Shown here: positions 1 through 64,000 of the stretch, in pieces
Layout of the letters: the number at the start of each line of letters is the position of its first letter
How positions within the stretch are numbered: position 1 is the stretch's first letter
Origin: Porphyromonas sp. COT-239 OH1446
GTDB taxonomy: Bacteria; Bacteroidota; Bacteroidia; Bacteroidales; Porphyromonadaceae
DNA length: 64,000 nucleotides
Reading direction: 5' to 3'
NCBI RefSeq assembly: GCF_000768875.1
Contig: NZ_JRAO01000005.1
Span: forward strand, 1-64,000
Notes under the pieces: generated by a model
Database searches by the model: none
The model's input: the letters and a program-made list of their open reading frames with translations, nothing else
What the model was told of the DNA's origin: nothing
Program-made: the position numbers and the translations under genes

Positions 1-336
1 CTCGATGCCGTAGGTCTCTTCGGCCAAATCCACCAAGAGCTTATAGGCTTCATGACCCAAGCTCTCGCGCTTGAGGCGACTTTTGAGTACTCGGTTCTCC
101 TTACGGAGTTGGCGAAATTCTTCTCTCTCACTGAGCGTTAGATCGCTCTTGGGGGGCTGGGACGATTGCATAGGGCAGGAATGAGGTTTGTCTTCAAGAT
201 CAAATTTACGAATCCAATCGAGAAGTACACCATGGGAAATCTTGTACTTGTTCTCGATGGCGTGTTTGCTCTGTGGACCACTCAGGTACTCCTCGATGAT
301 CGCAAGGCGTTCAAAATCGCTAGATGCTGCGGGCAT
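1..336 (-). CDS. Transposase OrfA-like protein (partial, runs off window)
   Basis: An open minus-strand frame from ATG at 336 to base 1 gives 112 codons without a stop. The N-terminal half (FERLAIIEEYLSG, then SKHAIENKYKISHGVLLDWIRKF) looks like the helix-turn-helix of IS3/IS911-type OrfA proteins, where a short basic HTH protein binds the element's ends. The C-terminal half (EEFRQLRKENRVLKSRLKRE) is a charged heptad-like coiled coil, the usual leucine-zipper position in OrfA. A programmed frameshift into OrfB would lie beyond the left edge and cannot be checked. Small plus-strand frames over this stretch are antisense shadows. Confidence 0.75.
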   Translation of the reverse strand, partial: MPAASSDFERLAIIEEYLSGPQSKHAIENKYKISHGVLLDWIRKFDLEDKPHSCPMQSSQPPKSDLTLSEREEFRQLRKENRVLKSRLKRESLGHEAYKLLVDLAEETYGIE

Positions 337-383
337 AATCAATAGGAATTGGGCTCCACCCACTGTCAACTTTTTTCAGTACA
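1..383 (-). mobile_element. IS3-family-like insertion sequence, left-terminal part
   Basis: The element enters from the window's left edge and ends near position 383. Read on the minus strand its terminus begins TGTACTG, followed by an A-rich run and GTTGACA, which resembles an IS3-type terminal inverted repeat starting with TG. The first transposase ORF starts 47 bases inside this end. The other end, the second ORF and any target duplication lie outside the window, so family assignment rests on the orfA-like protein and the terminus. A 23-bp-lattice repeat cluster starts right beside the junction. Confidence 0.7.
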
Positions 384-387
384 CGAC

Positions 388-478
388 AGGTCTCCGTCGA
401 GGTGCTATCTATACCTCCATCGAGTCTCCAGCTGCACCTCCGTCGAGATCCTATCTAGCTGCTCGATGGAGCTCTCGG
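388..478. repeat. Intergenic 23-bp-lattice repeat, cluster A
   Basis: This gap between the IS end and the sigma-54 activator holds degenerate copies of the repeat family seen in six other gaps. The CTATCTA words at 405 and 451 are 46 bp apart (2 x 23), and each is next to a CGTCGAG-type word. The remainder to 593 is C-rich with no recognisable gene. Confidence 0.6.
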
Positions 479-593
479 TAGCTGCTCCATTGCCCCTCCC
501 CCTCGCCCATGCCTCCACCCCCTCCCCCTCGTCGAGGCTTCACCCCCTCGTGCAGCATCGAGGAAGGAGAACGGTAGGGCAGGGGAATTTGCC

Positions 594-601
594 TATCTTT
601 G
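594..601 (+). promoter_or_regulatory. -7 promoter box (TATCTTTG)
   Basis: Exact match to the Bacteroidetes TAnnTTTG -7 element, 17 bases before the ATG of the sigma-54 activator. It would start the sigma-54 activator-lptE-secG transcript with a short leader. No clear -33 TTG element was seen. Confidence 0.7.
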
Positions 602-618
602 TATGACAAAAAGGCAGT

Positions 619-1914
619 ATGAACACAGATACACAACAGGTCAAGCAACGCTTCGGGATCATTGGCTCTAGCCCCTTGCTCGAGCGTGCTCTACAGGTCG
701 CCCTACAGGTTGCCCCGACGGATATGTCCGTCCTGGTCATGGGCGAGAGTGGGGTGGGGAAGGAGATCTTCCCCAAGATCATTCATCAGCATAGCGCACG
801 CAAGCATGGCCCTTATATTGCGGTCAATTGTGGCGCAATTCCCGAGGGGACAATTGACTCGGAGCTCTTCGGCCATCTCAAGGGCTCGTTCACCGGTGCG
901 ATCACAGACCGTAAGGGTTACTTCCAGGAGGCCTCTAGTGGGACGATCTTCCTCGACGAGGTGGGTGAGCTGCCGATGGCCACACAGGCACGCCTCTTGC
1001 GTGTGCTCGAGACGGGTGAATTCATCCCCGTCGGGGCGAGTGCAGCCCTGCGGACAGATGTGCGTATCGTTGCTGCGACCAATGTCAATCTGCGTGAGGC
1101 TGTCGCTCGAGGGCGATTTCGAGAGGATCTGCTCTTTCGCCTCAATACCGTACCCATCGAGGTACCACCGCTGCGTAGCCGCAGTGGCGATATTGCCTTG
1201 CTCTTCCGTTACTTCGCCGCCCAGAGCTCGGAGCGTTACTCGATGCCTCCGCTACGCCTAACGCCCGAGGCCCGTGCCCTGCTCGAGCAGTACCGTTGGC
1301 CTGGTAATATTCGAGAGCTGCGCAACCTGACGGATCGGATCAGCGTGCTGGAGGCCGAGCGAGAGATCTCTGCCGAGACCCTCGCCCGCTACCTAGAGCC
1401 CGAGACTCCGATGGAGCTACACCCTGCGCTGCGGTTGATCGATCGTGCGGACGCCTCCTCGGGCTTCAGCAACGAGCGGGAGATCCTCTATCAGGTGCTC
1501 TTCGACCTGCGCAAGGATGTGGCAGAGCTCAAGAGCCTCATCGGCAAGATCATGCAGGGTAAGGTCAAGATCCCCAGCAATGGAGAGCTGGGTGAGCTCT
1601 CCCCGAGCGAGTTCATTCGCCCCACACCTCCTCCTCGGGTCGCCTACGAGGCAGACGAGGCTTCGCCCTACGTCTCGACCCTCCCACCCTCGGCCCGAGC
1701 CGATGTCGAGGAGGTACATACCATAGAGCTCATTGACGAACCGACCCCCGAGATACAGCTCTCGCCCCGCACACTCGAGCAGGTGGAGCGGGAGGAGATC
1801 ACCTCTGCCCTGCTCAGACACTCAGGTCGCAGGCGTGCTGCTGCCAAGGATCTCAAGATCTCTGAGCGAACTCTCTATCGTAAGATCAAAGAATATGGCC
1901 TCGAAGACCTCTAA
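619..1914 (+). CDS. Sigma-54-dependent transcriptional activator (AAA+ and Fis HTH)
   Basis: A 431-residue enhancer-binding protein that should remodel RNA polymerase-sigma54 by ATP hydrolysis. Visible parts in order are Walker A GESGVGKE (about residue 43), the sigma-54 contact loop as GSFTGA (usual GAFTGA, first Ala to Ser), Walker B GTIFLDEVGE, the arginine-containing sensor region (REDLLFRLNTVPIEVPPLRSR), a roughly 100-residue acidic linker, and a C-terminal Fis-type HTH ending RRRAAAKDLKISERTLYRKIKEYGL. There is no receiver or other sensory domain, so the input signal is not evident. Its stop overlaps the lptE start by 20 bases, so the two are translationally linked. The order activator-lptE-TPR-secG fits the Bacteroidales pattern. 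Confidence 0.9.
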   Translation: MNTDTQQVKQRFGIIGSSPLLERALQVALQVAPTDMSVLVMGESGVGKEIFPKIIHQHSARKHGPYIAVNCGAIPEGTIDSELFGHLKGSFTGAITDRKGYFQEASSGTIFLDEVGELPMATQARLLRVLETGEFIPVGASAALRTDVRIVAATNVNLREAVARGRFREDLLFRLNTVPIEVPPLRSRSGDIALLFRYFAAQSSERYSMPPLRLTPEARALLEQYRWPGNIRELRNLTDRISVLEAEREISAETLARYLEPETPMELHPALRLIDRADASSGFSNEREILYQVLFDLRKDVAELKSLIGKIMQGKVKIPSNGELGELSPSEFIRPTPPPRVAYEADEASPYVSTLPPSARADVEEVHTIELIDEPTPEIQLSPRTLEQVEREEITSALLRHSGRRRAAAKDLKISERTLYRKIKEYGLEDL

Positions 1915-2425
1915 GATCCTCTCTCGAGCAGTGGCCCTGAGCCTGCTCTTTCTGCCCCTCGTCTCGGGCTGTAGTATCAGCTACAAGTTCAATGGTGGCT
2001 CGATCGACTACACTCGTCTCAAGAGTATCGTGATCGCAGATGTAAACAACCGAGCCCCTATTGTCTATCCGCCTTTTGCGGTGAACTTCACCGAGGGGCT
2101 TAAGGACTTCTACACCCGACGTACCCGTCTCGATCTCGTACCCCGAGGTGGAGATCTCGAGCTTGAGTGTACCATTACGGGCTATGAACTCACCCCTATG
2201 GCGGTCAAAGAGGATAATTTCGCTGAGCGAACTCTCTTTGTCGTAACGGTCAGGGTGCGCTATGTCAATCATGACAACAGCAAGGAGAGCTTCGAGCGTA
2301 GCTTCCGAGCGCAGCGAGACTTCGACCGCTCGACCCCCTTCTCTAGTGTGCAGGATGCCCTGCTCGAGGAGATCACCGAAGATCTGATCAAACAGATCTA
2401 CAATGCTACGATCGAGAATTGGTAA
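1895..2425 (+). CDS. lptE: LptE-like LPS-assembly lipoprotein
   Basis: A 176-residue predicted lipoprotein. The start was chosen at the internal ATG (1895), because only this gives a clean signal peptide (MASKTSKILSRAVALSLLFL) ending in a lipobox LVSGC with Cys26. The mature part (CSISYKFNGGSIDY, then AVNFTEGLKDFYTRRTRLDLV) fits Bacteroidetes LptE-family proteins, which plug the LptD barrel that inserts LPS in the outer membrane. It overlaps the end of the upstream activator gene by 20 bases and is followed 13 bases later by the TPR-like gene. Family assignment comes from motif and neighbourhood; no alignment was run. Confidence 0.82.
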   Translation: MASKTSKILSRAVALSLLFLPLVSGCSISYKFNGGSIDYTRLKSIVIADVNNRAPIVYPPFAVNFTEGLKDFYTRRTRLDLVPRGGDLELECTITGYELTPMAVKEDNFAERTLFVVTVRVRYVNHDNSKESFERSFRAQRDFDRSTPFSSVQDALLEEITEDLIKQIYNATIENW

Positions 2426-2438
2426 CCCCACGACCACG

Positions 2439-3149
2439 ATGACCCGAGACGAGCTAAACGACCTCTTGAGGCATCCACAGCACCTCTCGAGCCAAACCCT
2501 ACAACCCCTCAGAGAGTTGCTCGAGGCTTATCCTTACTGCTCGAGCTTTGCCTTCCTCTACCTCTACAACCTCGCCCTCGTCGAGGATGTCCGCTATAGC
2601 TCTGAGCTCCGACGTCTAGCCCTCCATTTGCCCTCCAGGGCCCGACTCTATAGTCTTGTCGAGGGGGATCCCGAGCCTGAGCTGGAGGTCGGGTCTCGGG
2701 ATGAAGCTCCAAGCCCCTTTGACCTCATCGATAGCTTCCTCGAGCAGGAGCAGGCCTTAGGTCGAGAGCTACCCTCCGACCTCGGCTACGAGGGACAGAG
2801 CTCCTCGAGGGACGATTATTTCGCTAGTCGAGAGGGCCGAGAGCTGCTCGAGACGGGTGAGCCCTTAGAGCCCGAGGCGGATCTTCCAGCCCTTGACCTC
2901 TCGGAGGCTATTTGCACATTCCCCGAGAGGACTTCATCCTCCAGCTCTACACCATCTGTACAGGACGAGGAGCTACAGGAGGAGCTCTTCACTGAGACCC
3001 TCGCTCGCATCTACATTCAGCAGGGGCACTACGAAAAGGCTCTGCGCATTATACGCTCTATTAGTTTGAATTATCCAAAAAAAAGCCTTTACTTTGCAGA
3101 CCAAATAAGATTTCTAGAGAGATTGATCAATAACAATAAATTAAGATAG
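2439..3149 (+). CDS. Hypothetical TPR-like protein between lptE and secG
   Basis: A 236-residue protein without signal peptide, probably cytoplasmic. The start at ATG 2439 follows the lptE stop by 13 bases. The N-terminal part (LLRHPQHLSSQTLQPLRELLEAYPYCSSFAFLYLYNL in pieces) is helical, the middle is acidic and Glu/Ser-rich, and the C-terminus (ETLARIYIQQGHYEKALRII, then LNYPKKSLYFADQI) looks like one tetratricopeptide unit. The DNA becomes A/T-richer after about 3060. A protein at this place upstream of secG is common in Bacteroidales, but I know of no assigned function; adjacency suggests a link to secretion or envelope assembly. Confidence 0.7.
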   Translation: MTRDELNDLLRHPQHLSSQTLQPLRELLEAYPYCSSFAFLYLYNLALVEDVRYSSELRRLALHLPSRARLYSLVEGDPEPELEVGSRDEAPSPFDLIDSFLEQEQALGRELPSDLGYEGQSSSRDDYFASREGRELLETGEPLEPEADLPALDLSEAICTFPERTSSSSSTPSVQDEELQEELFTETLARIYIQQGHYEKALRIIRSISLNYPKKSLYFADQIRFLERLINNNKLR

Positions 3150-3155
3150 AAATAT

Positions 3156-3557
3156 ATGTTCATCTACACCTTCCTCACTGTTCTCATCGTCTTGGCCTCT
3201 CTGTCCTTGATCTTTGTCGTTATGATACAGAAGTCTAAGGGGGGCGGGCTTGCATCGGCCTTCTCGGCCAACAACAACATCATGGGTGTGCGCAAGACAA
3301 CTGACGTCGTAGAGCGTACCACATGGTGGCTCGTAGGTATTGTCGTGGGGCTCAGTATCCTCTCTACAGCCTTCTATACTCGTGGTGGCGATAGCCAGAG
3401 TACTCAGCTACAGCGTGCTGTCGAGCAGCGTGCTATCTCTGCTCCTGCGCTGCCTGCTGCTCCTGTCTTTGGTGGCGATACCCCTAGCGCAGAGCCCACA
3501 GCTACAGAGGCCACGCCTAGTCAGCCTACGACGCCCGAGAGCAGTACGGGTAACTAA
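3156..3557 (+). CDS. secG: Preprotein translocase subunit SecG
   Basis: A 133-residue inner-membrane protein. Two transmembrane segments (about 2-20 and 55-73) flank the SecG hallmark loop: IQKSKGGGLASAF, then a MGVRKTTDVVERTTW stretch. SecG assists SecYE and SecA in protein export. A Pro/Ala/Thr-rich tail of about 45 residues follows, longer than in E. coli SecG but not unusual in Bacteroidetes. It is last in the unit with lptE, six bases after the TPR-like gene, and a strong hairpin terminator follows. Confidence 0.93.
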   Translation: MFIYTFLTVLIVLASLSLIFVVMIQKSKGGGLASAFSANNNIMGVRKTTDVVERTTWWLVGIVVGLSILSTAFYTRGGDSQSTQLQRAVEQRAISAPALPAAPVFGGDTPSAEPTATEATPSQPTTPESSTGN

Positions 3558-3605
3558 TCTCAAGGTATATATGAGTCCGTCCCACTCGGGACAGGTAACC
3601 CCATA

Positions 3606-3637
3606 GGGCTGTCATCGTAGCGATGACAGCCCTCTTT
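3606..3637 (+). terminator. Rho-independent terminator after secG
   Basis: Perfect 12-bp stem (GGGCTGTCATCG at 3606-3617 with its complement at 3621-3632), three-base loop, followed by TCTTT. It closes the sigma-54 activator-secG operon. Confidence 0.85.
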
Positions 3638-3695
3638 GTATCTCCTCCGTTACTCGAGCAAGATCTTACCTCGAGATAGGGTAAGCAAAAATGAG

Positions 3696-3703
3696 TACCT
3701 TTG
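3696..3703 (+). promoter_or_regulatory. -7 promoter box (TACCTTTG) for sialidase
   Basis: Exact TAnnTTTG match between the secG terminator and the sialidase gene. It implies a leader of about 100 bases before the signal-peptide ATG at 3809. Confidence 0.6.
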
Positions 3704-3808
3704 GGGAGCATTGTGCAAGACCTCGCCTCAGAGCCCTGCATGAGTGCGCCCATAACCCCTGGCTTGGGGCATTTGACAATAAATATCTATCCCTTACAGA
3801 CAAATCTT

Positions 3809-6097
3809 ATGATGAAGCGAAAAATCTTCTTGGGCCTGGCTCTTGCCCTCTTTACCCTCCCGAGCTTGGAGGCGCAGCATAAGCGAACCTACATAGAGCT
3901 TGATGGAGAGCGGCAGTACCTTAGTGTCCCAGCCCATACGGACTTCGACATGAGTCGAGAGGGCAGCTATACGATCAGCTATTGGTTCTGGGGGGCTCGT
4001 ACCCAAGCCTATACTTCGGGGCAGCGCATCCTCTCTCGAGCCAGCTCCGCCGTAGCCAACGAGTATCCACGCTTCGGATACGAACTTCTAGCCCTGCGCA
4101 ACACGCAGAGCAACTTCTCTGGTTACTCCCTCCAGCAGTATTTGGACAGAGAGACTAATCGCTCGAGTACCGCCTGGGTACACTCCCCCGAGAGGGCTGA
4201 GATACGCTCTTGGCATCATGTGGCCTTCGTGATCGATCGAGAGGGAGGGCAGATATCGCTCTATGTTGATGCTCAGTTGCAGAGTAGTGTTCCTGCCAAG
4301 GCCTTTGAAGCTTTTGAAGTGCAGGGGAGCCAGCCAGTGCTCATCGGCTGCTCGCGTGATGCTAAGGGCAATCCGAGTGGCTACTTCGGAGGGAGACTGG
4401 ACAATGTCCGCTTCTACCATCGTGCCCTAACGATCGGAGAAGTGAAGCGAGACCTTAGCAGCGTGTACTCTAGGCCAAAGATTAAAGGCCTTGTAGCAGC
4501 TTTTGACTTCGATAGTTATCGCCCTGGAGATACCTCGATCACTGACGCTACGGGCAGGCATACCGCCCAGCTACATGGTTTTGCCTCGGGGCTTGATCAT
4601 CCTCTTGTCCGTACCTTTGCCGAGACTAAGACCAATGGTAATCTGATTGGCCGTGGAGAGGCACAGGCCTTGAGCTCTCTAGCCCTCGGCCTTGCTCGTG
4701 TAGACCGTATCAGAGAACTTTCGGTGTCGCTCGAAGGGACAACGAGCCTCGAAGATATTAGAGCCCTCAAGCTCTACGCCACTGAGGTGTGCGATCGCTT
4801 TGACCATCGAAGCCCTGGGCTGTTGATTGCTCAGACAGATAAGATCGAGACATTGAGTAGGCTCATTGCTGTTAAGGGAAGTCCCCGGATTGACCATGGT
4901 ACCAAGCTTTGGCTCGTGGCTGATATTGCCCCTTCAGCTGGGGAGGGCAACCTCGTGGCCACACAGGTCAAGAGTATTAGCTTCGCCTCCAAGGCAAAGA
5001 AACCCTTCGTCCCCGAGGCTCAAGTGCATCGTCAGGAGATTGTCCTCGAGCGCACACTCGTTTGGACCCCAGGAGAGCAGGGGGCTGCTAGCTACCGTAT
5101 CCCCGCTATCGTGCGGATGGATGATGGCTCGCTCGTAGCCTCGATAGACCGCCGTAAGAACAGCGACTACGACCTACCTGAGGATATTGATGTAGAGGTC
5201 AAGATCAGCCATGATGAGGGCAAGACCTGGAGCGAACCCATCACCGTTGCCCGAGGCACTGCAGCCCATGGCTACGGCGATGCTGCGATGGTGAGCGACG
5301 GCAAGACGATCCACATGGTGATGGTTGCGGGCTCGGGCCTCTGGGCTTACCCCAGCAGTGCTCAGAAGGCGATGGAGATGTACTACACGCAGAGCACCGA
5401 TGGCGGACGCAGCTGGACTCCTGTGCGGGAGATCACCTCGGAGGTCTATACCGATCGTTACCCCAATGGAGGGTTCTTCGGCTCGGGGAATGGACTGATT
5501 ACCAGCCGTGGGCGCATCGCTTTCGTCGCTGCTATGCGTGTTGATCCACGATGGGGAGGACAGATGGACAACGTCATGGTCTACTCCGATGATCAGGGCA
5601 AGAGCTGGAAGGCCTCTCCAGTGGCTCGTGCCAATGGAGACGAGTCGAAGATCGTCGAGCTCTCGAGCGGAGAGCTGCTCATCTCCAGTCGTAACCGTGC
5701 TGGCGGGGCAAACGACCGCACCTTCGTCGTCTCGGCAGACCATGGGCAGACTTGGTCTACGCCTGGCACCTGGAGAGAGCTGCGGGGTAATGCCTGCAAT
5801 GCCTCTCTGACACGCTACAGCACTACCCGAGAGGGCAAGGCTCACAATGTGCTGCTACATACGCTACTGCACTCGGCCAAGCGAGAGCGTCTGACGCTGT
5901 TCCTCAGCGATGACGACGGGCGCAGCTGGCCTGTAAGCCGGGTGATCTGCGAGGGAGAGGCGGCCTATAGCGAGCTGGTCGTCTTCCCCGATGGCTCGAT
6001 CGGGATCATCTCGGAGGAGAATGACCGTCCTGCCTACGATATCTACTTCACCCGAGTGTCCCTAGAGTGGCTCATGAAGGGTAAGAACAAGAAATAA
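3809..6097 (+). CDS. Exo-alpha-sialidase (GH33) with LamG-like domain
   Basis: A 762-residue secreted enzyme predicted to release terminal sialic acid from host glycoproteins. The start at 3809 gives the signal peptide MMKRKIFLGLALALFTLPSLEAQ; the frame is open further upstream but without a secretory signal. Residues about 27-215 resemble a laminin-G/concanavalin domain (TYIELDGERQYLSV ... GGRLDNVRFYHRALT). The catalytic propeller begins near residue 425 with the RIP motif (SYRIPAIVRMDDGS), and five Asp-box repeats follow: SHDEGKTW, STDGGRSW, SDDQGKSW, SADHGQTW and SDDDGRSW. This architecture matches the large sialidases of oral Bacteroidetes. The zinc exporter gene follows after 13 bases and may be co-transcribed. 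Confidence 0.93.
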   Translation: MMKRKIFLGLALALFTLPSLEAQHKRTYIELDGERQYLSVPAHTDFDMSREGSYTISYWFWGARTQAYTSGQRILSRASSAVANEYPRFGYELLALRNTQSNFSGYSLQQYLDRETNRSSTAWVHSPERAEIRSWHHVAFVIDREGGQISLYVDAQLQSSVPAKAFEAFEVQGSQPVLIGCSRDAKGNPSGYFGGRLDNVRFYHRALTIGEVKRDLSSVYSRPKIKGLVAAFDFDSYRPGDTSITDATGRHTAQLHGFASGLDHPLVRTFAETKTNGNLIGRGEAQALSSLALGLARVDRIRELSVSLEGTTSLEDIRALKLYATEVCDRFDHRSPGLLIAQTDKIETLSRLIAVKGSPRIDHGTKLWLVADIAPSAGEGNLVATQVKSISFASKAKKPFVPEAQVHRQEIVLERTLVWTPGEQGAASYRIPAIVRMDDGSLVASIDRRKNSDYDLPEDIDVEVKISHDEGKTWSEPITVARGTAAHGYGDAAMVSDGKTIHMVMVAGSGLWAYPSSAQKAMEMYYTQSTDGGRSWTPVREITSEVYTDRYPNGGFFGSGNGLITSRGRIAFVAAMRVDPRWGGQMDNVMVYSDDQGKSWKASPVARANGDESKIVELSSGELLISSRNRAGGANDRTFVVSADHGQTWSTPGTWRELRGNACNASLTRYSTTREGKAHNVLLHTLLHSAKRERLTLFLSDDDGRSWPVSRVICEGEAAYSELVVFPDGSIGIISEENDRPAYDIYFTRVSLEWLMKGKNKK

Positions 6098-6110
6098 GAC
6101 TACAAAAACA

Positions 6111-7130
6111 ATGGCACACGATCACACACCTGGTGCCTGCTGCCACCATCACCATGAGCATCACCATCATGCTCATGGTGATCATCATCACAGCCATGGT
6201 CATCACCATGACCACGGACACGGCCATCATGGTCATCACCACCACCATCATCACCATCACCACCATGGGGGGCAGGGGAATATCCTCCTGGCCTTCGTGC
6301 TCAACCTCTTCTTCTGCATCATCGAATTCGTCGGAGGGATCCTCACGGGCAGCATTGCGATCCTCTCGGATGCTCTGCATGACCTCGGTGATGCTCTAGC
6401 CCTAGGTATTGCCTGGCGGCTTGAGAAGCTCTCCGGTAAGGGGAGAGATGAACGCTTCAGCTATGGCTACAAGCGTTTCTCTCTATTGGGGGCGTTGATG
6501 CTCTCGGTTATCCTCTTGGTCGGCTCGTTCTTTGTCATCAAGGAGGCTATCATCCGCCTCTGGTCGCCTGGCGAGCCTCACCCCCAGGGCATGATGCTCC
6601 TGGCCGTGCTGGGTCTTCTGATCAATGGTATAGCGGCTTGGCGCATGAGCGGTAGTAGCTCGCTGAGCGATCGCTCTATCCGCCTGCACTTGATGGAGGA
6701 TGTATTGGGTTGGCTCGCAGTGCTGGTAGTCAGTGTGGTGATGCACTTCGTTTACCTGCCCATCCTAGACCCCCTGCTCTCACTAGGGATTACGGCCTGG
6801 ATCCTGTACAATGTGTACTTCAACCTTCGGGACACGCTGCGGATCTTCCTACAGGCGATCCCCGAGGATGTGTGCTCGAAGGACTTCTGCCGTGAGGTGT
6901 CTGCCCTCGAGGGGGTGATCTCTCTGCACGACCTGCATATCTGGACGCTCAATGGGAGTGATCACATTGCCTCGGTACATATTGTTTACTGCCCAACGAC
7001 TCATGCTTCGGGTGAGAGTCTTGCAGAGCTCAAGTGCCGCATTCGAGAGCTAGCCTCTGCTCATGGCCTGGCACATATTACTATAGAGCTAGATCCCGAG
7101 GGTTCGAGTTGTGGGCTCGAGTGCTGCTAG
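6111..7130 (+). CDS. Cation diffusion facilitator (zinc efflux) with His-rich N-terminus
   Basis: A 339-residue CDF-family metal/proton antiporter, most like CzcD/ZitB zinc exporters. The N-terminal ~52 residues are an extreme metal-binding tail with about 33 histidines. Six transmembrane segments follow. Metal-site motifs are SDALHDLGD in TM2 and HLMEDVLGW in TM5. The C-terminal cytoplasmic domain (LHDLHIWTLNGSDHIASVHI) is the usual CDF dimerisation and metal-sensing fold, ending in a Cys-containing SSCGLECC tail. The gene lies 13 bases after the sialidase and ends at a terminator shared with convergent tyrS. Zinc is the best guess; Co, Cd or Ni cannot be excluded. Confidence 0.92.
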   Translation: MAHDHTPGACCHHHHEHHHHAHGDHHHSHGHHHDHGHGHHGHHHHHHHHHHHGGQGNILLAFVLNLFFCIIEFVGGILTGSIAILSDALHDLGDALALGIAWRLEKLSGKGRDERFSYGYKRFSLLGALMLSVILLVGSFFVIKEAIIRLWSPGEPHPQGMMLLAVLGLLINGIAAWRMSGSSSLSDRSIRLHLMEDVLGWLAVLVVSVVMHFVYLPILDPLLSLGITAWILYNVYFNLRDTLRIFLQAIPEDVCSKDFCREVSALEGVISLHDLHIWTLNGSDHIASVHIVYCPTTHASGESLAELKCRIRELASAHGLAHITIELDPEGSSCGLECC

Positions 7131-7151
7131 CTTCTAGTGCTCTGAGCGTGC

Positions 7152-7197
7152 AAACACTAGCCCCCAGGCTGCATTGGCAGCCTGGGGGCTAGTGTTT
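7152..7197. terminator. Bidirectional terminator between zinc exporter and tyrS
   Basis: Perfect 21-bp stem (7152-7172 with 7177-7197) and four-base loop. Arms begin AAACACTAGCCCCC, so each strand ends in a T-run (GTGTTTTG). It sits between two convergent genes and should stop transcription from both sides. Confidence 0.9.
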
Positions 7198-7215
7198 TGT
7201 CGTGTGGAGAAGAGC

Positions 7216-8511
7216 TTACTCTGCTATGAGTAGGTAATAGCTCTTCTTGCCTCTTTGTACGAGGAGGTACTGGTCTGCGATGAGGTCGGAGCGTTCGATG
7301 AGGAGCTCATGGTCGCTGACCTTCTCCTTGTTGATGGAGAGACCGCCTGCCTGTACGAGCTTGCGCAGCTCGCCCTTGGAGGGGAGGACTGCGGTCTCCT
7401 CGGTCAGTAGGTCTATGATCTTGATGCCTTCGGCCAGCTTATTCCTAGTAATCGTGAATTGGGGTACTCCCTCGAAAACTGAGAGGATCATCTCCTTGGA
7501 GAGTCGCTGGAGCTGCTCCTTAGTTCCCTGACCGAAGAGGATGTTGGAGGCTTCGACAGCGGCCTCGTACTCCTCTCTGCTGTGTACCATGACGGTGATC
7601 TCCTCGGCGAGGCGACGCTGTAGTGGGCGCAGGTGAGCGGCCTGAGCCTGCTCGGCCTCGAGGGCAGCGATCTCCTCCTGGCTGAGGGTCGTGAAGATGC
7701 GGATGTAGCGAGCTGCATCGGCGTCGCTCACGTTGAGCCAGAACTGATAGAAGGCATAGGGGCTTGTGCGTTTGGGGTCAAGCCAAACGTTGCCACTCTC
7801 GGTCTTGCCGAACTTCCCTCCGTCGGCCTTGGTGATCAGCGGGCAAGTCAGCCCATAGGCTTCGCCTCCATCCTTGCGGCGGATGAGCTCTGTGCCCGTG
7901 GTGATATTGCCCCACTGGTCAGAGCCCCCCATCTGTAGCTTACAGCCCATGTGTCGGTAGAGGTGGAGGAAGTCGTAGCCCTGAAGCAGCTGGTAGCTAA
8001 ACTCGGTGAAGGACATCCCCTCGCTGCTCTCACCATTGAGACGCTTCTTGACCGAATCCTTGGCCATCATGTAGTTTACAGTGATGTGCTTGCCGATGTC
8101 TCGGATGAACTCGAGGAAGCTAAACTCCCGCATCCAGTCATAATTATTTACTAGCACAGCGGCGTTGGGAGCATCACTATCGAAGTCGAGGAAGTGAGCT
8201 AGTTGCTTCTTGATGCACTCTTGGTTGTGGCGCAGTGTTTGCTCGTCCAGGAGGTTACGCTCGCTGCTCTTCATCGAGGGGTCGCCGATCATCCCCGTTG
8301 CGCCCCCAATTAGGGCGATAGGGCGATGACCTGCGAGCTGTAGGTGGCGCAGCATCATGACCCCGACTAGGTGGCCGATATGCAGTGAGTCGGCTGTAGG
8401 GTCGATGCCAAGGTAGGCCGAGATCTGCTCCTTGGCCAGTAGCTCCTCTACCCCAGGCATGAAGTCGTGGAGCATACCTCGCCAGCGAAGCTCTTCAATA
8501 AAATTTTTCAT
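7216..8511 (-). CDS. tyrS: Tyrosyl-tRNA synthetase
   Basis: A 431-residue class I aminoacyl-tRNA synthetase charging tRNA-Tyr. The start at ATG 8511 ([14 protein letters not shown]) is typical; the open frame continues upstream without homology. Seen are the HIGH signature (SLHIGHLVG), a tyrosine/tRNA pocket region ([12 protein letters not shown]), the KMSKS equivalent KFGKTESGN, and a C-terminal S4 RNA-binding domain ([17 protein letters not shown]). It is monocistronic, with a -7 box about 50 bases upstream and a shared terminator downstream. Confidence 0.96.
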
Positions 8512-8562
8512 ACAGCTATATCTGTGTGTAATACCGTAATTGTAGCTTTTGCAATGAGTCGA

Positions 8563-8570
8563 CAAAGGTA
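8563..8570 (-). promoter_or_regulatory. -7 promoter box (TACCTTTG) for tyrS
   Basis: Exact TAnnTTTG on the minus strand, giving tyrS a leader of about 45 bases. No T-box-like structure was recognised in that leader. Confidence 0.7.
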
Positions 8571-8667
8571 CAGATAATTCTTTGTTTGTAGCATCGTCCA
8601 CTTGGTGTGCATATTTGCTCGCCTCCCGAGGTCAGACCTGCCCAAGGCGTGGGGAGGTGAGGGCTAT

Positions 8668-8830
8668 GTGCTTGATGGGCTCTCGGTGGAGCTCCGTCTG
8701 AGTCTCCACTTCGATCCAAATAGGACTTCGGTGGTGATCCTATCTAAGCCTCTACTTCGATCCCAATAGGACTTCGGCAGAGCTCTCGTCTAGGCCTTCA
8801 CCCTCGATCTCGATAGGGTCTCAAGAATGG
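8668..8830. repeat. Intergenic 23-bp-lattice repeat, cluster B
   Basis: The gap 8512-9021 carries divergent promoters for tyrS and rel, and this repeat block. TAGGACTTCGG occurs at 8721 and 8767, 46 bp apart, within near-identical stretches beginning near 8703 and 8750. A reverse-oriented CCTATCTAAG lies between them. No coding potential was seen. Confidence 0.75.
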
Positions 8831-8992
8831 GTGTCTCTAGAGCTCTAGGATATTCCCGAGCTAGGGAAATTCATTCGCTGAGGCTCTGCACTCCCCCGTA
8901 GACCAGTCCAGTAACTTGTCGATCTAGTCCATATCTCCCCTCGAAGGGTAACTTCCTCTCGATGTTGGGAGCGTAGAGTGCTACATTTTTAA

Positions 8993-9000
8993 TACTTTTG
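8993..9000 (+). promoter_or_regulatory. -7 promoter box (TACTTTTG) for rel
   Basis: TAnnTTTG match 21 bases before the ATG at 9022; it probably drives the rel-fbp-PBP1a unit. Confidence 0.6.
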
Positions 9001-9021
9001 AGCATCTTTAGGCTTATCATT

Positions 9022-11259
9022 ATGACACAGACCACCGAAAGAGAGAGACGCATCCGTGAGTGTAGCTACGAGCTCACGAGAGGATCGCACTTGCGCCTCG
9101 ATAGATCTCAGAGGCAGCAGCTCATCGCATGCCTCAGGGAGGGCTACGAGGCTGGTGCTTTTGCCCCCAGTGAGCATGAGCCGCACAGTATCGATCGGCT
9201 ACAGCTTAATCTCGAGGTGGCCTGTATTGCACAGCGAGAGCTGGGTCTAGATGTCGAGTCGCTGCTCGCCCTCCTGCTCTTCCGTGCCTGCCACAGCGGG
9301 GCTCTAGAGCTACGTCGCATCGAGGAGCTCTTCGGTGGAGAGCCTGCACGGCTGATTCGTCTACTCTCTCGCACCTCGGAGCTGTATCTCAGACGAGAGT
9401 CTATTAGCTCGGAAAACTTCCATAACCTCCTGCTCTCGATGGCAGAGGACATCCGTGTGGTGCTGCTCATTATCGCCGACCGTCTCTACCTGCTGCGCCA
9501 TGCCAAGGCTCTTCGCAGTAACGAGCATCGTCTGTCGCTGGCCGTAGAGGTGTCTTTCCTCTATGCTCCCCTGGCGCATCGTCTCGGGCTCTACAAGATC
9601 AAGGGCGAGATGGAGGATTTGTGTCTTAAGTATCAAGATCGGGAGACCTTCGACATGATCAAGCGGCGTCTAGGCGAGACTAAGCAGGCCCGTGATGCCT
9701 ATATCGATAGCTTCATCGCCCCTGTGCGCAAGGCCCTGGAGTCCGAGCTCGATGTGCCCTTTGAGATGAAGGGGCGGGTCAAGAGCATCAGTTCTATACA
9801 CAACAAGCTGCGCAAGCAATCCTTCGAGGATATCTACGACCTTTTCGCCATTCGGGTGATCCTCGACGTCCCTCGCTCGAGGGAGCGTCAGCTCTGCTGG
9901 CAAGTCTACTCGATCATCACCGATATGTATCGACCGAACCCCGAGCGGCTCAAGGACTGGATCTCCATCCCCAAGAGCAACGGCTATGAGAGCCTACACA
10001 TCACTGTAATGGGTCCCGAGAACAAATGGGTCGAGGTACAGATCCGCAGCAAGCGTATGGATGCCGTAGCCGAGCAGGGGGTGGCCGCCCACTGGCGATA
10101 CAAGGGCATCAAGGGTGAGCAGGGCCTAGACGAATTCTTAGCCTCTGTGCGGGAGACCCTCGAAGCTGTGCGCTCGGGCGAGCAGGACAAGGAGGCTCTG
10201 CTCGAGTCCTCAGTCATGACTCTGCGCTCGGAGGAGATCTACGTCTTCACCCCCAAGGGCGAGGTGCTGAAGCTGCCCAAGGGGGCTACGGTACTTGACT
10301 TCGCCTTTGCCATCCACAGCCGTGTGGGTGCGACAGCCATCTCGGGCAAGGTCAATGGCAAGAATGTCTCCATCAAGCATCAGCTGCGCAATGGGGACAG
10401 CGTCGAGATCATCACCAGCCAGCAGCAGAATCCTCGAGCCGACTGGCTCTCCTTCGTCGTGAGCTCTCGGGCCAAGAACCGCATTCGTCAGATCTTGCGT
10501 GCTGAGGAGGAGGCTGGTCTCGCTCTCTCCAAAGAGATGGTTCAGCGCAGGATCAAAAACCGTAAGCTGCCTTTCAGCGAGCAACTCTTCTCTCGCCTGC
10601 TGCTGCGCCGAGGGTACAAGCATCAGACGGACTTCTACCGAGATCTCGCTCAGGAACGGCTCGACCTGCAGGCCTTCCTCGATTTCTATGAGACCGAGCT
10701 CAGGCAGCAGGAGCAGTCCGCCCAGGCGCAGAGCATCGCCCCCCAGGGGCGCAGTGCCGAGGAATATGTCGTCCTGCCCGAGGATGGGGCTACAGAGACA
10801 AGGTGCAACAACGAGACCGATATCCTTGTTATAGACCAGGGCCTTACAGGAGTTGAGTACAGCTTCGCCAAGTGCTGTCAGCCTGTCTTTGGCGATCAGA
10901 TCTTCGGCTTCGTGAGTGGGCGAGGGATCAAGATCCACCGCCTCGATTGTCCGAATGCAAGGGATATGTTCGCCCGTACAGGGCACAGGGTCTTGATGGC
11001 CAAGTGGACAGGTAGCGATGACCAGGCTATGCTCATCAGCATTGAGGTCATTGGCCGAGATGATATCGCAGTGGTAACCAACATCACCTCGCTCATCAAA
11101 AAAGACCCCTCTACGAAGATCCGCAGCTACTCAATCGACTCGGCCGACGGCCTCTTCCGAGGGACTTTTACCCTCTATGTGAGCAACCGTAGCTCTCTGA
11201 CAAATCTCATCAAGAAGATCCGAGGGGTCGTCGGAGTCAAGCAAGTAGAGAGACTATAA
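9022..11259 (+). CDS. RelA/SpoT-family (p)ppGpp synthetase with degenerate hydrolase domain
   Basis: A 745-residue Rel/Spo protein of the stringent response. The N-terminal HD hydrolase region is present in outline, but the catalytic His-Asp position reads LLLFRACHSG (Phe87-Arg88), the early metal-binding His is absent, and the ADRLHN segment reads ADRLYLL, so ppGpp hydrolysis is unlikely. The synthetase domain (about 230-360) keeps GRVKSISSIHNKL, YDLFAIRV, EVQIRSKRMD and GVAAHW; its specificity motif is RLKD (309-312), the RxKD form of bifunctional enzymes, not the ExDD of E. coli RelA. A TGS domain (about 405-465) and a C-terminal ACT domain (about 670-745) follow. Start ATG 9022 was preferred over a TTG 24 bases upstream. 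It lies 38 bases before fbp. Confidence 0.92.
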   Translation: MTQTTERERRIRECSYELTRGSHLRLDRSQRQQLIACLREGYEAGAFAPSEHEPHSIDRLQLNLEVACIAQRELGLDVESLLALLLFRACHSGALELRRIEELFGGEPARLIRLLSRTSELYLRRESISSENFHNLLLSMAEDIRVVLLIIADRLYLLRHAKALRSNEHRLSLAVEVSFLYAPLAHRLGLYKIKGEMEDLCLKYQDRETFDMIKRRLGETKQARDAYIDSFIAPVRKALESELDVPFEMKGRVKSISSIHNKLRKQSFEDIYDLFAIRVILDVPRSRERQLCWQVYSIITDMYRPNPERLKDWISIPKSNGYESLHITVMGPENKWVEVQIRSKRMDAVAEQGVAAHWRYKGIKGEQGLDEFLASVRETLEAVRSGEQDKEALLESSVMTLRSEEIYVFTPKGEVLKLPKGATVLDFAFAIHSRVGATAISGKVNGKNVSIKHQLRNGDSVEIITSQQQNPRADWLSFVVSSRAKNRIRQILRAEEEAGLALSKEMVQRRIKNRKLPFSEQLFSRLLLRRGYKHQTDFYRDLAQERLDLQAFLDFYETELRQQEQSAQAQSIAPQGRSAEEYVVLPEDGATETRCNNETDILVIDQGLTGVEYSFAKCCQPVFGDQIFGFVSGRGIKIHRLDCPNARDMFARTGHRVLMAKWTGSDDQAMLISIEVIGRDDIAVVTNITSLIKKDPSTKIRSYSIDSADGLFRGTFTLYVSNRSSLTNLIKKIRGVVGVKQVERL

Positions 11260-11297
11260 GAAGATAGACTGTTTAACATCATCACACCCCCAGCACT

Positions 11298-13271
11298 ATG
11301 GAGCATACTGATAAAGAGCTCAAGTATCTGAGCCTGCTGTCTAAGCAATTCCCCACGGCTGCCTCGGTAGCCTCAGAGATCATGAACCTACAGGCTATCC
11401 TCAACCTGCCCAAGGGTACGGAGCACTTCCTGGCCGACGTGCACGGTGAGTATGAGGCCTTCATTCACGTCCTCAAGAATGCTTCGGGGACGATCCGCCG
11501 CAAGGTCTCCGAGCTCTTCGGCGGACAGATCCGTGAGCAAGAGATCCGTGAGCTTTGTACGCTCATCTACTACCCCCAGGAGAGCCTCGAGCGTATTCGT
11601 CAGCGAGAGAGCTCGGTGGCCGACTGGTATGTCGTAGCCATCAACCAGCTGATCAAGGTCTGTCAGAGAGTGAGCGAGAAGTACACTCGCTCTAAGGTGC
11701 GCAAGGCCCTTCCCCCACAGTACAGCTACATCATCCAGGAGCTCCTGCACGAGGATGGGCTCAACAGCAAGAAGGCGGGTTACCTACAGGCTATCCAAAA
11801 CTCCATCATCGAGACCGGGCAGGCCGAGGACTTCATCATCGCCATCTCTGAGACCATACAGCGTCTGGCCATCGACCATCTGCACGTCGTAGGCGATGTC
11901 TACGACCGAGGCCCAGGAGCTCATGTGATCATGGACAAGCTGCTCACCTACCATAATGTAGACATCCAGTGGGGTAATCATGATATCCTCTGGATGGGTG
12001 CAGCTGTGGGCAACGAGGCGAGCATGGCCAACGTGATTCGTATTGCCCTGCGCTATGCCAATCTAGCTACCCTCGAGGGCGGCTATGGCATCAACCTCCT
12101 ACCATTGGCCCGCCTGGCTATGGAGGAGTATGCCGATGACCCCTGTAAGCGTTTCCAGGCCAAGGTCGGAGATACTGACGAGGCCTATGACGACAAGAGC
12201 CTCTACCTGATCAGTCAGATGCACAAGGCTATTGCAGTCATTCAGTTCAAGCTCGAGGCTCAGCTGATTGCTCGTCGTCCCGAGTATGGGATGCAGGGGC
12301 GCAATCTGCTGCACCTGATGAACCTCGTAGAGGGGACGATCCGTCTGCCTGATGGCAGCGAGCACCCTCTGTTGGATACCCATTTCCCTACGATCGACTT
12401 AGAAGATCCTTATCGTCTCACGGAGGCAGAGGTCGACGTAGTAGCCCGATTGAAGCATTCTTTCCTACACAGTGAGAAGCTTCGCAAGCACGTGAACTTC
12501 CTCTACAAGAAAGGAAGTATGTATCTAGCCTACAACTTCCAGCTCCTCTACCACGCCTCGATCCCACTGAATGAGGATCGAAGCTTCAAGAGGGTACGTG
12601 TTGGCGACCGCTACTACGCAGGCCGAGAGCTCATGGATCGAGTCGACGAATATGTGCGCCTGGCCCACTGGTCTGCTAGCGATGCCCCAGAGCATGGGGA
12701 GGCTGTGGACTATATGTGGTACTTGTGGTGCGGGCCAGACTCGCCCCTCTTTGACAAAAGTGCCATGACGACTTTTGAACGTTACTTCATTGCTGATAAG
12801 GCTACCCACCACGAGCAGAAGGGCTTCTACTACGTCTATCGTGTCGAGCAGGAGGTCTGCGAGCGCATCCTAGCCGAGTTCGGCCTCGAGGGCCCGGACA
12901 CCCATATCATCAACGGGCACGTCCCTGTCAAGGCTGTCAAGGGTGAAGTCCCCCTGCAGGCAGGTGGCAAGCTCATGCTCATCGATGGAGGCTTCAGTCG
13001 AGCCTATCAGTCCAGTACGGGTATGGCTGGCTATACGCTGATCTTCAACTCTCAGGGCCTACAGCTCGTCAAGCACGAACCCTTCAGCTCGACCCGTCAG
13101 GCCATTGAGCAGATGGAGGATATTGAGAGTATCTCCGTCGTGCGCGAATACAGCTCGCACCGCATCCTCGTCCAGGACACAGACCAGGGTAAGATCCTCA
13201 TCGCCCAGGTAGAGGAGCTCAAAAAGCTGCTCTATGCCTACAAGCATGGCCTGATCAAGGAACAAGAATAA
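11298..13271 (+). CDS. fbp: Fructose-1,6-bisphosphatase, class III
   Basis: A 657-residue protein matching the large class III FBPases of Firmicutes and Bacteroidetes, which dephosphorylate fructose-1,6-bisphosphate in gluconeogenesis. It carries the calcineurin-like metallophosphatase signatures: FLADVHGEYEAF near the start, HVVGDVYDRGPGAHVIMD and IQWGNHDILWMGAAVG, and a later IINGHVPVKAVKGE. Full length, start ATG 11298. Placement between rel and a class A PBP suggests one transcript (gaps 38 and 18 bases). It fits an organism living largely on peptides that must make its hexose. Confidence 0.95.
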   Translation: MEHTDKELKYLSLLSKQFPTAASVASEIMNLQAILNLPKGTEHFLADVHGEYEAFIHVLKNASGTIRRKVSELFGGQIREQEIRELCTLIYYPQESLERIRQRESSVADWYVVAINQLIKVCQRVSEKYTRSKVRKALPPQYSYIIQELLHEDGLNSKKAGYLQAIQNSIIETGQAEDFIIAISETIQRLAIDHLHVVGDVYDRGPGAHVIMDKLLTYHNVDIQWGNHDILWMGAAVGNEASMANVIRIALRYANLATLEGGYGINLLPLARLAMEEYADDPCKRFQAKVGDTDEAYDDKSLYLISQMHKAIAVIQFKLEAQLIARRPEYGMQGRNLLHLMNLVEGTIRLPDGSEHPLLDTHFPTIDLEDPYRLTEAEVDVVARLKHSFLHSEKLRKHVNFLYKKGSMYLAYNFQLLYHASIPLNEDRSFKRVRVGDRYYAGRELMDRVDEYVRLAHWSASDAPEHGEAVDYMWYLWCGPDSPLFDKSAMTTFERYFIADKATHHEQKGFYYVYRVEQEVCERILAEFGLEGPDTHIINGHVPVKAVKGEVPLQAGGKLMLIDGGFSRAYQSSTGMAGYTLIFNSQGLQLVKHEPFSSTRQAIEQMEDIESISVVREYSSHRILVQDTDQGKILIAQVEELKKLLYAYKHGLIKEQE

Positions 13272-13289
13272 TCACCTCTATATCAATAA

Positions 13290-15641
13290 ATGAAACTAAG
13301 CAAATCAAGTCTGATCGGTTGGATGTGGGCACTCTTTGCCCTCATCTGGCTGGTCGTACTGGGGACTTTTGTTGCGATTACTCTAGGTTGGATTGGCTAT
13401 ATGCCGCCTCTGGAGCAGCTACAGAACCCTATTGATAAGTATGCCTCTCAGCTTATCTCCTCCGATGGTGAGGTCATAGGTTCGTATGCGCAGAGCGGGG
13501 GCAATCGAGTCTCGATAGACTACAACGACATCTCTCCCAATCTAATCAATGCCCTCGTGGCAACGGAGGATGTGCGCTTTCGAGAGCATTCCGGCATCGA
13601 CTTCCGCAGCGTCGCCCGTGCAGTTTTCAAGACTGGTATCCTTGGGCAGAAAAGTGCCGGTGGGGGGAGTACGATCACCCAGCAGCTGGCCAAGCAGCTC
13701 TACTCCGCCCCCACACGAGGCTTCATCGAGCGTCTGATGCAGAAGCCCATCGAGTGGGTCATCGCTGTCAAGCTCGAACGACTGTACACGAAGGAGGAGA
13801 TCATCACCTTCTATCTCAATCAGTTTGACTTCCTCTACAATGCTGTAGGCATACAGTCAGCCTCCCACACCTACTTCGGTAAGAAGCCCTCCGAGCTCAA
13901 CATTCAAGAGGCAGCTATGCTCGTGGGTATGTGCAAGAACCCCTCCCTCTACAACCCCATTCGCTACAAGGACAGCGATCGCCCCCTTGGCCGTCGCAAT
14001 GTTGTCCTCGAGCAGATGCACAAGGCGGGCTTCCTCACTCGCTTCGAGGCCGACTCGCTCTCGGCCCTGCCCGTGGAGACGAAGTATCACAAGATCGACC
14101 ACAAGGAGGGCCCAGCCCCTTACCTGCGGGAGCATCTGCGCAAGATCATGATGGCCAAGAAGCCTGACCCCTCGGAGTACAGAGGCTGGCAGCGAGAGCA
14201 ATATGTCCTGGACAGTATCGCCTGGGAGCAAGACCCCCTCTACGGCTGGTGCAACAAGAACCTCAAGGCTGACGGCACGCCCTACAACATCTACACCGAT
14301 GGTCTGAGGATCTATACCACCCTCTCGGCCACGATGCAGCGGTATGCCGAGGAGGCTATGCGTGAGCACATGGCAGGCTACCTGCAGCCAGCTTTCGACC
14401 GAGAGAAGAGGGGGCGCAAGGATGCCCCCTTCGCTGCCGAGCTCCCAGCCAAGAGCCGAGAGGAGATCCTCCTCAAAGCCATGAAGCAGACAGACCGCTG
14501 GCGAGAGAGTGCCGAGCAGGGAATGAACCAGGATGAGATCCTCAAGAGCTTCCGTGTCAAGACGAAGATGCAGGTCTGGTCCTGGCAGGGGATGCGAGAC
14601 ACCGTTATGACCCCGCTCGACTCGATCCGTTACCTCAAGGGGATCCTCCGCTCAGGCTTCATGGCAATGAACCCTCACAATGGCCATGTCTTGGCCTATG
14701 TCGGGGGGATCAACTTCTCCAACTTCCAGTACGATATGGTCTCTCGAGGTCGACGTCAGACGGGCTCGATCATCAAGCCCTACCTCTACTCTCTCTCCAT
14801 GATCGAGGGCTTCTCGCCCTGCGATGAAGTCCTGCATGTGCAGCAGGTGATCCCCCTCGAGGACGGTAAGACTTGGATCCCTCGCAATACAAACCGCCGC
14901 CGTATCGGAGAGATGGTTTCACTGCAGTGGGGATTGCAGCACTCGGACAACTGGGTAACTGCCTATCTTATGTCGCAGACCTCGCCCCGAACCTTCCTGC
15001 GCCTCCTGCGCAGCTTCGGCCTACAGGGGCAGATCGATGCGACGATGGCCATGTCGCTGGGTACGCCCGATGCCTCTGTGGCAGAGATGGTCTCGGGCTA
15101 CTCAACCTTCGTCAATCGAGGCATACGAGTGAGTCCGCTCATGGTTACCCACATTGAGGACAAGATGGGCAATGTGGTGGCGACCTTTAGCCCTCAGATG
15201 ACCGAGGTCTTGCCGCAGGATGCCTCCAACAAGATGCTCTACATGCTGCAGAACGTCGTCAATGGAGGGACGGCCGGCCGACTCAGGGCTCGCTACAATC
15301 TGCCCATGCCTCTAGGGGGTAAGACGGGGACGACGAACAACAATAGCGACTCCTGGTTCATTGGCTTCTCGCCCGACATCGTCGCTGGCTGCTGGGTCGG
15401 CGGAGAGGAGCGAAGTATTCGCTTCAACTCAATGACCTATGGCCAGGGAGCTTCGGCCGCTCTGCCGGTCTTTGCTCTCTTCATGCGCAAGGTGTATGCC
15501 GATCCCAAGCTGGGTTACAAAGCCTCGACAGGCTTTGGCCTGCCGCCAACCTTCTCGCCCTGCTCCGATGCCGGCTACGACGGGGAGGACAGCCCAGCCT
15601 CCGAGAACGAGCTCCCCTCCAACGACATTTGGGACTACTAG
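13290..15641 (+). CDS. Penicillin-binding protein 1A (bifunctional transglycosylase/transpeptidase)
   Basis: A 783-residue class A PBP. One N-terminal membrane anchor (about 9-33) precedes a GT51 glycosyltransferase domain with the EDVRFREHSGID signature and the GGSTITQQLAKQL motif. The transpeptidase domain carries the SxxK serine in TGSIIKPYLY, SDN as the SxN motif, and GKTGTTNNN as KTG. It polymerises and cross-links peptidoglycan at the outer face of the inner membrane. It follows fbp by 18 bases and is followed by a hairpin terminator. Confidence 0.95.
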   Translation: MKLSKSSLIGWMWALFALIWLVVLGTFVAITLGWIGYMPPLEQLQNPIDKYASQLISSDGEVIGSYAQSGGNRVSIDYNDISPNLINALVATEDVRFREHSGIDFRSVARAVFKTGILGQKSAGGGSTITQQLAKQLYSAPTRGFIERLMQKPIEWVIAVKLERLYTKEEIITFYLNQFDFLYNAVGIQSASHTYFGKKPSELNIQEAAMLVGMCKNPSLYNPIRYKDSDRPLGRRNVVLEQMHKAGFLTRFEADSLSALPVETKYHKIDHKEGPAPYLREHLRKIMMAKKPDPSEYRGWQREQYVLDSIAWEQDPLYGWCNKNLKADGTPYNIYTDGLRIYTTLSATMQRYAEEAMREHMAGYLQPAFDREKRGRKDAPFAAELPAKSREEILLKAMKQTDRWRESAEQGMNQDEILKSFRVKTKMQVWSWQGMRDTVMTPLDSIRYLKGILRSGFMAMNPHNGHVLAYVGGINFSNFQYDMVSRGRRQTGSIIKPYLYSLSMIEGFSPCDEVLHVQQVIPLEDGKTWIPRNTNRRRIGEMVSLQWGLQHSDNWVTAYLMSQTSPRTFLRLLRSFGLQGQIDATMAMSLGTPDASVAEMVSGYSTFVNRGIRVSPLMVTHIEDKMGNVVATFSPQMTEVLPQDASNKMLYMLQNVVNGGTAGRLRARYNLPMPLGGKTGTTNNNSDSWFIGFSPDIVAGCWVGGEERSIRFNSMTYGQGASAALPVFALFMRKVYADPKLGYKASTGFGLPPTFSPCSDAGYDGEDSPASENELPSNDIWDY

Positions 15642-15665
15642 ACCCCTCCGTCCGATCAATCCTCC

Positions 15666-15716
15666 CCCCCCTCGCCAAGAGCCCTCCCCGTGAGCCTCTT
15701 GCCGAGGGGGGATTTC
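15666..15716 (+). terminator. Terminator after PBP1a
   Basis: Inverted repeat CCCCCCTCGCCAAGAG (15666-15681) with 15696-15711, one mismatch in 16, then ATTTCTCT. It closes the rel-fbp-PBP1a unit. Confidence 0.75.
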
Positions 15717-15852
15717 TCTATATTCCCGCTCTTCTTGCTCGAGCCCTCTAGACTCTGACTCTCTCTCTACCCATCTCGCTCGCCAGGGATCTCTTGGCAC
15801 TTAGATGGACAAATTTGTCTCCCCAACTCTAGACACGCGGACTGATAATTCG

Positions 15853-15860
15853 TACCTTTG
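15853..15860 (+). promoter_or_regulatory. -7 promoter box (TACCTTTG) for TlpA-type lipoprotein
   Basis: Exact TAnnTTTG, 19 bases before the chosen ATG at 15880. It supports that start over an in-frame ATG at 15805, which lies upstream of the box. Confidence 0.75.
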
Positions 15861-15879
15861 CCCTAGTCTTATATATCCA

Positions 15880-17013
15880 ATGATTATGGCCAAAAATATT
15901 AGCTGGGCTCTGCTGCTCTTCATTTGGGCTCTTACCTCATGCCAGTCCTCAAGCTATATTATCTCGGGGACTTTGCCCGATCAGGCAGCAGATCTCGATG
16001 ATCAGTATATCTATTTGTTAGCCTTCGGCTCGCAGACCCCTATCGACAGTGCTAAGATCTCGGGCGGTGCCTTTAGCTTCTCCAAAAGAGAGGCCGTGGA
16101 TAGCCTCCCAGAGGGTGTCCTCTCGGCTGGTGAGCGATACAAGGCCGTTGTGATCCTCGAACCTGGGCGTATCCTGGTCGATATGAGCCGTGAGGGTGGG
16201 GCGACGGGGACACCTCTCAACGACGCCCTCTCTGCCTTCCTCGCTCGCCAAGACAAAGCCTTGCAGGCCACCAAGGCCAAGAGCGACTCGATCAGCTCCC
16301 TCATGGAGCAGTCTCTTGAGGGCCTTTCGGGAGCAGGAGATCGATCCAATGAGCTGTATCTGAGTCTGCAAACTCTCCTGGAGGCTTATCACTCCGAGGT
16401 GCTTAATCTTAATAGAGAGCTCTTTGAGGCCAATCGAGAAAACGTCCTCGGAGCTCGTGCTCTGAACCTCCTACTAGGTAAGGTTTCCAAGGCGGAAGCT
16501 GACCATCTGATCGCATCTGCAGGCCCAGTCGTGCTGAGGCATCCGCAGGTCGCCGCACTCCTAGAGGCTCGTAGGTCGCTTGAGGCTACGCAGGACGGGC
16601 AGCCCTTCACAGACTTTGCCGATGATAGCGATCCCGAGCTCAAGCTTAGCCGCTATGTCGGTCGGGGACATTACACGCTGGTGGATTTTTGGGCTAGTTG
16701 GTGCGCTCCCTGCCGTCGAGAGATGCCTGCCCTGCGTCGAGTCTATGACCATTACCGAGACAGAGGCCTGAGGGTCGTAGGGGTAGCTGTCGCTGACAAA
16801 CGAGAGGCACACGCCAAGGCTGTTGCCGAGGATGGGATCTCTTGGCCTCAGATCTTCAGCGAGCAGGAGGCTAGTAGGCTATATGGCATCGAGACCATCC
16901 CCCACCTCATCCTCTTTGCCCCCGACGGCACGATCGTCGAGCGAGATCTTCGTGGTGATAGGATCAGTCGCCTCTTGGATGACCTCCTAGAGAAGAACGG
17001 CGGTAGACTATAG
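15880..17013 (+). CDS. TlpA-like thioredoxin lipoprotein (thiol-disulfide reductase)
   Basis: A 377-residue predicted lipoprotein with lipobox ALTSC. The first ~110 residues (SYIISGTLPDQ ... YIYLLAFGSQTPIDSAKISGGAF) resemble the DUF4369 domain found before thioredoxin domains in Bacteroidetes. A helical charged middle follows. The C-terminal thioredoxin domain has VDFWASWCAPCRREMP with the redox pair Cys275/Cys278 and a cis-proline segment ETIPHLILF. It probably reduces or shuffles disulfides of envelope proteins and could take electrons from the DsbD at 57075-59090. Monocistronic. Confidence 0.87.
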   Translation: MIMAKNISWALLLFIWALTSCQSSSYIISGTLPDQAADLDDQYIYLLAFGSQTPIDSAKISGGAFSFSKREAVDSLPEGVLSAGERYKAVVILEPGRILVDMSREGGATGTPLNDALSAFLARQDKALQATKAKSDSISSLMEQSLEGLSGAGDRSNELYLSLQTLLEAYHSEVLNLNRELFEANRENVLGARALNLLLGKVSKAEADHLIASAGPVVLRHPQVAALLEARRSLEATQDGQPFTDFADDSDPELKLSRYVGRGHYTLVDFWASWCAPCRREMPALRRVYDHYRDRGLRVVGVAVADKREAHAKAVAEDGISWPQIFSEQEASRLYGIETIPHLILFAPDGTIVERDLRGDRISRLLDDLLEKNGGRL

Positions 17014-17161
17014 ACCACCCCTTAGTGTCGCCTCCTTTCGTCGAGCTTTGCCTCAGCCTCGTTGCCCTAGAGCATCGAAATCCTCCCCCATTCTTCCGCC
17101 CTTGAATAGCCAGGAGAGGCGGCGTGGTGTGTCAAGTTGATCTTAGTTTGCGAATAGATTT

Positions 17162-17178
17162 GGTTTATAATATAAACC
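17162..17178. promoter_or_regulatory. Operator-like palindrome upstream of membrane protein/regulator pair
   Basis: Perfect palindrome GGTTTATA-A-TATAAACC, ending five bases before the -7 box. A dimeric winged-helix protein could bind it. The second gene of the transcript encodes such a regulator, so autoregulation is a reasonable guess. Confidence 0.5.
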
Positions 17179-17182
17179 TTAT

Positions 17183-17190
17183 TATATTTG
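17183..17190 (+). promoter_or_regulatory. -7 promoter box (TATATTTG)
   Basis: Exact TAnnTTTG in a locally A/T-rich stretch, upstream of the membrane protein/winged-helix pair. Confidence 0.7.
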
Positions 17191-17335
17191 CATCGTGATA
17201 GAGTGCTTCGTCCAGCCTAGGAGGGCGATCCGCCTCTGTCCGAGAGCTCTCCCCATGAGGCTCATATGCAGCCTCCTTAGTAGATCGAGACCCTATCAAG
17301 GTCTCTAGTCATTCATCATTCAAATCTCTACGACA

Positions 17336-17977
17336 ATGGAAACGAATCAACTAACACCACAGCAGAGCCTTCGGGTTATCGAGCAAATGATCCAAAATAC
17401 CCAGCAGCGTGTAAGCACCGAGGGCGGACTCCAATTCCTTATCTGGGGTTACGCAACCGTATTGACGAGCATTTTCTATGCTCTATTCGAGGACTATATG
17501 GGTTGGAATGCTGGCTGGATTTGGCTGCTGATCCCCATCCTCGGGACTCCACTCTCGATCTGGACAATCATGCGTGAGCGCAAGAGACAGCATTTTCGCA
17601 GCCAAGTCGATCGCTTCATGACGGCTACTTGGCTGGTTATCGGGCTGAATACCTTCCTGGCCAGTGCTGTCTATGGCATCTTCTCTGGGATAGCCATCAT
17701 TACCCTGATTGGCTCGGCCTCGGCTATTACGGGCTTCTCACTGCGCATTCGAGTGCTGCAGATCTGTTCGATTTTGGGGTTGGTCTTGAACTACGGAGCT
17801 ATCTTCCTGGATAATATCCTGCCCGAGATGAACTTCTCGAGTACGAGATTTGGTCTCTTCTTTGGCCTTGTCTTCTTCATTATGAACTGTATTCCTGGGC
17901 ACTACATGTACGTTCGGGCCCGCCGCCAGCAGCGTTTGCAGCAGCAAAACTCTCAGAGCAATGGCACAGATCATTAG
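17336..17977 (+). CDS. Hypothetical integral membrane protein
   Basis: A 213-residue protein with a short soluble N-terminus (QQSLRVIEQMIQNTQQRV) and about five hydrophobic segments: YATVLTSIFYALF, AGWIWLLIPILGTPLSIW, TWLVIGLNTFLASAVYGI, a Gly/Ala/Ile-rich stretch, and RFGLFFGLVFFIMNCIPGHYM. The tail is basic then Gln-rich. I do not recognise a characterised family. Its stop overlaps the start of the winged-helix gene by 17 bases. Such membrane-protein/regulator pairs are common in Bacteroidetes, and the partner suggests a signal-sensing or regulated membrane role. Confidence 0.75.
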   Translation: METNQLTPQQSLRVIEQMIQNTQQRVSTEGGLQFLIWGYATVLTSIFYALFEDYMGWNAGWIWLLIPILGTPLSIWTIMRERKRQHFRSQVDRFMTATWLVIGLNTFLASAVYGIFSGIAIITLIGSASAITGFSLRIRVLQICSILGLVLNYGAIFLDNILPEMNFSSTRFGLFFGLVFFIMNCIPGHYMYVRARRQQRLQQQNSQSNGTDH

Positions 17978-18269
17978 CTTGCCAAGTCTCGACCCTGTAC
18001 TCATGTCCGAGCTGAGGCTAGCCATCATGTCCATTTTGATGTCGGTAGAGGAGGCGGACTTTGTCTACATCAAGGAGGTTACCTCTGCAACCTCGGGCAA
18101 TATCAGTGTGCAACTGGATAAGTTAGCCAGTTTGGGCTACTTGACGATCGAGAAAGGATTTGTGGGCAAGAGGCCTCGAACCAGCTGTCATATCACCCAG
18201 CAGGGGCGAGAGGCTTTCGTCCGACACTTCGAGGCTCTCAGAGCCTATCACCCCGATGATAAGCCCTAG
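17961..18269 (+). CDS. Winged-helix transcriptional regulator
   Basis: A 102-residue protein matching the small winged-helix family (PF13601-type): LRLAIMSILMSVEEADFVYIKE leads into the recognition region TSATSGNISVQLDKLASLGYLTIEKGFVG (two-part motif), then a wing with RPRTSCHITQQGREAF. Its start lies inside the end of the membrane-protein gene, so they are translated together. It probably acts as a dimer; the palindrome at 17162-17178 is a candidate target. A hairpin follows the gene. Confidence 0.87.
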   Translation: MAQIISLPSLDPVLMSELRLAIMSILMSVEEADFVYIKEVTSATSGNISVQLDKLASLGYLTIEKGFVGKRPRTSCHITQQGREAFVRHFEALRAYHPDDKP

Positions 18270-18300
18270 GCTTGTTGCGGTTCAAGATGCGATCCAGGGA

Positions 18301-18340
18301 GGAGGGTTAGCGGCACGGATCTTCGTGCTGCTGACCCTCC
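18301..18340. terminator. Bidirectional hairpin between winged-helix gene and histidine kinase
   Basis: 17-base arms (18301-18317, 18324-18340) around a six-base loop; the two non-Watson-Crick positions can form G-U pairs in RNA. It lies between convergent genes. No strong T-run, so confidence is moderate. Confidence 0.6.
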
Positions 18341-18374
18341 CCTTACAGCGAGCACAAGGGCGGTCTATGGCTGC

Positions 18375-19571
18375 TTAGTCTTCCCCGTCTAAGCGCATCT
18401 CGATGCGAAAGGTTGTCCCCACGCCCACCTCCGAACGCTTGACGTAGATCCGCCCCCTGTGGTAGTCCTCAACGATCCGACGAGCTAGGGACAATCCCAA
18501 ACCCCAACCTCGCTGACGAGTCGTGTAGCCAGGGTTGAAGATACTCTTGATCTTGCTTCGAGGGATGCCTCGCCCCGTGTCGGTGATGTCGATCAAGGCT
18601 TGTCTCCCCTTGGAGCGATAGGCTACTGTGATCGTGCCCTTGCCCTGCATGGCGTCCACGGCATTCTTGATCAGATTCTCGAAGACCCATGCCATGAGCG
18701 ACTCGTTGGCTGAGATGATGATCGGGTCGTCCTCCCTGGTCTCTACCTCGATGGCGACCTGAGATGAGATGCGAGGCTTCATATAGTTGATGGCTCGGCA
18801 GACAAGTCCCCCCAGCTCGATTGGGGCTAGCTTAGGGATCGAACCAACCTTCTGAAATCTATCAGCAATGGTTTCTAGACGGTTAATATCTTTGCTCATC
18901 TCGTGCACGATCATCGGGTCGATGTCGCTGCTGGCCAGTAGCTCTTTCCAGGCCATAAGCGAAGAGATGGGCGTCCCCAGTTGATGGGCAGTCTCTCTCG
19001 AGAGACCCTCCCACAGACGATTCTGATCCATGCGCTTGAGACTGATCAGGGCGACAATAGCAGCCGCTAGGATAAAGAGGAAGATCCCCTGCTGGATATA
19101 GGGCAAGAGCACCAAATAGCGCAGCACATTGCTGTCTGAGTAGTAGATATAGAGTGGCACTGGATACTCGACGAGGATCGGTGGATAGCCAGCCCTGAAC
19201 TCCTGTAGCTTGTCGTATAGGTAACGCTCGGGGTTGCGCCTGGGAATGTCGAGGTTGCGATAGTTGAGGATCTGTCCCTCTTGGCTGGTAACGATCATCG
19301 GGATCGTGGTATTGGACTCAAGCACGCGAGACAGATAGTTGAAGGTTTGCCCCATATCGGGTGTATTGATGGCCTGAGTGGCGAAGGCCCAGATCTCCAG
19401 CTTACGTCGCTCCTCCTCGGCCATCTTACTGATCAAGCGGTCTGAGACCAGCAGCGAGATCACCGCTAGGGCGACCGAGATGGTGATCAGCCCCATGCGT
19501 ACATAGCTATGCTTGTTGATCCAAATGCCACTGTTGAGTAGCATTCGTTTGATGCGAAATGTCTTGTCCAT
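18375..19571 (-). CDS. Sensor histidine kinase (orphan)
   Basis: A 398-residue membrane kinase. Two transmembrane segments (about 25-45 and 155-177) enclose a periplasmic sensor region of about 110 residues. The H-box is SRETAHQLGTPISSL with His196, a variant in which Gln-Leu-Gly-Thr-Pro follows the histidine. The ATPase domain has ENLIKNAVDAM (N), DTGRGIP (G1) and GWGLGLSLARRIVEDY (G2). No response regulator gene adjoins it, so its partner is elsewhere. Start ATG 19571 follows a -7 box at 19618-19625. Confidence 0.92.
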   Translation of the reverse strand: MDKTFRIKRMLLNSGIWINKHSYVRMGLITISVALAVISLLVSDRLISKMAEEERRKLEIWAFATQAINTPDMGQTFNYLSRVLESNTTIPMIVTSQEGQILNYRNLDIPRRNPERYLYDKLQEFRAGYPPILVEYPVPLYIYYSDSNVLRYLVLLPYIQQGIFLFILAAAIVALISLKRMDQNRLWEGLSRETAHQLGTPISSLMAWKELLASSDIDPMIVHEMSKDINRLETIADRFQKVGSIPKLAPIELGGLVCRAINYMKPRISSQVAIEVETREDDPIIISANESLMAWVFENLIKNAVDAMQGKGTITVAYRSKGRQALIDITDTGRGIPRSKIKSIFNPGYTTRQRGWGLGLSLARRIVEDYHRGRIYVKRSEVGVGTTFRIEMRLDGED

Positions 19572-19617
19572 ACATTATTTGTCTCTAGTAGACTATTCCC
19601 TGCTGAGGAGGTCGAGG

Positions 19618-19625
19618 CAAAGATA
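19618..19625 (-). promoter_or_regulatory. -7 promoter box (TATCTTTG) for histidine kinase
   Basis: Exact minus-strand TAnnTTTG, 46 bases upstream of the kinase ATG. The rest of the gap to 19775 has no gene; it contains a CTCTCCC/GGAGAG hairpin near 19685-19705. Confidence 0.65.
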
Positions 19626-19775
19626 GCAAAGAGCAGCGAGGCTCCGCTCCCCGCCGCCCTTCTTTGTATGGCTTCCGACTCGGATTCTCTCCCGAGGGAG
19701 AGGTGTCTTCAAAATCGAAGTCAAGAGCAATTTCATACAAAAATGTAAGTGTAGATGTAGTTGCGAGGATTTTAT

Positions 19776-19783
19776 TATCTTTG
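19776..19783 (+). promoter_or_regulatory. -7 promoter box (TATCTTTG) for SPOR lipoprotein operon
   Basis: Exact TAnnTTTG, 64 bases before the SPOR gene. A TGACTGAGTAGTCA palindrome-like stretch lies just downstream at about 19791-19804. Confidence 0.65.
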
Positions 19784-19847
19784 CCAAAACTGACTGAGTA
19801 GTCAGTTTAGAGTAGAGCTTAGAGATAAACTATTATAAGTCATAGTT

Positions 19848-20345
19848 ATGAAGAAAATTGCAATTGCCTGTACAGCACTTGTGCTGGTTATTGGCCTGGG
19901 CTCATGTAAGCCTAAGAAGAGTGCTTATCGTATGGCATACGAGCAGGCCAAGCAACGTGAGATTGCCTCTCAGCCCGAACCCTCTAACACAATCGAATAC
20001 GAAGAGCCTGAGACGAAGCCCGCCGAAGTCGCCCCTGTCAATAAGATCGTTGTACGCAAGGAGAAGGTCTCTGCTCTCGATGGCGATTCACTCAAGCTCT
20101 TTAGTGTGGTCATCGGTAGCTTCCAGAACCCCACCAACGCTCGAGCCCTCAAGGAACGCATGGTCGCCCAGGGGTATAAGGCCGTCTTGGCTATGAACGA
20201 GCTCGGGATGGTGCGAGTGATCATCGCCTCATTCGAGACCAAAGAGGAGGCTGCAGCCAGCCGTGATGCAGTCAAGGATCGTTTCGCTCCCAACTTCAAG
20301 GACGCCTGGATCCTCGAGACCATGCTTCAGGATACGACTATCTAG
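19848..20345 (+). CDS. SPOR-domain lipoprotein
   Basis: A 165-residue predicted lipoprotein: signal peptide MKKIAIACTALVLVIGLGSC with Cys20 as lipidation site. A Lys/Glu/Pro-rich linker leads to a C-terminal SPOR-like domain (LFSVVIGSFQNPTNARALKERM ... VRVIIASFETKEEAAASRD in pieces), which in other proteins binds glycan strands stripped of stem peptides at the septum. It lies nine bases before murB. The context of murB here and divIC elsewhere in the window suits a cell-wall or division role, though no substrate is shown. Confidence 0.85.
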   Translation: MKKIAIACTALVLVIGLGSCKPKKSAYRMAYEQAKQREIASQPEPSNTIEYEEPETKPAEVAPVNKIVVRKEKVSALDGDSLKLFSVVIGSFQNPTNARALKERMVAQGYKAVLAMNELGMVRVIIASFETKEEAAASRDAVKDRFAPNFKDAWILETMLQDTTI

Positions 20346-20354
20346 CGAGTGGGT

Positions 20355-21371
20355 ATGAAGATAGAGAAAGAAGTTTCTCTGACCCCCTACAACACTTTTG
20401 GCATAGATGCACAGGCTGACTGGCTGATCTCATACGACAGTATAGAGGATCTGAAGACCCTAGTCAGGGATGAATACTTTCAGCAGTGCCGCTACCTACA
20501 CATTGGCGAGGGGAGTAACTTACTCTTCCTCGCCAATTTTCATGGTATTGTCTTGCGCTCCGAGATCAAGCATGTATCTCTTGTGAGCCAGGACGAGACT
20601 TCTGTGCTACTCTCCGTAGGGGCAGGGATGATATGGGACGACCTGGTAGCTTACTGTGTCGAGCACTCCTGGTATGGGCTGGAGAACCTCTCTCTGATCC
20701 CCGGACAGGTTGGCTCTGCTGCGATCCAAAATATCGGAGCCTATGGCGTCGAGGTCGAGCAGTTCATTCGTCGTGTACATACGCTCCATCGCCGTACGGG
20801 CGAGGTTCGCCATTGGGAGCGAGAGGAGTGCGACTATAGCTATCGCCATAGTATTTTCAAGCAGCCCGAGCAGGCAGACTGGATCATTACCCATGTTGAG
20901 TTGGAACTGAGCAAACAACCCATCCTCCACCTCGACTACGCAGACCTAGCACAGCGATTTGCCTCAGAGGACTGTGCCCCCAGTCTAGAGGCTGTGCGAG
21001 AGGCCGTCATAACCATTCGCCGCAGCAAGCTCCCTGATCCCAAGGAGCTAGGCAATGCAGGTAGCTTCTTCATGAACCCTGTCGTCCCCGCATCTGTAGC
21101 CGAGGCCTTGGCACAGCAATACGAACGCATGCCCCAGTACCCTCAGGGAGAGGGAAGGGTGAAGCTCTCGGCGGGTTGGCTGATCGACCAATGTGGTCTC
21201 AAGGGTTATACCGAAGGGCCTGCTGGGGTCTATACCCATCAAGCCTTGGTGCTGATCAATCATGGAGGGGCAACGGGGACTGATATTGCTCGCCTGGCCG
21301 AGCGAGTACAGCAAGCAGTGCAGGAGAAGTTTGGCGTTGAGCTTCGTCCCGAGGTACGTTACATCAGTTAA
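20355..21371 (+). CDS. murB: UDP-N-acetylenolpyruvoylglucosamine reductase
   Basis: A 338-residue flavoprotein that reduces UDP-GlcNAc-enolpyruvate to UDP-MurNAc in the cytoplasm. Type I MurB features are seen: N-terminal SLTPYNTFGIDA, FAD-binding IGEGSNLLF, SLIPGQVGSAAIQNIGAYG, the catalytic-serine segment GNAGSFFMNPVV, and C-terminal LRPEVRYIS with the late glutamate. ATG 20355 was chosen; a GTG two codons upstream is possible. It sits between the SPOR lipoprotein and the MBL-LipB fusion, with nine-base gaps on both sides, so one operon is likely. Confidence 0.95.
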   Translation: MKIEKEVSLTPYNTFGIDAQADWLISYDSIEDLKTLVRDEYFQQCRYLHIGEGSNLLFLANFHGIVLRSEIKHVSLVSQDETSVLLSVGAGMIWDDLVAYCVEHSWYGLENLSLIPGQVGSAAIQNIGAYGVEVEQFIRRVHTLHRRTGEVRHWEREECDYSYRHSIFKQPEQADWIITHVELELSKQPILHLDYADLAQRFASEDCAPSLEAVREAVITIRRSKLPDPKELGNAGSFFMNPVVPASVAEALAQQYERMPQYPQGEGRVKLSAGWLIDQCGLKGYTEGPAGVYTHQALVLINHGGATGTDIARLAERVQQAVQEKFGVELRPEVRYIS

Positions 21372-21380
21372 ACCATCAAG

Positions 21381-22880
21381 ATGAAGCTCATTATCCTAGG
21401 CTCAGGGACGAGCACCGGAGTGCCTGAGGTCGGCTGCCTCTGTAATGCCTGTCGCAGCACCGACGAGCGAGATCGTCGCCTGCGTGCCTCTGCTCTCCTA
21501 ATCACCGACGAGGGCAAGCGTATCCTTATCGACTGCGGGCCAGACTTTCGCCAGCAAGCCCTACGCTACGGCATTGATCACCTTGATGGCATCATCATTA
21601 CCCACGAGCACTACGACCACATTGCAGGGCTGGACGATTTGCGTACCATCTGCTGGCGAGAGAGCCTGCCTATCTATGCTCAGGCTCGAGTGCTGGACGC
21701 TATTCGCCATCGGCTGCACTATGTCTTTGGGGCACACCCATACCCTGGTTCGCCCCGGCTAGAGCTCTTCGAGATACAGCCAGATCGCCCCTTCGAGCTC
21801 TGTGGCCTTGAGATAACCCCCTTTGAGGTGATGCATGGCCGTCTACCGATCTTAGGTTTTAGGATGGGGAGCTTGGCTTATATTACCGACCTCAAGTCTC
21901 TGCCCGAAGCCTCTCGCCCCTATATCTCGGGGCTTGACCTCCTCGTTGTTAATGCGCTGAGGCAGAAGAAGCCTCACCCCTCTCACCAGTCAATCGATGA
22001 TGTCCTCGAGCTGCTCGAGGGGCTGGAGCATCGCCCTCGTCTGAGCTTGCTGACCCATCTATCGCACCATGCCCCTGTGCACCGCCTGATGGAGGCCACA
22101 CTGCCCCAGGATGTACGCCCTGCCTATGATGGGCTATCCATCGAACTCTCTCATGCACCCCAAACCTTTCGTCTAGAGAGCTATCGACCCACAACGCTTC
22201 GTCTAGAGTGTCGAGACTGTGGGTACATCGCCTATTCGGAGGCTTATGAGTTGCAGCATCGGCTCTTCGACAGTATCCTCGATTGTAAGCGAAGAGCCGA
22301 GGAGACGGAGAGCTATCTTTTGCTCTGTGAGCACAACCCCGTCTTCACCTTTGGCAAGCATGCAGATCGGGCGAATATGTTGATGGACGAAGATTTCCTG
22401 CGCTCGCATGGCTATGAGTGGTATAGTATCGAGCGTGGAGGGGATGTTACCTATCATGGCCCTGGACAGATTACGGGCTATCCGATCCTAGATCTAGAAG
22501 CCTTTGGCCTTGGGCTAAGGGCCTACATCGAGCTCTTGGAGGAGGCAATCATCGAGCTGCTTGCCCTCTATGATATTCGAGGAGAGCGTAGGAGTGATGC
22601 CACGGGTGTATGGCTCGATGCTACAGAGCCTTGCTCGGCCCGTAAGATCTGTGCCATTGGGGTGCGTAGCAGCAGGTATGTTACCATGCACGGCTTTGCC
22701 TTGAATGTGAATAATGACCTTGCTCCCTTTAGGCTCATCAACCCTTGTGGCTTCGTCGATGGTCAGGTCAGCTCCATTGCTCAAGAGAAGGGGGAGGAGG
22801 TAGACATCACCGTCGTCAAGCATCAGCTCTCAGCGATCATTGTCCGAAGGCTTCGGGAGCGTCTCGAGGCTTTCAAGTAG
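21381..22880 (+). CDS. lipB: Fusion protein: MBL-fold hydrolase + octanoyltransferase LipB
   Basis: One uninterrupted 499-residue frame joins two enzymes. Residues 1-256 are a PhnP-like metallo-beta-lactamase-fold hydrolase with a Cys-rich start (GCLCNAC), the metal motif THEHYDHIAGLDD (His75, His77, Asp79, His80), and a later MHGRLPILGFR. Residues about 268-499 are LipB, which moves octanoyl groups from acyl carrier protein to lipoyl domains: RGGDVTYHGPGQ (352-363), Lys422 in RKICAIGVR, and Cys456 in NPCGFVDGQVSSI. No start codon with a ribosome site is evident at the junction. Lipoyl synthase was not seen nearby. LipB activity is well supported; the MBL substrate is unknown. Confidence 0.92.
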   Translation: MKLIILGSGTSTGVPEVGCLCNACRSTDERDRRLRASALLITDEGKRILIDCGPDFRQQALRYGIDHLDGIIITHEHYDHIAGLDDLRTICWRESLPIYAQARVLDAIRHRLHYVFGAHPYPGSPRLELFEIQPDRPFELCGLEITPFEVMHGRLPILGFRMGSLAYITDLKSLPEASRPYISGLDLLVVNALRQKKPHPSHQSIDDVLELLEGLEHRPRLSLLTHLSHHAPVHRLMEATLPQDVRPAYDGLSIELSHAPQTFRLESYRPTTLRLECRDCGYIAYSEAYELQHRLFDSILDCKRRAEETESYLLLCEHNPVFTFGKHADRANMLMDEDFLRSHGYEWYSIERGGDVTYHGPGQITGYPILDLEAFGLGLRAYIELLEEAIIELLALYDIRGERRSDATGVWLDATEPCSARKICAIGVRSSRYVTMHGFALNVNNDLAPFRLINPCGFVDGQVSSIAQEKGEEVDITVVKHQLSAIIVRRLRERLEAFK

Positions 22881-22945
22881 CTAGTTCTAGACGATGTCTA
22901 GTTGGCCACTACCTATTTACAGAATAACTTAAAATACCTAACAAT

Positions 22946-23554
22946 ATGGTAACAGAAGGATTAACTCTCACAACACCCTCGCTGCTCTTCTCAGCGATCT
23001 CGCTCATCTTACTTGCCTATACCAATCGCTTCCTCTCCTACGCCTCTGTAGTGCGCAACCTGAAGGAGAAGTACGAGAGCAACCCTCAGAGCGATCCTAC
23101 TTCGCTGGCGCAAATTCAGAATTTTGTCAAGCGTCTACAGCTCATCCGTGCGATGCAGATCCTAGGGGCTGGGAGCTTGCTTTTTTGCTTGACGTCGATG
23201 TTTTTCATCTACATCCGTCAGATGCAGCTTGCCGACTGGATCTTCGGTGCGGGGATGATCATGCTGGCGGCCTCTCTTGTACTTTGCATCTGGGAGATAC
23301 AGATCTCTGTCGAAGCCCTGAGGCTGCATCTGATCACCATCAAGCAGCGTAACAAGCAGAGCCTCTCTCGTAAGTCGGAGGAGGTTAAGCCCAGCGAGAC
23401 CGAGCGGGTGCATCGCCCCAGGCGTCGCTCTCAGCGTCCACGCCCCGAACGTAAGGAGGAGCAAGTGAGCAAGAAGGATAAGGCTGATACACAAGACAAG
23501 CCCGAGCCTAAGACGCCTAAGTTGCGCTCCGCTAAGCCTGCCGATGCCGACTAA
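22946..23554 (+). CDS. DUF2721-like membrane protein with charged tail
   Basis: A 202-residue protein. An N-terminal segment (PSLLFSAISLILLAYTNRF), then two further hydrophobic segments (MQILGAGSLLFCLTSMFFIYI and WIFGAGMIMLAASLVLCIW) fit the DUF2721 family of small membrane proteins of unknown function. The last ~65 residues are very rich in Lys, Arg, Glu and Pro and are probably disordered in the cytoplasm. It starts 65 bases after the MBL-LipB gene and 46 bases before the GIN-domain gene; the operon boundary is unclear. Confidence 0.78.
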   Translation: MVTEGLTLTTPSLLFSAISLILLAYTNRFLSYASVVRNLKEKYESNPQSDPTSLAQIQNFVKRLQLIRAMQILGAGSLLFCLTSMFFIYIRQMQLADWIFGAGMIMLAASLVLCIWEIQISVEALRLHLITIKQRNKQSLSRKSEEVKPSETERVHRPRRRSQRPRPERKEEQVSKKDKADTQDKPEPKTPKLRSAKPADAD

Positions 23555-23600
23555 CCGATAGTCATCTTTGGACATTCAATAACATTAACAACACAGCAGT

Positions 23601-24479
23601 ATGAAGTCTACCATTGTAAAGGCTCTCTGTAGCATTTCTCTTCTCACTTTGGTTGTCCTAGGCGTAGGCAATCTCTCTCTGTTAGCCCATTCTAGGCAGA
23701 AGAAGGCTCTCCCAGAGAGCATGCGTATCGAGCTCTCTAGGGAGATCCGAGAGCTATTTGTTACCTCTGCCCTCGAGGTGCACCTGCATCAGGGAGATGA
23801 ACCCTATATGGAGGTTCGGGCGAGTGATCCAGAGACGCTGGATCTCTTCGCCTACACTCATCAAGACAAGCGTCTCAAGCTATCTCGTAAGAAGAAGAGC
23901 TCTCGCCTACGCAGCAGAGAGATCCAAGTGCACCTCTACCTGCCCAACCTCGAGCGGCTCAGCCTCGCAGGGGCAAGCATGATGCAGTCGGATCTGCCGA
24001 TCGAGGCGGAGCGGTTCGAGCTCGAGGTGTCGGGGGCAAGCCGCTTGAATGACTTGATAGGCAATGCCCGTCAGTTTGTTGCTAGGATCTCGGGGGCTTC
24101 TATCGTCAAGGGTTCGATGCGAGGCGAGAGGGCAGATATTAATATCTCTGGGGCAAGCCGCTCCACCCTGTGGCTAGGGGCTAAGCATAGTCTCTCGCTC
24201 GGGATGTCGGGGGCAAGCCGATGCGCTCTGAGTGGCGAGGTCGAGATGCTTGACCTTGAGGTCTCGGGGGCTAGTCAGTTCGGAGTCAATACGGATATGA
24301 AGCTGTCTGCCCGTCGGGCAAGCATCTCTGGATCGGGGGCTTCGAGGATCTCGGTAGAGGTTACCGAGGAGGTGCTCTCGATCGATCTGTCGGGGGCAAC
24401 TCGTCTCTACCTCAAGGGTTCGGCCCAGCGCATGGGTAAGATCTCCATCCGAGGAGCTTGTCGCCTGAGTAACGAGTAG
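23601..24479 (+). CDS. DUF2807 'head GIN' domain protein
   Basis: A 292-residue predicted exported protein: signal segment at 1-30, then a repetitive beta-rich body. The motif SGAS or a close form (AGAS, SGAT, RGAC) recurs roughly every 20-25 residues, eight or more times, as in DUF2807 ('head GIN') proteins of Bacteroidetes predicted to fold as a right-handed beta-helix. Residues around 88-108 form a basic patch (KRLKLSRKKKSSRLRSRE). Surface or periplasmic location is likely; function is unknown. A hairpin follows the gene. Confidence 0.85.
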   Translation: MKSTIVKALCSISLLTLVVLGVGNLSLLAHSRQKKALPESMRIELSREIRELFVTSALEVHLHQGDEPYMEVRASDPETLDLFAYTHQDKRLKLSRKKKSSRLRSREIQVHLYLPNLERLSLAGASMMQSDLPIEAERFELEVSGASRLNDLIGNARQFVARISGASIVKGSMRGERADINISGASRSTLWLGAKHSLSLGMSGASRCALSGEVEMLDLEVSGASQFGVNTDMKLSARRASISGSGASRISVEVTEEVLSIDLSGATRLYLKGSAQRMGKISIRGACRLSNE

Positions 24480-24513
24480 ATCTATGGCCCGAGGGCCTGC
24501 AGTGGATACCTAT

Positions 24514-24560
24514 CGAGGGTGCGAGAGCGTAAGAGCTCTGTCGCACCCTCGCTCTATTTG
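24514..24560 (+). terminator. Terminator after GIN-domain gene
   Basis: Perfect 11-bp stem (CGAGGGTGCGA at 24514-24524 with 24541-24551), inner hairpin-capable loop, then CTCTATTTG. It separates this gene from the sulfatase maturase promoter. Confidence 0.65.
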
Positions 24561-24572
24561 GCTGCGCTTCGC

Positions 24573-24580
24573 TATCTTTG
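24573..24580 (+). promoter_or_regulatory. -7 promoter box (TATCTTTG) for sulfatase maturase
   Basis: Exact TAnnTTTG, 24 bases before ATG 24605. It lies at the upstream in-frame start (24578), so transcripts would begin after it; this favours 24605 as the true start. Confidence 0.75.
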
Positions 24581-24604
24581 GCTCGGTTTATCAAGGTGTC
24601 ATCC

Positions 24605-25897
24605 ATGGATCAAGATACAATACTGCTGGGGGAGAAGCGTCCCTTCCACATCATGGCCAAGGCCGCAGGGGCTGAGTGCAACATGCGCTGCGACTACTGC
24701 TACTACCTCGAGAAGGACAAGCTCTATCGTCCGAGCAAAGGGCCTCGCCAGCCCTCGCCTCGTCTGAGTGATGAGCTGCTTGAGCTCTACATCCGTCAGT
24801 ACATCGAGGCTCAGCCCAGGCAAGCCCCTGTGGTCTTCACCTGGCATGGAGGCGAGGCTCTGATACGTCCGAGGAGCTTCTACCAGCGGGCTCTAGAGCT
24901 GCAGCAGCGGTACGGGCAGGGACGTCGGATAGAGAATACGCTACAGACTAATGGCCTATTGGTCAATGAGGACTGGTGTCGCTTCTTCCGAGATCATGAC
25001 TTCCTCATTGGCCTCTCGCTCGATGGTTACCAGGAGCAGCACGATGCCTATAGGCGTACGGTGGGTGGGCTGCCTACCTTTGAGCGAGTCATGCGGGCGG
25101 TCGATCTGATGCAGCGATTGGGCGTGGAGTTTAACATCCTCTCCACGGTCAATACGCACAATGCTGACGATCCCGAGGGTTACTACCGCTTCATGAAGGG
25201 GATCGGGGTACGCTATATCCAGTTCACCCCGATTGTTGAGCGCATCGATGAGAGCTGTGCGCGCAAGGCCAACTTCGTCGAAGCTCCCTACATCCACGCC
25301 TCGGCCGAGAGCCGAGAGATGAATGGCCTCGAGCGGGTACGCCTAGCCCCGTATAGCATCACGCCAGAGCAGTGGGGGAGCTTCACCACGGGGGTCTTCG
25401 ACGAATGGATTCGAGAGGATGTGGGCGAAGTCTTCGTGCAGCTCTTCGACTCGACCCTTGCGGGGTGGATGGGTGTAGAGCCTGGGGTCTGTACCCTGGG
25501 CAAGGTCTGCGGTCATGCTGGGGTGATGGAGCACAATGGAGATGTCTATAGCTGCGACCACTATGTGTATCCCCGCTATTTGCTGGGCAATATTCGTCAG
25601 AGAAGCCTCTCGGAGATGATGAATAGCTCGGAGCAGTACCGCTTCGGCCGTGCCAAGCTCGAGGGGTTGACGAAGCAGTGCCTGGAGTGCGAATACCTCT
25701 TCGCCTGTAATGGCGAATGTCCCAAAAATCGCTTCGCACAGAGCTCGGATGGCGAATGGGGACACAACTATCTCTGCTCGGGCTACTATCGTTTTTGGTC
25801 TCATGTAGCCCCCTACATGGACTATATGAAGCAATGTTTGCTACAGGGTCTGCCTGCATCCCAGGTCATGCGGGCTCATATCTCGAGGGACCAATAG
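24605..25897 (+). CDS. Anaerobic sulfatase-maturating radical SAM enzyme
   Basis: A 430-residue radical SAM/SPASM protein predicted to convert the active-site Cys or Ser of sulfatases to formylglycine in the cytoplasm. The SAM-binding cluster motif is CNMRCDYCYY (Cys25, Cys29, Cys32). The family start PFHIMAKAAGAECN and YFTWHGGEAL-like segment (VVFTWHGGEALI) are present. The C-terminal SPASM cysteines include VCTLGKVCGHAG, YSCDHYVYP, CLECEYLFACNGECPKNRF and YLCSGYYRF, enough for two auxiliary clusters. No sulfatase gene lies in this window, so substrates are encoded elsewhere. Monocistronic, followed by the repeat-rich gap before uvrA. Confidence 0.92.
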   Translation: MDQDTILLGEKRPFHIMAKAAGAECNMRCDYCYYLEKDKLYRPSKGPRQPSPRLSDELLELYIRQYIEAQPRQAPVVFTWHGGEALIRPRSFYQRALELQQRYGQGRRIENTLQTNGLLVNEDWCRFFRDHDFLIGLSLDGYQEQHDAYRRTVGGLPTFERVMRAVDLMQRLGVEFNILSTVNTHNADDPEGYYRFMKGIGVRYIQFTPIVERIDESCARKANFVEAPYIHASAESREMNGLERVRLAPYSITPEQWGSFTTGVFDEWIREDVGEVFVQLFDSTLAGWMGVEPGVCTLGKVCGHAGVMEHNGDVYSCDHYVYPRYLLGNIRQRSLSEMMNSSEQYRFGRAKLEGLTKQCLECEYLFACNGECPKNRFAQSSDGEWGHNYLCSGYYRFWSHVAPYMDYMKQCLLQGLPASQVMRAHISRDQ

Positions 25898-25917
25898 GCC
25901 CTCGAGGCTGATCCTAC

Positions 25918-26070
25918 TGACCCCTCGATGGAAGGCCCGTCTAGGGGCTAGATCTAGGGGGCGATAGACCTACACTTGCGAAAGTAATAGGATCTCGATC
26001 GAGGCCTAGATAGGAGCTCAAGTGAGCTCCTATCTAGGCCTCACTTGCATCCCTATCTATATCTCACTTG
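25918..26070. repeat. Intergenic 23-bp-lattice repeat, cluster C, with 19-bp inverted repeat
   Basis: In the 460-base gap before uvrA, TAGG-type words occur at 25965 (TAGA), 25988 and 26011, spaced 23 bp; reverse-oriented CCTA words follow at 26029 and 26052, again 23 bp apart. Around the switch of orientation is a perfect 19-bp inverted repeat with a two-base centre, 26002-26041 (arms AGGCCTAGATAGGAGCTCA). No gene is visible here. Confidence 0.85.
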
Positions 26071-26163
26071 CCCTGCTTGTAGGGCTGATCTTCAGGGCCT
26101 GATAGCACTCAGAGAATGGGCCGATAGAGCTTCATCATGCGATCCCTATACGTCTTCGGAGTA

Positions 26164-26265
26164 AAACGTATACGTTTCACGGGCAAAACGTATACGTTTC
26201 GGGGCAAAAACGTATACGTTTCAGAGGCAAAACGTATACGTTTCGAGGGCAAAACGTATACGTTT
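26164..26265. repeat. Array of five AAACGTATACGTTT palindromes, 22-bp period
   Basis: Five identical perfect 14-bp palindromes start at 26164, 26186, 26208, 26230 and 26252, an exact 22-bp period. The eight-base spacers are similar (C-rich/G-rich then CA, e.g. CACGGGCA, CGAGGGCA). A worn copy (ATACGTCTTCGG) precedes at about 26149. The array ends 78 bases before the uvrA -7 box. Because 22 is not a multiple of 3, the short frames across it are not a plausible repeat protein. Confidence 0.95.
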
Positions 26266-26343
26266 CCGATACCAGGGGTATTCTGCCGCCTCATGCAGGG
26301 AAAATTAGACCTAGGGCTACGGACTAGTTTTGCACGGAATAAG

Positions 26344-26351
26344 TACCTTTG
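26344..26351 (+). promoter_or_regulatory. -7 promoter box (TACCTTTG) for uvrA
   Basis: Exact TAnnTTTG only six bases before the ATG at 26358, so the transcript should start at or next to the start codon. Confidence 0.75.
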
Positions 26352-26357
26352 CCCCCT

Positions 26358-29237
26358 ATGGATCAGCAACCTAACACAGCCTCCCACGAGGAGCATTTGA
26401 CGCAGCCCCATCGACCTCATGCAGATGCCACTGGCTTCATCCGCCTCAGAGGCGTGCGGGTAAATAATCTCAAGAGCATCAACCTAGATATTCCCCGTGG
26501 GCAGCTGCTCTGCATCACGGGTGTGAGTGGCTCGGGCAAGAGTTCGCTCGCCTTCGACACGCTCTATGCCGAGGGTCAGCGTCGTTACGTCGAGAGCCTC
26601 TCTGCCTACGCCAGACAATTCCTGGGTCGTATGGCCAAGCCCGAGTGCGACTCCATCTCCGGTCTCCCCCCAGCCATAGCCATTGAGCAGCGGGTCATTA
26701 GCCGCAATCCTCGCTCGACTGTGGCCACCTCGACAGAGATCTACGAATATCTTCGCCTGCTCTACGCCCGTGTGGGGCAGATGATCTCCCCGATCAGCGG
26801 CCAGGAGGTGAAGAAGCATCGGACGAGCGATGTCATCGAGCTGGCCAGTTCGCTCCCCGAGCGAAGCCGTCTCTATCTAGCAGCTCCGATCGCCTTGCCC
26901 GAGGGCAGAAGCCTTGGCCAGCATCTAGAGGTGCAGCTACAGCAGGGCTATAGCCGCCTGTGGCATCGGGGTGGGGTAGTGCAGATCGAGGACTTCGACC
27001 CGAGTGCCGAGACGGATGAGCAGCCCATGCTCCTGATCGATCGCCTAGCCTTGAGTTCAGATCCTGAGCAGATGATCCGCCTGGGCGAGTCGGTCGAGAC
27101 AGCCTTCTTCGAGGGGCGTGGTCGCTGCGTCCTATTCGTTCAGAGGCCAGAGGGAGAGCTCAGCGAGTACAGCTTCAGCAATATATTCGAAGCCGATGGG
27201 CGAGTCTTCCAGGAGCCGACGCCCGAGATGTTCAGCTTCAATAATCCTATTGGGGCTTGTCCCGAGTGCGAGGGCTTCGGTCGTGTGATGGGGATCGAGG
27301 AGGAGCTGGTCATCCCGAACCCCAATCTCTCCGTCTTCGAGGGCTGTGTGGCGGCTTGGCGTGGAGCGGTGTCCTCGGCCTGGCAGCAGGCCTTCATCCT
27401 TCATAGCCAACCGCTAGGCTTCCCCATTCATCGCCCTTACAGAGAGCTAACGCCCGAGCAGAAGGAGATGCTCTGGCGAGGTGTGCCCTGGGAGAATGAC
27501 CTCTATCGTCTCATCGGGATCGATACCTACTTCGCCATGCTACAGAGAGACATCCACAAGGTGCAGAATAGGGTACGCCTCTCTCACTTCAAGGGCAAGA
27601 CTACCTGCCCCAGCTGTCATGGTGGGCGGCTCAAGGCCGATGCCCTCTGCGTTCAGGTCGGGGGGCGAAGCATTGCCGAGGTCGTGCGTATGACCCTCGA
27701 CGAGGCGAAGGCCTTCTTCGACAGCCTCGAATTTGACGAAGCTCGGGCACATATCGCTCGTCGGCTGCTTACAGAGATCCGTTCTCGCCTGAGCTTCTTG
27801 CAGGAGGTCGGCCTGGGTTACCTAACCCTAGATCGCCTCTCGAATACCCTCTCGGGTGGCGAGAGCCAGCGTGTAACCCTGGCCACGCAGCTGGGCAGCA
27901 GCCTCGTGGGCTCGCTCTATGTCCTCGACGAGCCCAGCATTGGCCTGCATCAGCGAGATACTTCTCGCCTCATCGGGGTGGTCAAGCGTCTCCGAGACCT
28001 CGGCAATACGGTCGTCGTCGTCGAGCATGACGAGGAGATGATGCGTTCGGCGGACTTCATCGTCGACATAGGCCCAGATGCAGGCCAGTACGGAGGAGAG
28101 GTGATCTACAGTGGCCCTGTCGGAGAGATTGGCCTCGAGACCCCAGGCCATACGGCAGCCTTCCTATCGGGTCGCGAACGCATCCCTCTGCCGCAGAGGC
28201 GTAGGCCTTGGCGAGAGTATATCGAGGTCATAGAGGCCTCAAGGCACAACCTCGATCGTCTGAGTCTTCGCTTGCCGCTCGAGGCTCTAGTCGTCGTGAG
28301 TGGTGTCAGCGGCTCGGGCAAGAGCACTCTGATCCGAGACATCGTCTACGAAGGGGTGCAGCGTCTCCTCTCGGGCGAGGGGGGCGAGCCGCAGCATTGC
28401 ACCGCCATCCGAGGCAGCCTGGCGCGTATAGACCATATTGAGTATGTAGACCAAAACAACATCGGGCGGAGCTCACGCTCAAACCCAGCTACCTACATCG
28501 GAGCCTTCGATGAGATCCGTAAGCTCTACAGCGACCAGCCACTAGCCAAGCAGATGGGTTACAAACCCTATTACTTCAGCTTCAATAAAGAGGGCGGGCG
28601 ATGTGAGCGATGCAAGGGGGATGGCTTCACCCTCGTGGAGATGCAATTCATGGCCGATATTACGCTCGTGTGCGACGAATGTGGTGGGATGCGCTTCCGT
28701 CGAGATCTGCTCGAAGTAGAGTACAGAGGAGTGAATATTCACCAGCTGCTAGAGATGAGCGTAGACGAGGCGATTGAGTTCTTCGGAGCTCAGACCGACG
28801 AGAAGAACAAGACCTGCCAAATGATCGTGCAGAAACTCCGTCCTCTACAGACGGTGGGGCTCGGCTACATCAAGATTGGCCAGTCCAGCTCCACCCTCTC
28901 GGGTGGGGAGAATCAGCGCGTCAAGCTCGCCTATTATCTAGGCAAGGGATCTCGAGAGCGGACGCTATTTATCTTCGACGAACCCACTACGGGACTTCAT
29001 CCTAGGGATATTCGTACACTACTCTCAGCCTTCAATGCTCTGGTTGATGCTGGGCATTCGGTCATCATCGTCGAGCACAACCTCGACGTGATCAAGTCGG
29101 CAGACTGGGTCATCGACCTAGGCCCAGAGGGTGGGGGCGGTGGAGGTCAATTGGTCGCCGAAGGCACACCTGAGGAGGTCGCCCAAGTAGAGGCCTCGTG
29201 GACGGGTAGATACCTGCGACATGCTCTTGATTTCTAG
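26358..29237 (+). CDS. uvrA: Excinuclease ABC subunit A
   Basis: A 959-residue DNA-damage sensor of nucleotide excision repair. Two ABC ATPase halves are seen: Walker [15 protein letters not shown] and [13 protein letters not shown], signatures [12 protein letters not shown] and [12 protein letters not shown], Walker B regions [14 protein letters not shown] and [14 protein letters not shown]. The C-terminal zinc finger (CERCKGDGF ... LVCDECGGM) is intact. The first finger lacks its first CxxC pair: the segment before [17 protein letters not shown] reads [11 protein letters not shown]. The UvrA body begins about 28 residues in; the only ATG fitting the promoter is 26358. Monocistronic. Confidence 0.96.
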
Positions 29238-29292
29238 CTCTTTGTCTTTCTTTCCATCAGAGGCATTGGGCCGAGAATTAGGAAAAGGAACG

Positions 29293-29300
29293 TAAATTTG
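29293..29300 (+). promoter_or_regulatory. -7 promoter box (TAAATTTG)
   Basis: TAnnTTTG match 74 bases before the PD40-like gene at 29375. Confidence 0.55.
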
Positions 29301-29374
29301 CTACATTTACAGACCCATATCGTTGAGGCTGCCCCGCAGTCTTTATTGTCAATTGATTTAGTCTCAGGATAGAT

Positions 29375-30898
29375 ATGCAAACGAAGTACATGACTCATAT
29401 GGGGCGCACGCTGCTGCGCCTCTTCATCCTCGTTATTCTCGTTAGCGTTGCATCTCCCGAGCTCTCTGCTCAGAGACGCAAGCGAGTGGTCAAGCGTGCC
29501 CAGAGGACTGTCGTAACCAAAAGGACTCAGCAGCCCACAGATACGGTCGCAGCATCCAAGGCCACCATTGCCGAGGCTTCTGTACGCTCTGACAGCACAC
29601 AGACCGAGCCTGACAGCACTCGGATGACCCCCGACAGCCTCCAGAGAGTCGTCGAACCGCTTCGGGGCGATAGTACAGCCTTAGCCCCCGATAGCCTTGC
29701 TCGTCCCGTAGAGCCCTCGGCCGAGGAGGCCTCGAGCGAGGACGCAGCATCTGCCTCGCTGCTCGGCAGACCCATCGCTCAGGTTATGCTCTCGGAGATC
29801 GAGAACTGCCTGCACGACTATGACCTCGCCACAGCCGCCGATCTCATTACACGCTACATAGACAAGCATTTTCCCGATAGGGCAAATATCACTCCCGAGG
29901 CTGCGGCCCTCGAGACCCGGGTCTTGCGAGCTCAGCGAATGCTCCAGTCTGTAGAGCGTGTGGAGCTCCTCGATAGCCTCCGCACTTCGAAGGCCTTGAT
30001 CTATCCGCAGGCGACCCTACAGCCTGCCGACCGCTGGGATCTTAAGCAGGCCTATGCGATGATACGAGGTTTTATGGACAAGCGAAGACTCAATCGCTTG
30101 CGCACCATAGACACAGAGACAGGTGCGAGGGACCTCTTCTGGGAGATCCGAATTGATAGTCAGTGGATTGCTCACGAGGCACAGAATGCCCTGCCCAACA
30201 CGAAGGCTAATGAAGCCTTCCCTACACTGGCCGAGGATGGCTCTACGATCATCTTTGCCCGAGCCGACAGCACCTCTCTAGGGGGCTATGACCTGATGAG
30301 TAGCCGATACGTGAGCAGCAAGGGGACGATCTTCGAGCCCGTTGCTTTGGGCTACCCCTTCAACTCTCCCTACAACGACTATGCCCTCCTCTACGATGAG
30401 GAGATGGATTTAGGCCTCTTGATTAGCGATCGCTTCTGCCCCGACGATACCGTTGTCCTCTATACTTTCCGAGGTCGCCCTGCAGCTCTTGGAGGTAAAG
30501 CAGGGGAAGAGCTCCTTATAGATACTCCCAATGCTCGAGCGATTCTATCGCTCTCAGGCTTGCCCTTGAGCGGAGCAAATGCCTCGACGAACAAGCCCGT
30601 CCAGGAGAGCCTCTACTTGCCCCTCAAGCGAGGACAGGTCTGCCGCAGATGGAGCGATTTCGAGAGCAATCAGGCCATAGAGCTCTACAAGCAGGCCCTC
30701 AGCCTGGAGGGGCAGCTCTCCAAACTCCGAGGTGAGCTGCGTAGCCTCAAGAAAGCCCTGCATAGCAACCCCAAGGACGAGGCTGCAGCTCAGCGGGTGA
30801 TGGAGCTCGACCACGAGATTGAGCAGCTTGACGAGCAATATCATATCAAGCTCGTGCAGGCGAAGAATTACGAAATTCAACAGCGAAAACTAGATTAA
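29375..30898 (+). CDS. Hypothetical exported protein with PD40-like motif
   Basis: A 507-residue protein. A signal peptide (to about residue 32, ending LSAQ) is followed by a basic stretch (RRKRVVKRAQR) and a low-complexity region rich in Asp-Ser-Thr with DSL/PDS repeats (about 55-115). Residues about 279-315 (AFPTLAEDGSTIIFARADS) resemble a WD40-like PD40 beta-propeller unit. The C-terminus (about 430-507) is a charged coiled coil. I do not recognise a named family; similar exported proteins occur in Bacteroidia. Envelope location is likely. ATG 29375 was used; ATGs at 29390 and 29399 would also fit. Confidence 0.7.
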   Translation: MQTKYMTHMGRTLLRLFILVILVSVASPELSAQRRKRVVKRAQRTVVTKRTQQPTDTVAASKATIAEASVRSDSTQTEPDSTRMTPDSLQRVVEPLRGDSTALAPDSLARPVEPSAEEASSEDAASASLLGRPIAQVMLSEIENCLHDYDLATAADLITRYIDKHFPDRANITPEAAALETRVLRAQRMLQSVERVELLDSLRTSKALIYPQATLQPADRWDLKQAYAMIRGFMDKRRLNRLRTIDTETGARDLFWEIRIDSQWIAHEAQNALPNTKANEAFPTLAEDGSTIIFARADSTSLGGYDLMSSRYVSSKGTIFEPVALGYPFNSPYNDYALLYDEEMDLGLLISDRFCPDDTVVLYTFRGRPAALGGKAGEELLIDTPNARAILSLSGLPLSGANASTNKPVQESLYLPLKRGQVCRRWSDFESNQAIELYKQALSLEGQLSKLRGELRSLKKALHSNPKDEAAAQRVMELDHEIEQLDEQYHIKLVQAKNYEIQQRKLD

Positions 30899-30960
30899 CT
30901 CTCACTTATCCCCACAGAGCAAGGGGCTCTGCTGAGGTCGTGAACCAAAGACATAAGACA

Positions 30961-31839
30961 ATGCAACAAGCACGCATCATCCCCCCCTCGGAGCTGATCA
31001 TCAATGGCGATGGCTCCGTCTTTCACCTACACATTCGTCCAGAACAACTCGCCGACAAAGTCTTCCTCGTAGGTGATCCTGCTCGGGTAGACCTAGTGGC
31101 CAAGCACTTGGATAGCATCGAGTGCAACATCAGTAGTCGAGAGTTTCACACCATCACAGGCTTGTATCGAGGCAAGCGCATCAGCATCATCAGCCATGGC
31201 ATTGGCACGGACAATATCGACATCGTACTCAACGAACTGGATGCTCTCGCAAACATTGACTTCGAGACGAGACAAGTTAAGAGCGAGTTTCGCCAGCTCA
31301 CTCTAGTTCGTGTCGGTACCTCAGGAGGTTTGCAGGCTGACACACCGATAGGTACTTATGTGGCGGCTGAGCATAGTATTGGCTTCGATGGAGTGCTCTA
31401 CTTCTACGGGGATACGCAGCGTGTACGCCATTTGGAGTTTGAGAGAGAGCTCCTGTGTCAGCTGGATTGGCAGATCGAAGGGCTTAAGCCTTATGTCGTC
31501 AGCGCAACGCCTGACCTTGTCGAGCAGATCGCCCAGGGAGATATTCTGCGAGGCAATACGATCGCAGCTAATGGATTCTATGGGCCACAGGGCCGTAAGC
31601 TGCGTCTTGAGCTCCAAGACCCTATGCTGAATAAGAAGATCGAGCAATTCGACTTCGGGGGTCGTCGCCTCACCAATTATGAGATGGAGAGCTCTTCGCT
31701 AGCAGGCCTTGCCGCCCTAATGGGACACAGAGCCCTAACTGTATGCTGTATTATCGCTGGGCGTAAGGCCGAGCGTATGAACACTGACTATAAGGGCAGT
31801 ATTGAGGGGCTTATTAGCCTTGTCCTCGATCGGATCTAG
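30961..31839 (+). CDS. Nucleoside phosphorylase (uridine phosphorylase-like)
   Basis: A 292-residue NP-I family enzyme cleaving a nucleoside with phosphate to base and ribose-1-phosphate. Seen are the phosphate-binding start VFLVGDPARVDLVAKHL, SHGIGTDNIDIVLNEL, the hallmark VRVGTSGGLQADTPIGTYV, and the substrate-binding RRLTNYEMESSSLAGLAALMGH. The length and motifs suggest uridine phosphorylase, but substrate cannot be fixed from sequence alone. ATG 30961 was preferred over an upstream GTG at 30940. It starts 62 bases after the PD40-like gene. Confidence 0.88.
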   Translation: MQQARIIPPSELIINGDGSVFHLHIRPEQLADKVFLVGDPARVDLVAKHLDSIECNISSREFHTITGLYRGKRISIISHGIGTDNIDIVLNELDALANIDFETRQVKSEFRQLTLVRVGTSGGLQADTPIGTYVAAEHSIGFDGVLYFYGDTQRVRHLEFERELLCQLDWQIEGLKPYVVSATPDLVEQIAQGDILRGNTIAANGFYGPQGRKLRLELQDPMLNKKIEQFDFGGRRLTNYEMESSSLAGLAALMGHRALTVCCIIAGRKAERMNTDYKGSIEGLISLVLDRI

Positions 31840-31868
31840 CCCGATCATTCCCGAACAATGCAGTCGGC

Positions 31869-32582
31869 ATGAAGCGCAAGCATCTCCTCTCGCCCATACT
31901 TCTCTGCATCCTCACACTTGGCTGGCCTCTCTACTCTTGTAGAGAGGTCGGTCGAGTATTGCCCTTAGAGGTTAGCCTCGATGTCCTCGAGAGCGACGAA
32001 CCAGTTGTCTCGGTGGTCTCTCTTGGCCCGGAGCACCGCCGTACGGATAGCCTCCCTTTGCCCGCCGAAGGGCGACTAACCCTCTCGCCCGATACGACCC
32101 TCTATAAAGAGCTCCTTTTGGGCTACGACGAAGGGAGGCGACTGAGACGCTTCGTCCTTCGAGATCGTTCCTGGGTCGAGGATCTAGAGGCTGATAGCCT
32201 CCTCCCGATGCCAAAGAAGATGATCAACTTCAATGCCGTAGATGTGGAGGGCAAGCACCGCATCCTCTCAGATCTCTCTGAGGCAGGCCCTACGGTCTTG
32301 GTCTTTGCCCATCCTGTGAGCCGCCAGACCCTCGATAGCCTCCGTCGTGATAGCCTTGTACGGGCTTATCCTCAAGATAGTCTGCGCTTCGTCTACATGA
32401 TGCTTGAGGTGAGCAGCTCAGTCGTACGGGATGAGCTGCGTCGGCAGAGGCTCAAGGGTATTGCCTTCTCCGATACGCTCGGCATTGTCTCCCGAATGCG
32501 TGCGGCCTATGGCTTAGAGCGTAGTGCTCGGGTAGAGGCTTTCGTCATCGACTCCCTGACCCAGCTACACCATCTCCCCTAA
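31869..32582 (+). CDS. Hypothetical lipoprotein, possible degenerate thioredoxin fold
   Basis: A 237-residue predicted lipoprotein with lipobox PLYSC near residue 24. The N-terminal half is unassigned. From about residue 117 the pattern NFNAVDVEGKHRILSDLSEAGPTVLVFAHPVSRQTLDSL (in pieces) resembles the start of a TlpA/AhpC-type thioredoxin domain, but no CxxC is present, so a redox role is doubtful. It lies 29 bases after the phosphorylase and 28 before comM. Confidence 0.68.
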   Translation: MKRKHLLSPILLCILTLGWPLYSCREVGRVLPLEVSLDVLESDEPVVSVVSLGPEHRRTDSLPLPAEGRLTLSPDTTLYKELLLGYDEGRRLRRFVLRDRSWVEDLEADSLLPMPKKMINFNAVDVEGKHRILSDLSEAGPTVLVFAHPVSRQTLDSLRRDSLVRAYPQDSLRFVYMMLEVSSSVVRDELRRQRLKGIAFSDTLGIVSRMRAAYGLERSARVEAFVIDSLTQLHHLP

Positions 32583-32610
32583 TCTAACCCTCATCCAACC
32601 TCCTTATACC

Positions 32611-34152
32611 ATGCTTGTCAAGACCTATGCTGCAGCCCTGCAGAGCATCAATGCTCGTACGGTTACTGTCGAGGTGAACTGTACTCCAGGTTCTTACTTC
32701 CAGCTGGTGGGCTTACCCGATGCAGCGATCAAGGAGAGCCAAGACCGCATTATCTCGGCTATTGATAGTGCGGGGTTCAAGTTCCCTGGTAAGCGTGTGG
32801 TTATTAATATGAGCCCTGCGGATCTGCGCAAGGAAGGCTCGGCCTACGACCTCCCCTTAGCCATTGGGATCTTGGCAGCAGACGAACAGATCCCTGCCGA
32901 AAGCCTAGAGCACTACATGATCATGGGCGAGCTCTCCCTCGATGGAAGCCTTCGCCCTATCCGTGGGGCTCTTCCCATAGCGATACAGGCTAGAGCAGAA
33001 GGCTATCGAGGTCTCATTCTCCCACGGCAAAATGCTCGAGAGGCTGCTGTGGTCAATCGCCTAGAGGTCTATGGAGCCGAAAGTCTCAGCGAGGTCATTC
33101 AGATGCTTAGTGGCCGAGGGGCTATCCCTCGCATGGAGGTAGACACTCGTCGTACCTTCGCCGAGGCACAGCGAGAGACACTCTTCGACTTTGCCGAGGT
33201 GAGGGGGCAGGAGAATGTCAAGCGCGCCCTAGAGGTTGCCGCGGCGGGAGGGCACAATGTCCTCATGATAGGAGCTCCAGGAAGTGGTAAGTCGATGATG
33301 GCTAAGCGTCTGCCGAGCATCCTGCCTCCCTTCACCCTCGGAGAGTCGCTTGAGACAACGAAGATCTATTCGGTTGCGGGTAAGCTCGGCCAGGATGTAA
33401 CACTGATGACCTCACGTCCCTTCAGAGCCCCACACCATTCGATCTCTCCTGCAGCCCTTGTGGGCGGGGGGAGTAATCCTCAGCCAGGAGAGATCAGCTT
33501 AGCGCATCACGGAGTGCTCTTCCTTGACGAACTCCCTGAGTTCAATCGCAACGTACTCGAGGTCATGCGTCAACCGCTGGAGGATCGTATGGTAACGGTT
33601 GCTCGAGCTCGCTTCTCGGTAGATTATCCCGCTAGCTTCATGCTCGTGGCAGCGATGAATCCTTGCCCCTGTGGGTATTATAATCACCCTACTCGCCCTT
33701 GTGAATGTACTCCGCAGCAGGTTCAACGCTATTTGGGCAAAGTCTCTGGCCCGCTACTTGATCGCATTGACCTACAGGTGGAGATTGCCCCCGTGCCCTT
33801 TGAGAAGCTGTCGGAAGAAGTCCCTAGCGAGAGCAGTGCAGCTATTTGTGCCCGTGTCGTGGCTGCTCGAGAGGTTCAGAACAGACGCTTCGCCGATCAT
33901 CCCTCTGTGCACTGTAATGCTCAGATGACACCACAGCTGATGCAGCTCCACGCCCGCCCCGATGCTCGAGGGTTAGAGCGGCTGCGCACGGCCATGGAGC
34001 GGCTTAACCTCTCGGCCCGAGCCTACGATCGCATTCTCAAGGTGTCTCGTACGATCGCAGACCTTGAGGGTAGTGAGCAGATCCAGCATCAGCATATTGC
34101 CGAGGCAATCCAATACCGAAGTTTGGATCGGGGCAATTGGGGGCAGCAATAG
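32611..34152 (+). CDS. YifB/ComM family Mg-chelatase-like AAA+ ATPase
   Basis: A 513-residue cytoplasmic ATPase of the ComM/YifB family; ComM is known to aid branch migration in natural transformation in other bacteria. The N-terminal Lon-protease-like domain (ARTVTVEVNCTPGSYFQLVGLPDAAIKES in pieces, GELSLDGSLRPIRGALP) is followed by Walker A GAPGSGKSMMAKRLP, RPFRAPHHSISPAAL, Walker B VLFLDELPEF, and a Cys-rich insert AAMNPCPCGYYNHPTRPCEC. Full length. A terminator follows. Confidence 0.93.
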   Translation: MLVKTYAAALQSINARTVTVEVNCTPGSYFQLVGLPDAAIKESQDRIISAIDSAGFKFPGKRVVINMSPADLRKEGSAYDLPLAIGILAADEQIPAESLEHYMIMGELSLDGSLRPIRGALPIAIQARAEGYRGLILPRQNAREAAVVNRLEVYGAESLSEVIQMLSGRGAIPRMEVDTRRTFAEAQRETLFDFAEVRGQENVKRALEVAAAGGHNVLMIGAPGSGKSMMAKRLPSILPPFTLGESLETTKIYSVAGKLGQDVTLMTSRPFRAPHHSISPAALVGGGSNPQPGEISLAHHGVLFLDELPEFNRNVLEVMRQPLEDRMVTVARARFSVDYPASFMLVAAMNPCPCGYYNHPTRPCECTPQQVQRYLGKVSGPLLDRIDLQVEIAPVPFEKLSEEVPSESSAAICARVVAAREVQNRRFADHPSVHCNAQMTPQLMQLHARPDARGLERLRTAMERLNLSARAYDRILKVSRTIADLEGSEQIQHQHIAEAIQYRSLDRGNWGQQ

Positions 34153-34184
34153 GCCTGCCCCCCTTAGCCCGGTAAATACACTCT

Positions 34185-34225
34185 TGAAGGAGGACTCTCG
34201 GCCTCCTTCATCCTCCCCTTTTCTG
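34185..34225 (+). terminator. Terminator after comM/yifB
   Basis: Nine-bp stem TGAAGGAGG (34185-34193) with 34202-34210, eight-base loop, followed by TCCTCCCCTTTTC. Confidence 0.6.
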
Positions 34226-34239
34226 AAAATGAGTTAAGA

Positions 34240-34405
34240 GCTCGATCTAGATCCTACCGAGGTCTCGATCGAGCTCTCGTCTATGGCCTCTGTGGAGGTC
34301 TAAGCAGGCTCTCACTCGAGGCTCAGATAGGACTTCACTTGAGGGCCTACTTGAGTCTCGATGGAGATATAAGTAGGACTTCGATCGCAATCCTATCTAA
34401 GTCTC
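34240..34405. repeat. Intergenic 23-bp-lattice repeat, cluster D
   Basis: Between convergent comM and the small TPR gene. CAGG/TAGG words at 34305, 34328 and 34374 are spaced 23 and 46 bp; reverse CCTA words at 34346 and 34392 are 46 bp apart. Key words are CTCAGATAGGACTT and TCCTATCTAAGTCTC. No gene seen in this 315-base gap. Confidence 0.8.
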
Positions 34406-34467
34406 TGCAGAGAGGGTATCGGGAGCTCCGAGGAAGCCGTTATATTGCTGGGGATGAGGAGAGGGGA

Positions 34468-35307
34468 TCAGCGAGGCTGTAGGCCCTTGCGATCGATCTC
34501 GGAGGCAGTCTGCTCGTCGGAGAGGGCCGCCTTAGCATCGCCCAGGGCACGAGAGATCTGTGCCCGAAGACGATAGAGCTCTGCCGAGGGTACAAGGCCT
34601 GCATACTCGAAGGCCTTGGATATATCCCTCTGAGCGAAGCCCATCATCCCTCGAGCTAGATACATACGAGCTCGACCCTCGTACACCTCTGCATTCTTGG
34701 GCAGTTTGTCCACGAGGTAATCATAGATCCGTTCGGCCTCGGTATACCGTCCACGAGCCGTCTCGAGGAGGGCGTAGCCGATACGCCCTTTGAGTGTGGA
34801 GGGGTTCTGCTCGATGAGGTAGGAGAGATCTATATCGGCTAGATCATACTGCTTCGAGAGCATGTAGCTCATAGCCCTTTGGTAGCGATAGAGCTCGTCC
34901 TGCGGCTTGCTCGCCACGAGGATGGAGTAGTCGGTGATGGCCTTCAGATGCTCCCCCATCAGGGCATACAGACGAGCTCGATTGGCCCGAACGATAAGGT
35001 TATCCTGATCCATGTCTAATGCTCGGGTATAGGCCTCGATGGAGGCTTCGTTGCGGCCGAGTAGCTGACGCAGGGCAGCGACATTGTTCCATAGCATCGC
35101 ATTGATCGGGTGCTTGGGGTGAAGGGCAATAGCCTGGAGCATATAATGCTCCGCCTCGGCATAGCGACCCTGGTTCCCACATTGGAAGCCCGAGTCAAGG
35201 AGCACGGCAAAGCGATCGTCGCTCTCTCTTTGGGCAATAACCTCCTGGGCTGACAACTCTAGGGAGAATAGCATCGAGAGGAGGATTAGGATATTTCTCA
35301 GCTTCAT
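34468..35307 (-). CDS. Exported tetratricopeptide-repeat protein (small)
   Basis: A 279-residue protein with signal peptide MKLRNILILLSMLFSLELSAQ and about six TPR units (e.g. GRYAEAEHYMLQAIALHPKH, GRNEASIEAYTRALDMDQDN, GRYTEAERIYDYLVDKLPKN). It is probably a periplasmic or outer-membrane-associated scaffold for protein-protein contacts; partners are unknown. It is the last gene of the ruvX-def-TPR-ABC-F unit, 23 bases after the ABC-F gene, and shares its architecture with the larger TPR protein three genes upstream. Confidence 0.85.
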   Translation of the reverse strand: MKLRNILILLSMLFSLELSAQEVIAQRESDDRFAVLLDSGFQCGNQGRYAEAEHYMLQAIALHPKHPINAMLWNNVAALRQLLGRNEASIEAYTRALDMDQDNLIVRANRARLYALMGEHLKAITDYSILVASKPQDELYRYQRAMSYMLSKQYDLADIDLSYLIEQNPSTLKGRIGYALLETARGRYTEAERIYDYLVDKLPKNAEVYEGRARMYLARGMMGFAQRDISKAFEYAGLVPSAELYRLRAQISRALGDAKAALSDEQTASEIDRKGLQPR

Positions 35308-35330
35308 CTTATGTTGATCTATATCATGAC

Positions 35331-37253
35331 TTACTGGGCCTCTTCGAGCTCGAGGCTAAGCTCTTCCCAACGCTCGAGGAGCTGCTCTTGCTCGGTTTTG
35401 AGCCTTTGGTAGGCATCGAAGAGTTCGCCTCTCGTATCCCCCTGAGCAATGCGCTCCTCGAGGACAGTACGCTCTCGGTCGATGGCCTCGCTACGCTCCT
35501 CTACAGCCTTGAGCTCCCGCTCGAGGGCTCGACGCTGCTTGGCCTGCTCTCGCTGCATCTTATAGTCAAGAGCCCCAGCACTCTGGGTCGATGCCTCGGC
35601 CACCCTCTCAGGTGTAGGCGAGCTGGAGAGGGCCTCTGCCTCCTCGGCATCTCTACGGTGTAGCCAATCGTAGATCCCCCCCATGTGCTCCCGCACACGG
35701 CCGTCCTTGAACTCATAGATTCGCTCGACGAGGCCATCGAGGAAGTCTCGGTCATGCGAGACGAGGATCACAGTGCCGTCGAAGCGGGCAATAGCCTCTT
35801 TGAGCACCTCCTTGGATCGGATGTCGAGGTGATTGGTTGGTTCGTCGAGGATGAGCACGTTGTAGGGCTTGAGTAGGAGCTTGATTAGGGCTAGGCGTCC
35901 ACGCTCACCTCCGCTGAGTACGGAGACCTTCTTCTCCGAGAGCTCTCCACCGAACATGAATGCTCCAAGTAGATCATTGATCCTCAGGCGGATGTCTCCC
36001 TGTGCCTCTCGGTCGATCGTCTCGTAGATCGTGAGGTTATTGTCCAGCTCCTGAGTCTGTGTCTGAGCGAAGTAACCGATCTCGACCTGGTAGCCGAGCT
36101 CTAGGCGACCCACATAGTCCGTGATCTCACCCATGATGCACTTGATCATGGTGGACTTACCCGCCCCATTCTTCCCGACAAAGGCAACCCGCTCCCCTCG
36201 TCGTATGGTCATATCGACCGAGGAGAAGACCACCTGCTCGCCATAGCTTTTGCCCAGCCCTTCGGCTACTACTGGGTAAGCCCCCGAATGCGTCGCAGGG
36301 ATGAAGCGGAAGTGCATCGAACGCTGATCCACCTCGTCGATCTCAATACGCTCGATGCGCTCTAGCTGCTTGAGGCGGCTCTGTACCTGAGTCGCTTTGG
36401 TAGCTTTGTAGCGGAAGCGTTCGATGAACTCCTCAGTGCTCTGAATACTCTTCTGCTGGTTCTCATAGGCCCTGCGCTGCTGCTCAAGGCGTTCGATCCT
36501 AAGCTCTAGGTAGTGGGAGTAGTTGGTTTTGTAGTCGTAGAGTCGGCCCAGCTCGATCTCGAGCGTTCGGGTGGTCGTAGCATCGACGAAGGCCTTATCG
36601 TGAGAGATGAGGATCATAGCACTAGAGCCCGTCGAGATAAACCTCTCGAGCCAACGGATAGACTCAATATCCAGGTGGTTGGTCGGCTCGTCGAGCAGGA
36701 GTAGGTCGGGGCGTTGGAGCAGGATCTTGGCCAGCTCGATACGCATCCGCCATCCCCCGCTGAAGCTCGAGCACGGACGGGAGAAATCCTCTCGGACAAA
36801 GCCTAAACCCATCAAGGTGCGCTCGATGAGGGCGTGATAGCTTCCAGCACTGAGCACCGAGAGCTCGTCGGAGCGTTGGCTGTAACGCTCGATCAGCTCA
36901 GTATAGTCCGAGGTGTCGTAGTCGGTTCGCTCGGCCATCTCCTCGGCTAAACGATCAACCTCTCTCGAGAGCGCAGCGATATGGTCGAAGACTTGCTCGC
37001 ACTCCTCATACACTGTCCTGCCATCAACATGCTGCATCACCTGAGGCAAATAGCCGATGCGTAGCCCCCGAGGGGTAGCTATCGTGCCAGAGGTAGGGCT
37101 ATCGAGCCCAGCGATGAGCTTGAGCAGGGTAGACTTACCCGCACCATTCTTGCCCACGAGGGCGACACGCTCTCGGGCAGAGATCACGAAGGATACATCA
37201 CTAAACAGAGGTTCGCTGCCGAAGACGACCTCGACCTTATTGACAGATATCAT
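35331..37253 (-). CDS. ABC-F family ATPase
   Basis: A 640-residue soluble protein with two ABC domains and no transmembrane part. Domain 1 has Walker [13 protein letters not shown], signature SFSGGWRMRIELA and [14 protein letters not shown]; domain 2 has GKNGAGKSTMIK, VLSGGERGRLALI and LILDEPTNHLDIRS. The inter-domain linker is basic and helical (RIERLEQQRRAYENQQ), and a C-terminal coiled coil (about 560-640) is present, as in Uup/YheS-like members. ABC-F proteins act on the ribosome. The substrate step cannot be told from sequence. Lies 10 bases after the large TPR gene. Confidence 0.93.
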   Translation of the reverse strand: MISVNKVEVVFGSEPLFSDVSFVISARERVALVGKNGAGKSTLLKLIAGLDSPTSGTIATPRGLRIGYLPQVMQHVDGRTVYEECEQVFDHIAALSREVDRLAEEMAERTDYDTSDYTELIERYSQRSDELSVLSAGSYHALIERTLMGLGFVREDFSRPCSSFSGGWRMRIELAKILLQRPDLLLLDEPTNHLDIESIRWLERFISTGSSAMILISHDKAFVDATTTRTLEIELGRLYDYKTNYSHYLELRIERLEQQRRAYENQQKSIQSTEEFIERFRYKATKATQVQSRLKQLERIERIEIDEVDQRSMHFRFIPATHSGAYPVVAEGLGKSYGEQVVFSSVDMTIRRGERVAFVGKNGAGKSTMIKCIMGEITDYVGRLELGYQVEIGYFAQTQTQELDNNLTIYETIDREAQGDIRLRINDLLGAFMFGGELSEKKVSVLSGGERGRLALIKLLLKPYNVLILDEPTNHLDIRSKEVLKEAIARFDGTVILVSHDRDFLDGLVERIYEFKDGRVREHMGGIYDWLHRRDAEEAEALSSSPTPERVAEASTQSAGALDYKMQREQAKQRRALERELKAVEERSEAIDRERTVLEERIAQGDTRGELFDAYQRLKTEQEQLLERWEELSLELEEAQ

Positions 37254-37263
37254 CTATTCTCTT

Positions 37264-39306
37264 CTAACGGATACGTTTGAGGATGCTATAGGCTTCGTAG
37301 AGGCCCAGCTCTCCTGCCCTACTGATATCCTCAATGGCCGAGCGAGTATTGCCGACAGAGAGGTAGAGCAGGCCTCGATTATAGTACGCCTCACCGAACT
37401 GAGGGTTCAGCTCGAGGGCTCGGCTATAGTCCGCTATAGCTCGAGAGCTCTCGTTCATCGCAGCTAGGACGATGGCGCGATTGTAATAGGCATAGGCTAG
37501 GTCGGGCGAGAGCTCGATAGCTCGGTTGAGATCCGCCAGGGGATTGTCTGCCGAGATCACGAGCCTACCTCTGTGGGGCTCACTCGTCTGCCCTCGAGAG
37601 GGAGAGGTGGGCGAAGCCTTGGCAGAGGTCTCCTCTTGTAGGCGGCTCTGTCGCACCTCCTGCCGACGTAGCTCTGTGATGGCTCGGCCCATGTAGAGCA
37701 GGCTCTGCCTGGGCGATAGCTCAATGGCTCGGCTGTAGAGGCGATGAGCCTCGTCTAGATCCTGTAGGAGGCTTAGGGCAACGGCACGTATGGCAAGGGT
37801 GTTAGGGGCCTCTCCCTCCTCGGGGAAGAGGGCTAGGATCCTCGAGAGGGAATCAACCTCTCCTTCTTCGAGGGCACGCTTGCGCTCCCTGAGATATAGG
37901 CTTACGCCTCTGGGTAGGGCATAGTTGATCTCATCCAGCTGTCTAGAGTAATAGCTGCCGCCACCGATCTGGCTCTCGGAGCGCAGGTCGAAGAGACTTA
38001 GGTCGAAGTAACCCACAGGCTCGACAGCGGCTTGTCGGTTCTGCACAAGGCCTCTAGAGCGGCTCGAGTAAGAGGGCTTGTCTTCGGTATTGTGGAGGAT
38101 CTTGCCCTCGATGAGCTGATTATACTTCTCAATGGCTTGATCCTCAGCCCCTCGGGTAGCCTTGGCCTGAGACTTAGCTCCTCGGGCCGAAGCCTTCTGG
38201 TAGGCCTTATTCTCTCTCAGATCGTAGACGTGCAGGCGGTCTCGCTGAGCTCCACGCTCGTCGCCGATTTGCTGGCGCAAGTGGGCTCGTTGCAGGAAGC
38301 CTGCCTCGAAGTTGGGATGGGAAGCCAAGACCTCATCTAGATCCTTCAGAGCCTCTCTTGTACGCCCCAGGTGGCTCAGCAGGAGGGCTCTATTGTAGCG
38401 GGCCATGTAGTTGGCGGGTTCACTGCCCACGATCTCGTCCCAGTCCTCGAGGGCTGGGCGATACTCCCCTACGTCGAGACGCAGGAGGGCTCTATTGTAG
38501 CGGGCAATGTGATTGGAGGGCTCTAGACGCAAGGCCTCTGTATAGTCTGCCATAGCCCCACGTAGGTTATTGATCTGATAGCGGCAAATGGCTCTATTGA
38601 CGAAGAGCTGTGCCCCAGGGCGGTGCGAGAGGGATATGGCCTCGGAGAGGGACTGATCTGCTTTAGTATAATCCTTGGCCTGCATCGAGAGCTGCGCCCG
38701 AACGAGATGTGCGGGGACGAAGAGCGGGTCGCTCTCAAGCAGTTGCCGATTGAGCTCAACAGCCCGCAGCGTATCCCCCTGCCCTAGGGCGATGCGGGTA
38801 CGCAGCTGCCCCACAGACTGGGTGTCATAGCCGAAGCGCACGAGGGTGTCTAGACTCCTAGACGAGGCCTCGTACTGCTCGGTCTCGAGCTGTGCGATGA
38901 CGAGGTTGTATCGCATGGACTGATCCCCAGGCATGAGGCTAAGGCCCGACTGATAGTCCCCGATGGCCTCGGTATGGCGGGCAAGGTTTTGACGAGCCAC
39001 GCCACGCAGCATGTAGGCCTTGCTGAGGAAGGGATTGCGTTCCAGGGCCTCGGAGGCATCTGCCTCTGCCCCCTCGTAGTCCTCAAGGCTGATCTTGGCG
39101 ACGGCTCGATAGAAGTAAGGCTCGGCCATCCATGGACGCACCCCGATGATCTGGCTAAAGTGCCCGATCGAGACGACATAGTCGTTGAAGTGCAGGGCAT
39201 TGCGCCCGATGGACATGACACGCTCTACATCTATCTGCGCATGGGAAACGCCGAGACAGATGAGCTGCAGGAGGAGGGCAGAGAGCCACCGAAGGCTTGA
39301 TCTCAT
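37264..39306 (-). CDS. Exported tetratricopeptide-repeat protein (large)
   Basis: A 680-residue protein with signal peptide MRSSLRWLSALLLQLICLGVSHAQ. At least ten TPR units are arranged in two blocks: about 30-365 and 510-670. A basic Ala/Lys-rich linker (about 370-400) and a non-TPR region (about 400-500) lie between. Two units around residues 270-330 are nearly identical (RYNRALLRL, RYNRALLLS); their DNA repeats with a 102-bp offset (34 codons, one TPR), showing recent duplication. It sits six bases after def. A TPR gene downstream of def is common in Bacteroidales; function unknown. Confidence 0.87.
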   Translation of the reverse strand: MRSSLRWLSALLLQLICLGVSHAQIDVERVMSIGRNALHFNDYVVSIGHFSQIIGVRPWMAEPYFYRAVAKISLEDYEGAEADASEALERNPFLSKAYMLRGVARQNLARHTEAIGDYQSGLSLMPGDQSMRYNLVIAQLETEQYEASSRSLDTLVRFGYDTQSVGQLRTRIALGQGDTLRAVELNRQLLESDPLFVPAHLVRAQLSMQAKDYTKADQSLSEAISLSHRPGAQLFVNRAICRYQINNLRGAMADYTEALRLEPSNHIARYNRALLRLDVGEYRPALEDWDEIVGSEPANYMARYNRALLLSHLGRTREALKDLDEVLASHPNFEAGFLQRAHLRQQIGDERGAQRDRLHVYDLRENKAYQKASARGAKSQAKATRGAEDQAIEKYNQLIEGKILHNTEDKPSYSSRSRGLVQNRQAAVEPVGYFDLSLFDLRSESQIGGGSYYSRQLDEINYALPRGVSLYLRERKRALEEGEVDSLSRILALFPEEGEAPNTLAIRAVALSLLQDLDEAHRLYSRAIELSPRQSLLYMGRAITELRRQEVRQSRLQEETSAKASPTSPSRGQTSEPHRGRLVISADNPLADLNRAIELSPDLAYAYYNRAIVLAAMNESSRAIADYSRALELNPQFGEAYYNRGLLYLSVGNTRSAIEDISRAGELGLYEAYSILKRIR

Positions 39307-39312
39307 AATGGA

Positions 39313-39876
39313 CTATTTCTTCGCCGAGGCGGCAACGACCCGATAGTGGGTGCGCACCTTACCCTTGGCAATATTCATTAGCTTACTCTTGATGAGTTGT
39401 TTACGGATCGAGGAGATATGATCGACGAAGAGTACCCCGTCAATGTGATCATACTCGTGTTGTATGACACGAGCGGCAAAGCCCTCGTAGGTCTCTCGGT
39501 GCGCAGCAAAGTGCTCGTCCACATACTCGATCGTGATCGAGTTGGGGCGGCGTACACTCTCCTGGATACCAGGGATGCTGAGGCAACCTTCACTCTCGCT
39601 GACCTGCTCCTCTCCGTGCTGCACGATGTGGGCATTGATGAAGACCTTCTTGAAGCCACGACACTCAGGATAGTCGTCGCCCATGGGGTCAGCATCTATG
39701 ACGAAGAGGCGGATAGGCAACCCAATCTGTGGAGCTGCTAGACCGATCCCCTCGGAGTTGTACATCGTCTCCCACATATTCTCGATCAGGGTCGAGAGGT
39801 TAGGGTACTCGGGCGTAATGTCCCCCCCCATCTGACGGAGGACGGGATGACCGTAGAGATAAACGGGTAAGTTCAT
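39313..39876 (-). CDS. def: Peptide deformylase
   Basis: A 187-residue metalloenzyme removing the formyl group from nascent N-termini. All three motifs are intact: [18 protein letters not shown] and [12 protein letters not shown], giving the metal ligands Cys and two His plus catalytic Glu-equivalent context. It follows ruvX by seven bases. The matching formyltransferase (fmt) is at 43139-44101 in a separate operon. Confidence 0.96.
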
Positions 39877-39883
39877 AGGAATA

Positions 39884-40354
39884 TTATCTTTTTTTACTGT
39901 TCGTTGTGAGAAAATCGGGTAATTGAATCCCTCCAGAGCTCTCTCTTGAGGCTAAGTAGCTCTGTAATAGGATCACGGCACTCACCTCATCCACGAGGCC
40001 CTTGTCGCTCTGCCGCCTTATGCGCCCGATACCTGCCTCTCGGATCGTGCGCTGTGCTAGCTGAGAGGTAAATCGCTCATCCACCAGCTCAACGGGCATG
40101 TTGGGGAAGGCTCGAGAGAGTTGGCCAAGGAAGGGGCGAATGTAACGCATCGACTCAGACTCTTCATAGTTCATCTGTCGAGGATGGCCAACGATGATAC
40201 GCTCCACAGGCTCTCGGCCGAGGTAGTCTACTAGGAAATCCATCAGCTGGTGTGTGGGGACAGTCCCGAGGCCACCAGGGGTAATCTGTAGAATATCCGT
40301 TACGGCCAGCCCCGTTCGTTTGCGACCATAGTCTATTGCTAGTATTCGTGCCAT
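39884..40354 (-). CDS. ruvX: RuvX/YqgF Holliday-junction-resolvase-like protein
   Basis: A 156-residue RNase H-fold protein of the YqgF family, linked in other bacteria to Holliday junction resolution or rRNA processing. Seen are the first acidic motif [36 protein letters not shown], and [16 protein letters not shown] with the late DE. ATG 40354 was chosen because the family starts there and the -7 box lies just six bases upstream, so the frame further upstream would be outside the transcript. First gene of the ruvX-def-TPR-ABC-F-TPR operon. Confidence 0.92.
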
Positions 40355-40360
40355 ATCGCA

Positions 40361-40368
40361 CAAAGATA
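40361..40368 (-). promoter_or_regulatory. -7 promoter box (TATCTTTG) for ruvX operon
   Basis: Exact minus-strand TAnnTTTG six bases before the ruvX ATG, the same spacing as at uvrA; the mRNA would have almost no leader. Confidence 0.75.
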
Positions 40369-40462
40369 CGACCTTTTTCAGTACCCGACAGAGGCTTGGA
40401 GCAGGCGTTTCCCCCAGCGGATGCCTCGATAGGCTCTGCGGCGAGGGACTATCGAGCATTCG

Positions 40463-40650
40463 GCCGAAGACCTAGATGGGCATGCCTTCGAGCTCTAGAT
40501 AGGCCCTCGATCGAGGTCTAAGTAGGATTGCCTTCGAGGCTCAGATAGGACTTCACTTGAGCTCCTATCTGAGTCTCTCTTGTCCTCTAGATGGGGGCTC
40601 AAGAGGGCATCCATCTAGACCTTTGGCAGAGGCCTCGATAGGCCTTCCCC
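40463..40650. repeat. Intergenic 23-bp-lattice repeat, cluster E
   Basis: In the divergent gap between ruvX and pyrH. TGGG/TAGG words at 40477, 40500, 40523 and 40546 form a direct tandem array of exact 23-bp period; unit words include CTAAGTAGGATTG and CTCAGATAGGACTT, with a CTCGATCGAGG core. A reverse-oriented block (CTCCTATCTGAGTCTC) starts at 40562. No gene seen. Confidence 0.85.
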
Positions 40651-40798
40651 TATGTCCCAGATGCCCCACTCTGCTCCCCGAGGCTGAGAGCTTGGTGGAG
40701 CTGAACCTGAGGCAATCTCGAGATCTCGGGGCTGAAGGGAGGGTGGGGCAATTGCATCCAGTGCGTTGGATCGTCTTTTGAGGTTGGGAAAAACCTCT

Positions 40799-40806
40799 TA
40801 ACTTTG
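40799..40806 (+). promoter_or_regulatory. -7 promoter box (TAACTTTG) for pyrH-frr
   Basis: Exact TAnnTTTG, 37 bases before the pyrH ATG. Confidence 0.7.
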
Positions 40807-40843
40807 TAGCACATACAATATCTTCATCAGGTAAATACAGATA

Positions 40844-41569
40844 ATGAAACGCTACAATAGAGTCCTGCTCAAGCTCAGCGGCGAGTCGCTCATGGGCGCA
40901 CAGCAGTATGGGATAGACACTAATCGCCTCAGCGACTATGCACGGGATATACGAGCAGCTGTAGAGATGGGCACGCAGGTCTCGATCGTGATCGGTGGAG
41001 GGAATATCTTCCGAGGCCTCAAGGGTGCTACTCAGGGCTTCGACCGAGTGAAGGGCGATCAGATGGGTATGTTAGCCACTGTCATCAACAGTCTTGCGCT
41101 GAGCTCTGCTCTCAGTGCCGTGGGCGTTAAGAACCGTGTCTTAACGGCCATTCGTATGGAGCCCATCGGTGAGTTCTACACTAAATGGAAGGCCATCGAG
41201 CATCTCGAAGCTGGCGAGGTCGTTATCCTCTCCGCAGGTACAGGTAACCCCTTCTTCACTACCGATACGGGTTCGTCCCTCAGAGGCATTGAGCTAGAGG
41301 CCGATGTGATGCTCAAGGGTACTCGTGTCGATGGGATCTACACGGCTGACCCCGAGAAGGATCCGACAGCGACGAAGTATGACCGCATTACCTACGATGA
41401 GATCTATCGCCAGGGGCTTAAGGTCATGGATCTAACGGCTACGACTATGTGCATGGAGAATGACCTACCCATCGTGGTCTTTGATATGGATACCCCAGGC
41501 AATCTGCTGCGTGTGCTTCGAGGCGAACCCATCGGGACTTATGTAAGCAATTCCCTCTCAGAGCAATAA
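40844..41569 (+). CDS. pyrH: Uridylate kinase
   Basis: A 241-residue amino-acid-kinase-fold UMP kinase making UDP. Family segments are clear: N-terminal [62 protein letters not shown], and [22 protein letters not shown]. Usual length. It heads the conserved pyrH-frr pair, with 28 bases between them, linking nucleotide supply and ribosome recycling in one transcript. Confidence 0.97.
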
Positions 41570-41597
41570 CCATCCATTCTTTATATCGAGTAAACTA

Positions 41598-42161
41598 ATG
41601 AGTGAACTAAAAAGCATGATCAGCCAGGCCAGTAGCCAGATGAGCAAGGCCGTTGATTACCTCGAGGAGCAGCTCTCTCGTGTGCGTGCGGGTAAGGCTA
41701 ATCCTAAGATATTAGACGGCATCATGGTCGAGTACTATGGTAGCCTCGTCCCCCTCAATCAAGTGGGTTCGGTTACGATCCCCGATGCTAAGAGTATCGT
41801 GATTACTCCTTGGGAGAAGTCCGTGATCCGAGACATCGAGCGTGCGATCATCAATTCACCCCTGGGCATTACCCCTGAGAACAATGGTGAGCTGATCCGT
41901 CTAGGTATCCCCCCACTGACCGAGGATCGCCGCCGAGAGCTTGTCAAGCAGGTGAAGGCCGATGCCGAGGAGGCTAAGATCCGTGTGCGTAATGTGCGTC
42001 GTGATACCAATGATGCTATCAAGAAGAGCATCAAGACGGACAATACGCCCGAGGATGTCGCCAAGGATGCCGAGGCAGAGGTGCAGAAGCTCCACGACAA
42101 GAGCATCAAGCGCATTGATGAGATCTTCGCTGAGAAGGAGCGTGAGATCATGACTGTCTGA
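41598..42161 (+). CDS. frr: Ribosome recycling factor
   Basis: A 187-residue protein that, with EF-G, splits the post-termination ribosome. Typical segments: [56 protein letters not shown], and [14 protein letters not shown]. Full length, start ATG 41598. Downstream of pyrH and followed by a terminator-like hairpin. Confidence 0.97.
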
Positions 42162-42194
42162 TCTGTCAGCTGACCGATAGATCTTCCTTTACGC

Positions 42195-42230
42195 ACATGG
42201 GGACGGGGCTTGGGCTTCGCCCCCATGTTT
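42195..42230 (+). terminator. Terminator after frr
   Basis: Arms ACATGGGG (42195-42202) and CCCCATGT (42221-42228), with further G/C pairing inside, ending in TTT. Confidence 0.7.
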
Positions 42231-42313
42231 ACAGGTGGATTGCCCCCTTTCGAGAGAGGGCTTTGCTATATCTTATACACATCACATATCAAAAACATTT
42301 CACAATCAATAGT

Positions 42314-43042
42314 ATGCGGACAAAACTATTGCTGCTTCTTATCTGTGTGTGCAGCCTCAGCCTCTCCGACCTTTATGCCCAGCGGGTGATGCAGGATGTT
42401 GTTTATCTCAAGAATGGTTCTCGTATCCGTGGCATTGTCATCGAGTTTGTCCCTAGCAAGGGGGTCAAGATCGAGACGTCGGACGGTAGTCTCTTCGTCT
42501 TCAAGGAGGCGGAGATTGAGCGGATCGTTAGAGAACAGTCTCCCGAGCGAGGTGCTCTAGGGGGGAGTACCCTCGATCGAGGGGGCTATCTCGGCCTCTC
42601 CTTAGGGATCAGTGCCTCTCCATCGCTCGAGCAGCTGGGGGGAAGGATTGATCTAGTAGACTTCGGCTATCTGCTACACAAGAATATTGGCCTCTCTGCC
42701 AAGGTCGGAGCCAGTGTCTACGAGGTCTCCTCCGTCTCGATCAATGGTGTACCTCAGTATGATGATGCCCGGCTGATCCTCGGGCGAGTGCTTGCCGGGG
42801 GGCTCTTCTCTTTCTCTACGGGGAAGCATGGCCGGATCGAGCTCAAGCCCATGATCGGTCTTGGTTGGGCGAGCGTGACCAAGGTAGCTACCTCCTCAGC
42901 GATGTTCGCCTGGGAGGCTGGAGCGCAGTATCGCCTGCATTTGGGGCGCAGCACTGACTTGATGACGGGGCTGTCCTATTCTGGTCTAGGGGAGTTTACC
43001 GACTTCGCCCTCACCCTAGGCTTTGCCTTTAGGCTTCGTTAG
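42314..43042 (+). CDS. Hypothetical exported protein, probable outer-membrane beta-barrel
   Basis: A 242-residue protein with signal peptide MRTKLLLLLICVCSLSLSDLYAQ, the reason for choosing ATG 42314 over earlier in-frame starts. Residues about 27-75 (QDVVYLKNGSRIRGIVIE ... SDGSLFVFKEAEIERIV) look like a short beta-rich domain common before barrels in Bacteroidetes. The remainder has alternating Gly/aromatic strands and ends LTLGFAFRLR, with arginine rather than the usual final aromatic. Function unknown. It stands alone between two terminators. Confidence 0.72.
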   Translation: MRTKLLLLLICVCSLSLSDLYAQRVMQDVVYLKNGSRIRGIVIEFVPSKGVKIETSDGSLFVFKEAEIERIVREQSPERGALGGSTLDRGGYLGLSLGISASPSLEQLGGRIDLVDFGYLLHKNIGLSAKVGASVYEVSSVSINGVPQYDDARLILGRVLAGGLFSFSTGKHGRIELKPMIGLGWASVTKVATSSAMFAWEAGAQYRLHLGRSTDLMTGLSYSGLGEFTDFALTLGFAFRLR

Positions 43043-43066
43043 GCCTCTATTCCCTTTGATCGCAAA

Positions 43067-43110
43067 CCGCCCCCTCGACGAGGCTACAACCTCGTCGAGG
43101 GGGCGGATCT
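43067..43110. terminator. Bidirectional terminator between surface-protein gene and fmt
   Basis: Perfect 17-bp stem (43067-43083 with 43090-43106), six-base loop, followed by ATCTTTG. It lies between convergent genes. Confidence 0.85.
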
Positions 43111-43138
43111 TTGTAGGGGGCGATTGACTCTGCGGCCT

Positions 43139-44101
43139 CTAGCTGCGTAGCCCGTTAAGTAGGGCTGCGGCAGTCATGGCTCTCTTGCCTGGTGGCTGTA
43201 GACAGATGAGGCGCAGCACACCCTCACTCGTTACGACGTCGATGGCCTTCTTCCCTCTTAGGAGGATCGAGCCTATGGGTAGCTTCGCCTCCTCGGCTGT
43301 CTCGTACGCTCGGGCCTCTGTCTCTAAGATCTTGTACTGCAATGCCTCGCCCCCTGCGATCGAGAGGCTAGCCCAGGCGCAGGGGAAGGGGTTCAGCCCT
43401 CGAACGAAGTTGTAGAGCTCACTGGCGGGGCGAGCCCAGTTGATCTCCGTATTCTCCCTCGTTAGCTTGGGGGCTGCGGAGGGTGTGAGAGGGCTATCAT
43501 CTTGGGGTAGGGCCTGCGGTTCACCCTCGAGGAAGAGGTCAACTGTGCGCAGCAGAGTCTCTGCTCCGAGGTGCATCATACGGTCATGCACCGAGCCTAC
43601 AGTATCGGTGGGGGAGATGGGCATGCGGGCCTGCAGGAGGATGTCCCCAGTGTCCAGCTCATGCTTGAGGCGGAAGGTGCTTACGCCCGTCTCCTCATCG
43701 CCATGGATTACCGCCCAGTGAATGGGAGCAGCTCCCCGATAGCGAGGCAGCAGCGAACCATGTAGGTTGATTGTCCCATAGCGAGGCAGTTGCCATACGA
43801 CCTCGGGTAGCATGCGAAAGGCCACCACAATGCCCAGGTCGGGTGTAAGCTCCCGAAGGCGAGCGACGAAGGCCTCGTCTCGGAGCTTCTCGGGCTGTAG
43901 TACCTCGAGGCCCTGCTCGAGGGCGTAGGTCTTGATGCTGCTCTGGCGGAGCTTCATCCCTCTGCCAGCAGCCTTGTCGGGCATGGTTACGACGGCACAG
44001 ACGTTGTACCCTCCCTCGACGAGTGCTTGTAGCGAGGGTAGGGCGAAGTCGGCTGTAGCCATATAGATGATCCTGAGATCTTGCTTGTTGATCTTTGTCA
44101 T
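43139..44101 (-). CDS. fmt: Methionyl-tRNA formyltransferase
   Basis: A 320-residue enzyme adding formyl to initiator Met-tRNA. The formyl-transfer domain shows IYMATADFALPSL (the usual FMGTPDFA, with Gly to Ala), PDKAAGRGMKL, and the catalytic stretch NLHGSLLPRYRGAAPIHWAVI; STFRLKHELDTGDIL follows. The C-terminal OB-like domain (about 215-320) is present. Last gene of the Sua5-ClC-fmt unit, 41 bases after clcA. Partner of peptide deformylase elsewhere in the window. Confidence 0.95.
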   Translation of the reverse strand: MTKINKQDLRIIYMATADFALPSLQALVEGGYNVCAVVTMPDKAAGRGMKLRQSSIKTYALEQGLEVLQPEKLRDEAFVARLRELTPDLGIVVAFRMLPEVVWQLPRYGTINLHGSLLPRYRGAAPIHWAVIHGDEETGVSTFRLKHELDTGDILLQARMPISPTDTVGSVHDRMMHLGAETLLRTVDLFLEGEPQALPQDDSPLTPSAAPKLTRENTEINWARPASELYNFVRGLNPFPCAWASLSIAGGEALQYKILETEARAYETAEEAKLPIGSILLRGKKAIDVVTSEGVLRLICLQPPGKRAMTAAALLNGLRS

Positions 44102-44142
44102 ATCGGTTGGTGATAGAGGGGTGTGAGTCCTTGTCCTGGGGC

Positions 44143-45945
44143 TTAGTCCCCGATGAAGGTGTCGTTGAGCACCTCTCTGTAGTTGTTGAATATTTTGCTC
44201 TTGGAGATGAAGCCACGGTAACGCCCAGCCTCATCGACTACGGGGAGCTTCCACTCCTTACTCTCGTCGAAGATCTGCATGATGCGTACCATAGGCATAT
44301 CGGGGCGCACCTTGATGCGGGGCGAGGTCATGATATGGCCCACCGTGTGGCGATCATAGAGCTCGGGACGGAACATGATGTTGCGGATATTGTCCAGCTC
44401 TACGATGCCGACTAAGACTCCGTCGGCATTGACCACGGGGAAGGAGTTGCGGTGGGTGGTCGAGAAGACCTTGACGAGCTCCCCGAGGCTCATCTCAGGG
44501 TGTACGACGTCGAAGTCTGTCTCGAGGACATGCTCGACATTCATCAGGGTGAGGACGGCGGTGTCCTTCTGATGCGTTAGCAGCTTGCCTTGCTCGTCGA
44601 GGCGCAGGGCGTAGATGCTTCGGGGCATGAAAATGCGTATCGTACCGTAGGCGGTGATGGAGACGACCATGAGGGGAAGGAACATCGCATATCCGCCCGA
44701 GAGCTCAGCGATGAGGAAGACCCCAGTCAGTGGGGCATGCATCACAGCTGCCATGAGGCCCGCCATCCCGAGCAGGACGTAGTTCTTGCTCGGCAGGTAG
44801 ACATTGGTAAAGGAAAGGAAGTTGATCAGGAAAGAGAAGAGGAAGCCTGTCAGCCCACCAACGAAGAGCGTAGGGGCGAAGAGCCCACCACATCCGCCGC
44901 CTGAGTTCGTAGCCACGGAGGCGAATACCTTGAGTAGTACGATGAGTAGTAGGAAGGCAAAGACGATCCAGAACGAGCCCGCAAAAGGCTCGAGGAGACT
45001 ACCCTCGAGCAGCTGCCCATATTGCCCACTTAGCAGCAGGTTGATCGTGCTGTAACCCTCGCCATAGAGGGGCGGAAAGAAGAAGATCAGCGAGCTGAGC
45101 ACCAGTGCCGAGGCGAGGAATTTGTTGCGATAGTTCGCCATGCGCTTGAACTGCCCCTCCAGGCGAAACATTGTCTTGGAGAAGTAGAGGGCCATCAGCC
45201 CGCAGAAGATCCCGAGCAGGATCATCAGGGGGAAGTTGCTCGTCGAGTAAGGGTCAGTGTGTTGGTAGCGAAAGAGGATCTCCTGCCCCGAGAGCATGTA
45301 CGATACGGCTGCGGCTGAGACAGAGCTCAGTAGTAGGGGAAGGACGGATGACATGGTCAGGTCGAGCAGCAGCACTTCAATGACGAAGACGAGTCCTGTG
45401 ATGGGGGCCTTGAAGATCCCTCCTAGAGCCCCAGCCACCCCACAGCCAATGAGCAGCATGAGGTTACGCTGCTCGAGGCGGAAGATGCGTCCGAAATTGC
45501 TCCCTATAGCCGCACCTGTGAGCACGATAGGCGATTCGGCTCCGACCGACCCTCCGAAACTGATCGTCAGACCACTCGCAACGAGCGAAGACCAAGTATT
45601 GTGAGGCTTGATGCGGCTCTTGCGCTGTGAGATCGAGCTCAGCACTTTGGTGACCCCATGGCCAATATCATCTCTGAGTAGATAACGTACGAAGAGGCCG
45701 CTGAGCAGGATACCCACTACGGGGAAGATGAGATACCAATAGCTCCTCCCCCCAGCGTAGCCTAAGAGTAGATGCTCAATGCCGTGGATGAATTGCTTGA
45801 GTAGGGATGATAGGAGGGCCATCGTGATCCCGATCAAGAGGCTGAGCAGGAGGATGAAGTATCGTTCGCTAATGTATCGCTCGCGCCAGAGGATGAAGCG
45901 ATCGAGCAGGGTTTGGCTCGAAGTCTTGAGGCTGTCTAGGGTCAT
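44143..45945 (-). CDS. ClC-type chloride channel/antiporter with CBS domains
   Basis: A 600-residue membrane protein. The ClC body (about 30-440) carries GGSVGAESPIVLTG, the selectivity region with the gating-glutamate position (canonical GxEGP, here GAESP), GVAGALGGIFKAPITGLVFVIEV and GGCGGLFAPTLFVGG. Two CBS motifs follow (about 465-595: NSFPVVNADGVLVGIVELDN and WKLPVVDEAGRYRGFISKSK), suggesting adenine-nucleotide control. Its start overlaps the Sua5 stop by four bases. Transport of chloride coupled to protons is the family expectation; mode not proven here. Confidence 0.92.
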   Translation of the reverse strand: MTLDSLKTSSQTLLDRFILWRERYISERYFILLLSLLIGITMALLSSLLKQFIHGIEHLLLGYAGGRSYWYLIFPVVGILLSGLFVRYLLRDDIGHGVTKVLSSISQRKSRIKPHNTWSSLVASGLTISFGGSVGAESPIVLTGAAIGSNFGRIFRLEQRNLMLLIGCGVAGALGGIFKAPITGLVFVIEVLLLDLTMSSVLPLLLSSVSAAAVSYMLSGQEILFRYQHTDPYSTSNFPLMILLGIFCGLMALYFSKTMFRLEGQFKRMANYRNKFLASALVLSSLIFFFPPLYGEGYSTINLLLSGQYGQLLEGSLLEPFAGSFWIVFAFLLLIVLLKVFASVATNSGGGCGGLFAPTLFVGGLTGFLFSFLINFLSFTNVYLPSKNYVLLGMAGLMAAVMHAPLTGVFLIAELSGGYAMFLPLMVVSITAYGTIRIFMPRSIYALRLDEQGKLLTHQKDTAVLTLMNVEHVLETDFDVVHPEMSLGELVKVFSTTHRNSFPVVNADGVLVGIVELDNIRNIMFRPELYDRHTVGHIMTSPRIKVRPDMPMVRIMQIFDESKEWKLPVVDEAGRYRGFISKSKIFNNYREVLNDTFIGD

Positions 45946-46532
45946 GGACGAATAACTTTGACCTCAGCCCCAGGGCCGAGCTTGATGATCTGTGAGGGTT
46001 CGGCGACACTCTTGTCCTCCTGTCTGTAGCGCACGATATAGTCCACACCCTGTTTGATTTCTTCGCAGATGGCATCGAAAGTCATCGGCGTCGGGTCTCC
46101 GCTGAGGTTGGCTGAGGTAGAGACGATCGGCCGACGCATCCGTCGGCAGAGTGCTTGGGAGAAGGCTTCTCGGCTGCGACGGATGCCCAGGCTACCATCC
46201 TCAGCCAGGAGCGAGGGGGCAACGCCCCGAGCTCCGCTGAAGATGATCGTGATCGGGCGAATAGCCATATCCATCATGTCGAAGGCGATCTCGGGGGGCG
46301 TGTCTACGAGCGCATCGATTTGCCAGTCGTCGGCCACGAGCACGAGCATACTCTTGGCATCGGCACGGCGTTTGAGGTCGTAGATGCGTCGCACGGCCTC
46401 TTCGTTCGTGGCATCGCAGCCAATCCCCCAAATGGTGTCAGTGGGGTAGAGGATGAGTCCACCCGAGCGTAGAGTTTCGGTTGCCCGCTCGAGGTCTTCT
46501 CGGCAGAGGAGGGAGGGGTCTTTGTCGTTCAT
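45942..46532 (-). CDS. L-threonylcarbamoyladenylate synthase (Sua5/YrdC/YciO)
   Basis: A 196-residue enzyme of t6A tRNA modification. Seen are GGLILYPTDTIWGIGCDA, IYDLKRRADAKSMLVLV, SLGIRRSREAFSQAL and the family motif IVSTSANLSG. The start at ATG 46532 (MNDKDPSLL) fits family length; an in-frame ATG at 46607 directly after the -7 box would add a 25-residue Gln/Arg-rich tail. The stop overlaps the start of the ClC gene by four bases. YciO-like paralogs share the fold, so substrate is not certain. Confidence 0.9.
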   Translation of the reverse strand: MNDKDPSLLCREDLERATETLRSGGLILYPTDTIWGIGCDATNEEAVRRIYDLKRRADAKSMLVLVADDWQIDALVDTPPEIAFDMMDMAIRPITIIFSGARGVAPSLLAEDGSLGIRRSREAFSQALCRRMRRPIVSTSANLSGDPTPMTFDAICEEIKQGVDYIVRYRQEDKSVAEPSQIIKLGPGAEVKVIRP

Positions 46533-46610
46533 ATATCTTTGGTCTGTGAGGAGGTCTTGGGCTGAGGTATTCTGCCCCTGACCTCTACTTTGTCTGTTCC
46601 TTTGCATAGG

Positions 46611-46618
46611 CAAAATTA
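46611..46618 (-). promoter_or_regulatory. -7 promoter box (TAATTTTG) for Sua5-ClC-fmt
   Basis: Minus-strand TAnnTTTG match. The transcript would start close to the ATG at 46607, giving either a leaderless long form or a leader of about 70 bases for the form starting at 46532. Confidence 0.6.
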
Positions 46619-46807
46619 GGAACACTTTGTCATACTTCTGATAGTTCATGCCTATAATCGGAGTGGCCGATTTGTGGTGTGCCCCAAGCCTCTATGCCCT
46701 TCCTCTCATCTTCTTTCCCCTTCGCATCCTATTTGATTGATTATTTGCTTTGATTATGAGTGGATTATATGCTTGTTTTCCATTGCTCCACTAGATAGAC
46801 CAAATGA

Positions 46808-46935
46808 TCTAGATAGGATCTAGGTTGAAGTCCTATCTATGCCTCGATGTCGATCCTATTTGAGTCTCGAGTACGCTCCTATTTATATCTCTTGGGTGAT
46901 CCTATACGGGATCTCTGTCGAGGTCTCTTAGGCAT
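46808..46935. repeat. Intergenic 23-bp-lattice repeat, cluster F (cleanest array)
   Basis: Four TCCTAT words start at 46831, 46854, 46877 and 46900, an exact 23-bp direct tandem array, each followed by a variable GCCTCGATG/GAGTCTCGAG-type core. A reverse TAGGAT word precedes at about 46814. The flanking stretch 46650-46800 is A/T-rich and the remainder to 47041 holds no gene. Confidence 0.9.
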
Positions 46936-47041
46936 CTCATTTTTTCTCTATTCGGAGTGTTATGGAGAGGCTTGTCCTCTGGCTCTCTTAACCCTTTGCA
47001 GAGTGCTTCCTAGGGATGATGGATATTTACTGCATTCGTTG

Positions 47042-47049
47042 TATCTTTG
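47042..47049 (+). promoter_or_regulatory. -7 promoter box (TATCTTTG) for arginine decarboxylase
   Basis: Exact TAnnTTTG, 54 bases before ATG 47104. Confidence 0.7.
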
Positions 47050-47103
47050 CGAGCAACAAGTAGTTTAGATAAAATAGTAATCACCTATAACTTAGTTTAG
47101 TAA

Positions 47104-47661
47104 ATGAGCAATTACGTTGGGAATTTGATCCCTCAGTCCTTCTTCATCACGAAGGGTAGCGGCGAATCTGATTTGGAGTTGCACGCTGGATCATACCACA
47201 TGGCTCTGCACGATGCAGGGATCTCTGACTTCAACATCATGGTCTACTCCTCCGTACTACCTGCTACGGCTCATATCGTCTCTATGGATGAGATCGATCT
47301 ACCCCCCTTCGGTTCGGAACTCAAAACGATCCTAGCCGTATCGCATGGTCAGCAGGACGAGTTCGTCTCTGCTGGTGTGGTGTATGCCTGGATGTATGCT
47401 GACGAAAACTTCGATCAAAAGGTAGGTGGGCTCGTGTGTGAGGTAAGCGGACGCTACCGCATCGAGGAGCTAGAGGCTCGCCTGATTCGTGTGATCAACG
47501 ACCTACATCAGAAGACCTATTCGCATTTCTATCTCGGAGAGTTGAACTTCGTTACTGAGGGGATCACCATCGAGAAGCGTTACGGTACAGCCCTTGCAGG
47601 TCTCTGCTTCGTAGATTTCGAGCTACCCCAGGTAGCAGCCCCAGCCAGTCGTCAGCACTAG
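47104..47661 (+). CDS. Pyruvoyl-dependent arginine decarboxylase
   Basis: A 185-residue member of the PvlArgDC family, which makes agmatine and CO2 from arginine. The proenzyme cleaves itself at a Ser-Ser bond to create the pyruvoyl group; the candidate site is in NIMVYSSVLPATA (Ser49-Ser50). The family N-terminus (IPQSFFITKGSGESDLELHAGSYHMALHDAGI in parts) and the late stretch ELNFVTEGITIEKRYGTALAGLCF are present. Monocistronic with its own promoter and terminator. Roles in polyamine supply or acid resistance are possible; no antiporter or agmatine deiminase gene adjoins it. Confidence 0.9.
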   Translation: MSNYVGNLIPQSFFITKGSGESDLELHAGSYHMALHDAGISDFNIMVYSSVLPATAHIVSMDEIDLPPFGSELKTILAVSHGQQDEFVSAGVVYAWMYADENFDQKVGGLVCEVSGRYRIEELEARLIRVINDLHQKTYSHFYLGELNFVTEGITIEKRYGTALAGLCFVDFELPQVAAPASRQH

Positions 47662-47693
47662 TCGTCCTCGACGGTCTCCCTCTCACATCCTAA

Positions 47694-47737
47694 GGTCTGT
47701 ATGCTTTAGCCCTCTTGGCCACGGCATACAGATCTTT
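47694..47737 (+). terminator. Terminator after arginine decarboxylase
   Basis: Stem TCTGTATGC (47696-47704) with GCATACAGA (47724-47732), followed by TCTTTT. Confidence 0.75.
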
Positions 47738-47778
47738 TGCTTTTTTCGTGTCTCTATTCCCCTAACTTTTTTATAGCT

Positions 47779-50019
47779 ATGACTATGTCTCTTCGCCCTC
47801 AGATTTGGCTTAGCCTACTGCTCAGCCTCGTCGCCCTCGTCTCCTGCCGCAGCTCCTCGGACGATGCGACCCATGAGCCCCTGCACAGGAGCGTTGATCC
47901 GCTCATCGGTACGGATTGGGTCGGCAATACCTTCCCCGGGGCTTCTCTTCCCTGGGGGATGGTGCAGCTCAGCCCCGACAATGGTTTGCCTGGTTGGGAT
48001 CGCATTGCGGGCTATTACTACCCCGACAGTACCATTGCAGGCTTCAGCCACACCCACCTCAGCGGTACAGGGGCAGGCGATCTGTACGATATATCCTTCC
48101 TACCTACCGTCGGCAAACCTCTCGTGGATAGCCTGCCGCTGGGTCTGCACGCTCGCTTCTCCCATGCTCGGGAGGAGGCGCATGCGGGCTACTACTCCGT
48201 CGTGCTCGAGCCCTACGAGATACGGGTCGAGCTTACGGCTACAGAGCGTTGTGGCTTACAGGCCTATACCTTTGCCGAGGCTTCGGACTCGGCATGTATC
48301 GTGCTCAACCTGCACAAGGCGATGAACTGGGACCGTACCCTCGCTTCCTCGTTGAGCTTCAGTGAGAGCAATACCCTCATCCTCGGGCATCGCTACTCGG
48401 ATGGATGGGCACGAGGGCAGCGGACTTACTTTGCTACCCGCCTCTCTCGAGCCCCCGAGCGGATCGAGATCGACAGCATCCCCCTGGCCGAGGATAAGTC
48501 CCAGAGGGTGTATGGGCACATTGCCCGCCTCTACTACTCCGTCCAGGCGGGTGAACGCATCACCCTGGCTACCGCCCTCTCGGGGGTAGACGAAGAGGGC
48601 GCACGGGCCAATCTAATGGCCGAGATCGACACCCTGGACTTCGACCTCTATCGTCAGCGGGCGGAGCGAGCCTGGGACGAGCGTTTGGCCTCCATCCGCA
48701 TCCACGGGGCAACGCCTCGTGAGCAGCGTACTTTCTACACTGCCCTCTACCATAGCCTCCTATGCCCCACGATCTACAGCGACCGAGATGGCCGCTACCG
48801 AGGCCCCGATGGGCAGATCCATCGTACCGAGGCGGGCGGCAAGCGCTATAGTACCTTCTCTCTGTGGGACACCTACCGATCGGCCCATCCACTCTATACC
48901 CTCATCGCCCCCGAGGAGGCTCGGGATATGGTGCGCTCTCTCATCGACTTCGGCCATCAGAATGCGGGGCATCTGCCCGTGTGGAATATGCACGCCAGCG
49001 AGACCGATATGATGATCGGCTACCACTCCGTCCCCGTGATCGTCGAGGCGATCCTCAAGGGCATCTATCAGCCTAGCCCTGCCGAGGCAAAGCGGCTGAC
49101 AGCCCTCATGCGCTCGACAGCCGAGCGGCAGGGCTATAGAGGCCTGGATGAGTATCGAGAGCGAGGATATATCTCTGCCGATAGGGAGGAGGAGAGCCTC
49201 TCCAAGACCCTCGAGTATGCCTACGACGATGCCGCCATCGCTGCCTGGGGGCGGCACGTGGGCGATAGCCTGCTGGTGTGGGACTACGCCGCTCGGGCAC
49301 AGAGCTATCGGCAGCTGTGGGATGCCTCGACGGGCTTCTTCCGCCCTCGGCTGGCAAGTGGTGCTTGGCTCGAGCCCTTTGACCCCTTCGACTACAGCAA
49401 GCACATCACCGAGAGCAATGCCTGGCAGTACCTGATGAGCGTGCAGCACGACCCCGAGGGGCTCTGCGAACTGATGGGCGGGCCCGAGGGCCTGGGGCGT
49501 CGCCTCGATGCCTTCTTCTCTGCCGAGACACCTCGGCATATTGAGCTGCCCATCTTCTCCACGGGCATGATCGGGCAGTATGCGCACGGCAATGAGCCTG
49601 GGCATCACGTCCTTTGGCTCTACAACGTGGCTCGAGAGCCGTGGAAGGCTACCGACCTCTTGCGTCGCATCCTCGGCGAGCTCTATACCGACCGTCCCGA
49701 TGGGATCTGCGGCAATGAAGACTGCGGTCAAATGTCGGCCTGGTATGTCTTCGCTTCTATGGGGCTGTACCCCCTCGACCCTGTGAGCTTGAGGTATGAG
49801 CTCAGCAGCCCTCTCTTCACTCGTAGCAAGATCGCTCTAGGTGAGGGCAAGAGCTTCGTGATCGAAGCCCCTGACCTCTCGGCCGAGCGTCGATACATCA
49901 AGCGGGTACTGCTCAACGGTCAGCCCATTAACCGCTCGTTCGTAACCCACGACGAGGTGCGCCGTGGAGGCAAGCTCACCTACGAGATGACCAGCGAGAG
50001 CGGCCACTGCTGGTATTAG
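47779..50019 (+). CDS. GH92 alpha-mannosidase lipoprotein
   Basis: A 746-residue enzyme expected to trim alpha-mannose from N-glycans. ATG 47779 was chosen because it begins a lipoprotein signal (PQIWLSLLLSLVALVSC); a TAAC-TTTT near-match to the -7 box lies just upstream. GH92 hallmarks: VDPLIGTDWVGNTFPGASLPWGM (in parts), GFSHTHLSGTGAGDLYD, FSLWDTYRSAHPLYTL, GNEPGHHVLWLYN and NEDCGQMSAWYVFASMGLYPLDP, the last carrying conserved acidic residues. Lipid anchoring suggests the outer membrane or cell surface. Linkage specificity cannot be told. Convergent with nagA across a terminator. Confidence 0.94.
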   Translation: MTMSLRPQIWLSLLLSLVALVSCRSSSDDATHEPLHRSVDPLIGTDWVGNTFPGASLPWGMVQLSPDNGLPGWDRIAGYYYPDSTIAGFSHTHLSGTGAGDLYDISFLPTVGKPLVDSLPLGLHARFSHAREEAHAGYYSVVLEPYEIRVELTATERCGLQAYTFAEASDSACIVLNLHKAMNWDRTLASSLSFSESNTLILGHRYSDGWARGQRTYFATRLSRAPERIEIDSIPLAEDKSQRVYGHIARLYYSVQAGERITLATALSGVDEEGARANLMAEIDTLDFDLYRQRAERAWDERLASIRIHGATPREQRTFYTALYHSLLCPTIYSDRDGRYRGPDGQIHRTEAGGKRYSTFSLWDTYRSAHPLYTLIAPEEARDMVRSLIDFGHQNAGHLPVWNMHASETDMMIGYHSVPVIVEAILKGIYQPSPAEAKRLTALMRSTAERQGYRGLDEYRERGYISADREEESLSKTLEYAYDDAAIAAWGRHVGDSLLVWDYAARAQSYRQLWDASTGFFRPRLASGAWLEPFDPFDYSKHITESNAWQYLMSVQHDPEGLCELMGGPEGLGRRLDAFFSAETPRHIELPIFSTGMIGQYAHGNEPGHHVLWLYNVAREPWKATDLLRRILGELYTDRPDGICGNEDCGQMSAWYVFASMGLYPLDPVSLRYELSSPLFTRSKIALGEGKSFVIEAPDLSAERRYIKRVLLNGQPINRSFVTHDEVRRGGKLTYEMTSESGHCWY

Positions 50020-50051
50020 AGGCGAAAGCCTCATGGAGTCGGTAGATATAC

Positions 50052-50114
50052 GACGAGACCCCAGCCCCCTCGAAGGCCTAGCGATAGGCTGTTTGGGAGG
50101 GCTGGGGTCTCGTC
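50052..50114. terminator. Bidirectional terminator between GH92 and nagA
   Basis: Perfect 16-bp arms (GACGAGACCCCAGCCC at 50052-50067 with 50099-50114) around a 31-base loop that can form its own small hairpin. Between convergent genes. Confidence 0.75.
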
Positions 50115-50125
50115 ATAGAGGAGGG

Positions 50126-51253
50126 CTAGAGGAGGGAGAGCGTCTCGGCCCTCTGCCCGTCTTGACTCCAGCGCGTGAAGGCCGCTCGTGTACCTGGGCT
50201 GAGAGAACCGAGCTCTGCCTCCAGGCCCAGGGCTTTGGCCACACGGCCGGTAGCCATCTCGACGGCCTCGGCAAGGTCTACGCCGAGGAACTGCATCGCA
50301 TGCTGCACGGCCTCAGGCATAGAGATGGCCGAGCCTGCCAGGTTGCCCTCGGGGTTTACGTAATAGCCCTCGGGGGTGAGGATGGCGTGCAGGCCTTCCC
50401 AGGCCATCTCCTTGAGTCGACGGCCGAGGACGGCTGCATCGGTGAGCAGGATCATCCGTTCGCCCTTGAGTCGATAGGCCAGGCGTGCGGCTGCCTCGTG
50501 GCAATGCCTGCCGTCGAGGATGATCGGGGTGTAGACCTCGGGGTGCTCGAGGGCTGCACCGATGAGGCCTGGGGCTCGGTGCGTGAAGGCGGACATGGCG
50601 TTGTAGAGGTGGGTTACTAGGTGAATGCCTCGATCGAAGTGCTGGGTGGCCTCCTCGTACGTGGCGTCCGAATGCCCGATGGAGATCCGAATGCCCGACT
50701 GCTGGATGAGGGCGAGGGCTTCCGGGCTACAGACTTCGGGGGCAAGGGTGATCATTTGGATGACACCACGGCCTCTCTCTAGGATCTCCTCGAGTCTCTC
50801 AAGTATTGGCGGGCTGATGACGGCCGCATTGTGTGCCCCTCGACGCCGAGGGTTGAGGAAGGGCCCCTCGAGGTGCATGCCGAGCAGATGCGGATTGCGC
50901 TGCATGGCTCGCCGCACGGCCTCGATCGCCTGGAGAATTACCTCCTGTGGCGAGGAGATGAGGGTAATGTAGAAGAAGGGGGTGGCGAACTCGAGGCAGG
51001 CCTCGGTGATCTCGGCGATCGTCTCCTCGTCGGGCGTGAGGGAGAAGTACCGCTCGTAGCCCCCATTGATCTGTATGTCTATGAGTCCGGGGCTTAGGTA
51101 GTCGCCCTCGAGGTCGATCACCTGGTCGTAGGCCTCCTCGCCCTCAGTGTGCCCGAGGCTTAGGAGGCGTCCATTCTCGACGACGAGGCTTGTCTCGGCG
51201 AGCTCATGCCCCTGGCTCAGTAGGCGGGCATGGTGTAGGAGGATCTTGCCCAT
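50126..51253 (-). CDS. nagA: N-acetylglucosamine-6-phosphate deacetylase
   Basis: A 375-residue amidohydrolase converting GlcNAc-6-P to GlcN-6-P. Family marks: SPGLIDIQINGGY (the HxH pair replaced by Gln-Asn, as in E. coli NagA), MHLEGPFLNPRRRGAH, ISIGHSDATYEEA, THLYNAMSAFTHR, ILDGRHCH, and LTDAA with the catalytic Asp. It follows xth by four bases. With sialidase and mannosidase in the window it fits catabolism of host amino sugars, though cell-wall recycling is also served. Confidence 0.95.
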   Translation of the reverse strand: MGKILLHHARLLSQGHELAETSLVVENGRLLSLGHTEGEEAYDQVIDLEGDYLSPGLIDIQINGGYERYFSLTPDEETIAEITEACLEFATPFFYITLISSPQEVILQAIEAVRRAMQRNPHLLGMHLEGPFLNPRRRGAHNAAVISPPILERLEEILERGRGVIQMITLAPEVCSPEALALIQQSGIRISIGHSDATYEEATQHFDRGIHLVTHLYNAMSAFTHRAPGLIGAALEHPEVYTPIILDGRHCHEAAARLAYRLKGERMILLTDAAVLGRRLKEMAWEGLHAILTPEGYYVNPEGNLAGSAISMPEAVQHAMQFLGVDLAEAVEMATGRVAKALGLEAELGSLSPGTRAAFTRWSQDGQRAETLSLL

Positions 51254-51257
51254 AGTT

Positions 51258-52016
51258 TTAGAGATTGACGACGACCTCGACGGGGCAATGGTCTGAGCCC
51301 ATAATATCTGCGTGGATCTTGGCCGAGACCAGCCGATCCCTGAGGCGTTCGGAGGCTAGGAAGTAATCGATACGCCAGCCCACATTCTTCTCTCGAGCCT
51401 TGAAGCGATACGACCACCAGGAGTAAGCCCCCTCGAGGGTGGGGTAGAAGTGGCGGAAGGTATCGACGAAGCCCGCCTCGAGCAGACGAGTGAACTGCCC
51501 TCGCTCCTCGTCTGTGAAGCCCGCATTGCGTCGATTCGTCTTCGGGTTCTTGAGGTCGATCTCCTTATGAGCTACGTTGAGGTCGCCGCACACAAGTACG
51601 GGTTTGTGCTGGTCGAGCTCGACGAGGTAGGCTCGGAAGGCCTCATCCCATTGCATCCTATAGTCTAGGCGGCGCAGCTCGTCCTGCGAGTTGGGTGTGT
51701 AGACAGTTACGAGGAAGAACTCTGGCATCTCCAGCGTAATGACCCTCCCCTCCTGGTCGTGCTCCTCGATGCCGAGGCCGTAGCGTACCGACAGGGGGGG
51801 CTGCTTGGTGTAGATAGCCGTTCCGGAGTAGCCCTTCTTCTGGGCGTAGTGCCAGTAGGACTGGTAGCCTGGCAGTTCGGCATCGAGTTGGCCCGCCTGC
51901 ATTTTGGTCTCTTGCAGGCAGAAGAAGTCTGCGTCCAACTGCTGCATGATCGTGGGGAAGCCCTTGTCGAAGCAAGCTCTGAGGCCGTTCACATTCCACG
52001 AAATGAGTTTGATCAT
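51258..52016 (-). CDS. xth: Exodeoxyribonuclease III
   Basis: A 252-residue AP endonuclease/3'-exonuclease of base-excision repair. Typical motifs: [24 protein letters not shown] with the metal Glu, [53 protein letters not shown], and C-terminal SDHCPVEV. It starts the xth-nagA pair; about 250 bases upstream lies the GCACCC palindrome array. Confidence 0.95.
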
Positions 52017-52262
52017 ATTGGGGTTTTGTCTTTGTTGATTGAGGTGTTTGTGATGCTCCCTTGTCCGAGGGGTTCGAGGGGGGCTCGACCCTTGGAGCGG
52101 GGGCGAAGTTAGTCAATTATCTGCCCCTCGGGGCTAAGGGGCGGAGGGAAATGTCGCTAGACTCTTCCAATCCGCTGTGGATAAGCTATTTGTCCCTTGG
52201 GGGGAGGCTGATTGCTCAGCCGTAGGATAGGCCTTCTCTTCGGGGGGAAGCTCCTCCATTTT

Positions 52263-52361
52263 GCACCCTATATTGGGTGCACTCGCACCCAATATAGGGT
52301 GCATGCGCACCCACTATAGGGTGCAAACGCACCCATTATAGGGTGCAAACACACCCCAATA
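52263..52361. repeat. Array of GCACCC-N6-GGGTGC palindromes, 22-bp period
   Basis: Four 18-bp units start at 52263, 52285, 52307 and 52329 (exact 22-bp period), with a worn fifth (ACACCCCAAT) from 52351. Centres are TATATT, AATATA, ACTATA and ATTATA; unit 2 is the exact reverse complement of unit 1. Spacers are four bases (ACTC, ATGC, AAAC, AAAC). The array lies in the 419-base gap between the 3' end of the SNF2 gene and the 5' end of xth. The rest of the gap shows only a CCCCTCGGGGCTAAGGGG self-complementary stretch near 52125. Confidence 0.95.
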
Positions 52362-52435
52362 CCTTCGCCCGTGGAGGGGCTTCGGTGCATCCCTCGAGGT
52401 GCTCCCTTCGCCCCTCGGGCTGCCCCCTTCTCGAT

Positions 52436-55400
52436 CTAGGCGAAGAGCTCTGCGATCTGAGCTCGGTCGAAGTGCTTATGCTCGAGGTCGGTCTGGATGA
52501 CACTCTCGCTCACCTCCCGCTTATTGTCCTGTAGCTGGAGGATCTTCTCCTCGATGCTATCCTTACAGATCATGCGGTAAGCCATGACGTGCTTGGTCTG
52601 TCCGATGCGGTAGCAGCGGTCGATGGCCTGGTTCTCGACGGCGGGATTCCACCAGGGGTCGATGAGGAAGACGTAGTCGGCCGCCGTGAGATTGAGGCCC
52701 GTCCCCCCAGCCTTGAGGCTGATGAGGAAGACCCGCTGCTCCTCATTCTCCTGAAACTCCTCGACCAGCGTCTGTCTGTCCGTCGAGCTACCATCAAGGT
52801 AGGTGTAGCGGATGCCCTCCTCGCTGAGACGATCGCCCACGAGCGAGAGCATGGAGGTGAACTGCGAGAAGACAAGCACCTTGTGCTCGTGCACCAGGTC
52901 GTGTAGCTTGCGGATCAAGAGGTCTATCTTCACGCTCGGAGCCGTGTGCCGAGCCATCGTGCTCCCCTCGACGAGGGCGGGCGAATTGCAGATCTGTCGC
53001 AGCTGCATGAGCCCCTGTAGGACGTGGATCTGCGCCCGCTGCTCCCCCTCTTCCTCGACCAGGCTGAGCAGCTGCTGGCGGATGCGCTCCTTCGTCCTCT
53101 CGTAGATCCTCCGCTGTTCGCTGCCCATCTCGCAGTAGATGATGTCCTCGACCTTCTCGGGTAGTTCCGTGGCCACCTGACGCTTCGTGCGGCGGAGCAT
53201 GAAGGGGTGGATGATGCGCGAGAGCAGCTGGGCAGCCTCCTCATTGCGGTCTCGGTCGATCGGCAGGGCAAACTCTCGGCGGAAGTGCTCCATCCCCCCC
53301 AGGAGGCCAGGGTTGAGGAAGTGCATCTGCGTGTACAGATCGAAGGTGTTGTTCTCTATCGGCGTACCCGTGAGGCTCAACCTGCCCCGAGAGCGCAGGA
53401 GGCGAACGGCCTTGTAGCGTTTGCTCGCAGGGTTCTTGATCGCCTGGGCTTCGTCCAGGATCACATAGCCGAAGAGGCGTTGCCTCAGCTGCTCAATGTC
53501 GTTGATCAACGTGCCGTAGGTCGTGAGGACTAAATCGATCCCTTCCCAGCTGCCTTCCTCGATCTGTTTGCGCTCCGAACCCGTATAGCGCATGAAGCTC
53601 AGCCCAGGGGCAAACTTCCTCAGCTCCGCCTCCCAGTTGAAGACCAGCGACGTCGGGGCGACAACCAGGTGCGGCTCAGCGTATCCTCCCCGCTCCTTGA
53701 GGTGCGTCAGGAAAGCAATCGTTTGCAGCGTCTTCCCTAGACCCATATCATCAGCTAAGCATCCCCCGAGTCCATACTCCTCGAGGAAGACCAGCCAGCT
53801 CAATCCCTCGTGCTGATAGTCTCTGAGCTGAGCCTTGATCCCCCGAGGGGTCTCGATGCTCTTGATCTGACCTATCTGTTGGAGGCGACGCTTGCGCTCG
53901 AGGGCCTCGCCGAGCTCCTCGGGCGAGACCTCTAGAGACTCGTACAGCTCGTCGAGGATGTTGAACTGATAGGCCGACAGGCGGATCTGATCTCGCCTCA
54001 CTTCGCCTGCTCGCAAGAAGCTTGATAGCTTGCGCAGCCATTCCTCCGGCAGTAAACCAAGCGAACCATCGCCCAGCTGTACATAGCGGCTGCGCTTGGT
54101 GAGGCTTCTCTTGATCTCCTGTAGGCTGACCAACTGCTTGCCGAAGGCGACCTTGACCTTCAGATCGAACCAGTCCGTCCCACTCGAGAGCCCCAGGTGT
54201 AGGCTCGGGCTGTGAATATTGATTCGAAAACTCGAGAGTCCCTCCGTGCCGTAGAGCCGCACCCCCTTACGCTCGAGCATTCGAGAGCGATGCAGCATCC
54301 AGTCGTTCTCGAGCAATTGCCCGGGGCTGAGGAAGAAGATCCCATTGCCCCCCTCGAAGTCTGCATGCAGACCCTGTATGAGCGAGAGAAACTCCGCCTC
54401 GCCCTCGAAGTCTCGCTCCAGCGATGAGCCCTCCTCCGCCTCAAGCACCTCGGGGCTGTAGAGCGGGATAAGCTGTGCACCGTAGCGAGCTATGGGTTGG
54501 ATTTTGATGAGGGCCTCCTCTTCGTCGAAGTAGAGCTCTCGCTCGAAGGGGGCCTTTGCCCTGTGCCCCTGTCTTCCCGGACGCTCGTCGTAAATCCGAT
54601 GCTGCCGAGAGAGGGCAGGTAGGAGGGTGGGCAAGAGCCGCTCGACATCCTGCTCGAGGATCTTGATTTGCCCTCTAAGCTCGAAGGTCAACGCACTCTC
54701 CGCCTGCAAGACTGAGGCCCACGGGCAGAGGGTATTGCCCTTGAGCTGCACACCATATGTCGAGAGTCGGGGCGAGGCCTTCTGCCCTATCGTGTAGCGT
54801 TTGTCGCCGATCTCTAGGTGCGGCGTGAGGATGAGGTCTCCCGTCTTGTCTTGGCCGAGGACGAAGACCAGCTCGGCCGCCTCGTCCCTAAGCTCCAGCG
54901 GCTTGAGGTTCTTGAGCGTGAGGCTACGCATCTGGTCGTAGAGGTAGCAGGGCACGCCCTCGAGGTGCGAGACCAGGTAGCGGAAGTGTCGATACTCCTC
55001 CTCCTCGACGAGATAGGTCTCGCTACCGAACTGACATCGCAGGGCTGCGCTGACGAGTCTCTGCTCCTCCTCCGAGAGCAAACCCTCCAGATCAAGGTAG
55101 TCCCCCCGGTCGATGGGGCGGAAGCGATTGATCGGCAGACCATCCTTGCCCGCCTTCGCCAGGCAGGGGCTGAGCCCAGCGAACTGCTTGGCTTCGTTGA
55201 TCATGTGGAAGATGAAGCACAGCACCGGGGCTTGGCCTCGGAGCTCTAGGCTGGTCAAATTGCCGTGGATGATCTCCTCCCGCTCCTCTCGCTCCTCGGG
55301 CTCTGGCAGCAGGGAGAGCAGCTCCTCGGCTGAGTGGAGGACGTTCCCCCCTCGTACCTGCACTCCGAGCCTCATCCCCCCGACGGGGACGAGCTCCAGG

Positions 55401-56176
55401 CGATCAAGATGCATCAGGCTCATCCCATGATCTAGAGCAAAGCCCTCTAGCAGCTCTTCCTGCCACTCGGGCGAGAAGACGTGCTCCAAATGGGTCTCAT
55501 AGAGCCGTGCGAGGGCCGCACGGACATGCTCGCATAGGTTGCTCTGGCGGCCATTGAGCTTGCAGTCGCAGTGGGTGCGGATGCGCCTCTGCTCGGGCAG
55601 ATGGGTGAGCTGGATGTTATGCTTGCCGTCTGTAAGCTTCATCGTCGGATGTGGGAGAGAGGGGTTGAAGGCCAGGATCTCCATCGGACGCTTCCCCTTC
55701 GAATAGTAGAAGTCCAAGAATGGGATCATCCCACTCCTCGAGGTGTCTATCTCCAGCATTCCCTCTCGCTCCTCCAAGCTGCTAGGTTGGGCCTCTAGGG
55801 GCTTGTCCCCCTCGTCCCCAGCCTCGTCTCTTGCGAGCTCCTCTTCGAGGGCGATACGCTCTCTCTGCTCGATCTCGAGCCCGTCTCGGATGATCTCGAG
55901 AGCCTGGACGATATGCTCGCACGAGCGTTGGCGAGCGTAGTCTGAGCAGACGCAGTGGCTGCGGATGAAGTTCTCGTAGATATGCACCTCGGGCGAGAAG
56001 CCAAGCTCCTCCTCGCCGCTGGGTCGCTTGAGCCCGAAGCTCCATTTTAGGGGAAACTGCTTGAGAGCCGAGGGGCTGTCCTTGACGAAGGCCTGCTCCT
56101 CGGCGGGTAGATAGCCCGCCTCCTTAAGCTCCCTAATCTCTTGGGAGATGAGTTTGTATATCTCTTTCGATTTCAT
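52436..56176 (-). CDS. SNF2-family DNA helicase/translocase with two SWIM zinc fingers
   Basis: A 1246-residue ATP-dependent DNA translocase. ATG 56176 (MKSKEIYKLISQEI) was preferred over an upstream in-frame GTG/ATG. The N-terminal part has two SWIM-type zinc motifs: CVCSDYARQRSCEH (Cys75, Cys77, Cys86, His88) and CDCKLNGRQSNLCEH (Cys203, Cys205, Cys215, His217). The C-terminal ~480 residues are the SNF2 motor: LADDMGLGKTLQTIAFL, TTYGTLIND, VILDEAQAIKNP, LSLTGTPIENN, and helicase-C LIDPWWNPAVENQAIDRCYRIGQ. Bacterial homologues (HepA/RapA-like, SWIM-SNF2) are tied to transcription or repair; exact role unknown. A hairpin separates it from mazG upstream. Confidence 0.93.
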   Translation of the reverse strand: MKSKEIYKLISQEIRELKEAGYLPAEEQAFVKDSPSALKQFPLKWSFGLKRPSGEEELGFSPEVHIYENFIRSHCVCSDYARQRSCEHIVQALEIIRDGLEIEQRERIALEEELARDEAGDEGDKPLEAQPSSLEEREGMLEIDTSRSGMIPFLDFYYSKGKRPMEILAFNPSLPHPTMKLTDGKHNIQLTHLPEQRRIRTHCDCKLNGRQSNLCEHVRAALARLYETHLEHVFSPEWQEELLEGFALDHGMSLMHLDRLELVPVGGMRLGVQVRGGNVLHSAEELLSLLPEPEEREEREEIIHGNLTSLELRGQAPVLCFIFHMINEAKQFAGLSPCLAKAGKDGLPINRFRPIDRGDYLDLEGLLSEEEQRLVSAALRCQFGSETYLVEEEEYRHFRYLVSHLEGVPCYLYDQMRSLTLKNLKPLELRDEAAELVFVLGQDKTGDLILTPHLEIGDKRYTIGQKASPRLSTYGVQLKGNTLCPWASVLQAESALTFELRGQIKILEQDVERLLPTLLPALSRQHRIYDERPGRQGHRAKAPFERELYFDEEEALIKIQPIARYGAQLIPLYSPEVLEAEEGSSLERDFEGEAEFLSLIQGLHADFEGGNGIFFLSPGQLLENDWMLHRSRMLERKGVRLYGTEGLSSFRINIHSPSLHLGLSSGTDWFDLKVKVAFGKQLVSLQEIKRSLTKRSRYVQLGDGSLGLLPEEWLRKLSSFLRAGEVRRDQIRLSAYQFNILDELYESLEVSPEELGEALERKRRLQQIGQIKSIETPRGIKAQLRDYQHEGLSWLVFLEEYGLGGCLADDMGLGKTLQTIAFLTHLKERGGYAEPHLVVAPTSLVFNWEAELRKFAPGLSFMRYTGSERKQIEEGSWEGIDLVLTTYGTLINDIEQLRQRLFGYVILDEAQAIKNPASKRYKAVRLLRSRGRLSLTGTPIENNTFDLYTQMHFLNPGLLGGMEHFRREFALPIDRDRNEEAAQLLSRIIHPFMLRRTKRQVATELPEKVEDIIYCEMGSEQRRIYERTKERIRQQLLSLVEEEGEQRAQIHVLQGLMQLRQICNSPALVEGSTMARHTAPSVKIDLLIRKLHDLVHEHKVLVFSQFTSMLSLVGDRLSEEGIRYTYLDGSSTDRQTLVEEFQENEEQRVFLISLKAGGTGLNLTAADYVFLIDPWWNPAVENQAIDRCYRIGQTKHVMAYRMICKDSIEEKILQLQDNKREVSESVIQTDLEHKHFDRAQIAELFA

Positions 56177-56196
56177 TGTCGTAATAAGAATAATAG

Positions 56197-56255
56197 GGCA
56201 GGGCGCAAACACGCCCCCTAGGCCTTGATCCTAGAGGCTGCGCTTGCGCCCTGCC
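56197..56255 (-). terminator. Terminator between mazG and SNF2 gene
   Basis: 12-bp arms GGCAGGGCGCAA (56197-56208) and TTGCGCCCTGCC (56244-56255) with a smaller CCTAGG/CCTAG hairpin inside; on the minus strand a T-rich run (CTATTATTCTTATTA) follows. It ends the divIC-dsbD-mazG unit, so the SNF2 gene may have its own promoter, not identified. Confidence 0.65.
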
Positions 56256-56279
56256 GTCATGATGAGGTAGTTAGTCAAG

Positions 56280-57071
56280 CTAGATCTTCTGCTCTAGTTT
56301 TTTGGCTTCCTCCCACAGGAGATCCATCTCCTCGAGGGTTAGGCTCTTGAGCTCTCGGCCACTCTCTCGGGCCTTGCGCTCGACGTAGCCGAAGCGGCGG
56401 ATGAACTTTGCATTCGTACGCTCTAGGGCATTGTCTGGATTGACCTTGTAGAGTCGGGCGGCATTGATTAGGGCGAAGAATAGATCGCCAAACTCTGCCT
56501 CGATCTCCTCTGCCTGTCCACCTGAGAGGGCCTCGCGTACCTCCTGGAGCTCTTCGCTGACTTTGTCCCAGACCTCCTCCCGCTCCGACCAGTCGAAGCC
56601 TACGCCTCGGGCTTTGTCCTGAATGCGGTAGGCCTTGATGAGCGTGGGGAGTGAGGAGGGAACGCCAGAGAGGACGGTTTTGTTGCCACCCTGCTCTCGC
56701 TGCTTGAGCTGCTCCCAGTTCGAGAGGACCTCGTCAGTTGAGTTGACCTCCGTGGTGCCGTAGATGTGCGGATGACGATAGATGAGCTTGTCGCAGAGGG
56801 CATGGCAGACGTCGGCAATGTCGAAGGACTTGCTCTCGCTGCCGATCTTGCTGTAGAAGACGATGTGCAGCAGTACGTCGCCGAGTTCCTTCTTGATCTC
56901 CTCATTCTTCCCCGAGAGCAGGGCCTCGGAGAGCTCGTGCACCTCCTCGATGGTATTGGCACGTAGGCTCTCGTTGGTTTGCTCTCGATCCCAAGGACAC
57001 TCGGCCCTGAGGCGATCCATGACATCGAGCAGGCGAGAGAAGGCCTCTAGCTGTTCCTGGCGTGTATGCAT
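56280..57071 (-). CDS. mazG: Nucleoside triphosphate pyrophosphohydrolase MazG
   Basis: A 263-residue house-cleaning NTP pyrophosphatase with two MazG domains. Motifs: RLRAECPWDREQTNESLRANTIEEVHEL (in parts, with the EExxE-type metal site), ELGDVLLHIVFYSKI, GVPSSLPTLIKAYRIQDKARGVGFDW and AEFGDLFFALINAARL. ATG 57071 was used; a GTG one codon earlier is possible. It starts directly after the dsbD stop (57075), so the two are coupled. Confidence 0.95.
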   Translation of the reverse strand: MHTRQEQLEAFSRLLDVMDRLRAECPWDREQTNESLRANTIEEVHELSEALLSGKNEEIKKELGDVLLHIVFYSKIGSESKSFDIADVCHALCDKLIYRHPHIYGTTEVNSTDEVLSNWEQLKQREQGGNKTVLSGVPSSLPTLIKAYRIQDKARGVGFDWSEREEVWDKVSEELQEVREALSGGQAEEIEAEFGDLFFALINAARLYKVNPDNALERTNAKFIRRFGYVERKARESGRELKSLTLEEMDLLWEEAKKLEQKI

Positions 57072-57074
57072 CAC

Positions 57075-59090
57075 TTATTTGCTCTGTTGTGCCCCGAAGG
57101 TCTTGAGCCCTGAGCGCAGGAAGTCAATGTACCTGGAGACATCTTTGTCGTGTCCACGAGAGGGGGTGATGGGCTTGCCCTTGGTGTCGAGACCGATGTA
57201 GTAGGGCTGAGCGTTCGAGCCGAACTTCACTCGCTGTAGGTAGCTCCATTTGTCCCCGATGGTGCGGAGCTTGACTGTCGAGCCATTCTCCTGTACAGTA
57301 AGCACCTCGGGCAGATCTCTCTTGTCATCGACCATGAGGGTGATCAGCACATAGTCCTGCTCGAGAATGTCCTTGACCTCGGGGTTAGACCAAACGCTTG
57401 TCTCCATCTCACGGCAATTGACGCATCCGTAGCCGGAGAAGTCGATGAGTACAGGCTTGTTGTTCTTGCGGGCATACTCCATACCGCTCTCATAGTCATC
57501 GAACTTGGCATGCACCGCCCCATCGTAGAGGCTGAAGTCCTGTGTCGAGGGTAGGGGCGAGAAGGCACTGATAGCCTTCAGCGGAGCTCCCCAAAGCCCA
57601 GGGATCATGTACACGGCAAAGGCCATGGAGATAATCCCGAGGAAGAGCCCTGTGATGCTCGTCTTCTCGGTCGGAGAGTCGTGGGGGAAGCGAAGCTTGC
57701 CCAGCAGGTAGAGGCCCAGCAGGGCGAAGATCACGATCCAAAGCGAGAGGAAAACCTCTCTGTCGAGGATGCCCCAGCTATAGGCCTGGTCGGCTACAGA
57801 GAGGAACTTGAGCGAGAGTGCCAGCTCGAGGAAGGCTAGCACGACCTTGACGGAGTTGAGCCACCCGCCGCTCTGAGGTAGCGATTGTAACATGCTGGGG
57901 AAGATCGCAAAGAGGGCGAAGGGCAGAGCCAAGGCGATCGAGAAGCCAAGCATCCCAATAGCAGGGCCGAGCATCTCTCCCTTGGTGGAGGCCTCTACGA
58001 GCAGCGTCCCGATGATAGGCCCAGTACAGCTAAAGGAGACCAGGGCCAGTGTGAAGGCCATGAAGAGGATGCTGAGGAAGCCCGTGGTACTGTCGGCCTT
58101 CTGATCCATCTTGTTCGTCCACTTGGCAGGCAGAACGATCTCGAACGCCCCGAAGAAGCTGATGGCGAAGAAGACCAGCAGCAGGAAGAAGAGGATGTTG
58201 AAGACTGCATGCGTGGCAAGGCTATTGAGGGCACTAGCTCCGAAGATAGCCGTAATGGCCAGCCCCAGGACGAGGTAGATGCCGATGATCGAGAGACCAT
58301 AGGTAACGGCATCTCGAACCCCCTTGGAGCGATCCTTCGTCCGCTTGAGGAAGAAGCTGACGGTCATAGGGATCATGGGCCAAACGCAGGGGGTCAGCAG
58401 AGCCACGAGCCCCCCGAGGAAGCCATAGACGAAGATCATGATCAGGGACGAATTGGCCTGTGCCTGGTTGGCATCGCCGAAGTGCTTGAGCTCCTCGATG
58501 ACAGGTGTCCACAGATCGGCCGAGCTGCCGCTAGGGGTCGAGAGGGCCGAGGGGGTAGCCCCAGCCTCCGCCTGTGCCTCTGAGGCAGAGGCCGCCCCGA
58601 GGGTGAAGTCCCAGGTCGTGGGGGGCAGGCAGTTCTCATCGTTGCAGACCATGTAGCGGATCCCCCCGACGAGGGAGAAGGCTGCTGCATCGGTGATCGT
58701 GAGCCGCTGACGGAGCTCGACCTCCCCCTCATAGTAGTTCAGGGTCATCTCGAACTGCTTGTCATAGTGCTCGATGGGAGCTCTAGAGGCCGTTAGTTCG
58801 CCTGAGAGCTCAGCACCGATGAGCTTGTCGATCACGAGCATGGTCGCTTGAGGGCCGTTCTCTGGCATCTTCGTTCCGTAGAGATGCCAGCCCTCTTCGA
58901 TTGAAGCCTTGAAGACAAGTATTCGCTCTGTAGGCGAAACCTCCTCGACGGATTGAGTCCACTTCACCACATCGGTGAACATCTGTGCCGAGGCTGTGCC
59001 GAGGCTAAGAGCCAAAAGCATCAAGCTCATCAGCAGGGGGCGCACCGACATGCTGCGCAGTCGAGTGCCGAGATTTAGCTGTTCGTTCAT
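57075..59090 (-). CDS. dsbD: Thiol:disulfide interchange protein DsbD
   Basis: A 671-residue inner-membrane electron conduit from cytoplasmic thioredoxin to envelope oxidoreductases. A signal sequence precedes the DsbD alpha domain (GGIRYMVCNDENCLPPTTWDF with its Cys pair). Eight or more transmembrane segments follow, with TPCVWPMIPMTVSFFLKR and FSCTGPIIGTLLVE carrying the membrane Cys pair. The C-terminal thioredoxin domain has DFSGYGCVNCREMETSVW (CVNC). All three redox pairs are therefore present. It follows the pseudouridine synthase by 22 bases and probably feeds the TlpA-type lipoprotein at 15880-17013. Confidence 0.95.
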   Translation of the reverse strand: MNEQLNLGTRLRSMSVRPLLMSLMLLALSLGTASAQMFTDVVKWTQSVEEVSPTERILVFKASIEEGWHLYGTKMPENGPQATMLVIDKLIGAELSGELTASRAPIEHYDKQFEMTLNYYEGEVELRQRLTITDAAAFSLVGGIRYMVCNDENCLPPTTWDFTLGAASASEAQAEAGATPSALSTPSGSSADLWTPVIEELKHFGDANQAQANSSLIMIFVYGFLGGLVALLTPCVWPMIPMTVSFFLKRTKDRSKGVRDAVTYGLSIIGIYLVLGLAITAIFGASALNSLATHAVFNILFFLLLVFFAISFFGAFEIVLPAKWTNKMDQKADSTTGFLSILFMAFTLALVSFSCTGPIIGTLLVEASTKGEMLGPAIGMLGFSIALALPFALFAIFPSMLQSLPQSGGWLNSVKVVLAFLELALSLKFLSVADQAYSWGILDREVFLSLWIVIFALLGLYLLGKLRFPHDSPTEKTSITGLFLGIISMAFAVYMIPGLWGAPLKAISAFSPLPSTQDFSLYDGAVHAKFDDYESGMEYARKNNKPVLIDFSGYGCVNCREMETSVWSNPEVKDILEQDYVLITLMVDDKRDLPEVLTVQENGSTVKLRTIGDKWSYLQRVKFGSNAQPYYIGLDTKGKPITPSRGHDKDVSRYIDFLRSGLKTFGAQQSK

Positions 59091-59112
59091 CAGTAGTAGT
59101 TATGTATGATTA

Positions 59113-60099
59113 CTATTGTTTTGACTGAGAGGTTTTTTTGCCTGTTTCTGCATTGGGCTTTAGGCATTTGCGCAGTAGGGGTGGGATGGGTTGATCGAAG
59201 TCGTACCTACGTCCCGAGATAGGGTGCACGAACGAGAAGGCAGTCCCCTCGAGGGCTACCCGCCCGAGGTCCTTGACTTTGCTGCCTGCCCTCCAGTCTC
59301 CGACGATGGGGCAACGCAGCTGAGCGAATTGTTTGCGCAGACGGTTGTTACGCCCCTCGCTCAGTTCGATGCTCAGCAGGCTGCCCACGGGGGTCGTCTG
59401 TAGGCATCGGTAGCGTGCTGTTCCCGCCCGCTCCGCTCCGAAGGTTCGATGGGGTTTTTTGGCGGATCGAGGAGCTCTCTTCTCGTCCTCTCTAGCGGTC
59501 GTGGGAGGCTGTAGAATCCCATCGTTCGAGGGGAGTACACCCTCAATGGCCACGGCGAAGTGCTGACGGCAGATGTAGCGATCCCAATGCTCACTCATCT
59601 CCTCCTGTAGTGCCTTGCTCTTGGCGAAGAGGACGAAGCCAGCACTATCCTTATCTATGCGGTTGAGCAGATAGATCTTGGTCGAGGGGTTGAACTTCTT
59701 CAGATGATCTGAGACGAGGCGTAGCAGGGTCATATCTCGCTCCTCTCCGCTGGCGACCGTCGGAATCCCAGCATCCTTGTGGACCATGACCAGGTACTCA
59801 TCCTGCCACAGGATATCCACCAGGGGGTGCTTGAGCCTATCAGGCAGGGGGGTAGGGTGTAGGGCGACGATGTCCCCTGGGCCGAGGGGGCGGTCGAACT
59901 GTGTCGTTGGCTCTTCATTGACCGAGATGAAACGATCCTTGAGTAGCTGCTTGACGGTCGTTCGGCTACGATCCTTGAGGGCCGTGCCGATGAGGAAGTC
60001 CAGGAGCTGTACCTCTGTCTCCTCGACCTGCCAGTGAAGGTGTACACCAGGGCGACGACGAGGGGCAGAGGGGGCTTTTTTGTTGCTTATATTATTCAT
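59113..60099 (-). CDS. RluA/RluD-family pseudouridine synthase
   Basis: A 328-residue RNA-modifying enzyme. An S4-like N-terminal domain (SRTTVKQLLKDRFISVNEEP) precedes the catalytic domain. The signature usually HRLDxxTSG reads LLNRIDKDSAGFVLFAK: the catalytic Asp is kept, the first His is Asn. LSEGRNNRLRKQFAQLRCPIVGD replaces the usual GRTHQIRVH. The C-terminus is Lys/Ser-rich. The target uridine (rRNA or tRNA) cannot be told. Its ATG directly follows the stop of the small membrane-protein gene. Confidence 0.88.
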   Translation of the reverse strand: MNNISNKKAPSAPRRRPGVHLHWQVEETEVQLLDFLIGTALKDRSRTTVKQLLKDRFISVNEEPTTQFDRPLGPGDIVALHPTPLPDRLKHPLVDILWQDEYLVMVHKDAGIPTVASGEERDMTLLRLVSDHLKKFNPSTKIYLLNRIDKDSAGFVLFAKSKALQEEMSEHWDRYICRQHFAVAIEGVLPSNDGILQPPTTAREDEKRAPRSAKKPHRTFGAERAGTARYRCLQTTPVGSLLSIELSEGRNNRLRKQFAQLRCPIVGDWRAGSKVKDLGRVALEGTAFSFVHPISGRRYDFDQPIPPLLRKCLKPNAETGKKTSQSKQ

Positions 60100-60450
60100 T
60101 TATTTATTCTTTGAGCGGATGTTGGCCAATACGAGGTTGGCATATATCATGAAGATAACAGCCAAGAGAAGGAATAGGATCCAGAGCTTCGCCCCCCAAG
60201 CGTCGAAGACTCCGAGACGGGCCACACCCGAGACGACGAAGAGCAGTCCTGCGAAGGCATTCATCCGTATGAGGCGACGCTCTCGCAGGGGTAAATGCTC
60301 CTCGGGGGCTATGAGGTAATAGAGGAGGTAACCCGCCCCTCCGAGCAGGTAGATCAGGTGAAAGGCTAGATGCTCCACCATCCCCAGGGCAGCTCCCGAG
60401 AGGATCATCAGCGTGCTGACGATGTAGAGGTATTTGTATTGTTGTTTCAT
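60100..60450 (-). CDS. Small hypothetical membrane protein
   Basis: A 116-residue protein with four hydrophobic segments: YLYIVSTLMILSGAALGMV, AFHLIYLLGGAGYLLYYLI, MNAFAGLLFVVSGVARL and LWILFLLLAVIFMIYANLVL. A short basic loop (LPLRERRLIR) lies between segments 2 and 3. I do not recognise a named family. It lies 12 bases downstream of divIC/ftsB and abuts the pseudouridine synthase gene, so it belongs to this operon. Confidence 0.75.
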   Translation of the reverse strand: MKQQYKYLYIVSTLMILSGAALGMVEHLAFHLIYLLGGAGYLLYYLIAPEEHLPLRERRLIRMNAFAGLLFVVSGVARLGVFDAWGAKLWILFLLLAVIFMIYANLVLANIRSKNK

Positions 60451-60462
60451 CCCTGCTGCGGC

Positions 60463-60822
60463 TTATTTCTTGCTTGGGGTTCGGGGTACGAGGAAGATTT
60501 CCTCACCAGGCAGCTTCATGAGGTACTGCTCTCGAGCGATGTGCTCGATGTTGTTAGGGTTGCGGAGGAACTCCTCCATGCTCAGGCTATCGGCTTCGTA
60601 GGCAGGCCGCAGCACTTCGAGCTCATCCCTGAGCTCTTGCTCTCGGGAGAGAAGCCTGTAGTAGGCGAAGACATCTCGTTCGCCAGCGAAGAGGACGAAG
60701 CCTATGACTACGATCCCAGTGGCGAGGTACTTGACATACGGACGATCGGCAAGCCAAGCCTGGATTGAGGTCTTGGTCTGTCTGTAGCGGTCAGAGAGTA
60801 TTTGGCCTAGTAGGTGTCGCAT
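60463..60822 (-). CDS. Septum formation initiator (FtsB/DivIC-like)
   Basis: A 119-residue bitopic membrane protein: one transmembrane segment (YLATGIVVIGFVLFAG, about 32-47), a short coiled coil (LLSREQELRDELEVLRPAYEAD), and the family C-terminal stretch NIEHIAREQYLMKLPGEEIFLVP. FtsB/DivIC bridges early and late division proteins with FtsL and FtsQ. It heads the operon running through dsbD to mazG. Confidence 0.9.
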   Translation of the reverse strand: MRHLLGQILSDRYRQTKTSIQAWLADRPYVKYLATGIVVIGFVLFAGERDVFAYYRLLSREQELRDELEVLRPAYEADSLSMEEFLRNPNNIEHIAREQYLMKLPGEEIFLVPRTPSKK

Positions 60823-60850
60823 AAGTGTCTAAGCGGGAGTTTGAGCTTAT

Positions 60851-60881
60851 GCCCCCTTGAGCCCTTTGGCTCTAGGGGGGC
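60851..60881 (-). other. Hairpin in leader of divIC operon
   Basis: GCCCCCTTGAGCC (60851-60863) pairs with 60868-60881 with one mismatch and one extra base, tight loop. It lies between the -7 box (60919-60926) and the divIC start (60822), so it would be inside the 5' leader. No converging upstream gene explains it as a terminator. Confidence 0.55.
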
Positions 60882-60918
60882 AAAACGTCTGCTAAGTTAC
60901 ACTTTCTCTCTCAGCCGA

Positions 60919-60926
60919 CAAACATA
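60919..60926 (-). promoter_or_regulatory. -7 promoter box (TATGTTTG) for divIC operon
   Basis: Minus-strand TAnnTTTG, giving a leader of about 90 bases for divIC. Confidence 0.55.
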
Positions 60927-61084
60927 GAGCTCTCGCAATTCTCTACGGTCCATTGATAGATACGATGCTGAGTCCTCTCGTCTCGAGACTATTGGCTGGG
61001 GCTATTCGGGGCATAGGGAGGCCTCGCAGGAGCTCTCTCTAATGCACTCACCTCACCCCTCGGGAGAGGCCCTATTCCCCTTGC

Positions 61085-61265
61085 GCTAGAGACTCAAGTA
61101 GGACCTCGATGGAGACTCAGATAGGAGCTCGACTACACTCCTACTTGAGTCTCCATCAAGATCCTATTTATACCTCCGCTGAGCCCCTCCTGTGTCCTCG
61201 AGCGCAAACCTATCTAGATCCCTATCGAGGTCTCGTCTAGCCCCTCGCTCGAGGATCTACCGAGA
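61085..61265. repeat. Intergenic 23-bp-lattice repeat, cluster G
   Basis: In the 600-base divergent gap between divIC and the ABC-F gene. TAGGA words at 61099 and 61122 (23 bp), reverse TCCTA words at 61139 and 61162 (23 bp). GAGACTCAAGTAGGA (61089-61103) and its exact complement (61139-61153) form a 15-bp inverted repeat. More degenerate copies continue to about 61265. No gene is visible in the gap. Confidence 0.85.
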
Positions 61266-61372
61266 GCTAACCCTCAGACCTACCGAATGCGCAGTGGCGA
61301 CTCTGTCGAGCATGCCGATGAGGTCGGCTAGAGTGCCGAGGGGGCAGGCATGGTAGTCGTGGGCAAAATGAC

Positions 61373-61380
61373 TACCTTTG
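61373..61380 (+). promoter_or_regulatory. -7 promoter box (TACCTTTG) for ABC-F gene
   Basis: Exact TAnnTTTG, 42 bases before ATG 61423. Confidence 0.7.
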
Positions 61381-61419
61381 CACCCAGCTTACAAACCTCA
61401 GCAATACAATCGGATTTAG

Positions 61420-63042
<1,623 letters not shown>

Positions 63043-63077
63043 AGCTGGCTCAGTGGTTAGAGGTTGATCTCTATAGG

Positions 63078-63116
63078 CTTAGGCCCGATCTCTCTTGGAG
63101 GTCGGGCCTAAGTGTT
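63078..63116 (+). terminator. Terminator after YbiT-like gene
   Basis: Perfect 11-bp stem CTTAGGCCCGA (63078-63088) with 63102-63112, 13-base loop, then TGTTTCTG. Confidence 0.8.
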
Positions 63117-63198
63117 TCTGTACCAAATATCCGATCCTCTACCTTGATCTATCGACGAAGCCTATGGACTAAGAGGTGAGAATGCGCTTAGTTTTGCT

Positions 63199-63206
63199 TA
63201 CTTTTG
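63199..63206 (+). promoter_or_regulatory. -7 promoter box (TACTTTTG) for LptF/LptG gene
   Basis: TAnnTTTG match, 24 bases before the GTG at 63231. Confidence 0.55.
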
Positions 63207-63230
63207 TGTCTGCATATTTGGAGCATAGTC

Positions 63231-64000
63231 GTGTTTAAGAAAATAGATCTATATACACTCAAGACCTTCCTGCCACTCCTTGTGATGACCTCGCTAATCT
63301 GCTGGTTCATCGTGCTGATGCAGTTCCTCTGGCGTTATATGGACGAGTTGGTGGGCAAGGGTCTGAGCCTTACGGTCGTGGCAGAGATCGTTTTCTATGC
63401 CTCCATGTATCTCGTGCGTCAGGCCCTCCCACTGGGTATCCTATTGGCCTCGCTCATCACCTTTGGCAATATGGGCGAACGCCTCGAGCTCCTCTCGATG
63501 AAGGCCTCTGGCGTATCGCTCTATCGTATCATGAGCCCCCTCTTAATTGCCGTCTTTGGGGTTGGACTTTGGCTCTACCACTTCCAGAACAACTTCATGA
63601 TTACTTCCGAGGTGCGCATGTGGACACTCCTGTATTCAGCTCGTTATTCAGCTCCTGAGCTAGAGGTCCCCGAGGGGAGCTTTTATAATGGGATCACGGG
63701 CTACAGTATGTTTGTCAAGCACCGAGACAGAGAGACAGGTCGTCTCGAGGATGTCATGCTCTATGACTATAAGTCGGGAGTCGATAGGACGCGCATCATT
63801 CGAGCAGATTCTGCCCGTATGGCTATGGACGATAGCAAGCTCTATCTCTCGCTCAAGCTCTATCAAGGACAGAGCTTCGAGAACCTCGAGGATCCTCCTG
63901 GCACACAAGATAATGCCCCGATTCCTCATGCCATAGAACGATTTGATCTCAAGGAGATCCTTATTCCCTTCAATGCAAACTTCAATCGACAGGATGAGAA
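63231..64000 (+). CDS. LptF/LptG-family permease (partial, runs off window)
   Basis: An open frame from GTG 63231 to the window end gives 256 codons without a stop. The N-terminus (FKKIDLYTLKTFLPLLVMTSLICWFIVLMQFLW in parts) is the first membrane helix of YjgP/YjgQ proteins, followed by RYMDELVGKGLSLTVVAEIV and ALPLGILLASLITFGNMGERLELLSMKASG, the conserved cytoplasmic coupling segment. A periplasmic beta-jellyroll part begins near residue 120. With LptB these permeases extract LPS from the inner membrane. No upstream ATG is available; GTG fits the promoter. The C-terminal half lies beyond the window. Confidence 0.9.
   Translation, partial: MFKKIDLYTLKTFLPLLVMTSLICWFIVLMQFLWRYMDELVGKGLSLTVVAEIVFYASMYLVRQALPLGILLASLITFGNMGERLELLSMKASGVSLYRIMSPLLIAVFGVGLWLYHFQNNFMITSEVRMWTLLYSARYSAPELEVPEGSFYNGITGYSMFVKHRDRETGRLEDVMLYDYKSGVDRTRIIRADSARMAMDDSKLYLSLKLYQGQSFENLEDPPGTQDNAPIPHAIERFDLKEILIPFNANFNRQDE

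Follow-up and report, generated by a model that had tools for sequence, protein, structure and literature searches.

Short arrays of degenerate palindromic sites, set on a step of 23 bp, occupy intergenic gaps of the window (the whole stretch of 64,000 nucleotides analyzed here) and of other parts of its genome, so that the lattice first noticed in the window is confirmed and is broader than first stated. We propose that these arrays are spacing-constrained binding lattices for a putative cooperative DNA-binding protein, patches of which have been copied between loci, and we rate the chances of this reading as about even. What is observed is the lattice itself, its dyad symmetry, its intergenic bias and its recurrence across the genus sample with other words. 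Also observed are linkers that, in four relatives, keep their length although their sequence is near-random, an absence of compensatory pairing, and patches common to different loci.

The 23-bp lattice in the window

In cluster F, the word TCCTAT starts at 46831, 46854, 46877 and 46900, a step of exactly 23 bp, with ATAGGA at 46813, which bears out the coordinates and spacing of the original prediction. A 23-bp lattice had been placed in seven gaps of the window, and each of the seven clusters does contain at least one site scoring ≥8 with a clean profile of the unit, built from 61 units at loci on contigs other than the window's own and the 331-kb contig C2 of the same genome (G000; other G-numbers denote the other genomes compared). 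Strands were merged to distinct sites, and the training loci of this profile had originally been fetched by their resemblance to a window word. A larger profile comprised 309 units, none of them from the window, selected through an earlier profile that included window and C2 units. The clusters and the neighboring genes are listed below, with clean-profile sites and the range of larger-profile matches scoring ≥6.

385..478, no strand: cluster A, CTCC(G/A)TCGAG-type words on a 23-bp step; lag-23 identity 0.55; single clean-profile site ≥8 at 431; larger-profile matches at 385, 408, 431/432 and 456 (range 385–456)
8697..8789, no strand: cluster B, divergent gap, mainly a 46-bp step; lag-23 identity only 0.39; sites 8697, 8720, 8743 and 8767; TCCTAT words at 8720 (−), 8738 (+) and 8766 (−); range 8697–8767
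25987..26055, no strand: cluster C, ATAGGA arm followed by TCCTAT arm; lag-23 identity 0.58; sites 25988, 26011 and 26033; range 25987–26033
34234..34396, no strand: cluster D, convergent gap; lag-23 identity 0.49; sites 34234, 34282, 34305, 34328 and 34373; range 34234–34374
40499..40568, no strand: cluster E, divergent gap upstream of pyrH; lag-23 identity 0.61; sites 40500, 40523 and 40545; range 40499–40546
40844–41569, + strand: pyrH (TIGR02075), downstream of cluster E
45942..46649, − strand: threonylcarbamoyladenylate synthase (tsaC-type) gene (TIGR00057, 132.4 bits vs a cut-off of 123.2), left of cluster F
46813..46904, no strand: cluster F, divergent gap, one ATAGGA-oriented word and then four TCCTAT; lag-23 identity 0.57; sites 46814, 46836, 46859 and 46882; range 46813–46882
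47104..47661, + strand: pyruvoyl-dependent arginine decarboxylase-like gene (TIGR00286, E 2.3e-13, under the curated cut-off), right of cluster F
61098..61260, no strand: cluster G, units at 61098–61189 plus one at 61237–61260; lag-23 identity 0.55; sites 61099, 61121, 61144, 61167 and 61238; range 61098–61238

Two other genes of the window were noted in passing. A single ORF at 21381–22880 joins an MBL-fold hydrolase (residues 1–255) to LipB, the lipoyl(octanoyl) transferase part (267–495), in an apparent fusion, and a 798-aa ORF at 3701–6097 has two matches that stay under the curated cut-offs, a sialidase-like one at its C terminus and a weak TafC-like stretch.

Intergenic self-identity in the window reaches 0.299 at lag 23 and 0.291 at lag 46 (mean 0.256, sd 0.012, over lags 5–79), while coding DNA is flat (0.249 and 0.248 at the same lags). 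At a score of ≥10, the clean profile finds 23 intergenic, two coding and one straddling site in the window, or 2.91 intergenic vs 0.036 coding sites per kb. For C2, the corresponding counts are 140, 26 and three (4.15 vs 0.087 per kb). The distance from TAGGA to TCCTA equals 17 modulo 23 in 16/22 pairs lying within 120 bp in the window. The word TCCTAT itself is not enriched in the window (34 occurrences vs 37.9 expected), and the signal there is one of spacing, not of abundance of this word. No array was found in six long gaps of the window (17014–17335, 17978–18374, 19572–19847, 52017–52435, 60100–60369 and 63043–64000), in which lag-23 identity is 0.32–0.41 and the larger profile has no match scoring ≥6.

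Some of the original claims stood only in part. For the gap 8602–8997, described as having 23- or 46-bp steps, the 46-bp repeat is clear by eye but lag-23 identity is only 0.39. The units, which had not been seen within genes, have a strong intergenic bias but are not wholly absent from genes, since eight coding sites score ≥8 in the window. The description of the family as dispersed, mostly intergenic and degenerate was sound, and units do occur in both orientations within one cluster, with the register maintained when they flip; the palindromic nature of the unit and the genus-wide pattern with other sequences had been missed.

Anatomy of the unit and its arrays

Intergenic self-identity on C2 peaks at lags 23, 46, 69 and 92. 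The consensus of the 23-bp unit in this genome is TAGGATCTCAATTGAGGTCCAAG (larger profile); the unit is a degenerate palindrome and the lattice is dyad-symmetric. Across 53 arrays (30 on C2, six in the window and 17 at other loci), 491/553 same-strand unit pairs are 0 modulo 23 apart and 452/520 opposite-strand pairs lie at one common offset; of the arrays whose two end units point opposite ways, 16 have the TAGGA arm on the left and the TCCTA arm on the right, and two have the reverse. Position 13 of the unit is near-random (0.04 bits), while the adjoining columns are 88–91% conserved. The arrays are short, with a median length of 116 bp among the 36 on C2 and in the window. Unit matches were also seen within ~220 bp of contig ends on C5, C6, C8, C26 and C27, suggesting that the assembly breaks at arrays.

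Distribution among relatives

The genus sample combined 331 kb from G000 with 100 kb from every one of 16 other genomes of the genus. The top intergenic lag was 21–23 in 16/17 samples, some with a low z (e.g., 2.8 in G013), the exception being G001, in which lag 12 came first and lag 22 third; coding DNA had no 22/23 peak in the 17 samples (z at 22 and 23 between −0.4 and 0.4). In the same samples, a de novo search over lags 14–40 placed 127 of its 130 intergenic arrays at 21–24 bp and found none in G009. Coding DNA contributed a further 68 arrays, whose lags are mixed; those listed include a few at 22 or 23. In a comb test with shuffled gaps, the best period was 20.75–23 in 16/17 samples, 11 of which beat every shuffle; borderline cases were G013, G001, G009 and G024 (matched by 5, 4, 2 and 4 of 60 shuffles, respectively), and G003 was not significant (24/60 shuffles). 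The one sample with another best period was G011 (best 12, with 21.75 second).

The single genome sampled from a related genus (G031) gave a comb period of 22.0 (0/60 shuffles), its single-lag peaks being 88, 99, 44 and 66, with none at 22 itself. Four other-family genomes yielded five intergenic arrays in the de novo search, one of them at 22; among these genomes, G059 had a comb period of 21.75 (2/60 shuffles), and therefore the trait may extend beyond the family. The comb test found nothing near 22 in G039, G051 and G057, the other three of this set, or in 150 kb of E. coli, and there was no 22 or 23 peak in 22 named Bacteroidota loci joined together (138 kb).

The words that build the arrays are species-specific: CGACCTACCGTAGGT in G014, CGAGTTACCATAACTCG in G021, ACCnATATnGGT in G004 and GGATATCC-type in G012. 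In the ten genomes whose arrays were clustered by word, the largest family held 26/29, 10/15, 8/14, 7/13, 8/10, 4/6, 3/6, 3/5, 5/5 and 3/5 arrays. Dyad symmetry, judged against column shuffles (p ≤ 0.05), was present in 88 of 128 intergenic arrays (the 127 above and one from an outgroup) vs 10 of 34 coding arrays. A compact element was also observed in G013 (loci L102–L131): in several of the five loci displayed, 23-bp units of the TAGGAATTTGCC type flank a CTTCGGAGGAATCAAATGAAA core. G017 and G020 have comparable units of 21 bp.

Fixed step, free linkers and shared patches

A symmetric core model that ignores the linkers was used to measure the distance between neighboring cores, counting neighbors up to 40 bp apart and leaving out longer distances. 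The core words came from arrays that had been detected through their period. The distance equaled the species' step in 25/31 cases in G004, 27/29 in G014, 32/33 in G021 and 21/22 in G012, or 105/115 when pooled. These scans also matched coding DNA (27, 18, 4 and 29 matches vs 52, 42, 42 and 42 intergenic ones, in the order reported). While neighboring cores are 0.76, 0.78, 0.79 and 0.71 identical in G004, G014, G021 and G012, respectively, the linkers of 4–8 bp between them are 0.34, 0.39, 0.40 and 0.33 identical, against 0.27, 0.26, 0.27 and 0.41 expected by chance. In the first three genomes, the linkers are thus somewhat above chance, which indicates that some duplication occurred. Simple tandem duplication, however, should have copied the linkers along with the cores; because their sequence is nearly free and their length constant in the four relatives, the result favors selection on spacing, as cooperative protein binding would predict. 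In G000, the core nearly fills the unit and the test is weak: 71/145 distances are at 23, and 59 at 10–13 stem from a second dyad, the 2-bp linker being 0.51 identical.

Alignment of the 53 G000 arrays with 250-bp flanks (blastn; 1378 array pairs) gave 11 pairs with at least 85% identity over at least 60 bp. The arrays at C2:245023 and C2:317176 are 92% identical over 140 bp, and another pair 96% over 107 bp. By eye, identity drops abruptly while the register continues in two of the five alignments shown, and the flanks of patch-sharing arrays are unrelated; beyond the array, one pair also has a separate block of 40 bp in common. In-register patches between unrelated flanks look like gene conversion between arrays and not like transposition of a whole element. 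The original argument that strict spacing implies selection on, or copying with, a fixed unit length thus receives qualified support from the linker-blind spacing test in the four relatives, from the restriction to 21–24 bp in the genus and from the copied in-register patches.

Such patches between distant loci would also be expected if the arrays were minisatellites, a functionless product of mutation that slippage and interlocus gene conversion keep homogeneous and whose unit length depends on some property of replication or repair. This is consistent with the greater likeness of G000 units at even distances (0.63, vs 0.53 at odd ones), which amounts to a local 46-bp repeat, and with neighbors being slightly more alike than units of different arrays when orientation is disregarded (0.603 vs 0.559, on the 238/279 cells that score well), as well as with array positions that are not clearly conserved between orthologous gaps. 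Same-orientation neighbors in G000, compared over positions 6–23, are 0.535 identical vs 0.537 between units of different arrays, and so show no extra likeness. Slippage would nevertheless copy linkers, which are near-random at exact distances in the four relatives; unrelated sequences should vary in period, yet 127/130 arrays fall at 21–24 among lags 14–40; and conservation is column-specific and symmetric. We consider the minisatellite explanation rather unlikely, though the likeliest rival of the binding lattice.

Position relative to genes and along the chromosome

In the 36 arrays of C2 and the window, the median distance to a start codon is 208 bp (49 distances), the arrays lying mid-gap, and no clear orientation relative to genes was found. 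Of the gaps of C2 and the window that measure at least 100 bp, arrays are present in 18/28 divergent, 13/50 tandem and 4/23 convergent ones; in a purely descriptive logistic fit, array presence depends mainly on gap length, with a further contribution from divergence. Orthologous gaps do not clearly conserve array presence: of 61 pairs, 12 have an array in both members, compared with an expectation of 9.4. Upstream of tsaC, 7 of 14 loci (26 fetched) have a lag identity of at least 0.55 within 600 bp, in several different words (G000, G014, G021, G004, G002, G013 and G020), and the others fall below this value at 0.32–0.49 (G012, G022, G025, G017, G016, G003 and G001). When this gap is compared by eye between G013 and G020, the downstream, promoter-side flank is common to both and the array words differ.

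The arrays may also mark chromosome microdomains in this species, about one per 10 kb, maintained by selection, an idea compatible with the binding lattice and not exclusive of it. At an identity of at least 0.50, the 30 arrays of C2 are spaced 11.1 kb apart on average and none is closer than 5.1 kb to the next, although a null model matched for gap length predicts 6.3 intervals under 5 kb (5000 draws, P 0.0002); at ≥0.46 there are 32 arrays and one such interval (3.1 kb) vs 7.3 expected, and at ≥0.55, 28 arrays and none vs 5.8 (P 0.0004). Minimum intervals are 5.1 kb on C7 (17 arrays) and 5.3 kb on C8 (7 arrays), from listed positions and with three isolated weak matches dropped, although one of these, C7:82571, would yield a 2.3-kb interval if included. 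The evenness of spacing (cv), however, has P <0.001 at 0.46 and 0.027 at 0.50 but 0.16 at 0.55, no clear departure appears in G014, G021, G012 (best P 0.045) or G017, and there is none in the window (six arrays). Purging of nearby recombining repeats could produce the same pattern, so that the spacing on C2 may reflect either domains or recombinational loss of close repeats; we see the microdomain explanation as unlikely, a little more so than the minisatellite one.

Relation to BrickBuilt and other known systems

The original prediction knew of no named element with these features. That statement holds only in part, as BrickBuilt of P. gingivalis, in the same genus, is an intergenic repeat of 23 nt; its description reports imperfect 23-nt tandem repeats in dispersed, always intergenic copies, with IS5-like terminal repeats GAGACCTTTGCA and a conserved leader and tail (PMC4596501). 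In G025, a span of 991 bp runs from a BrickBuilt end word at 396607 to the complement of this word (one mismatch), which ends at 397597, and contains 18 full 23-nt repeats; the same length and repeat number are given for BrickBuilt_5 (PMC4596501), which identifies G025 as P. gingivalis and places the window in the genus Porphyromonas. The BrickBuilt unit, as read from G025, is dyad-symmetric at 18/23 positions on its best axis. This genome was also seen to carry 22-bp arrays near positions 24352, 50753 and 80649 of C1 (L224, L225 and L227), with units unlike those of BrickBuilt by eye.

BrickBuilt is the nearest named relative of the arrays studied here. They agree in having imperfect 23-bp units that are dispersed, intergenic and from the same genus (PMC4596501), and a 23-nt intergenic tandem repeat is present in the G000 arrays. 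Both units are also dyad-symmetric as read here. The unit sequence is a different one, TAGGATCTCAATTGAGGTCCAAG in G000 vs ATCCTCTCATATGAGACCATAGT in BrickBuilt_5, where units are near-identical and linkers copied, unlike the degenerate units of G000. Among comparable positions, the terminal repeats GAGACCTTTGCA were not found bracketing G000 arrays, and neither were the leader and tail in the 53 G000 arrays with 250-bp flanks (blastn). BrickBuilt has terminal repeats, a leader and a tail (PMC4596501). Array words here vary by species.

We asked, on the same evidence, whether the arrays could be mobile, as a non-autonomous IS5-type MITE of the BrickBuilt kind that carries a 23-nt minisatellite. 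The imperfect intergenic 23-nt repeats of BrickBuilt in the same genus (PMC4596501), its dyad-symmetric unit and the array segments common to different loci would agree with this. With up to one mismatch, however, the end word has 17 matches in G000 (one exact; reversed control 3) vs 143 in G025 (control 7); on C2, the closest of them lies ~0.5 kb from an array, and at the positions that can be compared, no array is bracketed by a pair, the array positions of other contigs being partly known. Alignments between arrays extend at most 99 bp past array bounds, bar the separate 40-bp block, and other species have different units with the same step, all of which makes mobility of this kind improbable. 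G022 contains 70 + 60 matches to the reversed control word GAGTTCACTTCAGGAT when three mismatches are allowed, which points to another abundant dispersed repeat.

Other systems resemble the arrays in part. REP/BIME and REPIN sequences are likewise dispersed intergenic palindromes that form families within a genome, and a strict multi-unit lattice of 21–24 bp is not known as a defining feature of REP. They were rejected because the Y1 transposase PF01797 (RAYT) has no match in G000; it was not found in G014, G021 or G025 either, and has one match in G012. Iterons and other cooperative operator arrays are direct repeats about two helical turns apart that are read cooperatively by a protein, but they are single origins or operators with a known protein, whereas here there are ~30 arrays on one 331-kb contig. 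CRISPR arrays, too, alternate a conserved, partly palindromic word with variable sequence of fixed length; the present arrays have a far shorter period, cores that vary between neighbors and linkers of 4–8 bp (four relatives), and lie in many gaps. Since the unit, terminal repeats and leader/tail of BrickBuilt were not found at the arrays and REPIN is rejected, we regard the arrays as a distinct variant of intergenic palindromic arrays. In the open-licence literature, titles and the beginnings of abstracts gave no description of a genus-wide palindromic lattice of 21–24 bp.

Palindromic units could also be transcribed into hairpins that act as terminators, processing sites or attenuators, and for BrickBuilt long stem-loops were predicted by its authors, who also refer to transcripts that arise inside the elements (PMC4596501). 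No compensatory change is seen across the dyad, which counts against RNA hairpins: in columns variable on both sides, 816 Watson–Crick pairs were observed vs 848 expected (2192 cells, 18 genome samples), and in G000 the pair 6–17 occurs at 0.33 vs 0.31 expected and the pair 7–16 at 0.55 vs 0.61. Compensated double changes number 0/23 sites in G021 and 0/22 in G014 (halved for strand), zeros that are weak by themselves because a calculation by hand expects about two each if the halves are independent. The window has no Rfam match at the gathering threshold, and the arrays have no clear orientation to genes, so that RNA hairpins are a very improbable explanation. Hairpins between neighboring units were rejected separately, inverted identity at odd unit distances not being raised in G000.

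A putative binding lattice and its meaning

According to the binding-lattice proposal, a cluster would be a short array of palindromic sites, 23 bp from center to center here and 21–24 bp in relatives, on which a dimeric DNA-binding protein would dock, cooperatively along the DNA; cooperative docking of dimers would in turn demand that each sits about two helical turns from the next. The putative protein would read the cores and be cooperative, its specificity would probably co-evolve with the word of each species, and gene conversion between arrays may spread the current word. A single protein would not explain the minor word families found beside the leading one in 9/10 clustered genomes. 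No candidate for an autoregulated reader gene appeared among the ten proteins flanking shared gaps, which are housekeeping-like by eye. Because arrays lie mid-gap, at the median distance from start codons given above, and are not clearly oriented to genes, they may serve to structure the chromosome locally or to insulate transcription units from each other.

These elements can be joined into a wider picture that we hold only tentatively and think unlikely to be right in full, in which protein lattices with a conserved two-turn pitch and a fast-turning, species-specific word would be found across the Porphyromonadaceae, read by a putative co-evolving architectural protein and forming ~10-kb boundaries in the present species, BrickBuilt being a captured rack. 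Extrapolation from the samples would put at least 100 intergenic palindrome racks in each genome of several species, and BrickBuilt would be one such rack taken up by a transposable element.

It is unusual for intergenic DNA of bacteria to keep a spacing rule longer than the sequence to which the rule applies, and this points to a putative reader. Discovery of such a protein would add a nucleoid or insulator factor with a constant pitch and a recognition word that differs from species to species, a bacterial parallel to fast-evolving DNA-recognition systems, and BrickBuilt would be recast as one case of a feature of the whole genus.
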